DNA of 64,000 nt, taken from Azospirillaceae bacterium (GTDB taxonomy: Bacteria > Pseudomonadota > Alphaproteobacteria > Azospirillales > Azospirillaceae). Where the stretch lies: positions 1 through 64,000 of the forward strand of contig DASQNC010000017.1 in assembly GCA_035645145.1 (NCBI GenBank), read 5' to 3'. The notes below the pieces were generated by a model. That model did not search any database. It was not told the origin of the DNA and saw nothing but the letters and a program-made list of their open reading frames with translations. A program made the position numbers and the translations under genes. Positions 1 to 64,000 of the stretch are shown piece after piece; positions within the stretch are counted from its first letter, which is position 1, and every line of letters starts with the position of its first letter.

Positions 1-354
1 CTGCTGGCCTCGTCCGCGAAGGGGGACGAGTTGGAAACCTATGTGAGGGTCGCCGGGATCGACGGCCTGTTCGACGGCGCCACCACGTCCGAGGATGCGG
101 ACCGGTCCAAGCCCCACCCCGACATCTTCGCCGCCGCCTTGGGAAAGGCGGGCCTGCCCCCGTCCGCGGCCGTGGTGGTCGGGGACACGCCGTACGACGC
201 CGAAGCGGCGGTGAAGGCGGGGATCACACCCATCGGCGTCCGGTCGGGCGGCTTCCCGGTCGAGGATCTGCGCGGGGCGGGGTGCGTCGAGATCTGGGAC
301 GATCCCGCCGACCTCCTGCGCAACCTCGACCGGTCGCTCATCGGCCGGGGTTGA
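1..354 (+). CDS. HAD-family hydrolase, C-terminal part (5' end outside the window)
   Basis: The reading frame is open from base 1, so the gene starts to the left of the window; 117 residues remain. The visible part reads like the C-terminal half of a phosphoglycolate-phosphatase-like HAD hydrolase: an ASSAKGDEL strand (motif II region), a conserved lysine in DRSKPHPD (motif III) and VVGDTPYDAEAA (motif IV acidic pair). These enzymes dephosphorylate small phosphorylated metabolites in the cytoplasm through an N-terminal catalytic aspartate that lies outside this sequence. The substrate cannot be read from this fragment. The next gene begins 26 bases downstream on the same strand, so the two may be cotranscribed. 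Confidence 0.85.
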   Translation: MLASSAKGDELETYVRVAGIDGLFDGATTSEDADRSKPHPDIFAAALGKAGLPPSAAVVVGDTPYDAEAAVKAGITPIGVRSGGFPVEDLRGAGCVEIWDDPADLLRNLDRSLIGRG

Positions 355-380
355 CGAGGCACGCATCGACGGGAGGCCGC

Positions 381-1337
381 ATGGCCCGCATCACCTACCA
401 CGCCTCGCACGAGCAGTTCACGCCGCGCGACCTGCTGGACTGGGCCAGGCTGGCCGAGCAGGCCGGATTCGGCGGCCTGATGTCGTCCGACCATTTCCAC
501 CCCTGGTCCGAGCGCCAGGGCCAATCGGGCTTCGCCTGGTCCTGGCTGGGGGCCGCCCTGGAGGCCACGCGCCTTCCCTGTGGCATCATCTCGGCCCCCG
601 GTTGGCGCTACCATCCGGCCATCCTGGCCCAGGCCGCGGCCACCTTGTGCCAGATGTACCCGGACCGGCTGTGGTTCGCGCTGGGCAGCGGCGAGGCCAT
701 CAACGAGGCCATGACCGGGCTGCCCTGGCCGGAGAAGAAGGAGCGCAACGCCCGCCTGCGGGAATGCGCCGACGTGATCCGGGCGCTGCTGGCCGGCGAG
801 ACCGTCACCCACCGGGGCCGGGTGACGGTGGTCGAGGCCAAGCTCTACACCCGGCCCGCCCGGCCGCCGAAACTGCTCGGCGGGGCGGTGACCGAGGAAA
901 CGGCGGAGTGGCTGGGGGGCTGGGCCGACGGCCTGATCACCATCCAGGCGGAGCCCGCCAAGCTGCGCCGGGTGGTGGACGCCTTCCGGCGGGGCGGCGG
1001 GGACGGGAAACCGGTCTTCCTCCAGGTCGCGCTCGCCTGGGCGCCGACCGAGGCGGAGGCCGAAGCCAATGCGCTGGACCAGTGGGGGCCGAACGCCATC
1101 GGCGGCGACGTGAACTGGGAGCTGCGCACGCCCGCCCAATTCGACCAGGCGACCCGTTTCGTGCGCGCCGAGGACATCCGCAATTCGGTCCTGGTCTCGT
1201 CCGACCTCGGCCGGCACATCGCCTGGCTTCAGGAGTTCGCGGCCATAGGGTTCGAGGAGATCGTCCTGCACGAGGTCGGCCGCGACCAGCGCCGCTTCAT
1301 CGAGACCTTCGGCGAGCGTGTCCTGCCGGCGCTTTGA
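381..1337 (+). CDS. LLM-class flavin-dependent oxidoreductase
   Basis: A 318-residue TIM-barrel protein of the bacterial luciferase-like monooxygenase superfamily. The N-terminal half carries the typical barrel opening (WARLAEQAGFGGLMSSDHFHPW), the strand FALGSGEAINE and the helix after it, and the middle has GGAVTEETAEW. It resembles the TIGR03885-type group of FMN/F420-like LLM enzymes found beside glucose-6-phosphate dehydrogenase-like proteins; the electron carrier and substrate are not determinable here. The ATG at 381 was chosen because GGGAGG sits nine bases upstream and the protein begins with a clean beta strand; the frame is open further upstream but without a comparable signal. It ends just before the convergent cyclase gene. 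Confidence 0.85.
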   Translation: MARITYHASHEQFTPRDLLDWARLAEQAGFGGLMSSDHFHPWSERQGQSGFAWSWLGAALEATRLPCGIISAPGWRYHPAILAQAAATLCQMYPDRLWFALGSGEAINEAMTGLPWPEKKERNARLRECADVIRALLAGETVTHRGRVTVVEAKLYTRPARPPKLLGGAVTEETAEWLGGWADGLITIQAEPAKLRRVVDAFRRGGGDGKPVFLQVALAWAPTEAEAEANALDQWGPNAIGGDVNWELRTPAQFDQATRFVRAEDIRNSVLVSSDLGRHIAWLQEFAAIGFEEIVLHEVGRDQRRFIETFGERVLPAL

Positions 1338-1354
1338 GGCCCGGCGCCCGGCGG

Positions 1355-2548
1355 TCAGGCCAGGGTGAACAGTTCCTGCGGCGCGGACACCCCGCGCAGG
1401 GCGTGCACGCCGACCGACCGCAGGGCAACGCAGCACCCTTTGGCGAAGCTGCTGGAAATCAGAACGTGGTGGCCCAGCACATGGCACAGGGCCTCGATCC
1501 GGCTGGCCTCGTTCACGGCCGGGCCGATCATGGTGAAGTCCAGCCGCCGCGCCGAACCGACATTGCCGTACATCACCTCGCCCATGTGCAGGGCGACATC
1601 CAGGTGCAATTCGGGCTCAAGTCCGACGCGGCGGCGGTCGTTCAGGTCCGCGGTCTCGGCGATGGCCTCCTCCGTGGCCCGCAGGGCGGCCTCGCACGCG
1701 GGTTCGTAGGTGCCATCGAGCAAGGGGAAGACCGCCAGCATCCCATCACCCAGGAGCTTCAGCACCTGCCCGCCGTGCCGCTCGACCGGACCGACCATGC
1801 AGTCCAGATGCTCGTTCAGGTACCGGACCAGCCGTTCGCCCTCCGTGCAGTCGGCCAGGCTGGTGAAGCCGCGCAGGTCGGCGAACATGACCACCGAGGG
1901 CTTGCGCGTCACCACCCCCCGCCGGATCTCGCCGCTCAGCACCCGTTGCGTCGCACCGGGTCCGATATAGGCTTCGAGCGTGGACGTGGCGACGTGCTTC
2001 AACGACAGCCGGTAGACCGCCAACCCCAGGAAGGGCAGAAGCCGGTCGATCAGCGCCAGCTCGTCCTCGGAGAAGCCGCCCGGACGGTCGGTCGTCCAGG
2101 ATGTGGCAATGCCCGGCAACGGGTCGGTATCGTAGTCGCGGGCGAACGGCTCGCCGAAGGGAATCAGGCGGGCGGCGTAGTCGGTGGCGCCCTCCGCCTT
2201 CATGTCCGCAAGAATGGGATAGTCGAACAGGGTGGAATCGCCGTCCAGCCGGCGCCGGATCACCGGCTCCCGGTTCAGGATCATGTTTCGGAACGGGCTT
2301 TGCTCCCAGTTGACGGAATGATGGTCCCACCCCCATTCGGTGTTCTCCAGCCCCCGCCCGCGCCGCCAGGTGAAGCCGAACCCCTCGATGGTCGGGTGCA
2401 GGGTGGGCATGGAGACATGGGCTCGCAGGAGCGGCACGCCGGCCAGTTCCAGCCTGCCGCAGAGGCCGCTCACCAGCCCCAGCATGTCGTCCCGTCGCAG
2501 GCTCTCCCGGGCGAGCCACTCGGCGATGGTGATAGCGACGGAGTCCAT
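1355..2548 (-). CDS. Soluble class III adenylate/guanylate cyclase
   Basis: A 397-residue protein with an N-terminal region of about 210 residues without membrane segments (a tryptophan-rich sensor-like region seen in several rhizobial-type cyclases) and a C-terminal class III nucleotidyl cyclase domain (about 215-397). Both metal-binding aspartates are present (FADLRGFTS about residue 224; LGDGMLAVF about 268), as is the transition-state pair in VNEASR (about 346-350). It should make cAMP or cGMP in the cytosol; the substrate is not assigned. ATG at 2548 was chosen; an upstream in-frame start at 2656 would run close to the divergent pyrC start. No signal peptide or known input domain is visible. 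Confidence 0.85.
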   Translation of the reverse strand: MDSVAITIAEWLARESLRRDDMLGLVSGLCGRLELAGVPLLRAHVSMPTLHPTIEGFGFTWRRGRGLENTEWGWDHHSVNWEQSPFRNMILNREPVIRRRLDGDSTLFDYPILADMKAEGATDYAARLIPFGEPFARDYDTDPLPGIATSWTTDRPGGFSEDELALIDRLLPFLGLAVYRLSLKHVATSTLEAYIGPGATQRVLSGEIRRGVVTRKPSVVMFADLRGFTSLADCTEGERLVRYLNEHLDCMVGPVERHGGQVLKLLGDGMLAVFPLLDGTYEPACEAALRATEEAIAETADLNDRRRVGLEPELHLDVALHMGEVMYGNVGSARRLDFTMIGPAVNEASRIEALCHVLGHHVLISSSFAKGCCVALRSVGVHALRGVSAPQELFTLA

Positions 2549-2685
2549 CGGCCAGCTCTCTTTCCAATCTCGGGTGGAGCTCCCAGGTTCAGCAATCTTG
2601 ACGATGTTCGAGTCCGGGATTGTGTCACGATCCGGCTTGCGGAACACTCCCCACAAAGCCCCATGCCCGCCTGTCCGGATGTGCC

Positions 2686-3744
2686 ATGACCCCCGACCGC
2701 ATCACCCTCCGCCGACCCGACGACTGGCACCTGCACCTGCGGTCGGGCGCCATGCTGCGCGCCGTGCTGCCATGGACGGCGCGGCAGATGGGCCGGGCCA
2801 TCGTGATGCCGAACCTGAAGCCGCCGGTCACCACCGTGGCGGCCGCCGAGGCCTATCGTGCGGAGATACGGGCCGCCCTGCCCGCGGGAAGCCGGTTCAC
2901 ACCCCTGATGACCTGCTACCTGACCGACGCCACCGACCCGGCGGAGGTGGAGCGCGGGTTCGCATCCGGCGCCTGGGCGGCGGCGAAGCTCTACCCCGCC
3001 CACGCCACCACCAATTCCGCCCACGGGGTGACGGATGTGCGCAACATCCACCCCGTGCTGGAGCGGATGCAGGCGATCGGCATGCCGCTGCTGATCCACG
3101 GCGAGGTGACGGACCACACCGTGGACATCTTCGACCGCGAGGCCGTGTTCCTGGAACGGGTGCTGTCGCCGCTGCTGGAGGCGTTCCCCCGCCTGAAGGT
3201 GGTGCTGGAGCACGTCACCACCGAGGAGGCCGTCGCCTTCGTGCGCCGGCATGGGCCGGGTGGCCGGCTGGGGGCGACGATCACCGCCCACCACCTGCTG
3301 ATCAACCGGTCCGACATCTTCGCCGGCGGCATCCGCCCGCACCTCTACTGCCTGCCCATCGCCAAGCGCGAGCGGCACCGCCTGGCGTTGCGCCGGGCCG
3401 CCATGTCGGGCGAACCGTGGTTCTTCCTGGGCACGGACAGCGCGCCGCACCCGTTGAAGGACAAGGAGAGCGCGTGCGGCTGCGCCGGCTGCTTCACGGC
3501 CGCCACGGCCATCGAGCTGTACGCCATGGCGTTCGCCGAGGACGGCGCGCTCGACCGGCTGGAGGCCTTCGCCAGCCTGAACGGCCCGCGCTTTTACGGG
3601 CTGGAGCCCAATCCCGACACCATCACGCTGGAACGGGGCGAGACGCCGGTGCCCGACCTTGTGATGGTGGACGGCGGCGGCGCAGCCGACGCGGTCCTGC
3701 CCTTCCTGTCGGGCGCGCGCCTGCCCTGGCGGGTCGTGGACTGA
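2686..3744 (+). CDS. pyrC: Dihydroorotase (class II)
   Basis: A 352-residue dihydroorotase, close to the usual length of about 345 for the E. coli-type enzyme, that cyclises carbamoyl-aspartate to dihydroorotate in pyrimidine synthesis. The zinc-site histidines lie in DDWHLHLR (H15, H17), the bridging carbamylated lysine is K101 in [11 protein letters not shown], and further ligand histidines sit in LLIHGE and [17 protein letters not shown] carries the catalytic aspartate. The ATG at 2686 gives the standard N terminus; 22 more codons are open upstream but match nothing. It is divergent from the cyclase gene and is followed 146 bases later by pyrE, the next but one enzyme of the same pathway. 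Confidence 0.97.
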
Positions 3745-3890
3745 TACCGCCCCGCGCCGCCCCAGGATCCGACAGGGGCGCGCAAGCCAAGCCGGGCGCG
3801 GGCACTTGAGGCGCCCGGCGGTGTGAGGCGGGTTGCAGGTTGCGGCCGGGCGGCGTATCGAGGCGCCCACCCAACCTTCGGAGCCCGACC

Positions 3891-4580
3891 ATGACCGCCG
3901 ACGCCCAGACGATCGCCACGCTGACCGCCAAGCTGCTGCTGGAGATCAAGGCGGTCCATTTCTACGACGGGCGGACGCCGTTCAAGTTCACCTCGGGCTG
4001 GGCCAGCCCGGTCTACACCGACTGCCGCCGCATCATCGCCTTCCCGCGCGCGCGCCGCGCCATCACCGAATTCGCGGTCGAAACGCTGCGCCGCGACGCC
4101 GGCTTCGAATGCTTCGACGCGGTGGCGGGCGGCGAGACGGCGGGCATCCCCTTCGCCGCCTGGATCTCGGACGCGCTCGGCCTGCCCATGCAGTACGTGC
4201 GCAAGAAGCCCAAGGGCTTCGGCCGCAACGCCCAGATCGAAGGCGTGGTGGAGGACGGGCAGCGGGTTCTGCTCGTCGAGGATCTGGCCACCGACGGCAA
4301 GAGCAAGGTCAACTTTGTCGAAGCCCTGCGCACGGCCGGCTGCACGGTGGAGCACACCTTCGTCGTCTTCCACTACGGCATCTTCCCGCAGTCCCGGGCG
4401 ACCATGGATGCGATCGGCGTGAAGCTGCACGCGCTGGTCACCTGGTGGGACATGCTGCGCGTGGCGAAGGACTCGGGCTACTTCGAAGCCTCGACCCTGG
4501 CCGAGGTCGAGAAGTTCCTGAACGACCCCGCCGCCTGGTCGGGCGCCCACGGCGGTATCAGCGAACACCCGGCGGGCTAA
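3891..4580 (+). CDS. pyrE: Orotate phosphoribosyltransferase
   Basis: A 229-residue orotate phosphoribosyltransferase that joins orotate to PRPP to give OMP. The PRPP-binding loop is [13 protein letters not shown] (about residues 126-138), preceded by [12 protein letters not shown], which contributes the catalytic flexible-loop lysine. An orotate-binding [14 protein letters not shown] segment lies near the N terminus. The start at ATG 3891 gives a family-like N terminus; the frame is open for 17 codons upstream. Its pairing with pyrC suggests a small pyrimidine locus. It is convergent with the TctC-type gene, and a strong hairpin lies between them. Confidence 0.96.
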
Positions 4581-4589
4581 GGCGCCTCG

Positions 4590-4627
4590 TGCCGCCGGGC
4601 GAAGGTATCGACTTTCGCCCGGCGGCA
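4590..4627. terminator. Bidirectional hairpin between pyrE and tctC-like gene
   Basis: A perfect 14-base-pair inverted repeat (4590-4603 with 4614-4627, ten-base loop) lies between the two convergent stop codons. It has no long T run, so it is inferred to be a terminator from its position and stability rather than a textbook intrinsic terminator. Confidence 0.6.
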
Positions 4628-4675
4628 TGGGACAGCAAGGGAGGGCGGGGCCGCACGCGTCCCACCCGGCACCGC

Positions 4676-5656
4676 CTATTCCGGGGTCGCGCCCGACGCG
4701 CGGACCACCGCGGCCCACTTCTCCATTTCCGCCGCCTGGAACGTGCGTAGTTCAGCCGGCGCCAGGGTGGCCGGCTCGAACCCGGCGGCGCGCAGCTTCT
4801 GCGCCACCTCCGGCTCGGCCACCACGGCCGCCACGTCGGCGGCCAGCCTGTCGATGACCGAGGACGGTGTGCCGGCCGGGGCGAACACGCCGAACCAGGC
4901 ATCGGACTCGAAGCCCGGCAGCGTCGCCGCCATCGTGGGCACGTTGGGGAGCGCCGGGGCCGGCGTGCGGCCCGTCACCGCCAGGGCGCGCAGCCGATCC
5001 GCCTGGATCTGCGGCAGGGCCGAGGGCAGCGTGGCGAACATGGCCTGCACCTGGCCCGCGACCAGATCGGTCAGCGCCGGTGGGGCGCCACGGTAGGGCA
5101 CGTGGACCATGTCGATCCCGGCCGCCATCTTGAACAGTTCGCCCGTCAGATGAGCGGCCGAGCCGCTGCCGCTTGAGGCATAGTTCAGCTTGCCCGGATT
5201 GGCCTTGGCGTGGGCGACCAGCTCCTCCACCGTGCGGGCCGGGACGGACGGGTTCACGACCAGCACGTTGGTCACGGTGGCCACCAGCGTGACCGGCGCG
5301 AAATCCCTGGCCGTGTCGTACGGCATGTTGGGGTAGAGCCCCGCGTTCGACGCGTGGGTCGAGTTGGTGCCCAGCACGAGGGTGTGGCCGTCGGGCGCGG
5401 CCTTGGCCACCTGGTCCGCCCCCAGGTTGCCGCCGGCCCCCGGCCGGTTGTCCACCACCACCTGCTGACCGTACCGGGCCGACAGCCGTTCGCCGATGGT
5501 GCGGGCCAGCACATCGGTCGGCCCGCCCGCCGGATAGGGCACGACGAAACGGATGGGCCTTTCGGGCCACGCCGCCACGGCCGGCCCCGCGCCCCCTGCC
5601 GCCAGGGTCGCTGCAGCGGCCAAGGCCGCCAATGCGGCGAGGAATACGCGCCTCAT
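4676..5656 (-). CDS. Tripartite tricarboxylate transporter substrate-binding protein (TctC/Bug family)
   Basis: A 326-residue periplasmic binding protein. Residues 1 to about 27 form a signal peptide (basic MRR start, alanine/leucine core, cleavage near AVAA). The mature part opens with WPERPIRFVVPYPAGGPTD, the Bug-family signature, and contains VVVDNRPGAGGNLGAD and HVPYRGAPPALTDLVAGQV, the ligand-binding segments of this family. Members capture carboxylates or related small molecules. ATG 5656 was chosen because GGGAGGG lies seven bases upstream; an ATG six bases earlier sits almost on top of that motif. No tctA/tctB membrane genes are adjacent, so it is an orphan binding protein, as is common for this family. 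Confidence 0.92.
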   Translation of the reverse strand: MRRVFLAALAALAAAATLAAGGAGPAVAAWPERPIRFVVPYPAGGPTDVLARTIGERLSARYGQQVVVDNRPGAGGNLGADQVAKAAPDGHTLVLGTNSTHASNAGLYPNMPYDTARDFAPVTLVATVTNVLVVNPSVPARTVEELVAHAKANPGKLNYASSGSGSAAHLTGELFKMAAGIDMVHVPYRGAPPALTDLVAGQVQAMFATLPSALPQIQADRLRALAVTGRTPAPALPNVPTMAATLPGFESDAWFGVFAPAGTPSSVIDRLAADVAAVVAEPEVAQKLRAAGFEPATLAPAELRTFQAAEMEKWAAVVRASGATPE

Positions 5657-5848
5657 TCCCATTCCCTCCCCGGATACCGGGCGGCCGTTGCACCGCCTCC
5701 GTCTTGTCGACGAGACTGCACCAACCGTGGAGTGCGGCGCCAGCGGGCGTGATGCCGGCGAGCGTAAGGGGGTGTCCGAGCCGCCTTGAGCCGGCCCCCG
5801 CCGTCCGCTACCGTCCGACCTGTTGACTTGCGTCCTGGACAAGCCGTC

Positions 5849-7129
5849 ATGACCGCCCTCGCCGAAACAACCCAAGGCCTGCCCGCCCTGATGGCCGGGC
5901 TCGGCCGCGCCGCGCGGGATGCCGCGTCGCGGCTGGCCCAGGCGCCGGCCGCGCAGAAGGCCGAGGCGCTGACCGCATCGGCCGCAGCGGTCCGGGCGCG
6001 GGTGGACGGGATTTTGGCCGCCAACGCGCGCGACGTGGCCACGGCCGGGGACAAGGGGGTCAAGGGCCCCATGCTGGACCGTCTGGTCCTGGACGCCGCG
6101 CGGGTGGAGGCCATCGCCGCCGGCCTGGACGCCATCGCGGCCATTCCGGACCCGGTCGGTGCCGTCCTGGCGGAATGGACCCGTCCCAACGGCCTGCGCA
6201 TCCAGCGCGTGCGCGTGCCGCTGGGCGTCGTCGGCATCATCTACGAAAGCCGGCCGAATGTGACCGCCGATGCGGGCGGCCTGTGCATCAAGTCCGGCAA
6301 CGCCGCGATCCTGCGCGGCGGTTCGGACAGCCTGCACTCCTCGCGCGCCATCGTCGCCTGCCTGCACGAAGGGCTGCGTGCCGCCGGCCTGCCGGAGACG
6401 GCGGTGCAACTGGTCCCCACGGCCGACCGGGCCGCCGTCGGCGAACTCCTGCGCCTGTCCGAGTACGTGGACGTGATCGTGCCGCGGGGCGGCCGGTCGC
6501 TGATCGAACGGGTGCAGGCGGAAAGCCGGATTCCCGTGTTCGCCCATCTCGACGGCAACTGCCACGTCTACGTCCATGCCGCGGCCGACCTGGACACCGC
6601 GCACCGCGTGGTGCTGAACAGCAAGATGCGCCGGGTGTCGGTCTGCGGGGCGGCGGAAACCCTGCTGGTGGACCGGGCGGCCGCGGGCACCCACCTGCCC
6701 GTCCTGCTGGCGGCACTCCGGGACGCCGGCTGTGCCATCCGGGGCGACGAGGCCGTGCGCGCCGTCGATCCGTCCGCCGCCCCGGCGACGGAGGCGGACT
6801 GGCGGACCGAGTACCTGGACGCCGTCATCGCCGTGCGCGTGGTGGACGGGCTGGACGAGGCCATCGCCCACGTGAACACGTTCGGCTCCCACCACACCGA
6901 CAGCATCGTCACCGGCGATGCCGCGGCGGCCGAACGCTTCCTGCGCGAGGTGGACAGCGCCATCGTGCTGCACAACGCGTCCACCCAGTTCGCCGACGGC
7001 GGGGAATTCGGGTTCGGGGCGGAGATCGGCATTTCCACCGGGCGCCTGCACGCGCGGGGGCCGGTCGGGGCCGAGCAGTTGACCACCTTCAAGTACGTCG
7101 TCCGCGGCGACGGACAGATCCGGCCTTAG
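5849..7129 (+). CDS. proA: Glutamate-5-semialdehyde dehydrogenase (gamma-glutamyl phosphate reductase)
   Basis: A 426-residue member of the aldehyde dehydrogenase superfamily that reduces gamma-glutamyl phosphate to glutamate semialdehyde in proline synthesis, using NADPH. The catalytic cysteine is C266 in [13 protein letters not shown]. Other family segments are [17 protein letters not shown] and [13 protein letters not shown]. The ATG at 5849 gives the usual length; 21 further codons are open upstream without family similarity. It heads the typical alphaproteobacterial run proA-nadD-rsfS-rlmH. proB, the preceding enzyme, is not in the window; the divergent TctC-type gene takes its place upstream. 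Confidence 0.97.
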
Positions 7130-7204
7130 AGCCCCGCCCTGCCCCGCGCCCCCACCCCTCTTTTCCCCGCTCCCCGCCTCCACGCCACCCGGCCGTGGGA
7201 CGGT

Positions 7205-7801
7205 TTGCGCATCGGGCTTCTGGGCGGCTCGTTCAACCCGGCGCACGCGGGGCACCGGCACATTGCGCTGATGGCCCTGAAACGCCTGGGGCTGGATGCG
7301 GTCTGGCTCCTGGTCAGCCCGCAGAACCCGCTGAAGGCGCGGGCCGGCATGGCGCCGCTGGAAGAGCGGATCGCCGGCGCCGCACGCACCGTCCGCCATC
7401 CCCGGGTGCTGGCCACCGGGATCGAAACCGAACTCGGCACCCGCTACACCGCCGACACGCTGGCCGCGCTGAAAAAGCGGTTCCCGCGCACACGGTTCGT
7501 CTGGCTGATGGGGGCCGACAATCTGACCCAGATCGTCCGCTGGCGGCACTGGGAGACGATCTTTCGAGCAACGCCGGTTGCGGTGCTGGCGCGGCCTCCC
7601 TATTCTCTCAAGGCGTTGGGAAGCAAGGCCGCGCGGCGGTTCGCCAGGAACCGGGTGCCGGCGTGGGCGGCCCGGACGACCGCGGGCGTGCAACCGCCCG
7701 CCTGGACGTTCCTGCCGATCCCACTCCACCCCGCCTCAGCCACCGCCATCCGACGGCGGAAGGCGCGGGCGGCCCTGCTGTTCAAGCGAACCAAGAGGTA
7801 G
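7205..7801 (+). CDS. nadD: Nicotinate-nucleotide adenylyltransferase
   Basis: A 198-residue NadD that adenylates nicotinate mononucleotide to deamido-NAD. The nucleotidyltransferase signature GLLGGSFNPAHAGH is at the very N terminus, and the second ATP-contact motif appears near the C terminus as ASATAIRRR, a variant of the usual ISSTxIR. MGADNLTQI is also typical. The start is a TTG at 7205; no other in-frame start is available that leaves the signature intact, so the rare start codon is fairly secure. It lies 75 bases after proA and 20 bases before rsfS. Confidence 0.94.
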   Translation: MRIGLLGGSFNPAHAGHRHIALMALKRLGLDAVWLLVSPQNPLKARAGMAPLEERIAGAARTVRHPRVLATGIETELGTRYTADTLAALKKRFPRTRFVWLMGADNLTQIVRWRHWETIFRATPVAVLARPPYSLKALGSKAARRFARNRVPAWAARTTAGVQPPAWTFLPIPLHPASATAIRRRKARAALLFKRTKR

Positions 7802-7821
7802 CCATCATCGCCCAGGAACAC

Positions 7822-8196
7822 ATGCCGGCCCGGCCGGTCCTCGACGTCACCGAGCCCCAGAAGCTCCGCGACGTAATCCTCGCCTCGCTCGACGACGACA
7901 AGGCCGAGGAGATCGTCACCATCGACCTGCAGGGGCGCACCGCCATTGCCGACTACATGGTGATCGCCACCGGTCGGTCGACCCGGCAGGTCGCCGCCAT
8001 GGCCGACCATCTGCGCGAAAAGCTGGAAAAGGCCGGCCTGGGCGTGCGGATCGAAGGGTTGACCCAGGCCGACTGGGTGCTGGTGGACGCCGGCGACGTG
8101 ATCGTCCACCTGTTCCGCCCCGAGGTGCGCGCCTTCTACCAGTTGGAGAAGATGTGGGCCCCCGACCTGGAACCCCGCCCCGCGCGGAGCGCATGA
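7822..8196 (+). CDS. rsfS: Ribosome silencing factor RsfS
   Basis: A 124-residue RsfS/Iojap-family protein. In other bacteria it binds ribosomal protein uL14 and blocks subunit joining when nutrients are scarce. The conserved core DKAEEIVTIDLQGRTAIADYMVIATGRSTRQV and the downstream LTQADWVLVDAGDVIVHLF segment (described here in pieces) are both present. The ATG at 7822 follows an AGGA at 7814. The stop codon lies inside the first copy of a 24-base tandem repeat. The gene sits between nadD and rlmH, its usual place in this group. Confidence 0.95.
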   Translation: MPARPVLDVTEPQKLRDVILASLDDDKAEEIVTIDLQGRTAIADYMVIATGRSTRQVAAMADHLREKLEKAGLGVRIEGLTQADWVLVDAGDVIVHLFRPEVRAFYQLEKMWAPDLEPRPARSA

Positions 8197-8231
8197 GGAC
8201 TCCCTGTGCGGAGCGCATGAGGTCTCCTTGT
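8184..8231 (+). repeat. 24-base imperfect tandem repeat overlapping the rsfS stop codon
   Basis: Two adjacent 24-base copies (8184-8207 and 8208-8231) differ at two positions, and a third, more degraded copy seems to begin at 8232. The rsfS stop codon TGA (8194-8196) lies in copy one. No function is known. Confidence 0.7.
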
Positions 8232-8331
8232 GCGCAGTGCCTGACGGTCCGCCGCGCGCGCCCCGTGCCGGACACGCGGGCGCTGCGCCGCGCTCCGGCC
8301 CTGCGCGTCTGACGAATTCACCGGCACGGCC

Positions 8332-8790
8332 ATGCGGATCGCCATTCTGGCCATCGGCGCCTGGCGCGCCGGCCCGCACAAGGCCCTTTACGACGAATAC
8401 GCCGGCCGCCTGCGCTGGCCGCTGACGCTGCGCGAGCTCGAACCCAAGCGTCGTGCCACCGGCGACGAACTCCGCCGCCTTGAGGGCGACCTCCTCCTTT
8501 CCGCGATCCCGAAAGGGGCAAAGGTCGTGGCGCTGGACGAGACCGGCACCCATCTGACCAGCGAAGGCTTCGCCGCGCGCCTGCGCGCCTGGCAGGACGC
8601 GTCCGTTGCCGACGTCGCGTTCCTGATCGGGGGCGCCGACGGCCATGATCCGGCCGTGCGCCGGCGCGCCGACCTGGTCCTGAGCCTGGGCACGATGACC
8701 TGGCCGCACCTGCTGGTCCGTGCCCTTCTGGTCGAGCAGATCTACCGCGCGCAGCAGATCATCGCCGGCCACCCCTACCACCGCGCCTGA
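8332..8790 (+). CDS. rlmH: 23S rRNA pseudouridine-1915 N3-methyltransferase
   Basis: A 152-residue SPOUT-family methyltransferase that modifies pseudouridine 1915 in helix 69 of 23S rRNA in assembled ribosomes. The trefoil-knot SAM pocket is visible as FLIGGADGH and LSLGTMTWPHLLVRALLVEQ, and the C terminus ends in the family-typical GHPYHRA. The chain is of standard length. ATG 8332 is preceded by about 135 bases holding the tandem repeat. gpmI starts ten bases after the stop. Confidence 0.96.
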   Translation: MRIAILAIGAWRAGPHKALYDEYAGRLRWPLTLRELEPKRRATGDELRRLEGDLLLSAIPKGAKVVALDETGTHLTSEGFAARLRAWQDASVADVAFLIGGADGHDPAVRRRADLVLSLGTMTWPHLLVRALLVEQIYRAQQIIAGHPYHRA

Positions 8791-8800
8791 GGAGACGTTT

Positions 8801-10354
8801 ATGCCGACGACCGCCGCCAACCGCGCCCGCCCCGTTGTCCTTTGCGTGCTCGATGGTTGGGGATGGCGGGAGGAGCGGGAGGACAACGCCGTCGCATTGG
8901 CGAACACCCCCAACTTCGACCGGCTGTGGGCGTCCTGCCCGCGCGGCTTCCTGCAGGCGAGCCAAAAGGACGTCGGCCTGCCCACGGGCCAGATCGGCAA
9001 CTCCGAGGTCGGGCACATGAACCTGGGCGCCGGCCGGGTGGTGATGCAGGACCTGCCCCGGATCGACACCGCCATCGAAGGCGGCGAGCTTGGCCGCAAT
9101 CCCGCGGTGGCCACCCTGGTCGAGGCGCTGAAGCGCAGCGGCGGCACCTGCCATGTCATGGGTCTGGTGTCCCCCGGCGGCGTCCACTCGCACCAGGACC
9201 ACATTGCCGCCCTGGCCCGGCACGTGGCGGCCCAGGGCGTACCCGTGGCCATCCACGCCTTCACCGACGGCCGCGACGTGGGCCCGACCACCGCGCACGA
9301 GCAGATGCGGGCGTTCCTGGACAGTCTGGCCGGCGCCGAGGGCGACATCCGCATCGCCACCGTGTCCGGCCGCTACTATGCCATGGACCGGGACAATCGC
9401 TGGGAACGTGTGGCGAAGGCCCACGACGCCATGGTCCTGGCCGACGGGTTGCCCGCGCAGGACCCGCTGGCGGCCATCCGGCAGTCCTACGGTGACAAGA
9501 TCAACGACGAGTTCATCCTGCCCCACGTGATCGGCGGCTATCGCGGCATGGTGGACGGCGACGGGGTCCTGTGCGGCAACTTCCGCGCGGACCGCGTGCG
9601 CGAGATCCTGATGGCCCTGCTGGATCCCGGCTTCAGCGGGTTCGAGCGGCGCAAGCCCGTCCGGTTCGCGGCGGCGGTCGGGCTGGTGGAGTATTCGGAC
9701 GAGCTGAACCGCGTGATGTCCACGATCTTCCCGCCGAAGGAGCTGACCCAGGTCATGGGCGAGGTCGTGGCGGAGGCCGGGCTGACCCAGCTCCGTATCG
9801 CGGAGACCGAGAAGTATCCGCACGTCACCTTCTTCTTCAACGGCGGCGAGGAGAGGAAGTACCCGGGCGAAAGCCGGATCATGGTCCCCTCGCCCAAGGT
9901 CGCGACCTACGACCTGCAACCCGAGATGTCGGCACGCGAGGTTGCGGACAAGCTGGTCGCCGCCATCGACGCCGGCCCGCCGGACTTCGTGGTGGTCAAC
10001 TTCGCCAACCCCGACATGGTTGGCCATACCGGCAGCCTGGACGCCGCCATCAAGGCGGTCGAGGCCGTGGACGAATGCCTGGGCCGGGTCGAGGCCGCGG
10101 TGCGCCGGCATGGCGGCGCGCTGCTGGTGACGGCGGACCACGGCAATTGCGAAATGATGCGCGACCCCGTCACCGGCGGTCCGCACACCGCCCATACCCT
10201 GAACAAGGTGCCGATTTTCCTGGTGGGCGGACCGGACGGGGTGACGCATCTGGCAGAGGGTCGCCTGGCCGACGTCGCGCCCACCCTGCTGGAACTGATC
10301 GGCCTTCCCCAGCCGGTCGAGATGACCGGGCAATCCCTGCTGCGCCGGGGATAG
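8801..10354 (+). CDS. gpmI: 2,3-bisphosphoglycerate-independent phosphoglycerate mutase
   Basis: A 517-residue alkaline-phosphatase-superfamily mutase interconverting 3- and 2-phosphoglycerate with two manganese ions. The catalytic serine is S68 in GNSEVGHMNLGAG; other metal-site segments are LCVLDGWGW at the N terminus, GRYYAMDRD, NFANPDMVGHTG and VTADHGNCE. Length matches the family. ATG 8801 has a GAGGAG at 8788. It closes the proA-nadD-rsfS-rlmH run and is convergent with the chemoreceptor gene. Confidence 0.97.
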   Translation: MPTTAANRARPVVLCVLDGWGWREEREDNAVALANTPNFDRLWASCPRGFLQASQKDVGLPTGQIGNSEVGHMNLGAGRVVMQDLPRIDTAIEGGELGRNPAVATLVEALKRSGGTCHVMGLVSPGGVHSHQDHIAALARHVAAQGVPVAIHAFTDGRDVGPTTAHEQMRAFLDSLAGAEGDIRIATVSGRYYAMDRDNRWERVAKAHDAMVLADGLPAQDPLAAIRQSYGDKINDEFILPHVIGGYRGMVDGDGVLCGNFRADRVREILMALLDPGFSGFERRKPVRFAAAVGLVEYSDELNRVMSTIFPPKELTQVMGEVVAEAGLTQLRIAETEKYPHVTFFFNGGEERKYPGESRIMVPSPKVATYDLQPEMSAREVADKLVAAIDAGPPDFVVVNFANPDMVGHTGSLDAAIKAVEAVDECLGRVEAAVRRHGGALLVTADHGNCEMMRDPVTGGPHTAHTLNKVPIFLVGGPDGVTHLAEGRLADVAPTLLELIGLPQPVEMTGQSLLRRG

Positions 10355-10360
10355 GAGGGC

Positions 10361-10392
10361 GGCGGGCCCGGCCCCTTCCGGCCGGGCCCGCC
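10361..10392. terminator. Bidirectional hairpin between gpmI and the chemoreceptor gene
   Basis: A perfect 13-base-pair G+C-only stem (10361-10373 with 10380-10392) with a six-base loop fills the gap between two convergent stop codons. No T run follows on either strand. Confidence 0.65.
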
Positions 10393-10396
10393 CCGA

Positions 10397-12364
10397 TTAC
10401 GCAGCCTGGATCTTTGCCAGGAACGCGTTCACCTCGCGGCGCATGCGGTCGGCATCGCGCGCCAAGCCCTGTGCCGCACCCAGCAACTGGCCGGACGCCG
10501 CCCCGGCCTCCTCCGCCGCGGTCATCACGACGTTGATGTTGCGGGAGACCTCGCGGGTGCCGGCGGCGGCCTGCTGGATGTTGCCGGCGATCTCGCGCGT
10601 GGCGGCCCCCTGCTCCTCCACGGCGGATGCCACGGTTGTGGTGATCTCGTTGATTTGAACCACCGTGGCCCCGATCCCCTGGATCGCCCGGACTGCCGAA
10701 CCGGCGGATCCCTGGATCTCCGCGACCTTCGCCTGGATCTCCTCGGTGGCCTTGGCGGTCTGGGCGGCCAGGTTCTTGACCTCGGAGGCGACCACCGCGA
10801 AGCCCTTGCCGGCCTCGCCGGCGCGCGCCGCCTCGATGGTGGCATTCAGCGCCAGAAGGTTGGTCTGGCCGGCAATGGATTGGATCAGGCCCACCACCTC
10901 ACCGATCGCCCGGACCGCGCCGGACAGGCCTTCCACCATGCGGTCGGCCTGTTGGGCCTCCTGCACGGCCGCCGTCGTGATCCGGCCCGAGGTGACCACC
11001 TGCCGACCGATTTCCAGGATCGAGGAACTCAGCTCCTCGGTGGCGCTCGCCACCATGTTGACGCTCTCCGAAGCCTCCTCGGACGCGCCCGAAGCGGACG
11101 TGGACTGCTGCCGGGTCTGTTCGGAGGACGCCGCCACCGTCCGCGCCGCAGCTTCCACCTGGGCGGCCGTGGACGCCACCGCCTCGACGATGCCCCGGAC
11201 CTCGGCCTCGAATTCGTCCGCCACGCTCCGCAGCATGGCGCGGCGCTCCTCGGCGGCCCGTGCGTCCGCGGCCGCGCGTTCGTCGGCCAGGCGCCTCATC
11301 TCCAAGCCATTGCCACGGAACACCTCGACCGATGCCGCCATGGCGCCGACCTCGTCCCGGCGTGCCCGCCCTGGAACCTCGACATCGAACTCACCCGCCG
11401 CCAAGCGGCGCATCACCTGGTCGAGCGCCAGGACGGGATTGGCGACGGCCCGGCCGACCAGCATGCAAAGCGCCATCATGACGACCGCGACCGCAGCCAA
11501 GGTGGTCCAGCCCATCCACACGCCTTCGCGCGATACGCGGTCGGCGGACTGCAAGGCCGTGGCATAGGCCGCCTTCTGCCGATCGTGGATTTCCGCCACC
11601 ATCGGCTCCATCCGCGCGTAGGTGTCCGACAGGGTTTTGACATGCCCGCCCAGTGCCTGCATTGCCTGGGCCAGGGACAGGAAATCGCGCTCGTAGGCGG
11701 CCATTTTCGCGTTGAGATCCGCCTTGATGACCTCCGGCAATTCCGAGGCCGTCAACAGCGCCGCGAACTCTTTGTGGTTCCTTTTGAACTCGTCCACGTA
11801 CTGGGCATCGACACGGGCCAGGAAATCCTTCTCGTTCCGACGCATCATCAGCAACTCGAGGGACAGCTTGTCCTGGCCGCTGCCATTGAGGACCGCTTCC
11901 ACCATGCGCACGGAATTCCGCATCGATCCGAGCAGGCCCTTGGTTTCATCCAACCCGACGCGGGCCTGTTCCGCCGCGACGGCCTGGAACGCCTGGGCAT
12001 ACGATTTCAGTTCGCCCCGCATCCGGTTCAGCTGCTCGACAATGGACCCGGCGGTGGGACGGGCGAGCACCTCCGCGACGAGCCGGTCGGTCTGCGCCAC
12101 GATTTCGGCGTTGCGCGCGGCGTAGCGCTCTTCCTTGCGGAGCAGGAAATCCTTTTCGGCGCGCCGCGCGTCCAGCAGGTTCAGGCGGATCGCGTCCACT
12201 TGGCTGTCGAGCGATGCCGCGGCCAATGCCTCGGCTTGGTAGGCCTGCTGCCTGGCCGTGTTGTAGTGGTCGATCGCCCCATACAGCAGGAGACCGGCTG
12301 TACCGATGGCGCCGATCAGACCGATCTGCACCTTCAGGCCAAAATGTGAAAGCAGGCTGTTCAT
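10397..12364 (-). CDS. Methyl-accepting chemotaxis protein
   Basis: A 655-residue membrane chemoreceptor. A first membrane helix lies at about 12-28, then a periplasmic helical region of about 250 residues with paired EKDFL motifs, as in HBM-type (helical bimodular) sensor domains, then a second membrane helix (about 284-304), a HAMP domain, and the cytoplasmic signalling domain. The conserved hairpin tip is present ([20 protein letters not shown], residues about 500-520), so it should engage CheA/CheW. There is no C-terminal CheR pentapeptide. No che genes are adjacent. The start is ATG 12364. The ligand is unknown. Confidence 0.93.
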
Positions 12365-12749
12365 GACCGACTCGTCCCCGCTGTACGTGCTGCCGCCCCA
12401 TACTTTCGGATAGGATCCGCGGCCATGGCTATATCCATCTCAAATAGGAGTTAAAACTTTATAGGTGGACGGGCACACTTTCGCAGGTTTGAGAGAGCTT
12501 TGATTCCAAACCTTCCATCATGCCCTTCGGCGATCCACGCGGTCGCTGCCGGTTGGTGCCTGGACTTCCGCCTCCCGGGATGGTCAATTCCCATCCCCGG
12601 GATGGAAGGACGCCTTGGTCGAGAACGGGACATGCGGCGGAGCGCCCCATGCCGATGACCAGGCGGCCCTGTTGAACCGCAGGATCGTGACGTCGATACC
12701 CCTGGCCAGACCGGCCCCCCCGCGCCCGACCACTCCCGCACGCACTGCG
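12365..12749. promoter_or_regulatory. Divergent intergenic region, chemoreceptor / envC
   Basis: This 385-base stretch holds no convincing gene. A locally A+T-rich patch near 12440-12470 should contain the chemoreceptor promoter on the minus strand, but no motif is good enough to name. Two direct copies of CCCGGGATGG (12574-12583, 12596-12605) are 22 bases apart, and the first also forms an imperfect hairpin with 12591-12602. A GGAAGGA at 12604-12610 could serve an alternative TTG start of envC at 12615. Confidence 0.4.
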
Positions 12750-13979
12750 GTGCCCCGCGGTCTGCGATTGTCGCGGGCCATGTGGCTCGTGCTTTTGCTG
12801 TTGGCGGCCGCCCAACCCGCCCACGCCCAAGACCACGAGCAGCGGCTCCAACGGATGGAACGGGAGCTGGACCAGATCCGCGGTCGGGACCGCGAGCTGG
12901 ATCGCCAAGCCCAGGCCCATGCGAAGGAGCTGGATACCCTGCGCCGCCGCCTGGTGGAGGCGGCGGCAGGGCTGGACGCCGCGGAAGCCGCCCTGGGGGG
13001 AACCGAGGCCGACCTCGACCGCTTGACCGCACGCGAGGCGGCGGGCTCGCAGGCACTGGCGGACAGACGGGCGCAACTCATCGAACTTCTGGCGGCCCTG
13101 CAACGCGTGGGCCGCATCCCGCCGGAAGCCGCGCTTCTGCGCCCAGGCACCCCGATCGACGCCGCCCGTGCCGCCATGCTGCTGCAAAGCGCCGTGCCCG
13201 GACTGCGCGAACGCACCGAGGCCCTGCGGACGGAACTGGAGGCACTGGCCGCGACCCGCGCCGAACTGGCGGCCCGCCGTGACGACGCCGAACGACGGCG
13301 TGCGTCCGTCGTGGCCCAGCGGGCGGAACTGACGACGCTGCTGGCCCGCCGCGAGGAACTGGCACGCCGGACCGAGACCGAGCGCGAACGCCTGGCCGAG
13401 CGGCAGCGGCGGCTGGCGGCCCAGGCTTCGGATCTGCGGGCGCTGATGGAGCGGATCGAGGCGGAACGACAGGCCGCCGAGGAGCGGCGCCAGCAGGCCT
13501 TGCGCGAGGAGGCGGAACGGCAGCGGCGCGCACGGTCCGGCGAGCAGGCGGCCAGGGCCCCCGCACCCGCGGTCCTGCCCCTGACGCCTCCGGTCGCCGG
13601 AAACGTGACCCTGCGTTTCGGCGAGGCCGACCGCCATGGCGCCATCAGCCGTGGCATGATCTACGAAACGCGCGGCACAGCGCGAGTCGTCGCACCCGCG
13701 GCGGGATCGGTCGTGTTTGCTGGTCCGTTCAGAGGCTATGGGCTTATCTTGATCGTCGAACACGCCGGTGGATATCATAGCCTGCTGTCCGGTCTCGGCC
13801 GGATCGGCGTCGCCGTTGGTCAGCGCATTCTGGCGGGCGAGCCGGTGGGTGCGATGGATGGAAACGACCGCAACGGAAGCGAAGGGTTGCCCCGCCTGTA
13901 TTTCGAGCTTCGCCGTGGCGGGCAGCCGGTCGATCCCCGGCGCGGTCTCCCTTCGAACGAAGCCAAAGGACAGGGCTAG
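12750..13979 (+). CDS. envC: EnvC-like murein hydrolase activator (degenerate LytM/M23 domain)
   Basis: A secreted protein with signal peptide, a long coiled coil (about residues 30-270) rich in E, R, L and A, and a C-terminal LytM/M23 fold. The metal ligands of active M23 peptidases are missing: the usual H-x3-D region reads RHGAISRGMIYE, and the usual HLHFE reads RLYFEL. This is the pattern of EnvC, which activates amidases rather than cutting peptidoglycan. Start choice is uncertain. GTG 12750 gives a normal signal peptide (basic MPRGLRLSR, then a leucine core, AHA cleavage); ATG 12780 would drop the basic part; TTG 12615 has the best ribosome binding site. It abuts ctpA. Confidence 0.85.
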   Translation: MPRGLRLSRAMWLVLLLLAAAQPAHAQDHEQRLQRMERELDQIRGRDRELDRQAQAHAKELDTLRRRLVEAAAGLDAAEAALGGTEADLDRLTAREAAGSQALADRRAQLIELLAALQRVGRIPPEAALLRPGTPIDAARAAMLLQSAVPGLRERTEALRTELEALAATRAELAARRDDAERRRASVVAQRAELTTLLARREELARRTETERERLAERQRRLAAQASDLRALMERIEAERQAAEERRQQALREEAERQRRARSGEQAARAPAPAVLPLTPPVAGNVTLRFGEADRHGAISRGMIYETRGTARVVAPAAGSVVFAGPFRGYGLILIVEHAGGYHSLLSGLGRIGVAVGQRILAGEPVGAMDGNDRNGSEGLPRLYFELRRGGQPVDPRRGLPSNEAKGQG

Positions 13980-15332
13980 ATGAAGACGTCACTCACCGCA
14001 GGCGCAGTCGCAGCCCTTCTTCTTGCGGCACCGGCCTGCGCGGTTGCCCAGAACGCCAACAGCTCGGACACCTATCGCGCGCTGAACCTGTTCGGCGACG
14101 TGTTCGAGCGGGTCCGGGCCGAGTACGTCGAGAAGGTTCCCGACGAGGATCTGATCGAATCCGCGATCAACGGCATGCTGACGTCGCTGGATCCGCACTC
14201 CAGCTACATGAACCGCAAGAATTTCCAGGACATGCAGGTCCAGACCCGCGGCGAGTTCGGCGGGCTCGGGATCGAAGTCACCCAGGAAAACGGCATTCTG
14301 AAGGTGGTGTCGCCCATCGACGACACCCCGGCGTTCCGGGCCGGCATCCAGCCCGGCGACATCATCACCCATCTGAACGGCGAGCCGATCGCCGGCCTGT
14401 CCTTGAACGAGGCGGTGGAGAAGATGCGGGGGCCGGTCGGTTCCGACATCAAGCTCACGCTGCGGCGGGACCAGGGGACCGAACCGCGCGAGGTGACGCT
14501 GACCCGCGCCGTGATCCGCATCCAGTCCGTCCGGTCACGGGTGGAGGGCGACGTCGGCTATGTCCGCGTCACCACCTTCAACGAGCAGACGACCAGCGGT
14601 CTGGAGCGCGCAGTCACCCGCATCAAGGAGCAGCTCGGCGACAAGCTGCAGGGCTTCGTGCTGGATCTGCGCAACAATCCCGGGGGCTTGCTGGATCAGG
14701 CGGTCAGCGTATCCGACGCCTTCCTGAACCAGGGCGAGATCGTCTCCACACGCGGGCGCAATCCCGAGGACGGCCAGCGCTACAATGCCCGTCCCGGCGA
14801 CATCACCGGCGGCCTTCCGCTGGTGGTGCTGGTGAACGGCGGCTCGGCGTCGGCATCCGAGATCGTGGCCGGTGCGCTGCAGGACCACCGGCGCGGCATC
14901 ATCCTGGGCACCCAATCCTTCGGCAAGGGTTCGGTCCAGACCATCATCCCGCTGCCCGGCCATGGCGCCATCCGCCTGACCACGGCGCGCTACTACACCC
15001 CGTCCGGCCGTTCGATTCAGCAACTCGGCATCGCACCCGACATCATGGTGCAGCCGGCCCGCCTGACCGAGGTCGAGCAGGCGGCCAGCCGGCGCGAGGC
15101 GGACCTGCGCGGATCGCTGCGCAACGACACTCCCCCGTCCCCGCCGGGCTCCTCGGTTCAGCCCGGAGCACGCCCGCCGTCCGGTGCGCCGCCGTCCGGT
15201 GCGCCGCAGTCCGCGACGCCGCCGGCCGAAAATCCCCCGGCGTCGGGTGAACAGCCCTTCGACTACCAGTTGGCCCGCGCCATCGATCTGATCCGGGGTG
15301 TGCACCTGTTCTCGCAACGCGCGGTCAACTAA
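13980..15332 (+). CDS. ctpA: Carboxy-terminal processing protease (S41 family)
   Basis: A 450-residue secreted serine protease. It has a signal peptide (to about residue 23), a PDZ domain (about 85-170, FGGLGIEVTQENG) and an S41 catalytic domain. The Ser-Lys dyad is S291 in GGSASASEI and K316 in SFGKGSVQ, 25 residues apart as in the D1 protease. A proline/serine-rich linker (about 380-425) precedes a short C-terminal tail. Its ATG directly follows the envC stop codon with no gap, so translation is likely coupled. In other bacteria CtpA degrades peptidoglycan hydrolases or their activators, which would fit the pairing with envC. Confidence 0.95.
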   Translation: MKTSLTAGAVAALLLAAPACAVAQNANSSDTYRALNLFGDVFERVRAEYVEKVPDEDLIESAINGMLTSLDPHSSYMNRKNFQDMQVQTRGEFGGLGIEVTQENGILKVVSPIDDTPAFRAGIQPGDIITHLNGEPIAGLSLNEAVEKMRGPVGSDIKLTLRRDQGTEPREVTLTRAVIRIQSVRSRVEGDVGYVRVTTFNEQTTSGLERAVTRIKEQLGDKLQGFVLDLRNNPGGLLDQAVSVSDAFLNQGEIVSTRGRNPEDGQRYNARPGDITGGLPLVVLVNGGSASASEIVAGALQDHRRGIILGTQSFGKGSVQTIIPLPGHGAIRLTTARYYTPSGRSIQQLGIAPDIMVQPARLTEVEQAASRREADLRGSLRNDTPPSPPGSSVQPGARPPSGAPPSGAPQSATPPAENPPASGEQPFDYQLARAIDLIRGVHLFSQRAVN

Positions 15333-15427
15333 GGCCGCGCGCCGCCACAACGCTTCCCGGACGGACCGCCGACGCGTATGATCCTGCGCCGCGCGCAAGC
15401 GCGAAGGAGCAATACGAGTAGGGTAGC

Positions 15428-16723
15428 ATGGCGGTCCTTTACGCAACGCCGCGCCGCACCAGAAAGGGCCGGAAGCCCTTTCTGGTCTTCGGGCTGGTCG
15501 CCGGGGTCGGATTCGCCGGCCTGATCGGCTGGATCGCACTCAATGCCGACCAGACGATGGAGGACCGGAGCTCCAGCACGCCTTCCGTGACGGTGCCCGT
15601 GGCCCTCGGCGAAGGTGTCCCGCTGCCGGCCCCGCGCCCGCTGCCGGTCGTGACCGATACGGTCGCAGTTGTGCAACGGCCGGCCTCCACGCCGGCGCAG
15701 ACGGTGCCGCCTGCCCCCGCCGCAGCGCCGGCGACCCAGGACCCTGCCCAGGTGGCCGCGGTCCCGGCCCCCCCGGCCCCGGCGGCTCCGGCCCCGGCGG
15801 CGCCCGCACCGGCCACCCCGCCTCCCCCCTCCTCGCAGACCGCGGCCCGCCCGACACCGCCCCCTGCCCCCGCGGCCCCTCCGGCACCGCAGCAGGCGGT
15901 TGCCATGTTCCCCGGCCTGACCCCCGCCCCGGTGCCCGCGCTTGTCGAGGCCTCCGCCATCGGCCCGCTGCCGCGGATCAGCCCGACCGGGCAAACACCG
16001 TGGCAGACATACGCCCGCCCCTTCGATTGGTCCGACACGCGCCCGCGCATCGCCATCGTGCTGGCCGGCATGGGGGTTTCGGCCCGTGGCACCCAGACGG
16101 CGATCGAGCGCATGCCGTCGGGCGTCACCTTCGCATTCGACCCGGCCGCCGATCGCGTGGCGAATTGGATCGAGGCCGCCCGACGCGACGGGCACGAGGC
16201 CCTGCTTTCCATTCCGATGGAGCCCGTGGCCTATCCCCGTGTCGATCCCGGCCCGCACACGCTGCTGACCCTGTTCCCGCCAGAGGAGAACCGCCGCCGG
16301 TTGGAGGCCAACTTGGCACGGGCGACCGGCTACGTGGGCATCACCACCCTGTCGGGATCGCGCTTCACGGGCTCGGCCGACGCCGTCCGCCCGGTTGTCG
16401 AAACACTGCGCCAGCGGGGTCTGGTGTTGCTGGACGCCCGTGTGGCCGACCGCAGCGCCGCGACCATGCTGGCCACCCAGGCGGGTGTCCCCAGGGCGCT
16501 GGCCGATGCGCGCATCGACGAAACACCATCGGCCGGACTGATCGACGAGCGGCTCACCCTCCTCGAACGCACGGCCCGCCAGAACGGGGTTGCGGTCGGC
16601 ATCGGCATGGCCGACCTGCCGGTGACCCTGGATCGCATCACCGCCTGGGCGGCAACGCTGGAATCGAAGGGACTGGTGCTGGCCCCCGTCACCGCGGTCG
16701 TCAACCGCCAAGCGGATCGGTGA
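15428..16723 (+). CDS. Divergent polysaccharide deacetylase family protein, apparently degenerate
   Basis: A 431-residue membrane-anchored protein: a basic N terminus, one membrane helix (about 20-38), an extreme Pro/Ala linker (about 65-165) and a C-terminal NodB-like domain of the YibQ/divergent-polysaccharide-deacetylase family (about 200-431), recognisable by IPMEPVAYPRVDPGPHTLLT and GITTLSGSRFTGSAD. The positions that normally read IAIVIDDLG and NxMGSRF here read IAIVLAGMG and TLSGSRF, so the expected metal ligands appear to be lost. It follows envC-ctpA, the usual context, and ends one base before the next ATG. Any role would be at the cell envelope; catalytic activity is doubtful. Confidence 0.85.
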   Translation: MAVLYATPRRTRKGRKPFLVFGLVAGVGFAGLIGWIALNADQTMEDRSSSTPSVTVPVALGEGVPLPAPRPLPVVTDTVAVVQRPASTPAQTVPPAPAAAPATQDPAQVAAVPAPPAPAAPAPAAPAPATPPPPSSQTAARPTPPPAPAAPPAPQQAVAMFPGLTPAPVPALVEASAIGPLPRISPTGQTPWQTYARPFDWSDTRPRIAIVLAGMGVSARGTQTAIERMPSGVTFAFDPAADRVANWIEAARRDGHEALLSIPMEPVAYPRVDPGPHTLLTLFPPEENRRRLEANLARATGYVGITTLSGSRFTGSADAVRPVVETLRQRGLVLLDARVADRSAATMLATQAGVPRALADARIDETPSAGLIDERLTLLERTARQNGVAVGIGMADLPVTLDRITAWAATLESKGLVLAPVTAVVNRQADR

Positions 16724-16724
16724 G

Positions 16725-17579
16725 ATGACCGGCCCGGTTGATCCGGCGGACCTGCCCTACCGGCCCTGCGTTGGCATCATGCTGATGGACAGGGCCGGCC
16801 GCGTGTTCGTCGGCCGGCGCAAGGACACCCCCGACGCCTGGCAAATGCCCCAGGGCGGCATCGACCCCGGCGAAGACCTGCTTCAGGCCGCGCGCCGCGA
16901 GCTGCGCGAGGAGATCGGGACCGACCGTGCCCATGTGGTCGCCGTGAGCGGGGATTGGCTGCGCTACGACCTGCCGCCGCACCTCCAGGGCCGGCTCTGG
17001 GGCGGGAAGTGGCGCGGGCAGATGCAGAAATGGGTGCTGATGCGCTTTGCCGGCACCGACGCCGACATCCGCCTGGACGCGGACGGCCATCCCGAGTTCG
17101 ACGCCTTCCAGTGGGTCGCCCCCGGACGTCTGGTGGACCTCATCGTGCCGTTCAAGCGCGCGGTCTACGAGCAGGCCGTGGCGTCCTTCGCGCCATTCCT
17201 CGCGCCGGCCCCCGCCGTCCGCTTCGACCACGTGCAAATCACGGTGCCCCGCGCGGCCGAAACCGCCGCGGTCGATTTCTATGGTGGGCTACTCGGCTTG
17301 GCCGAGGTGGCGCAACCGGCGACCCAGGCGTCTCGGGGCGGCGCATGGTTCGCGATGGGTGGGATGCAGATCCACCTGAAGCCGGACGATACCACCGAGG
17401 CCGAGCACCGACGATCCAAGCGTCATGTCGCCCTGGCAGTGGACGACCTGGACCGCCTGCGCACGATGCTGGAAACCGCCGGTCATGAAATCCTGCCGGA
17501 CACCCGGCCGATTCCGGGTGTGAAGCGCTTGTTCGTCCGCGATCCCGGCGGCAACCGGCTGGAATTGATCCAGGCCTGA
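16725..17579 (+). CDS. rppH: RppH RNA pyrophosphohydrolase fused to a glyoxalase/VOC domain
   Basis: A 284-residue two-domain protein. Residues 1 to about 160 are a complete RppH: YRPCVGIMLMDRAG, the Nudix box beginning at about residue 44 (GGIDPGEDLLQAARRELREE) and GKWRGQMQKWVLMRF. RppH removes pyrophosphate from mRNA 5' ends and starts decay. Normal RppH proteins end here. Instead, from about residue 165 the same frame runs into a second domain typical of the vicinal-oxygen-chelate superfamily: FDHVQITVPRAAE, a FYGGLLGL helix, HVALAVDDLD and FVRDPGGNRLELIQ. No stop or frameshift is visible at the join. The start codon is one base after the upstream stop, in an apparent operon with ctpA. Confidence 0.88.
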   Translation: MTGPVDPADLPYRPCVGIMLMDRAGRVFVGRRKDTPDAWQMPQGGIDPGEDLLQAARRELREEIGTDRAHVVAVSGDWLRYDLPPHLQGRLWGGKWRGQMQKWVLMRFAGTDADIRLDADGHPEFDAFQWVAPGRLVDLIVPFKRAVYEQAVASFAPFLAPAPAVRFDHVQITVPRAAETAAVDFYGGLLGLAEVAQPATQASRGGAWFAMGGMQIHLKPDDTTEAEHRRSKRHVALAVDDLDRLRTMLETAGHEILPDTRPIPGVKRLFVRDPGGNRLELIQA

Positions 17580-17645
17580 GTTCAGGGTCGAGACCGGCCG
17601 CCCAATCCCCGCCGGAGACGATGGGGACGGCGCGGGCGGAAGGTT

Positions 17646-17674
17646 GACGGGCCGCGCGTATTCGCCGGCCCGTC
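17646..17674. terminator. Hairpin between convergent rppH fusion and secreted unknown gene
   Basis: A nine-base-pair stem (17646-17654 with 17666-17674, eleven-base loop) lies between convergent genes. No T run follows, so terminator function is inferred from position. Confidence 0.45.
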
Positions 17675-17692
17675 CTTCCGAACCGCGCCCGA

Positions 17693-18655
17693 TTACTTGG
17701 CGCTGAAGTGCCAAGCGACTTCCGCGTTCACCGGTGCCATGCGACGGGCGGCCGGATCGTAGAAGACCACCCCGCCGATGGCGTCGAAACGGCGGTTTCC
17801 TTCCAGTACCTTTCCCTGGGCCGGAAGCGGCATATCGAACAAGGCGATCGAACTGCCGTACTTGCCCCCGGCCTTCGCCTGGTCGAGCAGCTTGGTGGTG
17901 CGGCCCTGGGAGGTGCGCGACCAGGTCTTGCCTTCGTAGGCAACCTTGACCGGGACCGTGAGCACGTCGAAGCGCAGGCTGTATTTCTTCGTGGTGGTGT
18001 CGACGGTCAGGAAGGCACCGCAGATGGTGGCCGTGGCCTGTTCGTCCTTCGACGGGAAATTCACCTCGCCCTTGAGGGTGTAGGAATAGTTGAAGCTGCC
18101 CTCGGCCTCGCCCATCGAGACGCCGCTGCCCTGATCGGCCACACTCACCGTACCGGTCGCGCAGGCGCCGCGGCCGGAATCGACCTTCCAGTTGATGTAG
18201 CGGTTGGCGTTGCCCATGTTGGGCGCCTGCGGCTTCGCAATCTGCCCGGCCTGCATCTTCTCGCCCATCTGCAAGCCGACGCGCATCCGGCATTCGTCGT
18301 CATCGCCGCAGGCGGACATGGCCTTGATGATCTGGTCGTAGCCCTGGGGCAGCCCACCGGCACTGGCCCCGATGTCGGGATCCATGACGTCGCGGGCCCA
18401 GTCGCCGTTCATCGGCCCCTCGTTGCGCATGGGGAATTCCAGGCGCAGCTTCCGGTTCACCTTGATGTTCTCGTGGGACTTCCCATCCGGCCCCTTGTGC
18501 GTGGCCGCACCGGTGAGGGTGACGTCCAGCCGGAGGGTGCCGGTCTCTGCGTTCATCACTGCGGATTGCGCGGCCGCCATGCCGGCGGTGGCACCGGAGG
18601 TGGCCAGGGCGGCGGCAGCCAGCAGGAGTCCGGTCAGGGTCTTGGGCGTTCCCAT
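17693..18655 (-). CDS. Secreted protein of unknown function
   Basis: About 320 residues. A signal peptide is clear (MGTPKTLTG, then a long Leu/Ala core, cleavage near MAAAQ). The mature protein has no domain I recognise. It is rich in charged and small residues, has a CGDDDEC pair in the first half and two further cysteines (GACATG, TICGAF) that could form disulfides, and looks beta-rich in the second half (FNYSYTLKGEVNF, YSLRFDVLTVPVKV). Two ATGs are possible: 18655 (SD GGGAG nine bases upstream) and 18661 (three bases). A promoter with a perfect TTGACA box lies upstream. It stands alone between convergent and distant neighbours. Confidence 0.75.
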   Translation of the reverse strand: MGTPKTLTGLLLAAAALATSGATAGMAAAQSAVMNAETGTLRLDVTLTGAATHKGPDGKSHENIKVNRKLRLEFPMRNEGPMNGDWARDVMDPDIGASAGGLPQGYDQIIKAMSACGDDDECRMRVGLQMGEKMQAGQIAKPQAPNMGNANRYINWKVDSGRGACATGTVSVADQGSGVSMGEAEGSFNYSYTLKGEVNFPSKDEQATATICGAFLTVDTTTKKYSLRFDVLTVPVKVAYEGKTWSRTSQGRTTKLLDQAKAGGKYGSSIALFDMPLPAQGKVLEGNRRFDAIGGVVFYDPAARRMAPVNAEVAWHFSAK

Positions 18656-18661
18656 CGTCAT

Positions 18662-19127
18662 CCACTCCCTTCGAACACGGCATGCGCGATGGCAGCGCCG
18701 CAACGGTGTCTGTAACGGCCGATCAACACACCAGTTTTCACACTTATTGTCAAATGGATGGGCCGATTTGTTAGACGGACGCAGAGCGCCAGAAGACTAC
18801 CACAAGATCTCCGACGAAATTGTGACGCGCACAGACTTTCAGGACTCGGCGGTTTTCTGGAGCTTTCCACACACTCACCGGAAAATGCAGGCGTCCTTTC
18901 ATTACACTTCGCGGAAACAATGGTTTTGAAAAATCGATTCCGTGTCGACCTCCGCCCGGAACACCGCGGGGCGGGACCTTGCCGCCGCGACAAAGCTCAT
19001 CCCCGCTCCCGACGCACCGGGAGGATGCGTCAGTGCAACGGGCCACCACCGTGTCGAAGGAACAGGACGGCGCCGTCCCGGCCTGCGTTGTGAAGCGCAC
19101 CAGTGCCGAGCCGGGCTCTCGCCCGCT
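18662..19127. other. 466-base gene-free region, partly A+T-rich
   Basis: No reading frame here looks like a gene. The part from about 18720 to 18940 is clearly richer in A and T than the surroundings and contains the promoter listed separately. The rest, up to the stop of the ferritin-like gene, shows nothing recognisable; it could hold a small RNA, but no terminator-like hairpin with a T run was found. Confidence 0.5.
18725..18753 (-). promoter_or_regulatory. Sigma-70-type promoter for the secreted unknown gene
   Basis: On the minus strand TTGACA (18753-18748) matches the -35 consensus fully; 17 bases later is TGTGTT (18730-18725), a weak -10. It would give a leader of about 60 bases before ATG 18655. 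Confidence 0.4.
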
Positions 19128-19988
19128 TCAGGCGGCGGCCCGCGTCTGGGACTTGGCCTCCGCCGCACCCTGACGGATTTGCTGGCGCATGGTGCGCCCG
19201 CGAAGGCGGATCAAAGTCCATGCCACCCGGCTCACCAAGCCGTAGACCGCCCCCCGCTCCTCGAATCCGCACGCCTTGAAGACCAGAGCGATGCCGTTCT
19301 CCACGTGTTGGCGCTGATACATGGCGTATGCCCGGCCCATGTACTGGCGGTTCGCCTCGTTCAGATCGCCGGGCGGCATGCCGTTGGCACACCGGTAGGC
19401 CTGGGCGAGTTCCTCGTCCTCGGTTTCCACGATCCGCCCGAGCGCCACCTTCAGCCGCTCGAACCGGGTCAGCCGCTCCTGCTCCAGGTACCGCGCGAGA
19501 TGCTTGGAAAACAGCTTGTAGTGCCGGATCTCGTCCTGGGCGATCTTCTTCGCGATCTCCCGCAGGACGGGTTCGCGGGTGACGTCGCGAAGCGCCGTGT
19601 AGTACGAGCTGGTGCCCGTTTCGACCATGCAGCGCGCCACCAGTTCACCGCTGCGCGACCCCCGCACGGACTGGTTGACGTTCAGGTTCAGGCGGAAGCT
19701 GTTGGTGAAATCCTTGAACGCGGCCTCCAGGCGGAAGGCCGGATCGGCCATTTCCGCCCACCGGCCCAACGCCGCCCCGTGCTGCACCTCTTCCACCGCC
19801 CAGGCCTTCGCCGCCTCCTGGAACGCGGGATCGTCGGCAAAGACATTGCACAGGTACGTCGCATAGTCGTTGGCGTTGTATTCGACCAGGGCCGCCGCCT
19901 TGACGAGTTTCAGCAACTCCGGTTCGACCAGGGCGGGATCGAACTGCGACCAGGGCAGGTCGTCGAGGGTCCAATGCCGGTAAGCCAT
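19128..19988 (-). CDS. Ferritin-like di-iron domain protein
   Basis: A 286-residue helical protein with the ligand spacing of a ferritin-like di-iron site: E36 (VEYNAND), E67/H70 (EEVQH), E123 (MVETGTS) and E153/H156 (QDEIRH), one set per helix of a four-helix bundle. The C-terminal third is basic (LIRLRGRTMRQQIR) and has no known motif. Such proteins store iron, detoxify peroxide or oxidise organic substrates; which applies cannot be told. The ATG at 19988 was chosen because AAGGGG lies a suitable distance upstream. It follows the atp operon on the same strand but is separated from it by a strong terminator, so it is likely expressed separately. Confidence 0.8.
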   Translation of the reverse strand: MAYRHWTLDDLPWSQFDPALVEPELLKLVKAAALVEYNANDYATYLCNVFADDPAFQEAAKAWAVEEVQHGAALGRWAEMADPAFRLEAAFKDFTNSFRLNLNVNQSVRGSRSGELVARCMVETGTSSYYTALRDVTREPVLREIAKKIAQDEIRHYKLFSKHLARYLEQERLTRFERLKVALGRIVETEDEELAQAYRCANGMPPGDLNEANRQYMGRAYAMYQRQHVENGIALVFKACGFEERGAVYGLVSRVAWTLIRLRGRTMRQQIRQGAAEAKSQTRAAA

Positions 19989-20076
19989 CGTGCCGCGTCC
20001 CCTTGCCTGATTTCTCGCCGCCCCGTGCCCCGCCCCTACGCCCGGGAACGGCCGGAGCAAGGCCGAATGCCCGCCC

Positions 20077-20108
20077 AAAACGGAAAAGGGGTCGGCTCGG
20101 CCGACCCC
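20077..20108 (-). terminator. Rho-independent terminator of the atp operon
   Basis: Reading the minus strand, a perfect nine-base-pair stem GGGGTCGGC/GCCGACCCC (20108-20100 and 20096-20088) with a three-base loop is followed at once by TTTTCCGTTTT (20087-20077). It lies 70 bases after the atpC stop and is the clearest intrinsic terminator in the window. Confidence 0.88.
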
Positions 20109-20178
20109 GTATCCCTGGAAAACCACTTCGAAGGCAAGAGCCCAATGGACCGCCGGCCTTGCCGGGCTGGTCTCCGGC

Positions 20179-20595
20179 TCAGACCACCGGCTGACCGGTC
20201 ACGGCTTCCAGCTTCGCGCGCGCGATGGCCAAACGAGCCTGGATGGCCTGACGCTCGCTGTCCGACTTGCTGTCGTCCACGTCCTCGGAAAGATCGCGAA
20301 CCTGCTGTTCGGCCTCGGCGCGGTCGATCTGCGCCACCGGAGTTGCCTCCTCGGCCAGGACCGTGCACCGGGTCTCGGTCACCTCGGCAACCCCGCCCGC
20401 GACAAAAATGCGGTCCGTGATCTGGTCGCCCTCGTACAGGTCGACCACCCCCGGCCCCAGAGTGGCGATCAGCGGAGCATGACCGGGTTGGGCGCCGAAA
20501 TAGCCTTGGCTGCCCGGCATGATGACCATGGTCGCCGGGCGGGAGACCACGAGCCTCTCCGGCGACACCAGCTCGAATTCGACCGTCTCGGCCAT
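20179..20595 (-). CDS. atpC: F1 ATP synthase epsilon subunit
   Basis: A 138-residue epsilon subunit, part of the central stalk, that couples rotor and catalytic head and can inhibit ATP hydrolysis. The N-terminal beta-sandwich is clear (FELVSPERLVVSRPATMVIMPG in pieces, GYFGAQPGHAPLIATLGPG, FVAGGVAEVTET) and is followed by the helical hairpin (ERQAIQARLAIARAKLEAV). It is the last gene of atpHAGDC, separated from atpD by 90 bases that contain a strong hairpin. Confidence 0.96.
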   Translation of the reverse strand: MAETVEFELVSPERLVVSRPATMVIMPGSQGYFGAQPGHAPLIATLGPGVVDLYEGDQITDRIFVAGGVAEVTETRCTVLAEEATPVAQIDRAEAEQQVRDLSEDVDDSKSDSERQAIQARLAIARAKLEAVTGQPVV

Positions 20596-20620
20596 GCGTG
20601 TCCTCGATGCTCAATGGTCA

Positions 20621-20651
20621 GGCCCGATCCCGGCGATACCGGGATCGGGCC
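20621..20651 (-). other. Perfect 13-bp hairpin between atpD and atpC
   Basis: GGCCCGATCCCGG (20621-20633) pairs perfectly with 20639-20651 around a five-base loop. There is no T run, so it is probably not a terminator but an mRNA-processing or stability element that sets the atpD:atpC ratio; that role is inferred. Confidence 0.7.
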
Positions 20652-20685
20652 GACCTTCCATCCTTTAGCCGCTTGGGCCGTCCGC

Positions 20686-22170
<1,485 letters not shown>

Positions 22171-23067
22171 TCAGACGGCTTCCGCACCGGAGATGATCTC
22201 GATCAGCTCCTTGGTGATGTTGGCCTGGCGCGTACGGTTGTAGACAAGGGTCAGCCGGTTGATCATGTCACCGGCGTTGCGTGTGGCGTTGTCCATCGCG
22301 GTCATGCGCGCGCCCTGCTCGCTTGCGGCGCTCTCGAGAAGCGCGCGGTAGACCTGGATGGACAGGTTGCGGGGCAGAAGATCGTTCAGGATCTCCGCCT
22401 CGCTGGGTTCGAACTCGTACAGGGCGCGGGCGTCGCCGCCCTGTGCCGTCTCCTCCACCGGTGCCGCCTCGGGCACGGCGAAGGGGATCAGCTGCTGCAC
22501 CGTGACGATCTGCGCGATGGCCGACTTGAAGCGGTTGTACACGACCGAGGCGACGTCGAATTCGCCCGCGTCGAACAGCTCCAGGATCTTCCGGGAGATC
22601 ATGTCGGCTTCGGCGAAGGACAGGCGCTTGCGGCCGACGTCGTCCCAGGTGTGCACGACGAGGCTGCCGAACTCGCGGCGCAGCTGGTCGCGGCCCTTGC
22701 GGCCGACGACCAGCAGCTTCACGGTCTTGCCCTCTCCTTGCAGGCGCTGGACCTGCCGGCGCACTTCGCGGACGACGGTGGTGTTGAACGCCCCGCACAG
22801 CCCGCGGTCGGACGTGACCACCAAAAGCAGATGCACGTCGTCCTTGCCGGTGCCGGCCATCAGGCGCGGCGCCTCGCTGCCGGTGTCCACACCGGCAGCC
22901 AAGCTCGCCAGCATCCGCCCCATCCGCTCGGCGTAGGGCCGGCCGGCTTCGGCCTGCTCCTGCGCGCGGCGCAGCTTGGACGCGGCGACGAGCTTCATCG
23001 CCGAGGTGATCTTCTGCGTCGCCTTGACGCTGGAGATCCGGTTTCGGAGGTCCTTGAGGCTGGGCAT
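22171..23067 (-). CDS. atpG: F1 ATP synthase gamma subunit
   Basis: A 298-residue gamma subunit, the rotating shaft of F1. The N-terminal helix ([20 protein letters not shown]) and the C-terminal helix ([19 protein letters not shown]) that form the coiled coil in the alpha3beta3 core are both conserved, as is the segment [10 protein letters not shown]. It lies 33 bases upstream of atpD and 40 downstream of atpA, in the same transcription direction. Confidence 0.97.
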
Positions 23068-23107
23068 GCGCCGGCCGCTCCCTGAGGGTTCCCGCTTGTG
23101 CCGGCCG

Positions 23108-24640
<1,533 letters not shown>

Positions 24641-24644
24641 AGGG

Positions 24645-25211
24645 TCAGCCTCCCAGAACCGGAGCCTTCAGAGCGCTCTGCAGGCGATTGAGCTTTGACT
24701 TGACGGACGCGTCCACGAGGCGTGAGCCCACCTTGACGACGATGCCGCCGATGAGTGACGGGTCGACGGCCGCGCGCACGGTCACCTTCTGGCCCATGCT
24801 GCGCTTCAACGCATCCGTCACGGCGTTCAATTGGGTTTGCGTCAACGGCTCCGCACTCCACACATCCGCGGTCATTTCGCCGCGGCGGCGGGCCAGTTCG
24901 GCCAGGAATGCGTCCGCCATTGTGGTGATGGCAAACAGGCGGCGGTTGTCGGCCACCACGCCGACGAAGTTGCGCACCAGCTCGGATATGCCGGCGGCCT
25001 CCATCACGGCCTGGATTGCCGCACCCTGCTCGGCGCGCCCGATCACCGGGCTGCGCACAACGCGCTGCAGCTCCACGTTCGACTGGACCAAATCGCGCAA
25101 CACGGTCAGGTCGCGCGCAGTTTCGTCCAGAGCCTTGCGGTCGTCCGCCAGCTCGAACAAAGCGGACGCGTAGCGCGCCGCAAGTCCGGATGCGCCTCGA
25201 TCGATCGCCAC
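24645..25211 (-). CDS. atpH: F1 ATP synthase delta subunit
   Basis: A 188-residue delta (OSCP) subunit of the peripheral stalk. Family segments include [24 protein letters not shown] and, near the C terminus, [25 protein letters not shown] in pieces. The start is a GTG at 25211 with a GAGGGA four bases upstream; no ATG is available nearby. It is the first gene of atpHAGDC. The F0 genes (atpI, B, E, F) are not in the window, which is the normal arrangement in alphaproteobacteria. Confidence 0.96.
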
Positions 25212-25232
25212 TGTCCCTCGCGTGGGCCCTAA

Positions 25233-25278
25233 CGGACCCGAATGAAATCAGGGGCTTGGAAGAATTCGATTCGGTCCG
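25233..25278 (-). repeat. Inverted repeat in the atpH leader
   Basis: CGGACCCGAAT (25233-25243) and ATTCGGTCCG (25269-25278) pair with one bulged base around a 25-base loop, 22 bases upstream of the atpH start codon. It could fold in the leader of the atp mRNA; no regulator is implied. Confidence 0.45.
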
Positions 25279-25460
25279 CGGAGGCCCCCCTCCCGGACGT
25301 GGGCGGTTCCGTAGCACACCGCTTGGAGGTGCGCAACAGGGCGCGCGAAAGGCGCAACGCACACCCCTCCACGGCATGCCATTCCACTTTAAGACAGGAT
25401 TAACCCTGACGCGCCATCCTGGACGCGCAAAACCCGCGCCCAACTCGCCTCGGTCGTCCC

Positions 25461-25787
25461 ATGAACGTCATCGCCTTTCCGAGCCCGCGCCTCACACCCG
25501 ACGATCTGGCGCTGTTCGAGCGCATCGCGTCGCCCATGCTGAAACGCGGCCTGTGGTCCCACATCCGCCGCGACACCGGTCCCGGCTACGACAAGATCGA
25601 GGTCGAGATCCCCGAGGTGCCGCGCCCCCTGTTCACGTTCGAGCGCGTGCGCGGCGGCCGCTACCGCCTGGTCCTGCACGAGCGCGACGGCGGCACCTAC
25701 GAGATCGGCCGCGGCATGACCGCCAAGGAATGCCTGCGGATCTGGCACCGCCAGGCCGAACAGGCCGGCGAGCGCGGCGCTCTTTAA
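25461..25787 (+). CDS. Small conserved-looking protein of unknown function
   Basis: A 108-residue soluble protein with no motif I recognise. It has a proline-containing N terminus (MNVIAFPSPRLTPDDL), a helix around LFERIASPMLKRG, then an alternating hydrophobic pattern suggesting a small beta sheet (KIEVEIPEVPRPLFTFERV, YRLVLHERDGGTYEIG in pieces) and an amphipathic C-terminal helix with ECLRIWHRQAEQ. Codon use matches its neighbours, and an intrinsic terminator follows, so it is probably a real gene. It is divergent from atpH and stands alone. Confidence 0.65.
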   Translation: MNVIAFPSPRLTPDDLALFERIASPMLKRGLWSHIRRDTGPGYDKIEVEIPEVPRPLFTFERVRGGRYRLVLHERDGGTYEIGRGMTAKECLRIWHRQAEQAGERGAL

Positions 25788-25869
25788 GGTGCGCCCGCCG
25801 GGCGCCGTCCTTTATGGGCGGAGCCGAATCGGCGCTTGGATGACCATCGAACCACGCGGCCGGAATGCC

Positions 25870-25909
25870 AACAGCCCCTGGGCACACCCGCTCAGGGGCT
25901 GTTCTTTTT
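25870..25909 (+). terminator. Rho-independent terminator after the small unknown gene
   Basis: AACAGCCCCTG (25870-25880) pairs perfectly with CAGGGGCTGTT (25893-25903), loop of twelve bases, followed by CTTTTT. It lies 82 bases after the stop of the small plus-strand gene. Confidence 0.85.
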
Positions 25910-25957
25910 GATCGGCGGCCTCGGGCGGCATCGGAAGGACCGGCCACCCGGAACCGT

Positions 25958-26359
25958 CTACGCCAGGGCCTCGATGGCGATGCGCGTCGCCAATGTCAGC
26001 GGATCCGGCAGCCCGTCCAGCGGGAACCATCCCGCGGCTGCCAGGGCCTGGGGCTCGCGCACCACCGGCGTCCCTTCCACCACATGGGCCAAATAGACCG
26101 GAGCCACCCAGTGGTCGCCCCGGGCGGGATCGATGTGGTCGGCAACGCAAAGCAGGCGGTCGAGCGTGATGCGGATGCCCAGTTCCTCCTCGATTTCGCG
26201 GCACACCGCCGCCGGGACCGGCTCCATCCAATCGACCTTGCCCCCGGGAAGCCCCCAGTGCCCGGCCTCCGGGTCGCGGAGCCGCTTCACCAGCAGAAGG
26301 CGATTGCCGTCGAGAATGGCCGCGCCGCACCCGACGCGCGGCCCCGTTCCGCCTGTCAT
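25958..26359 (-). CDS. Nudix hydrolase
   Basis: A 133-residue single-domain Nudix protein. The Nudix box is complete: GGKVDWMEPVPAAVCREIEE followed by ELGI, giving the metal-binding glutamates. The strand HWGLPGGK and C-terminal GWFPLDGLPDPLT are common in the MutT/NUDT group that hydrolyses nucleoside di- or triphosphates. The substrate is not deducible. ATG 26359 lies 11 bases after the smc stop, so the two genes are likely cotranscribed. Confidence 0.9.
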   Translation of the reverse strand: MTGGTGPRVGCGAAILDGNRLLLVKRLRDPEAGHWGLPGGKVDWMEPVPAAVCREIEEELGIRITLDRLLCVADHIDPARGDHWVAPVYLAHVVEGTPVVREPQALAAAGWFPLDGLPDPLTLATRIAIEALA

Positions 26360-26370
26360 GTGCGCACGCC

Positions 26371-29300
26371 CTACTCGGCGGCCATCCGGACGGCGCCGCG
26401 CAGGTCGACCGAGACGAGCTGGCTGACGCCCCGCTCCATCATCGTCACGCCGAACAGGCGGTCCATGCGGGCCATGGTCATGCGGTGGTGCGTGACCACC
26501 AGGAACCGCGTCCGGTCGGCCTTTGCCATCTCGTCCACCAGCGAGCAGAAACGGTCCACGTTCGCCTCGTCGAGCGGCGCATCCACCTCGTCCAGCACGC
26601 AGATCGGGGCCGGATTGGTCAGGAACACCGCGAACAGCAGGGCGATGGCAGTCAAAGCCTGTTCGCCGCCCGACAGCAGCGACAACACCTGCAGCTTCTT
26701 GCCCGGCGGACTGGCGTAGATCTCGAGTCCGCTGTTCAGCGGGTCGTCGCCTTCCACCAGCTTCAAGTGCGCCTTGCCGCCGCCGAACAGGCGGGTGAAC
26801 AGGTCCTGGAAATGCCGGTCCACCGTTTCGAACGAGCTGGCCAGGCGCTCCCGCGCCTCGCGGTTCAGATGCTGGATGGCCTGGCGCAGGCGGCCGATGG
26901 CGGCGACCAGGTCCTCGCGCTCGGTGTGCATGCCGGCGACCTGGACCTCCAGCTCCTGCGCCTCCTGCTCGGCCAGAAGGTTCACGGCTCCCAGCGCCTC
27001 GCGCTCGCGAAGCAGCCGCTCCAGCCGCGCCTCCACCTCGGCGGCGGGGGGAAGCGCCTCGTCCGGTGCCAGACCGGCGGCGTTGCGCAGGGCCTGGGGC
27101 GGGACCTGGACACGCTCGGCGATCCGCTCGCGCAGGGCTTCCTTGGCCTGCATGGTCTGGGCGACCGCGCCCTCGGCCCGCGCCCGGACCTCCCGCGCCT
27201 CCGCCAGACCGCTTTCCGCCGTCCGCAGCCGTTTCTCCACCTCGGAGGATGCGGCCTCGGCCGCGGCCAGGGCCTCGGCGGCCCGCCCCCGTGCCCGCTC
27301 GGCGACGCCGATCCGGCCCACCAGCGCCTGGCGTTCCGTTTCGATCTCGGCCGGGCGTCCGGACAGGGCGCGCAACTCGTCCTCGGTCGCCTGGATCCGG
27401 GCTTCCAGCTCGGCCACCCGGCCGGCCGCCCCTTCGGACCGGGTGCGCCAGGACGCCTCCTCCTGGGCGATGGCGGCCAAGCGCTGGCGCCGGGCCTGCG
27501 CCTCGCGCGTCAGCCGGTCCAGATCGGCCTGGGCGGTGGCCTGGCCCGCCCGTTTTTCCGCCAAGCGGGTACGGACCTCGCCCACCGTTTGGCGCGCGGC
27601 CGAGATGTCCGGCAACGCCGCTTCGGACGTCCGGGCCTCGGCCAGCCGCTCCTCCATCTCCGCGGCTTCGGACGCGACCCGCCCGATCGCCTCGTCGATG
27701 GCGGCCAGACGCGTTGCCGTGGCGTCGGCCGCCTGGGCGAGCTTGGCCCGCCTGTCCTTGGCCGCGTTCACGGCGTCGAAGGCCCGGCGCACGGAGTCGC
27801 GGGCCTGGGCGTCGCGGGCGGCCGCCTCCGATGCCGCGATCCGGGCTTGGTCGGCGGCCGCCTTCGCCTCCGCCGCCCTGGCATCGGCCCCCGCCAACTG
27901 CTTTTCCAGTTCGGCCAGACGGTTCTTCTGCTGCAAGCGCAACGCCGCCTGCGTGGGGGCGCCGGCCCGCACCACCAGCCCGTCCCAGCGCCAAGCCGCG
28001 CCATCGGCGGTCACCAGCACCTGACCGGGCCGCAGATCGGACGCCAGCCGCTCGCCCATGGCGGCGTCCTCGACCAGGCCGATGAGACCCAGCGCGCGGG
28101 CGAGCGCATCGGGGGCCTCCACATGGGGCGCCAGGGGCTGCGCGCCTGCGGGCAGCGGTGGCGGGGCGTCGTAGGGCGGCAACGCGTTCCAATGCACCGG
28201 CGCCTTGGCGTCCAAGGGCGCGGTCAGATCGTCGCCGAGCGCGGCGGCGAACGCGGCCTCGAACCCCGGCGCCACGCGGACCGCGTCGATCAGCGGCGGA
28301 AACGCGTCGCGTGCGGCCGATCGCAACAGGCTGCGCAGTCCGTCGGCCTCCGCCCTCAGCCGCGACCGCGCGGCCTCGGCCTGCTGCAGCACCTCGCGCG
28401 CCTTGATTTGGCCGGTGTCCGCCGCGAGTCGCACCTTGTCCGCGGCCTCGGCCTCGGCCTTTGCGGACGCCAGGGCGCCCTCGGCCGCGACGACCGCGGC
28501 CTCCGCGGCGGCAAGGTCGGGCCGTGCGGCCTCGTCGGCCGCGAGCCGGGAACGGTCCCTGTCCAGCTCGTCCCGCCGCCGGGTGAGCTGCGTCAGGCGC
28601 TGGCCCAGCTCCTGCGACGCGCGTTGAAGGGTGCCACGCCGGGCCTCGGCCGCGGCCACCTCTTCGGTCAGGCGCTGCAACTCGCGCTCGAGCCCGTCCA
28701 CGGCGTCCCGGGTTTCGGCCAGGACGTTGCGGGCGGCGGCCTCGGCCTCCGCTTCGTTGCCCTGGGCGGCAACCAGACGGTCCCGCTCGTCCGCCAAGCG
28801 TCCCAGCGCGGCCGTCGCGTCCGCCGCCAGCGACGCTTCGCGCCCGAGATCGCCCTTCGCCTGCGCCAGCCGCCGCTCGGCCTGGGCACGCGCATCGGCG
28901 ACGCGGCGTTCCTCCGCGTCCAACTGTTCCTTCGCGACCCGCAGGCGCTGCAAGGCCGCGCTGGCCTCGACCTCCGCCTTGCGCAATTCGGGCAGGCCGC
29001 CCGCGGCCTCGGTCCGGACGGTCGCGGTCCGGGCGACTTCGGCCATCAGGGTGGCGACATGGCCGTCGGCTTCGGCGAAGGCGCGGCGGGCCGCCGTCTC
29101 CGCCGCTTCGGCCGCATCCCAACGCAGGATCAGCAGCATCGCGTCGGCGCGGCGGACTTGCTCCTGCACGTTGCGGTACCGGCTGGCCTGGCGGGCCTGG
29201 GTCTTGAGGGCCTTCAACTGGCCCTCCAGGGTCCGGATGATGTCGTCCAGGCGCGTCAGGTTCTGCTCGGCCGCACGCAGCTTCAGCTCGGCCTCGTGCC

Positions 29301-29829
29301 GACGCGTGTGCAGCCCCGCGACGCCGGCCGCCTCCTCCAGGAGGGCGCGGCGCTCGGACGGCTTGGCATTGATGAGCGCGCCGACCCGCCCCTGGCTGAC
29401 GAGCGCCGCCGAGCTGGCCCCCGTCGCCGCGTCGGCGAACAGGATCTGCACGTCGCGGGCGCGGACCAGCTTGCCGTTCACGCGGTAGTCGGATCCCGCA
29501 CCGCGTTCGATCCGGCGCGAGATCTCCAGCTCGTCCTCGTTGTTGAAGGCGGCGGGCGCAAGGCGCCGACGGTTGTCCACCGTCAACACCACCTCGGCGA
29601 CGTTGCGGGCGGGCCGCGCCGTGGTGCCGCCGAAGATGACGTCGTCCATCTCCTCGCCGCGCATCCGGCGCGCCGAGGTTTCGCCCATCACCCAGCGCAA
29701 CGCCTCGACAAGGTTGGACTTGCCGCAGCCGTTGGGGCCGACGATCCCGGTGGTGCCGGGCTCGATCAGGAGTTCGGTCGGATCGACGAAACTCTTGAAC
29801 CCGGACAGGCGCAGCCGCGTGAACTGCAT
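26371..29829 (-). CDS. smc: Chromosome segregation protein SMC
   Basis: A 1152-residue SMC ATPase that with ScpA and ScpB compacts and segregates the chromosome. The N-terminal P-loop is GPNGCGKSN (about 32-40); long Ala/Arg/Glu-rich coiled coils (about 165-500 and 640-990) flank a hinge (about 500-620); the C-terminal head has the ABC signature LLSGGEQALTAIALL and Walker B PICVLDEVDAPLD. Length is typical. It lies between the DsbA-like gene upstream and the Nudix gene downstream. Because of its Arg/Ala-rich coiled coil, very long false reading frames exist on both strands here. Confidence 0.97.
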   Translation of the reverse strand: MQFTRLRLSGFKSFVDPTELLIEPGTTGIVGPNGCGKSNLVEALRWVMGETSARRMRGEEMDDVIFGGTTARPARNVAEVVLTVDNRRRLAPAAFNNEDELEISRRIERGAGSDYRVNGKLVRARDVQILFADAATGASSAALVSQGRVGALINAKPSERRALLEEAAGVAGLHTRRHEAELKLRAAEQNLTRLDDIIRTLEGQLKALKTQARQASRYRNVQEQVRRADAMLLILRWDAAEAAETAARRAFAEADGHVATLMAEVARTATVRTEAAGGLPELRKAEVEASAALQRLRVAKEQLDAEERRVADARAQAERRLAQAKGDLGREASLAADATAALGRLADERDRLVAAQGNEAEAEAAARNVLAETRDAVDGLERELQRLTEEVAAAEARRGTLQRASQELGQRLTQLTRRRDELDRDRSRLAADEAARPDLAAAEAAVVAAEGALASAKAEAEAADKVRLAADTGQIKAREVLQQAEAARSRLRAEADGLRSLLRSAARDAFPPLIDAVRVAPGFEAAFAAALGDDLTAPLDAKAPVHWNALPPYDAPPPLPAGAQPLAPHVEAPDALARALGLIGLVEDAAMGERLASDLRPGQVLVTADGAAWRWDGLVVRAGAPTQAALRLQQKNRLAELEKQLAGADARAAEAKAAADQARIAASEAAARDAQARDSVRRAFDAVNAAKDRRAKLAQAADATATRLAAIDEAIGRVASEAAEMEERLAEARTSEAALPDISAARQTVGEVRTRLAEKRAGQATAQADLDRLTREAQARRQRLAAIAQEEASWRTRSEGAAGRVAELEARIQATEDELRALSGRPAEIETERQALVGRIGVAERARGRAAEALAAAEAASSEVEKRLRTAESGLAEAREVRARAEGAVAQTMQAKEALRERIAERVQVPPQALRNAAGLAPDEALPPAAEVEARLERLLREREALGAVNLLAEQEAQELEVQVAGMHTEREDLVAAIGRLRQAIQHLNREARERLASSFETVDRHFQDLFTRLFGGGKAHLKLVEGDDPLNSGLEIYASPPGKKLQVLSLLSGGEQALTAIALLFAVFLTNPAPICVLDEVDAPLDEANVDRFCSLVDEMAKADRTRFLVVTHHRMTMARMDRLFGVTMMERGVSQLVSVDLRGAVRMAAE

Positions 29830-29931
29830 GTCAGGCGCGGTTCCGCATCAGGTCCGGAGCATCGGGAGCAGGCCGGCGGGGGCGGCAGGCGCACCGGGGA
29901 CCCGATGGGAAACGGCCGCCGCCCGCACGCA

Positions 29932-30651
29932 TCAGCCCCGCGGCAGAGCGCGGTCGAGCGCCTGGCGGAACACGTCGGCCGGCTGTGCGCCGACGATGCG
30001 ATCCCGGCCGTTGTTGATGACGAAGGTGGGGGTGGAGGTGACGCTGTACTGCTTTTCCGCGTCCAGGCGGCGCTGCAGCAGCCAGTTCCCCAGGTCCTGG
30101 TTGTTCACGCAGGCCTGGAAGTCCGCCTCGCTCAGCCCCGCCAGCCGAGCCGTCTGTTGCAGGGCACGCTGCGGATCCTGGCCGCCCGTCCACTGCTCCT
30201 GGCTGCGGAACAGGATGTCGACGAACGGGAAGTACCGATCGGCCGGCAGGCAGCGGGCCGCCATGGCACCGGCGAGCGCCATGCGGTCGAACGGGAAGTC
30301 GCGGTAGACGATCTTCACCTTGCCGGTGTCGATGTAGTCCGCCTTGAGCTGCGGCAGGATGTTGTTGTGGAAGTTCGCGCAGTGCGGGCAGGTCAGCGAC
30401 GAGTATTCGATGACCGTCACGGGCGCGTTCGGGTTGCCCAGCACCCGCTCCGCGTAAAGGGGGTTCTGCTCCTGGCCGGCCGGCGGCGGGGTCGTCGCCA
30501 GTTCCCCGCCCGGCGTGGCGGCATTGGCCGTGGCCACCGCCCCTCCGGCCGAGGGGGCCGGATCCTGCCGGGTGCCGAAGTAGACACCCGCCCCGCCACC
30601 GACGGCGAGCACCGCAACGACGGGCAGAACGATACGCATATTGGGGGCCAT
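29932..30651 (-). CDS. DsbA-family thiol:disulfide oxidoreductase, membrane-anchored or exported
   Basis: A 239-residue protein with an N-terminal hydrophobic segment (MRIVLPVVAVLAVGGGAGVYFG), a low-complexity Ala/Pro linker and a thioredoxin-fold domain from about residue 60. The active site is C88-P-H-C91 in SLTCPHCANFH, the cis-proline loop is STPTFVINN, and the inserted helical region is of the DsbA/BdbD type. It should oxidise or isomerise cysteines in the periplasm. ATG 30651 was chosen because AGGG precedes it; an internal ATG at 30639 would also keep the signal segment. It lies 102 bases upstream of smc, a common alphaproteobacterial pairing. Confidence 0.9.
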   Translation of the reverse strand: MAPNMRIVLPVVAVLAVGGGAGVYFGTRQDPAPSAGGAVATANAATPGGELATTPPPAGQEQNPLYAERVLGNPNAPVTVIEYSSLTCPHCANFHNNILPQLKADYIDTGKVKIVYRDFPFDRMALAGAMAARCLPADRYFPFVDILFRSQEQWTGGQDPQRALQQTARLAGLSEADFQACVNNQDLGNWLLQRRLDAEKQYSVTSTPTFVINNGRDRIVGAQPADVFRQALDRALPRG

Positions 30652-30714
30652 GAGCCTCAACCCTACTAGATATTGAAAAAAGATAGGCCCGCAGGGCCGG
30701 CGTTGCAACCTCGA

Positions 30715-31191
30715 TCAGCCTTTCCCGCGGGATGTCATGGCGCGGGCAAGCGAGGACAGGGTCTCCTTCAACTCCGGATCGGTGACGGAATTGAGGCACT
30801 GTTCCAGGCCCGACAGGCGGACCGCATCGGGCGCGCCGATCGGCCGCGCCCGGCGCTGGATGGCGCCGCGCCGGCTGCCGGGCGGGCCCTGCACGAGCTT
30901 CAGGCGCACCACGGCGGCATAGCCGAAAAAGGCGTTCACCCGCTCCAGCACCTGGGCTTCGGAGTGTTGGAGTTCCAGGGCCGCGGCACCGGTGACCCGG
31001 AGGTGCAGCACGGCACCGTCCCGCCGGCCCGGCGGGAACACCAGCTTGAAGGGCACCGCATGGTCCGCAAGATGGGGACCGACCACGCTGGCCCAATCGG
31101 CGAGCAGCGGCCCGAACGCCAGCCCGCGGCGCTTCATGGCGCCGGAGGCGAGTGTGGGGACGATGGCGGCAAGCGTGCGGGGTCCGCTCAT
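30715..31191 (-). CDS. DUF721 (DciA-like) domain protein
   Basis: A 158-residue basic protein of the DUF721 family; its relatives include DciA, the ancestral loader of the replicative helicase, but many alphaproteobacterial members are uncharacterised. The family part covers roughly residues 1-100 (LASGAMKRRGLAFGPLLADW, VVGPHLADHAVPFKLVF, and the strand AVLHLRVTGAAALELQH). A basic linker (RRGAIQRRARP) and a short C-terminal helix follow. An alternative ATG at 31224 would add eleven residues. It lies 63 bases upstream of the DsbA-like gene on the same strand and is divergent from mutY. Confidence 0.85.
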   Translation of the reverse strand: MSGPRTLAAIVPTLASGAMKRRGLAFGPLLADWASVVGPHLADHAVPFKLVFPPGRRDGAVLHLRVTGAAALELQHSEAQVLERVNAFFGYAAVVRLKLVQGPPGSRRGAIQRRARPIGAPDAVRLSGLEQCLNSVTDPELKETLSSLARAMTSRGKG

Positions 31192-31293
31192 CTGCGGGTG
31201 GGCTCCGTGATCCGGGATAACCATATTTACGCGGACTATCCCCGTTCGAACAGTGTCCGGGCAGGGCCCGTCCACCCGGCAACCGTCCAACCG

Positions 31294-32367
31294 ATGACAG
31301 ATCCCGCCTCCCCGTCCGCCCGGCTGCTCGCCTGGTACGACCGGCACCACCGCGTCCTGCCCTGGCGTGCGCCGCCGGGCGCCGCCGCCGATCCGTACCA
31401 GGTCTGGCTGTCCGAAATCATGCTGCAGCAGACGACCGTGGCGGCGGTGGCCGGCTATTTCCGGGCCTTCCTGGACCGATGGCCGACGGTCCGGGATCTG
31501 GCGGCGGCCCCGTTGGACGAGGTGCTCACGGCGTGGGCCGGACTCGGTTACTACGCCCGCGCCCGCAACCTGCACCGTTGCGCCCAGGTGGTGGCCGGGG
31601 AGCTCGGCGGCCGGTTCCCCGAGGACGAGGCCGGCCTGCTGGCCCTGCCCGGAGTCGGCCCCTACACGGCCGCGGCGATCGCAGCCATTGCGTTCGGCCG
31701 CCCGGCGACGGCGGTGGACGGCAACATCGAACGCGTGGTGGCGCGCCTGTTCGCCCTGACCGATCCGTTGCCCGCGGCCAAGAACAGGCTGAAGGCCATG
31801 GCCGCGACGCTGGTTCCGTCGTCGCGGCCGGGCGATCACACCCAGGCCATGATGGATCTGGGTGCCACCATCTGCGTGCCGCAACGGCCGAAGTGCATCC
31901 TGTGCCCGCTGGCGGAGGATTGCCGGGCGCGCGCCCTCGGGATCGCCGGCACGCTTCCGGCCAAGGCCGCCAAGCCCGTGCGTCCGCTGAAGCGCGGCAC
32001 CGCCTTCTGGGTCCTGAACCCGGATGGCGCCGTGCTGCTGCGCCGGCGCCCCGAAAAGGGCCTGTTGGGCGGCATGATGGAGGTGCCCTCCTCCGACTGG
32101 CGCGCGGTCGACCGGTCGGGGAACGGCATCGCCGATGACGGGGCCGGTCTGGCCGCCGCCCCGGTACCGGCGGAATGGCGCCGGCTGCCCGGGCTGGTGC
32201 GCCACGGCTTCTCCCATTTCGAGTTGGAGCTTGCGGTGGTCGCGGGCCGGGCCCTTGATGGCTGGCGGCAGGCGGACGGCGTCTGGGTGCCGCTCGACCG
32301 TCTTTCGGAACAGGCCATCCCGACCGTGATGCGCAAGGTGGTGAAACATGCGCTGGCGCATGCTTGA
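31294..32367 (+). CDS. mutY: A/G-specific adenine DNA glycosylase
   Basis: A 357-residue MutY that removes adenine mispaired with 8-oxoguanine. The catalytic glutamate is E41 (WLSEIMLQQT), the helix-hairpin-helix reads LPGVGPYTAAAI, the catalytic aspartate is D142 (VDGNIERV), and the [4Fe-4S] ligands are C194, C201, C204 and C210 in the standard C-x6-C-x2-C-x5-C pattern. A C-terminal Nudix-like domain that recognises 8-oxoG follows (from about residue 225, AFWVLNPDGAVLLRRRP). The start is ATG 31294. The last 20 bases overlap the next gene. Confidence 0.97.
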   Translation: MTDPASPSARLLAWYDRHHRVLPWRAPPGAAADPYQVWLSEIMLQQTTVAAVAGYFRAFLDRWPTVRDLAAAPLDEVLTAWAGLGYYARARNLHRCAQVVAGELGGRFPEDEAGLLALPGVGPYTAAAIAAIAFGRPATAVDGNIERVVARLFALTDPLPAAKNRLKAMAATLVPSSRPGDHTQAMMDLGATICVPQRPKCILCPLAEDCRARALGIAGTLPAKAAKPVRPLKRGTAFWVLNPDGAVLLRRRPEKGLLGGMMEVPSSDWRAVDRSGNGIADDGAGLAAAPVPAEWRRLPGLVRHGFSHFELELAVVAGRALDGWRQADGVWVPLDRLSEQAIPTVMRKVVKHALAHA

Positions 32368-33079
32368 GAAGGTGGCCGCCGCGGCGGGCCTTCTGGTTTC
32401 CATGGCCCTGCCGGCGGCAGCCCGCGCGCAGCAGGCGGTGGATCTGGCCCTGGTGCTGGCGGTGGACGCGTCGGCCAGCATCACCGACGGCGGCTGGACG
32501 TTCCAGTTGCGCGGCCATTCCGCGGCGTTCCGCAACCCCCGGGTCGCGGATGCCATCGCATCCGGGCCGCATGGACGCATTGCGGTGACGGTGGCGCGCT
32601 TCGCCGGGCCGAACTCGCTTTCCACCCTGGTTCCCTGGACGATCGTGGGATCGGCCGCCGAGGCCGAGGCCTTCGCCGCCGCCATCGACGCCGCACCGAC
32701 CGCCGGCCGGGGGGGTGCGACCGCGGTGGGCAGTGCCATGGATGCCGCGGCCAAGCTGCTCGCCACGGCCCCCGGCGAGGCGCCGCGGCGAACCATCGAC
32801 CTCAGCAGCAACGGCTTCTCCAACGCCGGCATCGCCCCGGAAGAGGCCAAGCCGCGCCTGGAAGCCGCCGGCATCACGCTGAACGCGCTGGTGATCCTGG
32901 ACGAGTACGATTGGCTGGAAGAGTACTACCAGGAAAACGTCATCGCCGGCCCCGGTGCGTTCGTGCGGACGGCCGAGGACCGCGACAGCTTCTACGAGGC
33001 CATCCTGGGCAAGCTGGTGCTGGAAATTTCGGCCCGGCCCGATCCGCAGTCCGGCATCCGGGCGTTCGCGGCCCGCTGA
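32348..33079 (+). CDS. DUF1194 (von Willebrand A-like) secreted protein
   Basis: A 243-residue exported protein of the DUF1194 family. A signal peptide ends near AAARA-Q (about residue 27). The mature part starts with DLALVLAVDASASITDGGW, a VWA-type metal-ion-dependent adhesion site in which D-x-S-x-S is intact, and continues with a Rossmann-like pattern; GGATAVGSAMDAAAKLL supplies the expected threonine. The function of the family is unknown; binding of an extracytoplasmic partner is likely. It overlaps mutY by 20 bases; ATG 32360 is a possible later start. Confidence 0.87.
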   Translation: MRWRMLEKVAAAAGLLVSMALPAAARAQQAVDLALVLAVDASASITDGGWTFQLRGHSAAFRNPRVADAIASGPHGRIAVTVARFAGPNSLSTLVPWTIVGSAAEAEAFAAAIDAAPTAGRGGATAVGSAMDAAAKLLATAPGEAPRRTIDLSSNGFSNAGIAPEEAKPRLEAAGITLNALVILDEYDWLEEYYQENVIAGPGAFVRTAEDRDSFYEAILGKLVLEISARPDPQSGIRAFAAR

Positions 33080-33151
33080 CGGTCAGAACCCACCCCCATC
33101 GCCGCGCGTTCACACCCTGATACGCTAGGATGCCATGGGGTTTGCCGCGCA

Positions 33152-33856
33152 ATGAGGGCTTTGTGGATCGCTGCCGCAACCTTGGCGCTGCTGGCCGGCT
33201 GCGATGACTTCCCGAAAGACAGTGCGGGCTCGCTGGCGCGCATCCACGACGGCGAGGTGCGGGTCGGGGTGGCCGACAATCCGCCCTGGGTGGTTTTCGA
33301 GGGCGACCGCGTAACGGGTGTCGAGCCGGCGTTGATCCAGGCCTGGGCGGACGGGCTGGGTGCCCAGGTCCACTGGGTCCGTGGTGCCGAGGCCGAACTG
33401 GTCGAGGCCTTGAACCGCCGCGAGCTGGACCTCATGGCCGCCGGCTTGAGCCACAGGACTCCACACGCCTCGCGGCTTGGCCTGACGCAACCCTATCTGG
33501 AGACCGCGATCCGGGTCGGCGCACCGGCCGGCGAACCGGTCCCGGACGATCTTGCGGGCATGCAGGTCGCGGTGCCGCCCGGACGGCCGGCCCTTGTCGG
33601 CCGGCTGCGGGACGAGAAGGCCGTCCCGGCGGAAGGGAACGGACAGGGCGCCCGTGCCGCCAAGCTGGTGGCGGGCTACGATGTCGAGCTGGAGGCCGAG
33701 GGCCTGTCTCCCGGCGGCCGTCGGCTGCACACGGAAAAGCGGGTGATGGCCGTCATGCCGGGCGAAAGCGCCCTTCTGCTCGATCTCGACCGCTTCCTGC
33801 TGGGCGTGGACGAGGCGGCCCTGCGGCGGCGCGCGGCCGAGGAGGCCCGGCGATGA
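33152..33856 (+). CDS. Solute-binding (family 3) lipoprotein
   Basis: A 234-residue lipoprotein: signal peptide with lipobox LLAGC (cysteine at about residue 17), then an amino-acid-type periplasmic binding domain. VRVGVADNPPWVVFEGDRVTGVEPAL is the usual opening (given in part), and ELDLMAAGLSHRTPHASRLGLTQPY corresponds to the central segment where family 3 proteins read tPeR. The binding domain is shorter than typical. Its last four bases overlap the start of the CDF transporter (ATGA), so the two are translationally coupled and the protein may sense or bind something related to that transporter; this is inferred. Confidence 0.82.
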   Translation: MRALWIAAATLALLAGCDDFPKDSAGSLARIHDGEVRVGVADNPPWVVFEGDRVTGVEPALIQAWADGLGAQVHWVRGAEAELVEALNRRELDLMAAGLSHRTPHASRLGLTQPYLETAIRVGAPAGEPVPDDLAGMQVAVPPGRPALVGRLRDEKAVPAEGNGQGARAAKLVAGYDVELEAEGLSPGGRRLHTEKRVMAVMPGESALLLDLDRFLLGVDEAALRRRAAEEARR

Positions 33857-34860
33857 AGACGGCACCGGGTTTCGAATTCCCGCCGGACATGGCCCGGCAG
33901 CTCCACAAGGCGCGGCGGCTGGAGTGGCTGTCCCTCCTTTACGTCGGTTCGGCGGCGGCCCTGCTGTGGGTGACCATGGGCTCGTCCCAGGCCATGCGGA
34001 CCGGCTTCTTCGACGACCTTATCAGCCTGGTTCCCGCCATCGCGTTCCTGGTCTGCACCCGGATCGCGCCGCGCACGCCGGACCAAACCTTCCCCTACGG
34101 CTACCACGGCGTGGTCTCGATCGGCTATCTGACCGCGTCGCTGGCGCTGGTGGCCATGGGCCTGTTCCTGCTGATCGAGGCGGTGGCCAAGTTCGCCCTG
34201 GGCGAGCGCACCACCATCGGCGGCATGCACCTGTTCGGGCATACGGTCTGGGCGGGGTGGCCGATGCTGGTTGCCCTGGCCTACAGCAGCATCCCGTCCT
34301 TCTTCCTGGGCCGGGCGAAGCTGCGCCTGGGGCCGAAGATCCACGACAAGATCCTGTTCGCCGATGCGCAGATGATGAAGGCGGACTGGATGGTCGGGGT
34401 GGCGACCGCGATCGGCGTGCTCGGCGTCGGCTTCGGCTACTGGTGGATGGACCCGCTGGCCGCGGCGGTCGCGTCGTTCGACATCCTGAAGGACGGGTTC
34501 ACCAACGTCGGCGTCGCCGTCGCGGACCTGATGGAGCGCCGGCCGCGCAAGACCGACCGGTCCGGCGACGAACCGCTGCCCGACGAAATCCGGCGCCGCA
34601 TGGAGGATCTGGCGTGGGTGCGGACCGCCGACGTCCGCCTCCGCGAGGTGGGCCACGTGTTCTTCGGCGAAGTGTTCGTGGTCCCGCGCGACGGCGTGCC
34701 GAACCTGCCGGCACGCATCCGCGAGGCGGTGGACATGGTGAAGGGCCTGAACTGGCGCGTGCACGATGTGACCGTCACGGCCCTCGACCGGCCGCTTGAA
34801 CCGCAGGCCGAAGGAAGCACCCAGGCTCCGCCCGAACGCCTGGCGGCACGCGGTTCCTGA
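33853..34860 (+). CDS. Cation diffusion facilitator family transporter
   Basis: A 335-residue inner-membrane protein of the CDF family, which exports divalent metals in exchange for protons. About five to six membrane helices span residues 25-220 (WLSLLYVGSAAALLWVTMG, LISLVPAIAFLVCT, GYLTASLALVAMGLFLLIEA), and a cytoplasmic C-terminal domain follows. The metal-site helix usually reading HxxxD here reads ADAQMMKADWMVG, and helix II reads FFDDLISL, so acidic ligands are present. The metal cannot be assigned. It starts inside the stop codon of the upstream lipoprotein gene. Confidence 0.88.
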   Translation: MKTAPGFEFPPDMARQLHKARRLEWLSLLYVGSAAALLWVTMGSSQAMRTGFFDDLISLVPAIAFLVCTRIAPRTPDQTFPYGYHGVVSIGYLTASLALVAMGLFLLIEAVAKFALGERTTIGGMHLFGHTVWAGWPMLVALAYSSIPSFFLGRAKLRLGPKIHDKILFADAQMMKADWMVGVATAIGVLGVGFGYWWMDPLAAAVASFDILKDGFTNVGVAVADLMERRPRKTDRSGDEPLPDEIRRRMEDLAWVRTADVRLREVGHVFFGEVFVVPRDGVPNLPARIREAVDMVKGLNWRVHDVTVTALDRPLEPQAEGSTQAPPERLAARGS

Positions 34861-34970
34861 GCCGGTCCGCCCCTTTCCGGCTTGGCCGTGCATGCCGGCC
34901 GTGATTGCCCCCCGCGGGACCGCTGCCGGTGTCGTGGACTGGGGACCGGCCCGGCGAGGGAGGGGGCGAC

Positions 34971-35066
34971 GATGCTTTGCGCGCGCATGGCTTTTACCAG
35001 CGCATGGGCTGGGTGCGTTCCGGATCGACGGCCGATGGGTCGATCGTCTACATCCGGTGCGGGCAC
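34971..35066 (+). pseudogene. Remnant of a GNAT acetyltransferase (C-terminal motif only)
   Basis: In one frame this stretch reads AHGFYQRMGWVRSGSTADGS followed by IVYIR, which resembles the final helix and strand of GNAT-family acetyltransferases (typically FYRRMGFVRxGExPSGSIPGR). Neither the acetyl-CoA binding motif nor a plausible start is found upstream, and the frame ends in low-complexity sequence. It is best read as a decayed gene end lying in the 281 bases between the CDF gene and folB; a chance match cannot be excluded. Confidence 0.4.
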
Positions 35067-35141
35067 GATCCGGACGGGCCCAGCCCCGCCCACAGACTGA
35101 GCCTGGGTGGTGCGCCGGCCGCCGGCTCCACCCACACGGCA

Positions 35142-35528
35142 TCAAGGTGAGGGGACGTCCCCACGGCGGCGCTCCAGCCGCACGCCGACGACGCATCCGG
35201 GCATCACGTCGGGCTTCTCGACCTGGACCCGCACCGCCACCACGCGGGGGTCGGCCAAGCAGGCCGCGGCGATACGTTCGCCCAGCGTCTCGACCAGGAA
35301 GGTGTGGCTGTCGCCCACCGCGCCCCGCGCCGCATCGGCCAGCAGCTCGTACGACAGCACGTCCTCGATCCGGTCGCGGGGCGCGGCCGGAAGCTCCACG
35401 TCGGCTTCGATCCCGATGCGGACCGCCTGCCCGCCGGTCTGCTCGTGGGCGTGCACGCCGATGCGCGCGTCCACCACCAGGTCGCGGAGCAGAAGGGTGT
35501 AACGGGCGGTCGGGGCGGTTGAAGGCAT
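35142..35528 (-). CDS. folB: Dihydroneopterin aldolase family protein
   Basis: A 128-residue FolB-type protein that cleaves dihydroneopterin to 6-hydroxymethyl-dihydropterin in folate synthesis. The opening strand YTLLLRDLVVDARIGVHAHEQ and the segment EDVLSYELLADAARGAV, TFLVETLGERIA and VRVQVEKPDV are family blocks; the active-site glutamate and lysine positions fall in VETL and EKPD. ATG 35528 gives a family-like length; more codons are open upstream but overlap the promoter side of cpdB. Folate genes are not adjacent. It is convergent with the CDF transporter and divergent from cpdB. Confidence 0.9.
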   Translation of the reverse strand: MPSTAPTARYTLLLRDLVVDARIGVHAHEQTGGQAVRIGIEADVELPAAPRDRIEDVLSYELLADAARGAVGDSHTFLVETLGERIAAACLADPRVVAVRVQVEKPDVMPGCVVGVRLERRRGDVPSP

Positions 35529-35706
35529 CTGGTGCGGCGATCCATTGCGGACACGGGCCGGTCCGGGACAAAGGACTAGCCGGCCGGGCAAGGACATGGC
35601 AACGGCCCTGCGCATCCCGAAGACTCCGTTTTGCGCAGCGCACCACCTGTCCTATAGGATCCCGAACCCACCGGCCACCGTCGTCGACCCTGCCAAGAGG
35701 CCCGAG

Positions 35707-37680
35707 ATGCCCAAGTTGCACCTGACCCGACGCACCCTGCTGACGGGCGCGGCCGCCAGCGGCCTCGCGCTCGGCCTGAACTGGGAGGCACTGGCCCAGC
35801 AGCCCGGCGTCGTGCGCCTGCGCCTGCTGGAGACGACCGACATCCACGTGCACGTGTTCCCGTACGACTACTACCGGGACCGCGAGGACGACACGATGGG
35901 TCTGGCCAAGACCGCGACCCTGATCGCGCGGGCACGGGCCGAGGTGCCGAACAGCCTGCTGTTCGACAACGGCGATTTCCTGCAGGGCAACCCCATGGGC
36001 GACTGGGTCGCCTATCAGCGCGGCATGCGGGCCGGCGACACGCACCCGGTCATGAACGGCATGCGCGTGCTCGGCTACGATGCCGCGACGCTGGGCAACC
36101 ACGAATTCAACTACGGCCTCGACTTCCTGGACAAGGTGCTGTCCGGCGCCAACTTCCCCATCGTCTGCGCCAACGTGGCCAAGGGGCCGTTGGCCGGGTC
36201 GCCGCGCGGCGACCAGACCCTGGTGAAACCCTACACCATCCTCGAACGCACGGTCGTCGACGAGGCCGGCGGGCGCCACCCGCTGAAGGTGGGCGTGATC
36301 GGTGTCACCCCGCCCCAGATCATGCAGTGGGACCGGGCGCACCTGGAGGGCAACGCGAACGCCCGCGACATCGTCGAGGCGGCGGCGGCCTGGGTGCCCG
36401 AGATGCGCGAGCGCGGGGCGGACATCGTGGTGATGCTGTCCCATTCCGGCATCGCACCGGGCAACCGGGCGGGCGGCGACGAGAACGCCAGCCTGTTCCT
36501 GGCCCGCGAGGTGAAGGGCATCGACGCCATCTTCACCGGCCACCAGCACAAGGTCTTCCCCGGCCCCGACTTCACCGGCGACGGCATCGACGCCAAGGCG
36601 GGCACGCTGGCCGGCGTCCCCACCGTCATGGCCGGCTTCTGGGGCAGCCACCTCGGCCTGATCGATCTGGTGCTCAAGCGTGACGGCGGCCGCTGGCATG
36701 TCCTCGGCCATTCGTCCGAGGCGCGGCCGATCTACAAGCGTGAAGGCCGCACCGTCGTTCCCCAGGCCGAACCCGACGTGCAGGTGATGGCCGCGGTCAA
36801 GGCGGACCACGAATCCACCCTGGCCTATGTGCGCCAGCCGGTGGGCAAGATCACCGCCCCCATCAACAGCTACTTCGCCCTGGTCGCCGACGACCCGTCG
36901 GTCCAGATCGTGAGCCAGGCCCAGCTCTGGTACGTCGGCCAGCTCCTGAAGGGCACCCCGCACGCGGACCTTCCGGTCCTTTCGGCGGCGGCCCCGTTCA
37001 AGGCCGGCGGGCGCGGCGGCGCCGACTACTACACCGACGTCCCGGCCGGCGACATCGCCATCAAGAACGTCGCCGACTTGTACCTGTACCCCAACACCGT
37101 CCGTGCCGTGGCGGTGACCGGCGAGCAGGTGAAGGAGTGGCTGGAGCGGTCGGCCGGCATCTTCCGCCAGATCAACCCGTCGGGCGAGGAGCAGCCGCTC
37201 CTCGACCCGAACTTCCCGTCCTTCAACTACGACGTCATCGACGGGGTGACCTACCGGATCGACCTGACCAAGCCGTCCCGCTACGACCTGGACGGCAAGC
37301 TGGCGAACCCGGACGCCCACCGGATCGTGGACCTGAGGTACCAGGGCAAGCCGATCGATCCGAAGCAGCGCTTCGTCATCGCCACCAACAACTACCGCGC
37401 GGGCGGCGGCGGCAAGTTCCCCGGTGCGGACGGCACGACCATCATCCTGGAAGCGCCGGACACTAACCGCGACGTGCTGGTCCGCTACATCGCCGAGCGA
37501 GGCACCATCGACCCGTCGGCGGACGGCAACTGGGGCTTCGTGCCGGTGCCGGGCGCGACCAATGTCGTGTTCGACAGCGCCCCCCAGGCCCAGCAGTACC
37601 TGTCATCGGCCAAGGGTGTCGCCTTCGTGGGTCCGTCGCAGGAAGGCTTTGCGAAGTACAGGCTCGACCTGTCCGCATAA
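35707..37680 (+). CDS. cpdB: 2',3'-cyclic-nucleotide 2'-phosphodiesterase / 3'-nucleotidase, Tat-exported
   Basis: A 657-residue periplasmic enzyme that degrades 2',3'-cyclic nucleotides and 3'-nucleotides for scavenging. The N terminus carries a twin-arginine signal (LTRRTLLTGAAASGLALGL). The metallophosphatase domain has D-x-H in TTDIHVHVF, DNGDFLQGN, LGNHEFNYG and FTGHQHKVF; the C-terminal 5'-nucleotidase-type substrate domain includes NVADLYLYPNTVRAV and ATNNYRAGGGGKFPG. Length matches E. coli CpdB. ATG 35707 is preceded by AGAGG and gives a correct Tat signal. A 15-base-pair hairpin follows the stop codon. Confidence 0.95.
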   Translation: MPKLHLTRRTLLTGAAASGLALGLNWEALAQQPGVVRLRLLETTDIHVHVFPYDYYRDREDDTMGLAKTATLIARARAEVPNSLLFDNGDFLQGNPMGDWVAYQRGMRAGDTHPVMNGMRVLGYDAATLGNHEFNYGLDFLDKVLSGANFPIVCANVAKGPLAGSPRGDQTLVKPYTILERTVVDEAGGRHPLKVGVIGVTPPQIMQWDRAHLEGNANARDIVEAAAAWVPEMRERGADIVVMLSHSGIAPGNRAGGDENASLFLAREVKGIDAIFTGHQHKVFPGPDFTGDGIDAKAGTLAGVPTVMAGFWGSHLGLIDLVLKRDGGRWHVLGHSSEARPIYKREGRTVVPQAEPDVQVMAAVKADHESTLAYVRQPVGKITAPINSYFALVADDPSVQIVSQAQLWYVGQLLKGTPHADLPVLSAAAPFKAGGRGGADYYTDVPAGDIAIKNVADLYLYPNTVRAVAVTGEQVKEWLERSAGIFRQINPSGEEQPLLDPNFPSFNYDVIDGVTYRIDLTKPSRYDLDGKLANPDAHRIVDLRYQGKPIDPKQRFVIATNNYRAGGGGKFPGADGTTIILEAPDTNRDVLVRYIAERGTIDPSADGNWGFVPVPGATNVVFDSAPQAQQYLSSAKGVAFVGPSQEGFAKYRLDLSA

Positions 37681-37685
37681 GGACG

Positions 37686-37720
37686 GCCCGTCGCCCCGGC
37701 CACTCGCCGGGGCGACGGGC
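37686..37720. terminator. Bidirectional hairpin after cpdB
   Basis: A perfect 15-base-pair inverted repeat (37686-37700 with 37706-37720, five-base loop) lies between the convergent cpdB and DUF2892-type genes. No T run follows it. Confidence 0.7.
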
Positions 37721-37741
37721 TGGATTTCCGGTGTTACCGGG

Positions 37742-38089
37742 TCAGATCGCGGGATCGTAGGCGTGGGCACCCTGCTCCTGGCGGACCGGGTCCTGGCGGA
37801 CCGGGGCCGCGAAATCCTGGCGGCCGGAGCTCGTGACGCCCCGGCGCCCCATGCCGCCCTGCCCCCGGTTCTCGATCATCGCCTTCACCGGGCAGTGGCG
37901 GCTCATCCCGCGGGCCACCAGCAGCCCCCCTCCCACCACCATCAGAAGCCCGCGTAGGTTGGGCTGGCGCACGGCGCCCGCGGCCATCGCAAGGCCGAAC
38001 ACGACGGAGCCCACGCTTTCCGCCGTGCCCATGTTCTTCGCACCACCGAACACCTGGTGGCGCGCACGCTCGATCCTATGGTCCGACAT
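37742..38089 (-). CDS. Small DUF2892/YgaP-like membrane protein
   Basis: A 115-residue protein with two closely spaced hydrophobic segments (VGSVVFGLAMAAGAV, LLMVVGGGLLVARG) followed by SRHCPVKAMI, the signature seen in DUF2892 proteins and at the C terminus of YgaP-type rhodaneses. The last 40 residues are polar and repetitive in R and Q (GRQDFAAPVRQDPVRQEQ). No role is known. It starts at ATG 38089 and is convergent with cpdB. Confidence 0.78.
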   Translation of the reverse strand: MSDHRIERARHQVFGGAKNMGTAESVGSVVFGLAMAAGAVRQPNLRGLLMVVGGGLLVARGMSRHCPVKAMIENRGQGGMGRRGVTSSGRQDFAAPVRQDPVRQEQGAHAYDPAI

Positions 38090-38290
38090 GCCGCCCTCGC
38101 CGCTGCATCAGAAGATCCTGCGCAGGAGCGAACCCGCCCGATCGCCAGGCGGTTCCAAATGGATGCGCACCCCCGGCCTGCCCCCTTCGGCCCGACACTT
38201 GATCCTGCGCGGCCGGTTCCACGTTATATCCACAGGCATACGTGCAGGAGGCACCCCCGCCACGCTGCGCGGCAAATGGAGAAACCTGAA

Positions 38291-38851
38291 ATGGCAAGGG
38301 CTTGGAGCGTCGGTGTCTGTCTGGCAGGCTTCGCGTCGGCGCTGCTTGCAGGGTGCACCAACCAGCGGGCGGAGGATGCGCGTTACGCCCAGACCGCCCT
38401 CGTGGGCCTGCCGCGGGACACACTCCTGTCCTGCGCGGGGGTCCCGGATCGCATGACCAATTCCGGCGCCAGGGAGTTCTTCACCTACACCAGCGAAGCC
38501 GTCAGCGGGTCCGGCGGCGGCGTCTACCCGTCGTTCGGTTTCTACAGCGGCGGCTTCGGACGCGGCTTCGGCACCGGACTCGGGTTCGGCTTCCCCCTGG
38601 GCGGTGGCTACGACGTCCGGCGCAGTGCCTGCCAGACCACCTTCACCATCGACAACGGCCGGGTCAGCCAGATCACCTACGGCGATCCGCAGGGCAACGG
38701 CGACATCGGCCAGTGCTACCAAGTGGTCCAGAACTGCCTTCAGAACGCGCAATCCCTGCCACCGGCCACGTCCGCCCCGGCCTCTCCCGGTGCGACCAGC
38801 GCGATCCCGGGGGCGCCGCCCGCGGCACGGGCGCCGATGCGCACCCCCTGA
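38291..38851 (+). CDS. Lipoprotein of unknown function with Gly/Phe-rich segment
   Basis: About 186 residues. A signal peptide ends in the lipobox SALLAGC, followed by NQRAEDARYAQ. The protein has LVGLPRDTLLSCAGVPDR, a pattern like the SmpA/OmlA-type small lipoproteins (a possible beta-alpha fold that passes through TFTIDNGRVSQITYGD), interrupted by a Gly/Phe-rich loop (about residues 75-105). The C terminus is Pro/Ala-rich. ATG 38291 has GGAGA nine bases upstream; an in-frame ATG at 38276 is a less likely start. It should sit in a membrane facing the periplasm. Confidence 0.78.
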   Translation: MARAWSVGVCLAGFASALLAGCTNQRAEDARYAQTALVGLPRDTLLSCAGVPDRMTNSGAREFFTYTSEAVSGSGGGVYPSFGFYSGGFGRGFGTGLGFGFPLGGGYDVRRSACQTTFTIDNGRVSQITYGDPQGNGDIGQCYQVVQNCLQNAQSLPPATSAPASPGATSAIPGAPPAARAPMRTP

Positions 38852-39057
38852 ACCAACCCGAACGGGCTCCCCTCGTCCGAATGGGGAGTTGCACCATCCG
38901 GAACCCCGGCGCGACCATCGACGCCTGAGCCCGCGGGGACACGGGCCGCCCGGTTCCGGGTCCTCCGGAACCGACAGGGTCGTCCGTCGCAAACCCCTTG
39001 CCGGGACCATCCGGCCAAGCCCCGCCCGGGGCCGGGCATCCACAAGGGAGGTGCGCC

Positions 39058-39492
39058 ATGTCCGTCGCCACGATCCTGCGCCGCAAGGGGTCCACCGTCT
39101 GGACAATCCAGCCCGAGGCCGCCGTGGCCCAGGCCGCCCACGAAATGTCCGCACGCGGCATCGGCGCCTTGCCGGTCGTGGACAACGCGGGACGGCTGCT
39201 GGGGATCATTTCGGAGCGGGACATCGTCCGGTGCATCGCCAACAAGGGGGCGTCGGCCCTGGATGCGCGCGTGGCCGACGCCATGACGGCCGAGGTCGAA
39301 ACGGCGTCTTTGCCGGACACGGTCGCAGAGGTCATGGAACGGATGACCAATGGACGGTTCCGGCACCTTCCGGTGGTGGAAGGGGGCCGGCTGGCCGGCA
39401 TGGTGTCCATCGGCGACATCGTCAAGCAGCGGCTTGAGGACCAGGAACTCGAAGTCGATACGCTCCGCGGCTTCGTCAACAGCATCGGCTGA
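39058..39492 (+). CDS. CBS-domain protein
   Basis: A 144-residue protein made of two CBS domains (about 8-62 and 76-135) and nothing else. Typical blocks are ARGIGALPVVDNAGRLLGII with SERDIVR, and RFRHLPVVEGGRLAGMVSIG with DIVK. Stand-alone CBS pairs bind adenosine nucleotides and act as energy sensors or regulatory partners of other proteins; the partner is unknown. ATG 39058 follows an excellent AAGGGAGG. It is convergent with the glutathionylspermidine-synthase-like gene, only 15 bases away. Confidence 0.93.
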   Translation: MSVATILRRKGSTVWTIQPEAAVAQAAHEMSARGIGALPVVDNAGRLLGIISERDIVRCIANKGASALDARVADAMTAEVETASLPDTVAEVMERMTNGRFRHLPVVEGGRLAGMVSIGDIVKQRLEDQELEVDTLRGFVNSIG

Positions 39493-39507
39493 GGGGGGGC
39501 GGCGGGG

Positions 39508-40716
39508 TCAGCGGAACAGGTGCGGGACGAAGCGGCTGGTGTTCCGGGTCACGGGCGTCCCGTCCTCGCGCACACCCAACCCGCAGGCCTTGTCGCCCAC
39601 GATCCATACACCCAGCACGGCGTGGTGCCGTTTGCCGGCGCGGTCGGCGGCGGCCGCCACCGGATGCCACGCCTGAAAGACGAACCCCTCGTTGCCGTAC
39701 GGCCCCGGCGTTTCGATCAGCGGCGTGCCCGCCGGCTCGCCGTTCGGGCCCAGGACGGCGACGCTCAGGTTCGCGCCCTCGCGCCCGAACAAGGGCTTGG
39801 CGACCACCTGGGTCCCGGCGTCGAACGCATCGGACCGGCGGTGCGCCGGCAGCAGCAGGGGATGGCCCGGGTTCATCTCCCAAAGCAGGGCCAGGATGCC
39901 CTTGCTGGTCAGAAGCAGCTTCCACGCCGGCTCGACCACCCGGACCGTACGCGCCATGACGGCGGTGGCCAGCGGCGCCGCGAAGGCTTCGCCAAGAAGC
40001 CATTCCCACGGGTACAGCTTGAAGAGCCACGAGATGGGCTGGCCGCGCAGGTCGACGAACCGTCCGGAGGCCGGATCGTGGCCGATCTGGTCCATGGCGA
40101 TGAATTTGGCCCGCAGGCCGGCCTCCACCGCCGTGGCTTCGAGATAGCGGGTCGTCCCCTCGTCCTCGGCATGGGGCACGGTGCAGGCGAGATGCAGCGG
40201 CAGGGCATCGCCGGCTTGGCGCGCCATCTCGCCCCAGCGCGCCACCAAACGCTCGTGCAGGGAATTGAACTGGTCGGCGTCGGGTGCGATCTCTTCCAGC
40301 CAATGCCATTGGATCACCGACGCCTCGAACAGCGCCGTGGGCGTGTCGGCATTGTATTCCAGCAGCTTGGGCGGCTCGGTCCCGCCGCCCCACGAGATGT
40401 CGAAGCGGCCGTAGAGCGGCAACTCGCCCTCGCCTGCGCGGAAGCGCCGCCAGCTTTCCGCGACCAGCGGCTGGACAGCTTCCGGTATTCCCAGTTCGCC
40501 CATGCGCCCGGCCGACACCGCACGATCGGCGGCCGCCAGCATCAGGCGGTGCAGCTCGTCCGCGGCATCCTCGAGAATGTCGATTTCGGCCTCCGTGAAG
40601 GCCCAGTAGGCGCTCTCATCCCAATAGGGAGCGCCGTCGATGGTATGGAAATCGAAGCCCAGGGACTCGACCTTCGCCCGCCACTCCGGCCGGGGCTGGA
40701 TTTCGATGCGCTCCAC
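39508..40716 (-). CDS. Glutathionylspermidine synthase-like ATP-grasp protein (YjfC/YgiC type)
   Basis: A 402-residue protein of the C-terminal (synthetase) half of glutathionylspermidine synthase. Conserved pieces are RFDISWGGGTEPPKLLEYNA, ADTPTALFEAS, LLTSKGILALLWEMNPGHP and the ATP-grasp segment VVAKPLFGREGANLSV. The amidase half is absent, as in E. coli YgiC and YjfC, whose reaction is not established; they probably form an amide bond. GTG at 40716 is the start. It is the third gene of a DUF350-DUF1190-synthase operon on the minus strand. Confidence 0.9.
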   Translation of the reverse strand: MERIEIQPRPEWRAKVESLGFDFHTIDGAPYWDESAYWAFTEAEIDILEDAADELHRLMLAAADRAVSAGRMGELGIPEAVQPLVAESWRRFRAGEGELPLYGRFDISWGGGTEPPKLLEYNADTPTALFEASVIQWHWLEEIAPDADQFNSLHERLVARWGEMARQAGDALPLHLACTVPHAEDEGTTRYLEATAVEAGLRAKFIAMDQIGHDPASGRFVDLRGQPISWLFKLYPWEWLLGEAFAAPLATAVMARTVRVVEPAWKLLLTSKGILALLWEMNPGHPLLLPAHRRSDAFDAGTQVVAKPLFGREGANLSVAVLGPNGEPAGTPLIETPGPYGNEGFVFQAWHPVAAAADRAGKRHHAVLGVWIVGDKACGLGVREDGTPVTRNTSRFVPHLFR

Positions 40717-40749
40717 GTCGCCCCCCTTTGCGTCCCGGCCAGCCGCGTC

Positions 40750-41412
40750 TCAGGATCCGCCGCCGAACGACCGGCCGGTCGAGCCGAACCCGCCCCGCGG
40801 GACGGAGGGGGTGCCGACCGACGGTCCCGCACCCGACCTCGGGGCGGTCTGCGCCCCGAACGAGGCCGGTGGCCGCACATCCACCCGCGGCGACACGCTG
40901 GCCGGCGGCTGGCCGGCGGACCGGTAGCCCGGCCGCCACCCGCCGGCACGCCATGCCGCGTGGTCGCGGCGGGAAAGGGTGCCCCACCGGCGGCCGCCGG
41001 CATAGCTGTATCCATCCCGGTCCACATAAACGGGAAGGTAGCTGGGTCCGCCGAGGCTGCGGCCGATCATGTAGCCCATGAGCGCCGGCATGAACCAGCC
41101 ACCGCCGGGTGACTGCAGGTTCGGCCCGGCGCCCGGCGTCGGGTCGGCCGGAACCTCCTGGCAATTGTCCGGCCCCATCTGCTCCTCGCAGGCTTCGCGC
41201 GTGGCGAAGCGCGGTGCCTGCTCGCGGTGGCGGGCCGTGGCCTGCTCCTCCGCCGTACGGCATTCCTGTTCGGGGTTGTCGCGCGTGCACTCGGCGAAGC
41301 TGGCATAGAACCGCTCCTGCGGCTCCTCCTGGCAGGCGGTCAATGCGCCGGCCAGTGCGGTCCCCACCAGCAGTGTGGTGACGTGGCGCGATCTCTGCCG
41401 TCTGCCCTGCAT
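40750..41412 (-). CDS. DUF1190 lipoprotein (YgiB/YjfM type)
   Basis: A 220-residue lipoprotein with lipobox ALTAC (cysteine about residue 27). The DUF1190 core has paired cysteines in FAECTRDNPEQECRTAEEQ, RFATREACEEQMG and DNCQEV, then a GGWFMPALMGYMIGRSLGG segment and a Ser/Gly/Pro-rich tail ending in SFGGGS. In E. coli YgiB and YjfM are encoded beside glutathionylspermidine-synthase-like YgiC and YjfC. Its own role is unknown. It sits 33 bases before the synthase gene and 12 after the DUF350 gene, so the three are surely cotranscribed. Confidence 0.9.
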   Translation of the reverse strand: MQGRRQRSRHVTTLLVGTALAGALTACQEEPQERFYASFAECTRDNPEQECRTAEEQATARHREQAPRFATREACEEQMGPDNCQEVPADPTPGAGPNLQSPGGGWFMPALMGYMIGRSLGGPSYLPVYVDRDGYSYAGGRRWGTLSRRDHAAWRAGGWRPGYRSAGQPPASVSPRVDVRPPASFGAQTAPRSGAGPSVGTPSVPRGGFGSTGRSFGGGS

Positions 41413-41424
41413 GGATGTCCCCGC

Positions 41425-41817
41425 CTATTCCGTCAGCGAGCCGGCGTTGAGGATCCCGACCGCGATGGACATGGCCGCCAGGAGGATCCCGTAGCTCAGC
41501 CGGTCGGCCTCTATCCCTTCCCGGAATCCCCGCAGCAGCAACGTCGCCACGAGGAAGACCAGGAGCTGGAAGGCCAGACCGATACCCCCCCAGACCAGCA
41601 TGTCCAGCAGACTGTAACTGTGGGCGGCCACACTGAACAACGGCAGGGCGAGGCCGATCAGTGTGCCGCCGAAACTGTAGGCCGCCGCCGTGTTGCCGGT
41701 GCGTATCAGGCGCAACTCATGGTAGGGCGTGACCAGGGTGTAGATGAACGCGAAGCCGGCCAGGAGGGCGACCATGGTCCCGACATAACCGAGGTAGAGC
41801 GGCACGTTGGCCAGCAT
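41425..41817 (-). CDS. DUF350 membrane protein (YjfL type)
   Basis: A 130-residue inner-membrane protein with four predicted helices (YLGYVGTMVALLAGFAFIYTL, AAAYSFGGTLIGLALPLFSV, LVWGGIGLAFQLLVFLVATLL and a C-terminal helix). The family signature is visible around LIRTGNTAAAYSFGG. ATG 41817 has GGAG eight bases upstream; ATG 41826 would lie directly on that motif. It is the first gene of the YjfL-YjfM-YjfC-like operon and is divergent from the DUF188 gene. Confidence 0.88.
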   Translation of the reverse strand: MLANVPLYLGYVGTMVALLAGFAFIYTLVTPYHELRLIRTGNTAAAYSFGGTLIGLALPLFSVAAHSYSLLDMLVWGGIGLAFQLLVFLVATLLLRGFREGIEADRLSYGILLAAMSIAVGILNAGSLTE

Positions 41818-41951
41818 GGTCGCCATCTCCGGTGTCGTTGCGCACGGGTTGTTCGACGCAATGTCGCCCGTGCGGGGCATGGCCGCAAGCCCGCCCGGGT
41901 TGTAACGTCCCGGCGGGGCGATTGATCTCTCGGATCGAAGGGGAATGCGCG

Positions 41952-42407
41952 ATGCGGATATGGGTCGATGCCGACGCCTGTCCGGGTGCGGTGAAGGAAA
42001 TCGTCATGCGGGCTGCCGAGAAGCGGCGCGTGCAGGCGCTGTTCGTGGCCGACCGGTGGGTTCCCCTGCCCGCCTCGCCCTTCCTCGCCTATGTGTCGGT
42101 GCCGCCCGGCCCGGACTCCGCGGACCAGCACATTGCCGAGGCGTCGGCCCCCGGCGACGTGGCGGTCACCCAGGACATCCCACTCGCGGCGATCCTGGTG
42201 AAGAAGGGGGTGGATGCCATCGACCCGCGGGGAACCGTCCACACGCCGGAGACCATCGGCGAGCGGTTGTCGATGCGGAACTTCATGTCCGACCTGCGCG
42301 GTGCCGGCGTGGAGACCGGCGGCCCCGCCCCCTTCGGCCCCAAGGACCGGCAGCGTTTCGCCGAGGGCTTCGACCGGGTCCTGACCAAGCGGCTGCGGGG
42401 CGGCTGA
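41952..42407 (+). CDS. YaiI/YqxD family (DUF188) protein
   Basis: A 151-residue protein of the UPF0178/DUF188 family, a PIN-like fold. The opening IWVDADACPGAVKEIV holds the conserved acidic and cysteine residues, and VTQDIPLAAILVKKG, PRGTVHTPETIGERLSMRNF and GPAPFGPKDRQRF are the remaining family blocks. The function is unproven; nuclease activity is suspected from the fold. ATG 41952 gives the standard length. It is divergent from the DUF350 gene and convergent with the next gene. Confidence 0.93.
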   Translation: MRIWVDADACPGAVKEIVMRAAEKRRVQALFVADRWVPLPASPFLAYVSVPPGPDSADQHIAEASAPGDVAVTQDIPLAAILVKKGVDAIDPRGTVHTPETIGERLSMRNFMSDLRGAGVETGGPAPFGPKDRQRFAEGFDRVLTKRLRGG

Positions 42408-42447
42408 GAACCGCTGGGAGCGGGCGGCCGGGCGTCCGCCGGCCTCC

Positions 42448-43011
42448 TCAGGCCAGCAATGAAATCTTGCCGGCTCTGGGCGCGACGGCCCACAGGGTGT
42501 CGTCACGCACCCGCTCCTGGGCCTGGTCGAGACGTTTCCACACCCGTTTCAGTCCGCGGCCCACCTCGTTCTCCTCGTCGTAGGCCGACGCGGGATCGAA
42601 CCGGTGCGCCAGAGTCTCCGCCTCGCCGATCCATTGGCGGAAGAGACGGAGGTTTCCGTCCGCGGTCTGGCGCGCGTATTCCTGGGTGGTCGGGTTGTCC
42701 GAGTAGCGGCGGGCGTAGTCCTGCATGCTTTGGACATGGTCGCCGGCCAGTCCGCCGAACCCTTCGGCCACTTCCGCGGCCTGTTCGGCCAGCCGACGGC
42801 GGCCGCGCTTGTCGCCCATGAGGGTTGCGAGCTGCCCCATCTCCTTCAGGGCCTTCAGCCGGTCGACCAAGGGCGCGACCCGCGTCAACTCCGGGTTGGG
42901 ACTATCGACCTGCACACCCGGTGCCGGCTGCGGATCGGGCTGTGGGGTCGAAGCCGCGACGGGGCTTGCCCGGACCGGCATGGAGCGTTGGGCGGCAATT
43001 CCGGTCAACAT
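42448..43011 (-). CDS. Hypothetical soluble protein
   Basis: About 187 residues, no recognisable domain. A proline-rich N-terminal 40 residues is followed by a mostly helical, charged protein (VDRLKALKEMGQLATLMGDK, RRRLAEQAAEVAEGFGGLAG, FRQWIGEAETLAHRFDP). Codon use and composition are like those of its neighbours, and the helical pattern is steady, so it is likely real. Similar helical proteins occur near flagellar genes in some alphaproteobacteria, but none are present here. A GTG nine bases upstream is an alternative start. Confidence 0.6.
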   Translation of the reverse strand: MLTGIAAQRSMPVRASPVAASTPQPDPQPAPGVQVDSPNPELTRVAPLVDRLKALKEMGQLATLMGDKRGRRRLAEQAAEVAEGFGGLAGDHVQSMQDYARRYSDNPTTQEYARQTADGNLRLFRQWIGEAETLAHRFDPASAYDEENEVGRGLKRVWKRLDQAQERVRDDTLWAVAPRAGKISLLA

Positions 43012-43093
43012 GGCATGCACTCGTGCTGCGACCTGTTCGGGAGGTTCCCACTCGGACCGGTGGCAGTCAAGCTCGGCCGCCCCGCGGACCGGA

Positions 43094-43576
43094 TCAGCCG
43101 GCCTCGCCGGACTGGTGCATCGGATCCTCGATACGGTACAGGCGGCGGGCGGCCAGTCCGGCGGCCGCGATCAGCAACGATTTCCGCCGGGCAGCCGGCA
43201 GCCTGGCTATCAGGGGATCGCGCACCAGGGCCGCGCCGAAGGCATCGGCGACGAAAAGGCCGCAGTCCACGGGGATCAGGTCCTGCGGGAAGTCGGGCGC
43301 GACCGCGAAAGCGAAGGCATCGCAATAGTCCCGGTACATCTGCCATTTCTGGTCGGCCTGGAAGTCGGCCACACCACTTTTAACCTCGACGATCCAGATG
43401 AGGCCCGCGTCGTCGAAGGCGAAGACGTCGGCCCTCCGCCCGTTGGGCAACCACATTTCGGTCAGCGTGGCGAACCCACGGTCCGCCAGCGCCCGGCGCA
43501 TACCGCGCGTCAGCGCGGCGGTCACGACGGTCCGCTCCCCAGGCAGGTCAGGTGACGGGATGGCGGAGGCGATCAC
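43094..43576 (-). CDS. mmcB: MmcB family DNA repair protein
   Basis: A 160-residue protein of the MmcB family, described in Caulobacter as an SOS-linked DNA repair factor of restriction-endonuclease-like fold. The segments RRADVFAFDDAGLIWIVEVK and SGVADFQADQKWQMYRDYCD carry the D...E-x-K catalytic pattern of that fold. DAFAFAVAPDFPQDLIPVDCG also matches. The start is a GTG at 43576; a LexA operator was not identified with confidence upstream. Beyond the start lies IS-derived sequence. Confidence 0.9.
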   Translation of the reverse strand: MIASAIPSPDLPGERTVVTAALTRGMRRALADRGFATLTEMWLPNGRRADVFAFDDAGLIWIVEVKSGVADFQADQKWQMYRDYCDAFAFAVAPDFPQDLIPVDCGLFVADAFGAALVRDPLIARLPAARRKSLLIAAAGLAARRLYRIEDPMHQSGEAG

Positions 43577-43722
43577 GAACGGAACTCGGAACGAAACGGG
43601 ACCACAGCTTGGACGGCGTCCGGGACCGGGATCAACAGGGAAGCCCCTGATGCCGCAACTGTAGTGCTAGTGAACTCTTTGGGGCGCTCCCTGTTGCGGG
43701 AGATGGCAATGGGAAGGTGACG
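43577..43722. other. Junction between mmcB and the IS-derived segment
   Basis: This stretch holds no gene. It contains the long inverted repeat at 43633-43696 and, at its right end, a GGGAAGG that serves the transposase remnant. A CACTAGCACTACAG-like palindromic core sits in the loop of the repeat (minus strand). Confidence 0.45.
43633..43696. repeat. Long inverted repeat upstream of the transposase remnant
   Basis: CAACAGGGA-A-GCCCC (43633-43647) pairs with GGGGC-GC-TCCCTGTTG (43681-43696) around a 33-base loop. It may be the decayed end region of the insertion sequence or a hairpin guarding the transposase from read-through transcription; both are inferred. Confidence 0.6.
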
Positions 43723-43960
43723 ATGCGCGACGTGGGCCGGGCGGTGTTGGAATGGTTGATCCACGAGGTACGGCCGCACGCCGAAGTGCCGATCGCCGAT
43801 CTGTGCCGGTGGATCGGAAGGATCCTCTGGCAGCATGAGAACAGAGCGAAGTGGCGATCCATGCCGGTCGGATACGGCGCTGGCGGACGTCGCCGGACGC
43901 CCTCATCGACCGGACGCGCGGCGGGATGCCCGTGAGGTGCCCGGCCAATCTCGTGGCGGC
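43723..43960 (+). pseudogene. Decayed IS5-family-like transposase (N-terminal fragment, frameshifted)
   Basis: From ATG 43723 (ribosome binding site GGGAAGG) the frame reads VLEWLIHEVRPHAEVPIADL and RWIGRILWQHENRAKWRSMP, like the N terminus of small IS5-type transposases, where the text continues with a PWWRAAxxFIRW motif. Near 43870 the frame becomes meaningless, but the +1 frame continues with RWRTSPDALIDRTRGG, fitting that motif, so a frameshift is likely. The rest of the protein, including the DDE triad, is not found. Confidence 0.6.
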
Positions 43961-44233
43961 TTCGGAACAAGGCCTGTGTGATCGCCGACGGCAAGCGCCG
44001 ACCGGGAGTCCTCGCACTCGTTCCAGGCCAGGGGCGGCGGGGATCACCGGTACGCCAAGCACGCGCTCTGCCCTTTGCCGGACCCGGGCTCCCGCCCGCC
44101 CGGTTCCGGGCGCGCCGGTCGCCTGCCCGGACCGGATCCGCGACGACCGTAACATCGTCACCCCGCTGCGAGAGGTTTGCCGCATCCATCCTCGCCGCCC
44201 CGTTCTTGCCGTAGCAATCTCCTGAACCAAAAT
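43961..44233. other. Gene-free segment, probably further decayed IS sequence
   Basis: No coding frame with family resemblance was found. A short VIADGK-like reading near 43978 could be a trace of the transposase middle, but it is too short to rely on. The last 90 bases become A+T-rich toward the kinase gene. Confidence 0.35.
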
Positions 44234-44262
44234 TTGAGACACCCTGAAAACGTTTCTGAATT
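44234..44262 (+). promoter_or_regulatory. Possible promoter of the hybrid kinase gene
   Basis: TTGAGA (44234-44239) is followed after 17 bases by TGAATT (44257-44262), in a notably A+T-rich stretch 58 bases upstream of the start codon. The -10 match is weak. Confidence 0.3.
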
Positions 44263-44319
44263 TTATTTCCTGATTTCTGCACAGCAATTCCGGACCCAAG
44301 AGGATTAAGGCTGACCCGA

Positions 44320-46557
44320 ATGATTGCCAGTGCCTCAGATGTTTTCACCGAACTGGCTCACAACCTGACGCTACTACTCGCGCTTGCCTTCCTCTACGCC
44401 TTTGTTAGCCGTACCCTGGAGCGCCACGGCCTGTCGCGGAATATCGCGGTCGGCATTCTCTTCGGCGCCATCAGCGTCGCCAGCATGATCCAGCCGATCA
44501 TGCTGGCGCCAGGGGTGATCCTGGACGCCAGAACCATCATGCTGAGCTTGGCCGCCACCTTCGGTGGCGGAATCGCGGTGACGATCGCCGCGGCAATGGT
44601 CGGAACCTGGCGCATTCTCGTCGGGCTGCAGGCCATGGAGCAGGGGATGCTCTACGCGGCAGAGGGCATTCGGGCCGGCCTCTTCTCCATTCTTGCCTCG
44701 TCGGCCATCGGATACGTCGCCTTCCGCATCCAGCACCGCCGTGGACGGCTGTTCAACACTCGGGAGTTCCTGGCGCTCGGGGTCGCCGGCGCCCTGCCGC
44801 CGATTCTCGCCGCCTTCTTCATTCCTGCAATCACTTGGTCACTGCTGGAACGCGCAACGGTGCCGCTGCTTCTCACAATACCGGCTGGCACCTGCTTCCT
44901 CGGCGTGTTGCTGAGGGCGCAAAATGAGCTGTTCCGTGATCAGGAGGCCCTGCGCCGCAGCGAAGCGCAGTACCGGTTGCTGGCGGAGAACGCCACCGAC
45001 ATCATCTCCCGCCACGCGCCGGACGGGCGCTGGCTCTATGCGTCGCCGGCCATCGAGACGGTGCTGGGCTACAGCCCGCAGGAGGTGATGGGGCGGCATC
45101 CCCGGGACTTCCTGCACCCCGACGACGCATCCTTCTGGTCGCCAACCCCGTCCTCCGCCGACGGATTGCCCGTGGGCGAGGTTCGTCGCGGCGCCTTCCC
45201 GGCCGTGGTGTGCCGCTGGCGTCACCGGGACGGCTATCTCGTCTGGTGCGAAACAGTGGCGCGGGGGGCCGGGGCCAGCGGGGAGGTCACCGCCCTCACC
45301 CGTGACATCACCGAGCGCAAGGCCTATGAGATGGACCTGGAGCGTAGCCGCGCGCAGCTGGTGGAGCAGGCGGACGAGCTGCGCCGCATCAATGCCGACC
45401 TGCGCGCCTCGACCGGGGTGGCCGAGACGGCCAGCCGTGCCAAGTCGCGGTTCCTCGCGGCGGCCAGCCACGATCTGCGCCAGCCGTTCCAAGCAATCCG
45501 CCTGTTCCACTCACTGCTGGAGACCGAGTTGCCGCCGCAGCGGCGCGCGGAGGCACATGCCCGCCTCGGCGAAGCACTGACCGCCGGCGAGGAGCTGCTC
45601 CGCGCACTTCTGGACGTCTCCATCCTTGATGCCGGGCAGGTAAAGCCGAAGGTCGGGGCCGTCCCGCTCCGGGCGGTCGTGGAGGCGGAGGTCGGCCACA
45701 TCCGCCCCATGGCGGATGCGAAGGGGCTGCGTGTCCTCCTTGGCCCCTCGGACGCCCTTGTCCGGACGGACCCTGTCCTGCTCAAGCGCATACTCAGGAA
45801 CCTGCTGGACAACGCCATCCGATACACCGAACGGGGCGGCATCCTCGTCGGCTGCCGCCGACGCGGCGGGACATGCCGGGTGGAAGTCTGGGACACCGGC
45901 GCCGGAATCGAAGCGGACCAACTCCCCCGCATCTTCGAGGAGTTTTACCAGATCGGGAATCCGGAGCGCGACCGCCGCCAGGGCCTTGGGCTGGGCTTGT
46001 CGGTTGTGCAGCGGATGGCGCGGTTGCTGGAGCATGAGGTGACGGTCAGATCCGTTCCAGGCCGCGGATCGGTGTTCACGCTGGTGATCCCCCTCGCGGA
46101 ACCGGCAAGTCCCCCGGTCCAGAGCCTTGCCACTTGGCCGGGCCCTGGGAAAAGTGGCGAAGCCAACTCTTTGCGGATCCTTGTCGTTGAGGATGACCCG
46201 CTCCAGCTGTTCGGCCTGAAGCTGACGCTTGAGAGCTGGGGACATGCGGCCCAGATCGCCACCTCGGCCGAGGCTGCGCTGGAAATGCTGGACCACGCCG
46301 CCCTTCCCCACCTCATCGTCAGTGATTTCCGCTTGCCCGGGGCCATGACCGGGTTGCAGATGGTCGCCGCGATACGCCAGCGATTCTCCCGGGACATACC
46401 CGCCGTCATCGTCACGGGCGATACGGATCCCGCCCGGCTGGTGGAATTCGCGGCGGCGGGCTGCCGGATGCTCCATAAGCCTTACAGCTCGGCATCTTTG
46501 CGGCGGTTGATCACGGACGCTCGCGACACATCGATACAGGCGGATGCACTGGCGTGA
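44320..46557 (+). CDS. Hybrid sensor histidine kinase with 5TM-LYT-type input and receiver domain
   Basis: A 745-residue membrane kinase. Residues 1-205 hold about six hydrophobic helices similar to the LytS/YhcK 5TM input region (NIAVGILFGAISVASMIQPI, SLAATFGGGIAVTIAAAMVG). A PAS domain (about 210-330, LLAENATDIISRHAPDGRWL), a coiled linker, HisKA with the phosphoacceptor H384 (ASHDLRQPFQAI), and HATPase (NLLDNAIRY, GLGLGLSVVQRM) follow. The C-terminal receiver has the phosphorylatable D669 (IVSDFRLPG) and K at HKPYSS. The output partner is unknown and no response regulator lies next to it. Its nucleotide composition is less extreme than its neighbours. Confidence 0.92.
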   Translation: MIASASDVFTELAHNLTLLLALAFLYAFVSRTLERHGLSRNIAVGILFGAISVASMIQPIMLAPGVILDARTIMLSLAATFGGGIAVTIAAAMVGTWRILVGLQAMEQGMLYAAEGIRAGLFSILASSAIGYVAFRIQHRRGRLFNTREFLALGVAGALPPILAAFFIPAITWSLLERATVPLLLTIPAGTCFLGVLLRAQNELFRDQEALRRSEAQYRLLAENATDIISRHAPDGRWLYASPAIETVLGYSPQEVMGRHPRDFLHPDDASFWSPTPSSADGLPVGEVRRGAFPAVVCRWRHRDGYLVWCETVARGAGASGEVTALTRDITERKAYEMDLERSRAQLVEQADELRRINADLRASTGVAETASRAKSRFLAAASHDLRQPFQAIRLFHSLLETELPPQRRAEAHARLGEALTAGEELLRALLDVSILDAGQVKPKVGAVPLRAVVEAEVGHIRPMADAKGLRVLLGPSDALVRTDPVLLKRILRNLLDNAIRYTERGGILVGCRRRGGTCRVEVWDTGAGIEADQLPRIFEEFYQIGNPERDRRQGLGLGLSVVQRMARLLEHEVTVRSVPGRGSVFTLVIPLAEPASPPVQSLATWPGPGKSGEANSLRILVVEDDPLQLFGLKLTLESWGHAAQIATSAEAALEMLDHAALPHLIVSDFRLPGAMTGLQMVAAIRQRFSRDIPAVIVTGDTDPARLVEFAAAGCRMLHKPYSSASLRRLITDARDTSIQADALA

Positions 46558-46571
46558 CGGCCGGAAACGCG

Positions 46572-46603
46572 AAAGGCCGGCCCCCTTGCGGAAGCCGGCC
46601 TTT
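46572..46603. terminator. Bidirectional terminator between hybrid kinase and sucD
   Basis: AAAGGCCGGC (46572-46581) pairs perfectly with GCCGGCCTTT (46594-46603), twelve-base loop. The A run on one side and T run on the other make it usable for both convergent genes. Confidence 0.75.
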
Positions 46604-46632
46604 GCGACACGCGACTTGGCCGCGCCGGGGCG

Positions 46633-47508
46633 TTAGCCCCGCATGGCCTTCAGCATGGTCTCGCCCAGGAGGGCGGGGCTGTCCGACACGTGGATGCCGG
46701 CCAGCTTCATCTGCTCAACCTTGTACTCGGCGGTGTCGTTGCCACCCGAGATCACCGCACCGGCATGGCCCATGCGGCGGCCCGGCGGGGCCGTGCGGCC
46801 GGCGATGAAGCCGACCACCGGCTTCTTGGTTTTGGACGCCTTGAGGAATTCGGCGCCCTCGACCTCCTGCTGACCGCCGATTTCGCCGATCATGATGATG
46901 CCTTCGGTCTCGGGGTCGCCCAGGAACATGTCCAGCGCCTCGACGAAGTTGGTCCCGTTGACCGGGTCGCCGCCGATGCCGATGCAGGTGCTCTGCCCCA
47001 GGCCGGCCGCGGTGGTCTGGGCGACCGCCTCGTACGTCAGCGTGCCCGAGCGGGACACGATGCCGATCTTGCCGCGGCGGTGGATGTGGCCCGGCATGAT
47101 GCCGATCTTGCAGGCGTCCGGCGTGATCACACCCGGGCAGTTCGGCCCGATCAGGCGCGTCTTGGAGCCCTGCAGCTTGCGCTTGACCATGACCATGTCC
47201 AGCACCGGGATCCCCTCGGTGATGCACACCACCAGCGGGATCTCGGCCTCGACGGCCTCCATGATGGCGTCCGCCGCGAACGGGGCCGGAACGTAGATCA
47301 CCGAGGCGTTCGCCCCGGTCCGTTCCGCCGCCTCGGCCACGGTGTCGAACACCGGCAGGTCGAGGTGGGTGGTGCCGCCTTTGCCGGGCGTCACGCCGCC
47401 GACCATCTTCGTGCCGTAGGCGATCGCCTGTTCGGAATGGAAGGTCCCCTGCGCGCCGGTGAAGCCCTGGCAGATGACCTTGGTGTTCTTGTCGACGAGA
47501 ACGGCCAT
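46633..47508 (-). CDS. sucD: Succinyl-CoA synthetase alpha subunit
   Basis: A 291-residue alpha subunit of succinyl-CoA synthetase (TCA cycle; substrate-level ATP or GTP formation). The CoA-binding Rossmann motif is [16 protein letters not shown]; the phosphorylated histidine lies in [40 protein letters not shown] is another invariant block. It begins four bases after the sucC stop, so translation is coupled and the subunits are made together. Confidence 0.98.
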
Positions 47509-47512
47509 GGCG

Positions 47513-48709
47513 TTACTTCGCCCCCTTCACGGCCTTCACGATCTTTTCCGCCGCATCGGCCAGATTGTCGGCGGATTGGATGGGCAGGCCGCTTTCGGCC
47601 AGGATCTTCTTGCCGAGGTCCACGTTCGTGCCCTCCAGCCGGACGACCAGAGGCACGTGCAGGCTGACCTCGCGCGCGGCGGCGACCACGCCTTCCGCGA
47701 TCACGTCGCAGCGCATGATGCCGCCGAAGATGTTGACCAGGATGCCTTCGACGTTCGGGTCCTTCAGGATGATCTTGAAGGCCGCCGTCACCCGCTCCTT
47801 GGTGGCGCCGCCGCCGACGTCCAGGAAGTTCGCCGGCTCACTGCCGTAGAGCTTGATGATGTCCATCGTCGCCATGGCGAGGCCTGCGCCGTTCACCATG
47901 CAGCCGATGACACCGTCCAGCTTGACGTAGTTGAGGTTGTACCGCGAGGCCTCGATCTCCGACGCGTCCTCCTCGGACTCGTCGCGCAGCTCCTCCACGT
48001 GCTTGTGGCGGTAGAGCGCGTTGTCGTCGAAGCTCATCTTGGCGTCGAGGACGATCAGCTTGCCCTCGCCGGTCACCACCAGCGGGTTGACCTCGAGAAG
48101 GGCCGCGTCGAGATCGACGAAGGCCTTGTAAAGGTTGCGCAGCAGCGTGACCGCCTCGGACACCTGCTTGCCCTGGAGGCCCAGGCCGAAGGCGATCTTC
48201 TGCGCGTGGTAGCTGCGCAGGCCGGTCAGCGGGTCGACGGCAAGCTTGACGATCTTTTCGGGATGCTTGGCGGCAACCTCCTCGATCTCCATCCCGCCCT
48301 CGGTGGAGGCGACGACGGTGACCGTGCCGGTGCCGCGGTCCACCAGCATGGAGAGGTACAGCTCGCGCTTGATGTCGCAGCCTTCCTCGACATAGAGGCG
48401 CTTCACCTCCTTGCCGTCGGGACCGGTCTGCTTGGTGACCAGCACGTGGCCGAGCATTTCGCCGGCGCTGGCCTCGACCTCGGCGACGGACTTGACGACG
48501 CGCACGCCGCCCTTGCCCTGCGGATTGTCCTTGAAGCGGCCGGCGCCCCGTCCACCCGCATGGATCTGGGACTTCACGACCCACACGGGGCCGCCCAGCT
48601 CCTTGGCGACGGAAACGGCTTCGGCGGGGGTGTACGCGACACCGCCGCGCGGCACGGTGACACCGTACTGCTTGAGCAGGCCTTTGGCCTGGTACTCGTG
48701 GATGTTCAT
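47513..48709 (-). CDS. sucC: Succinyl-CoA synthetase beta subunit
   Basis: A 398-residue ATP-grasp beta subunit. The N terminus [20 protein letters not shown] is universal; [19 protein letters not shown] and [20 protein letters not shown] carry nucleotide and magnesium contacts; [12 protein letters not shown]-like [18 protein letters not shown] precedes the C terminus. ATG 48709 is the family start; the frame is open upstream but matches nothing. In related bacteria mdh lies upstream and sucAB downstream; here a pentapeptide-repeat gene is upstream and a convergent kinase downstream. Confidence 0.97.
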
Positions 48710-48850
48710 AGGATTTCCCGGCGGATGGCTCGCGGAATGCGGCGCACAATAGGCACCGCAAGTCGGCTGTGCAACCGGGTTATGCCCCCGGTCATGCCGG
48801 CGTGCACGCAGCCGGTCGAGCCCCGCCCCGAATCCGGGCGCGAACAAGCC

Positions 48851-50206
48851 TCAATGGCGGATCAGGCCGACCGCGTCCTGGAGGTTCGCCCCCTCCAACT
48901 CGCACCCGTCCAGCTTGGCGCCCGTCAGGTCGGCGCCCGTCAGGTCGGCGTCGCGCAGGTCCGCCCCGCGCAGGTCCGCCTCCATCAGCAGCGCATTGGC
49001 CAAATTGGCCATGCGCAGGTCGGCATCCCGCAGGGACACCAGACTGAGCCGCGCCCGGCGCAGGTTGGTCCGCCACACGTGGGACGAGGGGCCCTGGATG
49101 CGGACGGGTCCGAGATTGGCCCCGTCCAGCTTGGCGCCGGTCAGCGTGGACCGTTCGAGATTCGCCCCGCGAAGGTCGGCACGCGACAGGTCGACCCACC
49201 GCAGATCGGCCAGCGACAGGTCGGCGATCGCAAGGCTGGCCCCGTCCATGGGCACGCTGGCCAGGGTGACACAATGCAGGACGGCGGCCGAGAGCTCCAC
49301 GTTGCTCAAGGTTGTCCCGCGCATGTCGAGGCTGACGAGTTCGGCGCGCCGACCGACCTTGCCCCCGCTTTGCACCCACTGCCCGTGCTCGCCCAGCACG
49401 CCGCCCAGGTCGATCCCCTTGTCGGCGAGCGTCGCGGCCGTGATGGCGCCATCAAAGTTGACCGTCGCGGACGGTGGTCCGTCGAAGATCGCCCCGACCA
49501 GGATCGCGTTGGTGAAGCTCGCGTTGTCCAGAAGGGTGTTGGACAGGACCGCCCCCTGCAACCGCGCGCCCGACAGATTCGCCGACGACAGGTCCGCCCC
49601 TTCGAGGTCCGATCCGGTCAGATCGGCATTGGTCAGGTTGGCGTTGTTGAACTTGGCACCGCGCAGCACCGTGTCGGAAAGGTCGGTTTGCACCACGAAG
49701 GCATTGGACAGCCGGGCGCGGGTGAGGTCGGCGCCGCGCATGGAAGCCAATGTCAGTTCCGCGGAGAGCGGTTCGGGTTCCGGGGCGTGGATGCGCACAT
49801 CGCCGTCCTGGCGCCACTGGATCATGGTGCCGTCGCGCAGGTCCACCTCGATCATCACGGCGTCCTGCAGCACGGCACCGCGCAGGCAGGCCCCGCGCAT
49901 GTCCGCACGGGTCAGGTTCGCCTTCTCCAGGTTCGCCAGACGCAGATCCGCGGAATAGAGATTGGCATCGGCCAGATTCGCCCCGATCAGGCGGGTGCCG
50001 AACAGCTTGGCGCCGGTCAGATCCGCCTCGCGCAGATCGACCCGGGACAGGTCGAGGTGCGAGAGGTCGCGGAACTTGAAATTGGCACGGACACCGCCCG
50101 AAACGCCCCGAAGGTACGCGTCATGGCCGGCAAGCATAGCTGCCAGCTCCCGTTGGGAAACGACACGCCGCTTGGGATCGACCCAAGGCGAATGATCGGA
50201 CTTCAT
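48851..50206 (-). CDS. Pentapeptide-repeat protein
   Basis: A 451-residue protein made mostly of A(D/N)LxX pentapeptide repeats in two blocks (about 85-260 and 320-445), each of which should form a right-handed quadrilateral beta helix. Between them lies a non-repeat segment (about 265-315) with HGQWVQSGGKVGRRAELVSL, a linker seen in other alphaproteobacterial members. The first 80 residues (PWVDPKRRVVSQRELAAMLA, GHDAYLRG) are not repeats. ATG 50206 has GGAG eight bases upstream. Some such proteins mimic DNA and protect gyrase, but no target can be assigned here. Confidence 0.88.
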   Translation of the reverse strand: MKSDHSPWVDPKRRVVSQRELAAMLAGHDAYLRGVSGGVRANFKFRDLSHLDLSRVDLREADLTGAKLFGTRLIGANLADANLYSADLRLANLEKANLTRADMRGACLRGAVLQDAVMIEVDLRDGTMIQWRQDGDVRIHAPEPEPLSAELTLASMRGADLTRARLSNAFVVQTDLSDTVLRGAKFNNANLTNADLTGSDLEGADLSSANLSGARLQGAVLSNTLLDNASFTNAILVGAIFDGPPSATVNFDGAITAATLADKGIDLGGVLGEHGQWVQSGGKVGRRAELVSLDMRGTTLSNVELSAAVLHCVTLASVPMDGASLAIADLSLADLRWVDLSRADLRGANLERSTLTGAKLDGANLGPVRIQGPSSHVWRTNLRRARLSLVSLRDADLRMANLANALLMEADLRGADLRDADLTGADLTGAKLDGCELEGANLQDAVGLIRH

Positions 50207-50551
50207 ACAATCAACTCCAGCGGCCCCGGCCCCGAACGCAAACCCGGGCGGCGCCGCTCCATACCCCCATTGAATAGCAACCAACGGGCATTCGGTTCCA
50301 CAACAACGGCCCCGTTGCTTCCCCATGGCGGCGCTGCGTCCACATGGGTTGACTCAAAACCACTTAAGGACTAGTTTCCGCCGCCTCTGGTGCCACGCAC
50401 CCGAACGCACGAGAAGCCCACCGCACCGTCGGGGGCGACGCCAGTCCGCGAGTTTCGCGCACTGGCGCTTTTGCGTTTGGGAAATCTTGTGCGGCGCCAG
50501 GGCTGTTGCAACCGGTTCGCTCCACCCAGGTCCGCTGCGCCACGGGACAAG
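50207..50551. promoter_or_regulatory. Divergent intergenic region, pentapeptide gene / ffh
   Basis: 345 bases without a convincing gene. A promoter facing ffh is listed separately. The rest has no repeat or hairpin that stands out, and the conserved core of the small SRP RNA was not found here. Confidence 0.45.
50349..50377 (+). promoter_or_regulatory. Candidate sigma-70-type promoter of the ffh operon
   Basis: TTGACT (50349-50354) is followed after 17 bases by TAGTTT (50372-50377). It would give a leader of about 165 bases before ffh. Confidence 0.4.
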
Positions 50552-51910
50552 ATGTTCGAAGGTCTGACGGGACGGCTTGGCGATATCTTCGGGCGCCTAC
50601 GCAAACGCGGGGCGTTGACGGAAGACGACGTCAATGCGGCGCTGCGCGAAGTGCGCATTGCGCTGCTGGAGGCCGACGTTGCCCTGCCGGTGGTCAAGGC
50701 GTTCGTCCAGCAGGCCAAGGAGCGCGCGGTCGGCCAGGAGGTCCTGCGTTCGGTCACGCCCGGCCAGCAGGTGATCAAGATCGTCCACGACACGCTCGTG
50801 GACATGCTGGGCACCGAGAGCGAGGGGCTGGCCCTGTCGGCCAATCCCCCCACCATCCTGCTGATGGTCGGCCTGCAGGGATCGGGCAAGACCACCACCA
50901 CCGGCAAGATCGCGCTGCGGCTGAGGAACCGGGACCGCAAGAAGGTCCTGATGGCATCGCTGGACGTCCGCCGTCCGGCCGCACAGGAACAGCTTCGGGT
51001 TCTGGGCGAACAGGCCGGTGTCGCCACCCTGTCCATCGTCCCCGGCCAGGATCCGCTGGCGATCACCCGCCGCGCGGTCGAGACCGCCCGGCGCGAAGGC
51101 TACGACGTCCTGCTGCTGGACACCGCCGGCCGCCTGTCCATCGACGAGGAGTTGATGGCGGAGGTGGCGGCGGTGCGCGACATCGCCCGCCCGCACGAAA
51201 CACTGCTGGTCGCCGACGCCATGACCGGCCAGGACGCGGTGCAGACCGCCCAGGCCTTCGACCAGCGCGTGGGCCTGACAGGCATCGTCCTGACCCGTGT
51301 GGACGGCGATGCCCGTGGCGGCGCCGCCCTGTCCATGCGCCAGGTGACTGGCAAGCCCATCAAGCTGCTGGGCATGGGCGAAAAGCTGGAAGCGCTGGAA
51401 GGCTTCCATCCCGACCGCATCGCCGGCCGCATCCTCGGCATGGGCGACGTCGTCAGCCTGGTCGAGAAGGCCGCCGAGACCATCGACAAGGAAGAGGCCG
51501 AAAAGCTCGCCGCCAAGATGCAGGCGGGCGGCTTCGACCTGGACGACATGCTGTCCCAGCTCCGCCAGCTGAAGAAGATGGGCGGCATGTCGGGGATGCT
51601 CGGCCTGCTGCCGGGCGTGGGCAAGATCAAGGACCAGCTCAAGAACGCCAACATCGACGACAAGCTCCTGAAGCGCCAGGAAGCCATCATCCAGTCGATG
51701 ACCAAGGCGGAGCGCAAGGACGTGCGCGTCCTGAACGCATCCCGCCGCCGCCGCATCGCGGCCGGGTCCGGTACCACGGTTCAGGAGGTCAACCGCCTGC
51801 TGAAGCAGTACCAGGACATGCAGACGATGATGAAGCAGGTGAAGAAGCTGGGGAAGAAGGGCCTGATGCGCCAAGGTCTCCAGGGCCTGCTGCCGGGGCT
51901 GCGGCGATGA
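50552..51910 (+). CDS. ffh: Signal recognition particle protein Ffh
   Basis: A 452-residue SRP54-type GTPase that binds signal sequences and the small SRP RNA. The N domain starts with MFEGLTGRLGDIFGRLRKRG; the G domain has the P-loop GLQGSGKTTT (from about residue 107), DVRRPAAQEQL, LLDTAGRL and the LTRVDGDARGG motif in which the usual TKxD lysine is arginine; the methionine-rich M domain (about 300-452) has GGMSGMLGLLPGVGK and SRRRRIAAGSGTTVQEVN for RNA binding. The start gives the standard N terminus. It heads a plus-strand run with rpsP, rimM, trmD and rplS. Confidence 0.97.
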   Translation: MFEGLTGRLGDIFGRLRKRGALTEDDVNAALREVRIALLEADVALPVVKAFVQQAKERAVGQEVLRSVTPGQQVIKIVHDTLVDMLGTESEGLALSANPPTILLMVGLQGSGKTTTTGKIALRLRNRDRKKVLMASLDVRRPAAQEQLRVLGEQAGVATLSIVPGQDPLAITRRAVETARREGYDVLLLDTAGRLSIDEELMAEVAAVRDIARPHETLLVADAMTGQDAVQTAQAFDQRVGLTGIVLTRVDGDARGGAALSMRQVTGKPIKLLGMGEKLEALEGFHPDRIAGRILGMGDVVSLVEKAAETIDKEEAEKLAAKMQAGGFDLDDMLSQLRQLKKMGGMSGMLGLLPGVGKIKDQLKNANIDDKLLKRQEAIIQSMTKAERKDVRVLNASRRRRIAAGSGTTVQEVNRLLKQYQDMQTMMKQVKKLGKKGLMRQGLQGLLPGLRR

Positions 51911-52027
51911 TCCGCCCCGACCCGATCCACTCCACCGCCCCTGCATTCGACCCGCCCGGGTCGAGGCAGGGGTGGTGATCCGTCCACCCGAATAATTGCA
52001 AAATCCAACCCGAGAGGACCCTGTCAC

Positions 52028-52381
52028 ATGGCCCTGAAGATCCGATTGGCCCGCGGCGGTGCGAAGAAGCGCCCGTTCTATTCGATCGTGGTGGCGGACA
52101 GCCGCAGCCCCCGCGATGGCCGTTTCATCGAGAAGATCGGCACCTACAACCCGATGCTGGCGCGCGACAACCCGCAGCGCGTGACGCTGAACACGGACCG
52201 CGCGAAGCATTGGCTGTCGGTCGGCGCCCAGCCGACGGACCGCGTGGTCCTGTTCCTCGCCCGTGCCGAGCTGGTTCCGATGCCGGAGCGCCGCGAGAGC
52301 CCGAAGAAGTCCGCCCCGAAGGCGAAGGCCCAGGAGCGCGCGAAGGAGCGCGCCGAGGCCGAAGCCGCGGCGAACGCCTGA
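52028..52381 (+). CDS. rpsP: 30S ribosomal protein S16
   Basis: A 117-residue bS16. The ribosomal core is [20 protein letters not shown] through [12 protein letters not shown] (about 1-85); the remaining 30 residues are a Lys/Ala/Glu-rich tail ([20 protein letters not shown]), common in alphaproteobacterial S16. ATG 52028 follows GAGAGGACC. It lies 118 bases after ffh and 26 before rimM, the usual order. Confidence 0.97.
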
Positions 52382-52407
52382 CATCCGGCTGACGGGCGCG
52401 GCGGGAC

Positions 52408-53028
52408 ATGACGGCGATGCCTGACAAGGCGGGCGGATCGGAGCCGGCCGGGACCAGCGACAAGGTCCTGGTGGGCGAGATCGTGGCCGCTCACGGCATC
52501 CGCGGGGCGGTGAAGCTGAAGAGCTACACCGCGGACCCCGCGGCGATCGCCGACTATTGCCCGCTGACGGACCAGACGGGCCGGCGCAATTTCCGCCTGA
52601 AGGTGGTCGGCATGGCGAAGACCACGCCCATCGCCGAGGTGGAGGGTGTTCGGGACCGCAACGCCGCCGAGGCGCTGCGCGGCACGCGGCTCTACGTGGA
52701 CCGCGACCGCCTGCCGCCCACGGACGAGGACGAGTTCTACCACGCCGACCTGATCGGGCTTCCGGTCGCGACGGCGGCGGGCGAGCCGTTCGGAAAGGTG
52801 CTGGCGGTCTACGATTTCGGAGCCGGCGACATGCTGGAGATCCGGATGCCGGACGGCCGCGTGGTGCACATGCCCTTCACCAAGGCCGCCGTCCCGGTGG
52901 TCGATGTGAAGGGCGGCCGCATCGTGGTCGACCCGCCCGCGGGCTTCCTGGATCCGCCGGAACCGCCGCCCGGCGGACGGCCGCCGGAGATGGACGACGA
53001 GGGTGCCGATCCGGAGGGGACGGAATGA
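52408..53028 (+). CDS. rimM: 16S rRNA processing protein RimM
   Basis: A 206-residue RimM that helps mature the 30S head with S19. The N-terminal RimM beta-barrel is [19 protein letters not shown], and the C-terminal PRC-barrel is [20 protein letters not shown] and [18 protein letters not shown]. An acidic/proline-rich C-terminal extension ([20 protein letters not shown]) is unusual in length. Its stop overlaps the trmD ATG by four bases (ATGA), so the two are translationally coupled. Confidence 0.96.
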
Positions 53029-53774
53029 CCGTTGCTCCGACCAGCCCCCAGGCCGCCCATCCTCCGCAGGCCCGGCCCTGGACGGCCTCCGTCCTGACCC
53101 TGTTCCCGGAGATGTTCCCCGGCCCCCTCGGCCTGTCCCTTGCGGGCAAGGCGCTCGAGGCCGGGCTGTGGCGCATCCTCACCACCGACATCCGCGCCTT
53201 CGCGGCCGGCCGGCACCGGCAGGTGGACGACACGCCGTTCGGCGGCGGCCCCGGCATGGTGATGCGCCCGGACGTGATCGACGCGGCGGTCGAAGCCGCG
53301 CACGACCCGGCCCGGCCGCTGATCTACCTGTCGCCGCGCGGACGGCTGCTCGACCAGGCCCTGGTCAAGGAGCTGGCCGCCGGTCCCGGCGTCACCCTTC
53401 TCTGCGGCCGGTACGAGGGCGTGGACGAACGGGTGATCGAAGCCCGCGGCATGCAGGAGGTGTCGGTCGGCGACTACGTGCTTTCGGGTGGCGAACCGGC
53501 GGCCCTGTGCCTGCTGGACGCCTGCGTCCGGCTGCTGCCGGGCGTCATGGGGAACACGGAGACGGCCGGGCAGGAAAGCTTCGAGCAGGGCCTGCTGGAA
53601 CACCCGCACTACACGCGCCCGGCGGTCTGGAACGACCGGCCGGTGCCCGAGGTGCTGGTGTCCGGCCACCACGAGAAGGTGCGGACCTGGCGTCTGGCCG
53701 AAGCGGAGCGGATCACCCGCCAGCGCCGGCCGGACCTCTGGCACCGCCACCAGGCGCAACGGGCGGCGGGCTGA
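53025..53774 (+). CDS. trmD: tRNA (guanine-37-N1)-methyltransferase
   Basis: A 249-residue SPOUT methyltransferase that places m1G37 in tRNAs and prevents frameshifting. After a 20-residue Ala/Pro-rich N-terminal extension, family blocks are [50 protein letters not shown] and [14 protein letters not shown], which form the knotted SAM site; the catalytic aspartate region is [11 protein letters not shown]. It is coupled to rimM by a four-base overlap. Confidence 0.96.
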
Positions 53775-53872
53775 AACCGGGCCCCGGAATAGACATGCGA
53801 AACACGGGCCGGTCCGGCTGGAACCCACGAAGCCGGGCCACCCCTCAAGAGTGAAGACGGAAGGACCAGACG

Positions 53873-54265
53873 ATGAACACCATCCAGAAGATCGAGCAGG
53901 CCGAAATCGCCCGCGTCTTGGGCGACAAGAAGGTCCCGGAATTCTCGCCCGGCGACACGGTGAAGGTGAACGTGAAGGTGGTCGAGGGTACGCGCGAGCG
54001 CATCCAGGCCTATGAGGGCGTGTGCATCGCGCGCAAGAACGCCGGCCTGAACTCCAGCTTCACGGTCCGCAAGATCTCGTACGGCGAAGGCGTGGAGCGC
54101 GTGTTCCCGCTGTACAGCCCGCGCATCGATTCCATCGAACTGGTCCGCAAGGGCGACGTCCGCCGCGCGAAGCTCTATTACCTGCGCGGCCTGCGCGGCA
54201 AGGCGGCCCGCATCAGCGAGCGCACCACCGGCCGCGGCATGGGCCGCGACGAAGCCGCCGAGTAA
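53873..54265 (+). CDS. rplS: 50S ribosomal protein L19
   Basis: A 130-residue bL19 at the interface of the ribosomal subunits. The core motif is [20 protein letters not shown] and [20 protein letters not shown], followed by [20 protein letters not shown] and the basic end [16 protein letters not shown] 53873 gives the family N terminus. It lies 98 bases after trmD and 11 bases before the next gene. Confidence 0.97.
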
Positions 54266-54276
54266 TCGGCGCCGCC

Positions 54277-55038
54277 ATGCTCTTCGGCGGCTTGGTCCGG
54301 TCGGTCACCCCTGCGGACAGGATGATCCTGGCCCGGGCGGCCGGCCGCCGGCTGCTCCAGGCGCATGGCGACCAGGTGCTTGCGATCGGCGTCGTGGGCG
54401 GTTCGGCCAAGCCGGAACGCCCGACGGCGCCGCTTCGCCTGTCCGCGGTCCTGAAATCGGGTCCCGCGACGTCCCACGTCTTCTTCCAGGACGGCTGCAA
54501 GCTCGTCCTGGAGGTGGCCGCGATGGACGATTGGCTCGCCACGGCGGGCCGGATGGATCTGGACTGGCCCCTGCGCGGGCCGCAGTTCCACGACGTCACC
54601 CTCCTGTTGGAAACCGGCGACACCTTCATCGAACTCGCCAAGGCCGAAGCCGAGCGCGAGGCGCACGGCTTGGCCGAAGCGCTGGCCGAAGCCCTGTCGG
54701 GCGAGGTGGCCGAACGGGCATTGGACCTGTTCCATGCCGCCGATCGGCCCGATCCCGTCCGGATGGCCACCGCCCTGCCCCTGCTGGCGTGGGCCCTGGG
54801 ACGGCTGGTGGCGCTCGCCAACCTTCATGTCTTCCGCGACCCGGCGGATTGGCCCGCGGAGACCGCGGGGCTGATCCAGGCGCCCGAAGGATGGGCCCCC
54901 TTCCGGGATGCCCTCGCGGCGCAACCGGCAGCCGACCCGTCGGTTGCCGTGGATGCGGCGCGCACGGTCCTGAACGGCCTGCCGGGATGGCTGCGGGCGC
55001 TGGGTGCGACCACGCCCGCGGACTTCCCGCACGCCTGA
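54277..55038 (+). CDS. Kanamycin-nucleotidyltransferase-fold protein lacking catalytic residues
   Basis: A 253-residue protein that aligns along its first half with KNTase (ANT(4')): DRMILARAAGRRLLQAHGDQ and VLAIGVVGGSAK match its helix-strand opening, and DLDWPLRGPQFHDVTLLLET matches its DWPLTHGQFFSI block. The KNTase metal-binding pair in SDIEM falls, without gaps, on L53 and L55, and the conserved GS is shifted (G42-S43). A helical C-terminal half follows (WALGRLVALANLHVF). It therefore looks like a catalytically dead member of the Pol-beta superfamily. It lies 11 bases after rplS, so it is probably expressed with the ribosomal operon. The similarity is judged by eye. Confidence 0.72.
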   Translation: MLFGGLVRSVTPADRMILARAAGRRLLQAHGDQVLAIGVVGGSAKPERPTAPLRLSAVLKSGPATSHVFFQDGCKLVLEVAAMDDWLATAGRMDLDWPLRGPQFHDVTLLLETGDTFIELAKAEAEREAHGLAEALAEALSGEVAERALDLFHAADRPDPVRMATALPLLAWALGRLVALANLHVFRDPADWPAETAGLIQAPEGWAPFRDALAAQPAADPSVAVDAARTVLNGLPGWLRALGATTPADFPHA

Positions 55039-55112
55039 TCGCCGGCGGGCCCGGGGTCGGGCACCGACGGACCAAGGGTTCCAATCGCCGCGCAAGCCGT
55101 TAAGCTGCCGGC

Positions 55113-56054
55113 ATGACCGACATCGACCGCTCCCGGATCGCCGCCGCCGCCCGCCGCATCGCGGGCCATGTCCGCGAAACCCCAGTGCTGCATCTGGGCG
55201 AAGGCGCCTTCGGGGCGCCCGGCCCGGTTTCGCTGAAACTGGAACTGCTGCAGCATTCCGGATCCTTCAAGGCGCGGGGCGCTTTCAACGCCCTGCTGTC
55301 CGGCGGGGTGCCCGCGGCCGGTGCCATCGCCGCGTCGGGCGGAAACCACGGCGCCGCCGTCGCCTTCGCCGCGCGCAGCCTGGGCGTGAAGGCCGAGATC
55401 TTCGTTCCCGCCCTGGCGCCCGCGGCCAAGGTTGCCCGGCTCCGGGCCTATGGCGCCGAGGTGACGGTCGGCGGCGTGGACTATGCCGAGGCCCGCGCCG
55501 CGGCCGCGGCGCGCCAGGCGGCGACCGGGGCGCTTTGGGTGGACGCCTACGATGCCGAAACCACCGTCGCCGGCCAGGGCACCGTCGCGCGGGAGTGGGA
55601 GGCGCAGGCGCCCGACCTCGACACGGTCCTGGTGGCCGTCGGCGGCGGCGGGCTGATCGGGGGCATCGCGTCCTGGTACCGGAATTCCGTCAAGGTGGTG
55701 GCGGTGGAGACCGAGGGCTGCCCCACCCTGCACGCCGCCCGCGCGGCCGGTGGCCCGGTGGTCCTGGACTCCGTGTCCGGCGTGGCCGCCGACAGCCTGG
55801 GCGCCCGCCGCATCGGCGATGTGCCCTTTGCCGCCAACCCGTTCATCGCCGACAGCGTGCTGGTGCCCGACGCGGCGGTGCGCGAAGCCCAGCGGGCCCT
55901 GTGGGCGGCCTGCCAGATCGTGGCGGAGCCCGGCGGGGCCACGGCGCTGGCCGCCCTTGTTTCCGGCGCCTACCGGCCGGCCAAGGGCGAGCGGGTCGGG
56001 GTTTTGGTCTGCGGGGCCAACTGCGATCCCGCCAGCGTGACCGGCAACGGTTAG
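55113..56054 (+). CDS. Threonine/serine dehydratase-like PLP enzyme
   Basis: A 313-residue fold-type II PLP enzyme of the threonine/serine dehydratase group. The Schiff-base lysine is K53 in GSFKARGAFN; the phosphate-binding glycine loop is GGGGLIGG; ASGGNHGAAVAFAARSLGV is the substrate-anion loop. There is no C-terminal regulatory (ACT) domain, so it is the catabolic or racemase-like type. The substrate, threonine, serine or another hydroxy amino acid, is not fixed. It lies between the KNTase-like gene and leuC, with no overlap. Confidence 0.9.
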   Translation: MTDIDRSRIAAAARRIAGHVRETPVLHLGEGAFGAPGPVSLKLELLQHSGSFKARGAFNALLSGGVPAAGAIAASGGNHGAAVAFAARSLGVKAEIFVPALAPAAKVARLRAYGAEVTVGGVDYAEARAAAAARQAATGALWVDAYDAETTVAGQGTVAREWEAQAPDLDTVLVAVGGGGLIGGIASWYRNSVKVVAVETEGCPTLHAARAAGGPVVLDSVSGVAADSLGARRIGDVPFAANPFIADSVLVPDAAVREAQRALWAACQIVAEPGGATALAALVSGAYRPAKGERVGVLVCGANCDPASVTGNG

Positions 56055-56120
56055 GCCCGGGGCGGCTGAGCCCGCGGCCGCGCCGTCCGGGCGTGGATGG
56101 CGGCCATGCGGAGGGGCGGC

Positions 56121-56149
56121 TTGTGGGCGGCCGGTCCGATCTTTATGTT
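56121..56149 (+). promoter_or_regulatory. Candidate promoter of leuC
   Basis: TTGTGG (56121-56126), a 17-base spacer and TATGTT (56144-56149) lie 37 bases before the leuC start. The -10 is good, the -35 moderate. Confidence 0.35.
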
Positions 56150-56185
56150 CTGACATCCCATCGCGCAAGATTTGAACGATAGGTC

Positions 56186-57592
56186 ATGGCCAAGCCTCGC
56201 ACTCTGTTCGACAAGATCTGGGACAGCCACGTCGTCCACCGGCAGGAGGACGGCACCTGCGTCCTCTACATCGACCGCCATCTGGTGCACGAGGTGACCA
56301 GCCCGCAGGCGTTCGAAGGGCTGCGCTTGGCTGGCCGCAAGGTCCGCCGGCCCGAACTGACGCTGGCGGTGGCCGACCACAATGTGCCCACGACCGACCG
56401 GTCGAAGGGGATCGTCGATCCGGAAAGCCGGACGCAGATCGAAACGCTGGAAAGCAACGTCCGCGCGTTCGGCGTGCCCTACTTCGCCATGGACGACCTG
56501 CGCCAGGGCATCGTCCACGTGATCGGGCCCGAACAGGGCTTCACCCTGCCCGGCATGACCATCGTGTGCGGCGACAGCCACACCTCGACCCATGGCGCGT
56601 TCGGCGCGCTCGCCTTCGGCATCGGCACGTCCGAGGTCGAGCATGTGCTGGCCACCCAGACGCTGCTGATGAGGCCGGCGAAGAACATGCGGATCACGGT
56701 GGACGGCGACCTGCCGCCCGGCGTGACGGCCAAGGACCTGGTCCTGGCGGTCATCGGCCGGATCGGCACGGCCGGCGGTACCGGCCATGTGATCGAGTAT
56801 GCCGGCAAGGCCATCCGCGACCTGTCGATGGAAGGCCGGATGACCGTCTGCAACATGTCGATCGAAGCCGGTGCGCGTGCCGGCCTGATCGCCCCCGACG
56901 AGACCACCTTCGCCTACCTGAAGGGCCGCCCGATGGCGCCCAAGGCCGGCGCGTGGGAGCAGGCCGTCGCCCACTGGCGCACCCTGCCCAGCGACGAGGG
57001 CGCCACCTACGACAAGGAGGTCGTGCTCGACGCCCGCGAGATCGCGCCGCAGGTCACCTGGGGCACCAGCCCGCAGGACGTGCTGCCGGTCACGGCCAAG
57101 GTCCCCGACCCGGCCGAGGTCGGCGATCCCAACAAGCGGGCAGCGATGGAACGCGCGCTCGCCTACATGGGCCTGACCCCCGGCACGCCGCTGTCGCAGG
57201 TTCCGGTGGACAAGGTCTTCATCGGATCGTGCACCAACAGCCGGATCGAGGATCTGCGTGCCGCGGCCGTCATCGCCCAGGGCCGCAAGGTGGCGCCGAA
57301 CGTCCATGCCATGGTCGTTCCGGGGTCGGGTCTGGTGAAGGAGCAGGCCGAGGCCGAAGGCCTGGACCGCATCTTCGTCGAGGCCGGCTTCGAATGGCGG
57401 GAGCCCGGCTGCTCCATGTGCCTGGCCATGAACGCCGACAAGCTGGAGCCCGGCGAACGCTGCGCCAGCACATCGAACCGCAACTTCGAGGGCCGCCAGG
57501 GTCGCGGCGGCCGCACCCACCTGGTCAGCCCCGCCATGGCCGCCGCCGCGGCCATCACCGGCCGTCTGGCCGACGTGCGCGAACTGGCGTGA
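56186..57592 (+). CDS. leuC: 3-Isopropylmalate dehydratase large subunit
   Basis: A 468-residue aconitase-family subunit that, with LeuD, isomerises 2- to 3-isopropylmalate in leucine synthesis. The [4Fe-4S] ligands are C349 (FIGSCTNSR), C409 and C412 (PGCSMC). [20 protein letters not shown] and [11 protein letters not shown] are other signature blocks. The length is standard for the bacterial LeuC type. The ATG at 56186 follows GATAGGT. It heads leuCDB. Confidence 0.98.
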
Positions 57593-57713
57593 CGCGCATG
57601 CCCCGTGCCGCCGGGTCCGGCCCGGCCGCCGGGGTAACGGTGCCGGGAACCAGGACAACGACCGCCACACCCCCCCAGGGTTCCGACCAGGGGGGTCAGA
57701 CCAGGGTTCGATC

Positions 57714-58334
57714 ATGGAAAAGTTCACCCAACTCACCGCCGTCGCGGCGCCGCTGCCGATGATCAACGTCGACACCGACATGATCATCCCCAAGCAGCAC
57801 CTGAAGACGATCAAACGCACGGGCCTGGGCCGGGTGCTGTTCGACGAGATGCGCTATACGCAGGACGGCCAGGAAAACCCCGATTTCGTGCTGAACAAGC
57901 CGGCCTACCGCAACGCCAGGATCCTGGTCGCCGGCGACAACTTCGGTTGCGGCTCGTCGCGCGAGCACGCGCCCTGGGCGTTGCTGGACTTCGGCATCCG
58001 CTGCGTGATCGCCCCCAGCTTCGCCGACATCTTCTTCAACAACTGCTTCAAGAACGGCATCCTGCCGATCGTCCTGCCGCAGGCGCAGGTGGACCAGTTG
58101 ATGGCCGACGCCGCGAACGGCGCGAACGCCACGTTCACCGTGGACCTGGAACGGCAGGAGATCACCCGGCCGGACGGCGGCAAGGTCGCCTTCGACGTGG
58201 ATCCGTTCCGCAAGCATTGCCTGTTGAACGGGCTGGACGACATCGGCCTGACCCTGCAGCACGCGGGCGAGATCGACACCTACGAACACCGCCAGTCCCT
58301 TGCCCAGCCCTGGCTGACACCCGCGGTACTCTAG
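57714..58334 (+). CDS. leuD: 3-Isopropylmalate dehydratase small subunit
   Basis: A 206-residue LeuD, the swivelling domain that completes the isomerase active site. Signature segments are [19 protein letters not shown] and [35 protein letters not shown] is also typical. It lies 121 bases after leuC; those bases hold no gene. The stop is 142 bases before the leuB start. Confidence 0.98.
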
Positions 58335-58476
58335 GCGGCCGGAACCGCAGGCCACCGGAAGGCTTACCAAGACCAGGACGTCGGCGATGGCCGGGGCGGG
58401 GCTTTACCAAGCGCCGTCCCTGGCACTACAACCCGTAGGTGACAATTCCGGGACGGAACGAAGGGGCTCGCCGATC

Positions 58477-59589
58477 ATGGCCGCGAACAAGAAACTGCTG
58501 GTCCTGCCGGGCGATGGCATCGGCCCGGAGGTGGTGCGTCAGGTCCGGCGCGTGATCGACTGGATGGACCGCCGCCGCTCCGCCTCGTTCGACGTGCAGG
58601 AAGGGCTTGTCGGCGGCGCGTCCATCGACACGCACGGCACGCCCCTGACCGACGACACGCTGCAGGCCGCGCTCGAAGCCGACGCCGTGCTGTTCGGCGC
58701 GGTCGGCGGGCCGAAGTGGGACAACATCGGTTTCGACAAGCGGCCGGAGGCGGGCCTCCTGCGCCTGCGCAAGGAGTTGGGCCTGTTCGCCAACCTGCGG
58801 CCGGCCATGGTGTTCGATGCCCTGGTCGAGGCCTCGACCCTGAAGCCCGAGGTCGTGCGCGGGCTCGACATCGTGATCGTGCGCGAGCTGACGGGCGGGG
58901 TGTATTTCGGCGAGCCGCGCGGGATCACCGACCTCGGCAACGGCGAGCGCCGCGGGTTGAACACCCAGTCCTACACCACGTCCGAGATTCGGCGCGTGGC
59001 CGCGGTGGCGTTCGAGCTGGCGCGCAAGCGGTCGAACAAGGTCTGCTCCGTCGAGAAGGCCAACGTGATGGAAAGCGGCCTGCTCTGGCGGCAGGAGGTC
59101 ACGCGCCTGCACCAGGAGCAGTACGCGGACGTCGAACTCACCCACATGTACGCGGACAACTGCGCCATGCAGCTGGTCCGCAACCCGCGCCAGTTCGACG
59201 TGATCGTCACCGACAACCTGTTCGGCGACATGCTGTCGGACGAGGCGGCGATGCTGACCGGGTCGCTGGGCATGCTGCCGTCGGCGTCGCTGGGGGCCGA
59301 CAATGGCAGCGGCCGCCGCAAGGCGCTGTACGAGCCCATCCACGGTTCGGCCCCGGACATCGCCGGCCGCGACCTGGCGAACCCCATCGCCATGATCCTC
59401 AGCTTCGCCATGTGCCTGCGCTATTCCTTCGACATGGAGGAGGACGCGCGGCTGGTCGAGGCGGCGGTGGAAGCCGTGCTGAAGGGCGGCATGCGCACCG
59501 CCGACATCATGCAGCCGGGCATGGCCAAGGTGTCCACCTCGGTCATGGGCGATTCCATCCTGCGCGCGCTGGACAAGGTCGCCACCTGA
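58477..59589 (+). CDS. leuB: 3-Isopropylmalate dehydrogenase
   Basis: A 370-residue NAD-dependent dehydrogenase for the third step of leucine synthesis, converting 3-isopropylmalate to 2-oxo-isocaproate after decarboxylation. [17 protein letters not shown] opens the protein; [15 protein letters not shown] and [17 protein letters not shown] carry substrate and Mg contacts; [25 protein letters not shown] and [17 protein letters not shown] are family blocks. ATG 58477 was chosen from AAGGGG ten bases upstream; upstream codons are open but unrelated. Confidence 0.97.
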
Positions 59590-59699
59590 CGGCGCCGGCG
59601 GGAAGCAGACCTAGCCTCTACGCTTAGCCAACCTGCGTGCATGGCGGAACGGGGCCGGGACGGGTTCGATTGTGGCCCGTCCCTCCGCTCGAACGCCCC

Positions 59700-60803
59700 A
59701 TGCCCCCATCCCGGCCCATCCTGCTGGATCTGACCCACGGCGATGTCGAACGCGACGAAGCGTTGCGGGCCGACATCTCCGTGCTGGCCCTCGACGGGCC
59801 GTACCTGTTCACCGCATCCGACGAAACGGCGGCCGTCGAGCGGCTGACCGCCGAAGGCAGCCTGGGTGAGGATGGGCGGCCGGTCGGGACGGCCCCGCCC
59901 CCCGACCGCTTCGGCGGCCATGTGAGCTTCCGCCTGCATGACCTGATCGACCTGCCCGATCCGAAGGGCGAGGTGGACGTCGAGGGCATGGACGTGGAGG
60001 ACGGGTGGCTGTGGATCGTGGGATCCCACAGCCTCGCCCGGCGCAAGCCCAAGCCGGACGAACAGGACACCGCGGCCATGCTGGCGCGGCTGGAGTCCAT
60101 CAAGCGCGAGCCCAACCGCTATCTGCTCGCCCGCATCCCGCTGGAGGATGGCCCCGACGGCCGGGTGCCCGTGCGCAGGGCAGCGGACGGGCGCCGGTCG
60201 TCCTGGCTGCCCTTCGCCCGGAAACACGGCAACGCGCTGACCAAGGCGATCGGCAAGGATCCGCAACTGGCGCCGTTCCTGTCGATCCCGGCCAAGGAGA
60301 ACGGCTTCGACGTGGAGGGTCTGGCGGTCGCGGGCGACCGGGTGTTCCTGGGGCTGCGCGGCCCCGTGCTGCGCGGTTGGGCCGTCATCCTGGAACTCGA
60401 CATCGGGCCCGGCAAAAAGGGCGGCATCGCCCTGGCCGGCAAGGGGGCGGCTGCCGTCCGCAAGCATTTCCTGGACCTGGACGGTCTGGGGATCCGCGAA
60501 CTGTGCCGGGACGGGGACGATCTGCTGATCCTGGCCGGTCCGACCATGGATTTGGATGGGCCGGTGCGGGTGTGGCGGTGGGCCGGTGCGTGCACGGACA
60601 CGGGCCGGATCGTCCCGCGCGACCGGCTGGGTGTGGTCCTGGACGTGCCCTATGGGACCGGCTTCGACCACGCCGAGGGACTGGGCCTGCGCCCGCGTCC
60701 GGATGGCGGCCGGGACCTGCTGGTGGCCTACGACAATCCGGGGCCGGCACGGTTGCGGGGCGCGACGGCCGTGGTCATCGACGCGTTCCCGCTTCCGGGT
60801 TGA
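59700..60803 (+). CDS. DUF3616 protein
   Basis: A 367-residue protein of the DUF3616 family; no catalytic function is known. The family blocks are VDVEGMDVEDGWLWIVGSHS, NRYLLARIPLEDG, FLSIPAKENGFDVEGLAVAG and VFLGLRGPVLRGWAVILEL, and the strand-rich pattern fits a beta-propeller-like structure. No signal peptide is seen, so it is probably cytoplasmic. ATG 59700 is the likely start. It lies 110 bases after leuB, and an eight-base-pair hairpin (59657-59664 with 59676-59683) sits in the leader. Confidence 0.9.
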   Translation: MPPSRPILLDLTHGDVERDEALRADISVLALDGPYLFTASDETAAVERLTAEGSLGEDGRPVGTAPPPDRFGGHVSFRLHDLIDLPDPKGEVDVEGMDVEDGWLWIVGSHSLARRKPKPDEQDTAAMLARLESIKREPNRYLLARIPLEDGPDGRVPVRRAADGRRSSWLPFARKHGNALTKAIGKDPQLAPFLSIPAKENGFDVEGLAVAGDRVFLGLRGPVLRGWAVILELDIGPGKKGGIALAGKGAAAVRKHFLDLDGLGIRELCRDGDDLLILAGPTMDLDGPVRVWRWAGACTDTGRIVPRDRLGVVLDVPYGTGFDHAEGLGLRPRPDGGRDLLVAYDNPGPARLRGATAVVIDAFPLPG

Positions 60804-60818
60804 GGGGGGCGCCCGGGT

Positions 60819-62414
60819 TCACGGCCGGGCCGCCGGACGGGCGTCCGGATCGGCGATGTCAAGGGCGCGCAGGATGCGGGGGCCGGAGACCTCCGCGAAT
60901 CCCTTGACCTTCTTGAGTTCCCGCACGATGCCGGCGAGCGTCGGGGCCGGCATGTCCCGGATCGCCTGGAAGGCGTCCAGCCAAGTGTAGGGCCCGCCGG
61001 GCCGGATGCTGGCGACCGCCCCCAGCAGCCTCAAAGCGTCGGCGTTGTCCGGGTGGTTGGGATCGAGCACGCCGCGCCCTTGCGGCGGGAAGGTCCCGAC
61101 CACGTGCATGGCCACCCGGTCGATGGCCTCGTCGCGGTTCCGCTCATCCCAGTCGTCGATCATGTGCCGGCCGGCCGGCGTGTTGGCGAAGAGGTTGACG
61201 TGGATCCCCATTCCGTCCCGGAACAGCACGCCCGGATCATCCTTCGTCGTGAGCATCCAGAAGGCCTCGTGCAGGGCGTTCTCGCCCGGCGGCAGGTGGC
61301 CGGACGCCTGCATGGCCCGTACCAGCACGCGTGCGCGGTCCATGTGCTGGCCGAAATCGGTCTGGGTGGCGCCGATCGAAGGCCCGCTGCCGCCAAGCGT
61401 GTCCTTCTGGAGGGCCGTCCGGGTTGGGGAGGCCGTCCGAAGCGGGGAGCCCGTCCGGCACGCCCGTTCCAGGACGTGCCACGACATCTCCGCGTCGGAG
61501 AGGGTGTTGTAGTGCCCGCTCCGGCCATGCACCCGCGCGATCTCGTCGATCACGGGCTTCGCGACCAGCACCACGCCGCCACTGACGCGGATCTCCCGGC
61601 CGTCGAGCCCGGCATCGACGACCACGATGGGATGGTCGTGGATGAAGGTGACGAGGCGTTCCTCGCCGGTCATGAGATGCGAGACCTGGCGGGCCGGCAG
61701 GGCGAGCAGCGCGGCGGCGCCCTTGTCCCGGACGGCGGCGCAGGCGTCCCGCACCACCCGCCCGTCCTGGCCGTGGACGATCGCCAGGAAGAATTCCTCC
61801 GCCGAACCGCCCTCGACCGACCGGCAGATGTAGTGGCTCCACTCCTGGTCCTTTCGGAGCGTGCCGATGCGCCCGTACTCGACGCGGTGGCGGCGGCCGG
61901 CCGTCTCCACCGCGCCTTCCAGCAGGATCCAGGAGGGCGTGTCGATCTTCCGCAGATCGGCCTTCAGGCCGATGCGGCGCTCCACGCCCAGGGTGTTGCG
62001 CCCCAGGTCCTGCCGCGCCGGCCCTGGAAAAACGCCGCCCCCGTCCGGCTGGGGCAATGGCACAGGGGAACCGGTGTGCAGGTTATGGAGCGCAAAACGC
62101 TCGCGGCCGTCCGGAAGGGTCACGACATAGCCGGCGAACAGCTGGTGCGTCGCGGCATCGACATAGGTTCCGATCCGGTGGTGGATCTCGGAACCTTCGT
62201 GGGCCAGATGCAGGGTGCGGAAGCCCGGCTTGAGCCCGCGCACCGGCATCGGGGCGGCGGTGTCGACCCCCGCCCCGGAATCCCCGCAGGACAGCGCCTC
62301 GGTGCCCCAGCCGGTGTACTTGGCGTTCGCGGGCTGGGCCCCCGCCGGTCCCGTCGCAAGGGCCAGCCAAGCCGCTGTGGTTCCGGTCAGGATCCGCCTT
62401 GCCAAGTCCGCCAT
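60819..62414 (-). CDS. Secreted protein of an unrecognised family, full-length paralogue
   Basis: A 531-residue protein. Residues 1-26 form a signal peptide (MADLARRILTGTTAAWLALA, cleavage near GPAGA-Q). I do not recognise its domains. Three regions can be described. An N-terminal module (about 55-130) has GLKPGFRTLHLAHEG, YVDAATHQLFAGYVVTLPDG and RERFALHNLHTGSPV. A middle module (about 130-340) has FIHDHPIVVVDAGLDGREIR. A C-terminal helical module (about 370-531) is shared with the partial gene to the right (LLGAVASIRPGGPYTWLDAF). ATG 62414 has no strong ribosome binding site but is the only start next to the signal peptide. A short paralogue of the first module lies just upstream. Confidence 0.75.
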   Translation of the reverse strand: MADLARRILTGTTAAWLALATGPAGAQPANAKYTGWGTEALSCGDSGAGVDTAAPMPVRGLKPGFRTLHLAHEGSEIHHRIGTYVDAATHQLFAGYVVTLPDGRERFALHNLHTGSPVPLPQPDGGGVFPGPARQDLGRNTLGVERRIGLKADLRKIDTPSWILLEGAVETAGRRHRVEYGRIGTLRKDQEWSHYICRSVEGGSAEEFFLAIVHGQDGRVVRDACAAVRDKGAAALLALPARQVSHLMTGEERLVTFIHDHPIVVVDAGLDGREIRVSGGVVLVAKPVIDEIARVHGRSGHYNTLSDAEMSWHVLERACRTGSPLRTASPTRTALQKDTLGGSGPSIGATQTDFGQHMDRARVLVRAMQASGHLPPGENALHEAFWMLTTKDDPGVLFRDGMGIHVNLFANTPAGRHMIDDWDERNRDEAIDRVAMHVVGTFPPQGRGVLDPNHPDNADALRLLGAVASIRPGGPYTWLDAFQAIRDMPAPTLAGIVRELKKVKGFAEVSGPRILRALDIADPDARPAARP

Positions 62415-62469
62415 CGCCCGCTCCCGCGCACCGCCGCTGCAATCGTTGATAGCATGAGCGGACGGAACC

Positions 62470-62772
62470 TCAAGCGGAATACACCTGTCCCTGCGGCAAG
62501 ACATCGGCGAAGGCCTTGCCCGTGTCCGGGCGGATCCGTTGCACAGGGAAGCCGGTGTCCAGGTTGTGCAGGCCGAAGCGTTCGCCGCCGTCGGGCAGGG
62601 TGACCACATGGCGGGCGAACAGCCGGCCGGTCGCGGCATCGACACACCCTCCGATGTGTCGGTGGCCGATGTGTCTGTGGATTTCGAAGCCCTCGCGGGC
62701 GAGGTGCAGGGCGCGGAAGCCCGGCGCCAGACCGCGGCGACACCGGCCAGCACCCGTTTTGCCCAGCGGCAT
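62470..62772 (-). CDS. Short paralogue of the N-terminal module of the neighbouring protein
   Basis: A 100-residue reading frame with a strong ribosome binding site (GGAGGGGAG just before ATG 62772) and no signal peptide. From about residue 14 it matches the N-terminal module of the downstream gene: GLAPGFRALHLAREGFEIH, CVDAATGRLFARHVVTLPDG and GERFGLHNLDTGFPV. It stops where that module ends. A five-residue duplication (HRHIG twice) reflects a 15-base tandem repeat. It is either a truncated duplicate on its way to decay or a small protein in its own right; the ribosome binding site favours expression. It could also be an adaptor or inhibitor of its larger paralogues. Confidence 0.6.
   Translation of the reverse strand: MPLGKTGAGRCRRGLAPGFRALHLAREGFEIHRHIGHRHIGGCVDAATGRLFARHVVTLPDGGERFGLHNLDTGFPVQRIRPDTGKAFADVLPQGQVYSA
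62651..62680 (-). repeat. 15-base tandem duplication in the short paralogue
   Basis: Two adjacent 15-base copies (62651-62665, 62666-62680) differ at one base and encode HRHIG twice. It looks recent and keeps the frame. Confidence 0.75.
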
Positions 62773-62894
62773 CGTCTCCCCTCCGCTGCGAGCACCGGGC
62801 CGGGCACAGCAGGATCTGCCGCGCGAAGCGGCGCGGGCAGCCGGTCGGGGCGGACCGCCGCCCCGACCGACCTGAGGCCGCGGCCCCGGCTGCG

Positions 62895-64000
62895 TCAGCC
62901 CATGCCGTTCCGGTCCCGGAACAGGTACTGGCCCAGCAGGCCCATCGGGGGCGCAGGGTCCGGCTCCTCCGGCGCGTGGGCCGAGAGGAACGCGTCGAAC
63001 AGCCCCAGTGGCGAGGGCGGCGGCTTGTCCCAGCCGGGGGCGATCCGGTCGAGCAGCCCCGGTAGCCGGGGCGGTGGCGCCGCCTGGGTCGGGACCCCCG
63101 GGCTGGCGAAGGGCCAGCCCAGGCCCATGCCCGGCGGCGAATGGCTCGCCGCCACCGGCCGGAAGCCCGCGCCCGGCGGTCCATGGCCGTACCCCGGTCC
63201 GGGCAAGGGCGCGGCGGGGAACGGGAACCCGGCCGGTCCGCGGAACAAGGAGGCCTCCTGTCCGCGGATCTCCGGGTTGGACGGCTGCACGGGCGCGGTC
63301 AGCGGCATGGATCCGGCCGGCGGGCCGGCGGGAAGTGAGGTCCCCAGGGGTCCGGGGCCGGTCGGCCCACCCGGCGGGGCCAGGAGTGGCGGCATGGCGT
63401 CAGCCGGCCCGCCGGGCGGCAAGGGGGCCGCCGGCTCGGGGCGGGGCTGCGTCCCGGCCGGCGGCAGGGTCGACTTGCGCCGCGGCGCCTCCGGAATCCA
63501 GAGCGGGATGGGGATCCCGAACGTGGTCAGGATGTTCCGGCCGGAGCCCTTGTCGCCACTGAACGCCTCGATCTTCCAGAGCGCCCGGGCCATGTCGTCG
63601 AGCGTCGGCTGCTCCATCTCCCGGATCGCCTGGAAGGCGTGGAGCCAGTTGTAGTCCCCACTGGGCTGGTTGTTGGCGACCGCGCCCAGCAGCTTCAGGG
63701 CCCTGACGTGGTCGGGATGACTGGGGTCGAGCACGCCGCGGCCGGCGAGCGGACCCGTACCGATCGCGTGCATGAGCACCCTGTTGGCGGCCGCACGGCG
63801 GTTGTCGTTGTCCCAGCGGTCGATCAGCGCCCGGCCCGCCGGGGAGTTGGCGAAACGGTTGATCTTGATGGCCAGCCCGTTCTTGACGAGCACGCTCGGG
63901 TCACCCTTCGTCGTGAGTGCCTTAAACGCCTCCTCGGCGGCCGCTTCGTCCAGCTTCAGGTAACCGGACTTCTGCATGGCGGCGACCAGTTCCTTTGCTT
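62895..64000 (-). CDS. Second large paralogue, C-terminal part (5' end outside the window)
   Basis: The frame is open to the right edge, so the gene's start lies beyond the window; 368 residues are visible. The first 155 or so repeat the C-terminal helical module of the 60819-62414 protein (VAAMQKSGYLKL, NRFANSPAGRALIDRWDN, AGRGVLDPSHPDHVRALKLL, GAVANNQPSGDYNWLHAFQA). The rest is a long low-complexity tail rich in Pro, Gly and Ala (about 190 residues) ending in GQYLFRDRNGMG, not found in the first paralogue. The protein is probably also exported, but its N terminus cannot be seen. Confidence 0.72.
   Translation of the reverse strand, partial: AKELVAAMQKSGYLKLDEAAAEEAFKALTTKGDPSVLVKNGLAIKINRFANSPAGRALIDRWDNDNRRAAANRVLMHAIGTGPLAGRGVLDPSHPDHVRALKLLGAVANNQPSGDYNWLHAFQAIREMEQPTLDDMARALWKIEAFSGDKGSGRNILTTFGIPIPLWIPEAPRRKSTLPPAGTQPRPEPAAPLPPGGPADAMPPLLAPPGGPTGPGPLGTSLPAGPPAGSMPLTAPVQPSNPEIRGQEASLFRGPAGFPFPAAPLPGPGYGHGPPGAGFRPVAASHSPPGMGLGWPFASPGVPTQAAPPPRLPGLLDRIAPGWDKPPPSPLGLFDAFLSAHAPEEPDPAPPMGLLGQYLFRDRNGMG

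What the first reader, a model, noticed from the sequence alone, without database searches (positions are those of the whole stretch)
60819..64000. Tandem cluster of paralogous secreted proteins of no recognised family
Three adjacent minus-strand frames share modules: the full-length protein (60819-62414) and the partial gene at the right edge share a C-terminal helical module of about 150 residues, and a 100-residue frame between them repeats the N-terminal module. I see no known family. Tandem expansion plus a signal peptide suggests a fast-evolving exported system, perhaps a surface or effector/immunity type arrangement.
Basis: partly seen in the sequence, partly recalled or inferred. Interest (0 to 1): 0.72.

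Follow-up and report, generated by a model that had tools for sequence, protein, structure and literature searches.

The report
Repeated wall-cutting toxin and antidote genes
The repeated genes are best read as several copies of a two-gene set, in which one protein probably cuts bacterial cell walls and the secreted protein encoded just before it probably protects the producer; the general idea is known, but this wall-cutting domain has no family entry in the libraries searched.

Summary
The frames belong to two modules, not one family. A is a secreted protein of about 330 residues. B lacks a signal peptide: an N-terminal helical domain plus a proline-rich tail. Three clusters in this genome carry them as A(-A)-B. 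The window shows the end of one: a fused A-B gene, a broken A fragment, and the 3' part of an intact B. Neither module has a convincing match in Pfam, NCBIfam, PHROGs, PADLOC or PDB sequences, nor any in 81 other genomes of the family. Profiles link the B domain to proteins in nine other genomes of the phylum, at the N-terminus of proteins that carry RTX/HINT, LysM or X-T4SS-signal (XVIPCD) domains, and once inside a Mu-like tail cluster. All 15 unfused B loci have a same-strand ORF directly before them, with hydrophobic N-termini. Beside two loci lies a lysozyme inhibitor (LprI), beside a third an LprI-like ORF. A relative's domain models closest to chitosanases of the lysozyme superfamily, with weak scores. 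Best reading: a peptidoglycan-cutting effector (B) with a periplasmic immunity protein (A), duplicated and partly decayed. Activity, protection and export route are inferred, not shown.

The parts
60819..62414 (-). Fused gene, 531 aa: signal peptide + A module (core 61458-62249) + truncated B core (60846-61385). The N-terminal part of B that carries the candidate catalytic Glu in other copies is missing.
   Evidence: GC3 0.89
61458..62249 (-). A module core (candidate periplasmic immunity domain)
   Evidence: profile E 2.5e-150; 62-64% identity to A1-A4, 59% to A5
60846..61385 (-). B core (candidate lysozyme-like domain, truncated)
   Evidence: profile E 3.1e-97; 47-56% identity to the other three B cores
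62470..62772 (-). Remnant of an A gene, 100-aa frame; homologous stretch 62503-62736
   Evidence: E 3.6e-28; 61% identity to the fusion
62895..63998 (-). 3' part of B1 (493 aa in full, start at C17:64376 outside the window): rest of the helical core, then proline-rich tail
63504..63998 (-). Part of the B1 helical core inside the window
62895..63500 (-). Proline-rich tail of B1 with a short C-terminal end shared with B3 (GLL...DRNG), possible export or docking segment
   Evidence: alignment of B1 and B3; B2 tail in another frame; function is inference

Best explanation
A-B is a bacterial antagonism cassette. B is a peptidoglycan-cutting effector: an N-terminal lysozyme-superfamily domain with a candidate catalytic Glu, then a proline-rich tail used for export or docking. 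A, made from the gene just upstream, is exported by its signal peptide and binds B in the periplasm, so that the producer is not lysed by its own or its sisters' B. The cassette was copied to three loci, then A was duplicated and some copies decayed, leaving spare immunity genes and one A-B fusion. Shown: the modules, order, copies, coding frames, and profile links to relatives. Inferred: the enzyme activity, A-B binding, target and export route.
For: Profile of the four B cores finds relatives at E 5.6e-7 to 1.6e-4. B cores versus six non-window relatives: hhalign 96.6%, E 5.1e-10. Relatives sit at the N-terminus of proteins with PT-HINT (7.6e-13) and RTX repeats (6.8e-19) in G156, LysM (2.8e-9) in G131, XVIPCD (4.5e-28, 4.1e-21) plus PG_binding_1 in G649 and G812, and in a Mu-like tail cluster in G341. 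15 of 15 unfused B loci have a same-strand ORF directly upstream (gap -38 to +140 nt); its N-terminal hydrophobicity is >=1.98 in 14 of 15 and 1.67 in the last, against 8 and 11 of 41 script-picked window genes at these cut-offs. More than one partner copy lies near B in G500 (3), G341 (2), G616 (2), G131 C122 (2) and G919 C16 (a second one cut by the locus edge). An LprI lysozyme inhibitor gene stands before the three G500 partners (4.3e-9) and directly upstream of B in G649 (3.9e-13). Model of the G341 domain: Foldseek's first 13 PDB hits are all chitosanases (best E 0.042, prob 0.96); VIA-align Z 6.2 for chitosanases, 4.9 for the bacteriocin pesticin, about 4.4 for T4 lysozyme. A Glu lies exactly 21 residues before the S of the S-x-G-x-x-Q-x-D motif in six loci of five genomes (counted by eye).
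Against: The fold match is weak: no Foldseek hit at E <= 0.001, Z below 8. It was made on a relative with mean pLDDT 65.5, and the stretch with the candidate Glu (residues 21-30) has pLDDT about 58. The window's fused protein modelled poorly (pLDDT 40.7). A is not detectably related to the other partners tested (hhalign 0.1-0.2%), and no A fold was obtained. B1 and B2 have many more residues between the candidate Glu and the motif, and G500 lacks the strict motif. Two relatives' own B starts are also hydrophobic (G649 2.07, G812 1.59), so the lack of a signal peptide is not certain there. No export route is known: no TssB or phage sheath in this genome, no XVIPCD found in B; T4SS and T1SS were not searched. 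B2 and B3 have frame changes. Direct hhalign of window B cores with the XVIPCD proteins is weak (13%, E 0.0021).
Confidence: 0.62

Rival explanations
1. B is a phage-derived lysozyme (tail or lysis enzyme) and A a lysozyme inhibitor that protects against phage or lysis; the clusters are prophage remnants or superinfection-exclusion genes rather than weapons against bacteria.
For: G341 copy lies inside a Mu-like tail cluster (sheath, gp45 spike, Baseplate_J); G500 copy lies 0.6 kb from a phage head-to-tail connector gene (PF12236, E 4.6e-118).
Against: No phage sheath in the window genome, no PHROG hit below E 0.01 for its proteins, no relative found in viral contigs by pattern search nor in 50,697 phage records. 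RTX, HINT and XVIPCD parts fit secreted effectors better.
Confidence: 0.15
2. B is a housekeeping peptidoglycan remodelling enzyme and A its periplasmic regulator or chaperone; copies arose by ordinary gene duplication.
For: Clusters sit among ordinary-looking chromosomal genes; purifying selection on all 15 A pairs (0.41-0.64) and five of six B pairs (0.40-0.65); LysM in G131.
Against: Absent from 81 of 81 other genomes of the family; decayed copies; partner family changes between genomes; B has no signal peptide.
Confidence: 0.13
3. A decaying lineage-specific repeat family with little present function; frame changes in four copies and the fusion show loss.
For: A2, A4, B2, B3 change frame, the remnant is truncated, B3 versus the fused B has dN/dS 1.02.
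Against: A1, A3, A5 and B1 have open frames, and A pairs have dN/dS 0.41-0.64. Some frame changes could be assembly errors (a run of eight C by A4).
Confidence: 0.1

Closest known systems
X-Tfe/X-Tfi effector and immunity pairs of the Xanthomonadales-like type IV secretion system (PMC6759196, PMC6536674, PMC10933484; passages seen)
   Same: Immunity gene upstream of the effector gene, immunity protein with a signal peptide, peptidoglycan-directed effector without one; XVIPCD-bearing proteins in G649 and G812 carry a related N-terminal domain (hhalign 90%, E 1.6e-6 against the other relatives) with LprI (G649) or an LprI-like ORF (G812) upstream.
   Different: No XVIPCD was found in the window genome's B and it has a proline-rich tail; A is of another sequence family; an X-T4SS in this genome was not tested.
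Pesticin and other muramidase bacteriocins (structural comparison only)
   Same: Fold match to a relative's domain (Z 4.9); a periplasmic immunity protein is recalled for pesticin.
   Different: No sequence match; no import domain recognised in B.
GH46 chitosanases
   Same: Top fold match for the relative's domain (family number of most entries recalled); helix with Glu, then beta-hairpin.
   Different: No chitosanase among the PDB sequence hits of the profiles; partner genes and effector-type contexts point to peptidoglycan, not chitosan.
N-terminal domains of RTX proteins with FrpD-like partners (Smlt3024/Smlt3025, PMC6759196, sections 7 and 9 and passages read)
   Same: N-terminal toxin part, swappable C-terminus (RTX in G156), partner gene upstream.
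   Different: No PDB sequence hit of that name for A or for one set of other partners; B versus Smlt3024 was not compared because its sequence was not at hand.

Membership tests
Lysozyme superfamily (GH46-like branch) | Overall fold | tested here: inconclusive
   Model of a relative: first 13 Foldseek hits all chitosanases, best E 0.042, none at E <= 0.001; VIA Z 6.2, in the range the tool calls middling
Lysozyme superfamily (GH46-like branch) | Catalytic Glu at the end of the first helix, then a beta-hairpin | tested here: inconclusive
   Glu 21 residues before the motif in six loci, 22-25 in three, farther in the others (by eye); model helix 14-29 ends at Glu29, strand 49-51 follows, but pLDDT there is about 58; the fusion lacks this part
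Lysozyme superfamily (GH46-like branch) | Glycan-cutting activity | not testable with these tools
   needs an enzyme assay
X-Tfe (X-T4SS effectors) | C-terminal XVIPCD | tested here: not met
   no XVIPCD hit in B1, B3, the fusion or the B2 frame L010:4946-6850; the B2 tail in its other frame was not scanned apart; met in relatives G649 and G812
X-Tfe (X-T4SS effectors) | Upstream gene for a periplasmic immunity protein | tested here: inconclusive
   place and hydrophobic N-terminus: 15 of 15 unfused B loci (some partner starts chosen by eye); immunity itself not tested
X-Tfe (X-T4SS effectors) | X-T4SS in the genome | not tested
T6SS effector | T6SS in the genome (TssB) | tested here: not met
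   no PF05591 match in the window genome (listed as 100% complete); the same-genus genome G052 has one
Lysozyme inhibitor LprI (for A) | PF07007 match | tested here: not met
   no match in the A proteins scanned; matches in neighbours of B relatives
Polymorphic toxin/immunity systems | Shared candidate toxin domain joined to varied delivery domains, with a candidate immunity gene beside it | tested here: met
   PT-HINT/RTX, LysM, XVIPCD, proline-rich parts; the domain is N-terminal here, unlike the usual C-terminal place
Polymorphic toxin/immunity systems | Toxicity neutralised by the neighbour's product | not testable with these tools
   needs expression tests

The most novel reading that the evidence does not exclude
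An undescribed N-terminal lysozyme-superfamily toxin domain moves between export routes (X-T4SS, RTX/type I, phage-tail-like particles) by swapping its C-terminus, always with its antidote gene in front; in this lineage the proline-rich tail with the conserved end marks a further, unknown route for killing neighbours.
Probability: 0.3. Interest if true: 0.72.

Novelty: new variant of a known kind. Interest (0 to 1): 0.52.

Why it matters
If right, proteins with no family entry gain a testable function, a portable wall-cutting toxin domain with its antidote is recognised across alphaproteobacteria and other members of the phylum, and the proline-rich tail becomes a lead for an export route that uses neither T6SS nor XVIPCD. 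It also gives a case of how spare immunity genes and effector-immunity fusions arise by duplication and decay.

Tried and rejected
Sequence libraries gave only weak, unconvincing hits (best E 0.015) or none for A and B: Pfam, NCBIfam, PHROGs, PADLOC (131, three proteins), PDB by sequence. Homology of A to other partners was tested three times and not found; the G131, G341 and G616 partners were not compared with A by profile. No relatives in viral contigs, phages or plasmids. The first genome-contig scan, with A, found nothing. Module A was searched in whole genomes only within the family (82 genomes), not in the class or phylum.

Dropped hits: G123 (E 9e-4, antisense of a transporter-like frame), G276 (E 0.0097, antisense of a monooxygenase-like frame), G774 (E 6e-4, no ORF of 200 aa or more on the matching strand there and a regulator-like ORF opposite). 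G649 and G812 came in at only E 0.0013 and 0.0022 and were kept because of the motif, the XVIPCD and the neighbour; their direct link to the window B cores is weak, their link to the other relatives better; in neither comparison does the aligned part contain the S-x-G motif. Searches around G156 and G097 covered only 2 genomes and 1 genome and added nothing.

Empty-site test for the window cluster: the flanks are not contiguous in the same-genus genome G052, so it told nothing. Model of the window's fused protein: pLDDT 40.7, unusable. Literature searches that no paper met: 92, 94, 135.

Bias to tell: partner start codons were partly chosen by eye (A5, G919 C10, G649), whereas the 41 background genes were picked by script from GC3 and length and begin at the first Met; some may not be genes. 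The B2 gap was measured from an internal codon. The fused fourth B copy was left out of the 15. The strict motif was found in 12 of the 14 rows (not in G500, nor in the short B3 frame used there). The candidate Glu was chosen by eye after seeing the sequences. That partner copies in G341 and in G616 are paralogues of each other was judged by eye. In the alignment behind the model the Glu segment of the G341 protein is set off by a gap. The relatives were collected by profiles that began with the window B cores, so one search is not fully independent.
Full report
What is there. The window lies on contig C17 (90,761 bases) of a 3.89-Mb genome held as G000. Comparing them with the rest of the genome shows two modules. 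Module A is about 330 aa with a signal peptide. Module B has no signal peptide: an N-terminal helical domain and, in three of its four copies, a proline-rich tail. Own-genome searches with DNA and with profiles find three clusters. On C17: A2, A1, B1, an A remnant, and an A-B fusion. On C7: A4, A3, B2. On C40: A5, B3. The window contains the fusion (60819-62414), the remnant (62470-62772) and the 3' part of B1 (62895-63998).

Are the frames real? GC3 is 0.80-0.91 and GC2 0.39-0.66 in the 12 stretches measured; three other window genes give GC3 0.87-0.95. Nei-Gojobori dN/dS is 0.41-0.64 for all 15 A pairs. For the six B pairs it is 0.40-0.65 in five and 1.02 in one (B3 against the fused copy). 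So they are coding and mostly constrained, but fast-evolving. Four copies change frame (A2, A4, B2, B3). A4 does so next to a run of eight C; near the other three no run is longer than five. I cannot tell decay from assembly error.

The fusion and the remnant. The fused protein joins a whole A to a B that lacks its N-terminal part, where other copies carry the candidate catalytic Glu. Its B half is therefore probably inactive. The remnant holds about 75 residues of A without signal peptide or C-terminal part. In relative G131 a 51-aa truncated start of B lies between two partner copies. This is the same kind of debris and suggests duplication of the cassette followed by loss of the effector.

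Known families. A and B gave no Pfam, NCBIfam, PHROG, PADLOC or PDB sequence match of note. Of 82 genomes of the same family, only the window genome has A or B; the one other genome of its genus, G052, has neither.

Relatives of B. The profile of the four B cores found G131 (E 5.6e-7 and 1.5e-5) and G341 (1.6e-4) among 385 genomes of the class. With these added, G097 (2.5e-8) and G156 (0.0013) appeared. In 398 genomes of the phylum: G500 (1.8e-7), G616 (5.1e-5), and weakly G649 and G812. In 274 genomes of the class of G616: G919 with three loci, best 1.3e-12. Three further weak hits were dropped (see Tried and rejected). The common mark is S-x-G-x-x-Q-x-D, preceded by a Glu; the strict motif is in 12 of 14 rows. 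The distance is exactly 21 residues in six loci of five genomes, 22-25 in the three G919 loci and longer elsewhere (counted by eye). Profile comparison of the window B cores with six relatives gives 96.6%, E 5.1e-10.

What the relatives look like. In the relatives read the domain is N-terminal, with varied C-terminal parts: PT-HINT and RTX repeats in G156, LysM in G131, proline-rich in G500, a frame of up to 2514 aa in G616, PG_binding_1 and XVIPCD in G649 and G812. In G341 the gene stands inside a Mu-like tail cluster with sheath, gp45-type spike and Baseplate_J. In G500 it stands 0.6 kb before a phage head-to-tail connector gene.

The gene in front. All 15 unfused B loci, the three of G000 included, have a same-strand ORF directly upstream, gap -38 to +140 nt. 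Its N-terminus is hydrophobic (score >=1.98 in 14, 1.67 in the last), against 8 of 41 and 11 of 41 script-picked window genes at these cut-offs. Some partner starts were chosen by eye, so the contrast is somewhat flattered. Against a clean picture, the B starts of G649 (2.07) and G812 (1.59) are also hydrophobic. Partners are repeated: three in G500, two in G341, two in G616 (one nearly 5 kb away), two in G131 C122, and a second one cut by the locus edge in G919 C16. They fall into several sequence families; A is not detectably related to those tested. In G649 the gene directly upstream is an LprI lysozyme inhibitor (3.9e-13), in G812 an ORF that looks like it (not scanned), and in G500 an LprI gene lies before the three partners (4.3e-9). 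A lysozyme inhibitor in this place is the strongest hint that B cuts peptidoglycan.

Fold. A model of the G341 domain has mean pLDDT 65.5, about 90 over residues 61-130 but only about 58 where the candidate Glu29 lies. Foldseek's first 13 PDB hits are all chitosanases (best E 0.042, prob 0.96), none at E <= 0.001. VIA-align gives Z 6.2 for chitosanases, 4.9 for pesticin and about 4.4 for T4 lysozyme. The tool warns that Z below 8 may be a common arrangement, so this is support, not proof. The first aligned residues (model 11 to chain residue 2 of 6lwu and 7c6d, whose titles name E19A mutants) put Glu29 of the model within a residue of that Glu, if no gap lies between; I could not inspect the full alignment.

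Mechanism. Shown: two modules, their order, duplication and frames, and the shared N-terminal domain in effector-like proteins. Inferred: B cuts glycan strands; A blocks it in the periplasm; spare A copies guard against other versions of B; the proline-rich tail serves export. Published parallels, seen as passages: X-Tfe effectors with immunity genes usually upstream (PMC6536674), a GH19 effector and its periplasmic immunity protein that protects the producer itself (PMC10933484), an X-Tfe similar to RTX N-terminal domains (PMC6759196, sections 7 and 9 read, rest passages), LprI/DUF1311 beside wall-cutting T6SS effectors (PMC12135965), and the conserved core of the lysozyme superfamily including GH46 (PMC7511926). 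The window genome has no TssB or phage sheath match, so T6SS or a contractile particle is unlikely here. T4SS and T1SS remain untested.

Verdict. A new, uncatalogued member of the lysozyme-type effector and immunity world, with an unusual tail and a lineage-specific partner. It is not a categorically new system. It is moderately interesting because the domain seems portable between export routes and its function is easy to test.

Noticed in passing
L030:2014-4911 (G341 contig C13): In the Mu-like tail cluster a second candidate pair lies nearby: a 479-aa ORF behind two tandem membrane-protein-like paralogues (226 and 158 aa, by eye), so this tail locus may carry several effector/immunity pairs.
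   Followed up: partly
L059:5028-5180 (G131): A 51-aa truncated copy of the start of B between two partner genes, debris of a duplicated cassette.
   Followed up: partly
L051:3509-4549 (G500): An LprI-type lysozyme inhibitor with an added DUF3298 part stands before three tandem secreted partner genes.
   Followed up: partly
L010:8934 (G000 contig C7): Run of eight C at the frame change in A4: possible phase variation or assembly error.
   Followed up: no
L067:1675-2622 (G919): One partner looks like a lipoprotein (a Cys right after the hydrophobic stretch) while its paralogues look like ordinary signal-peptide proteins.
   Followed up: no
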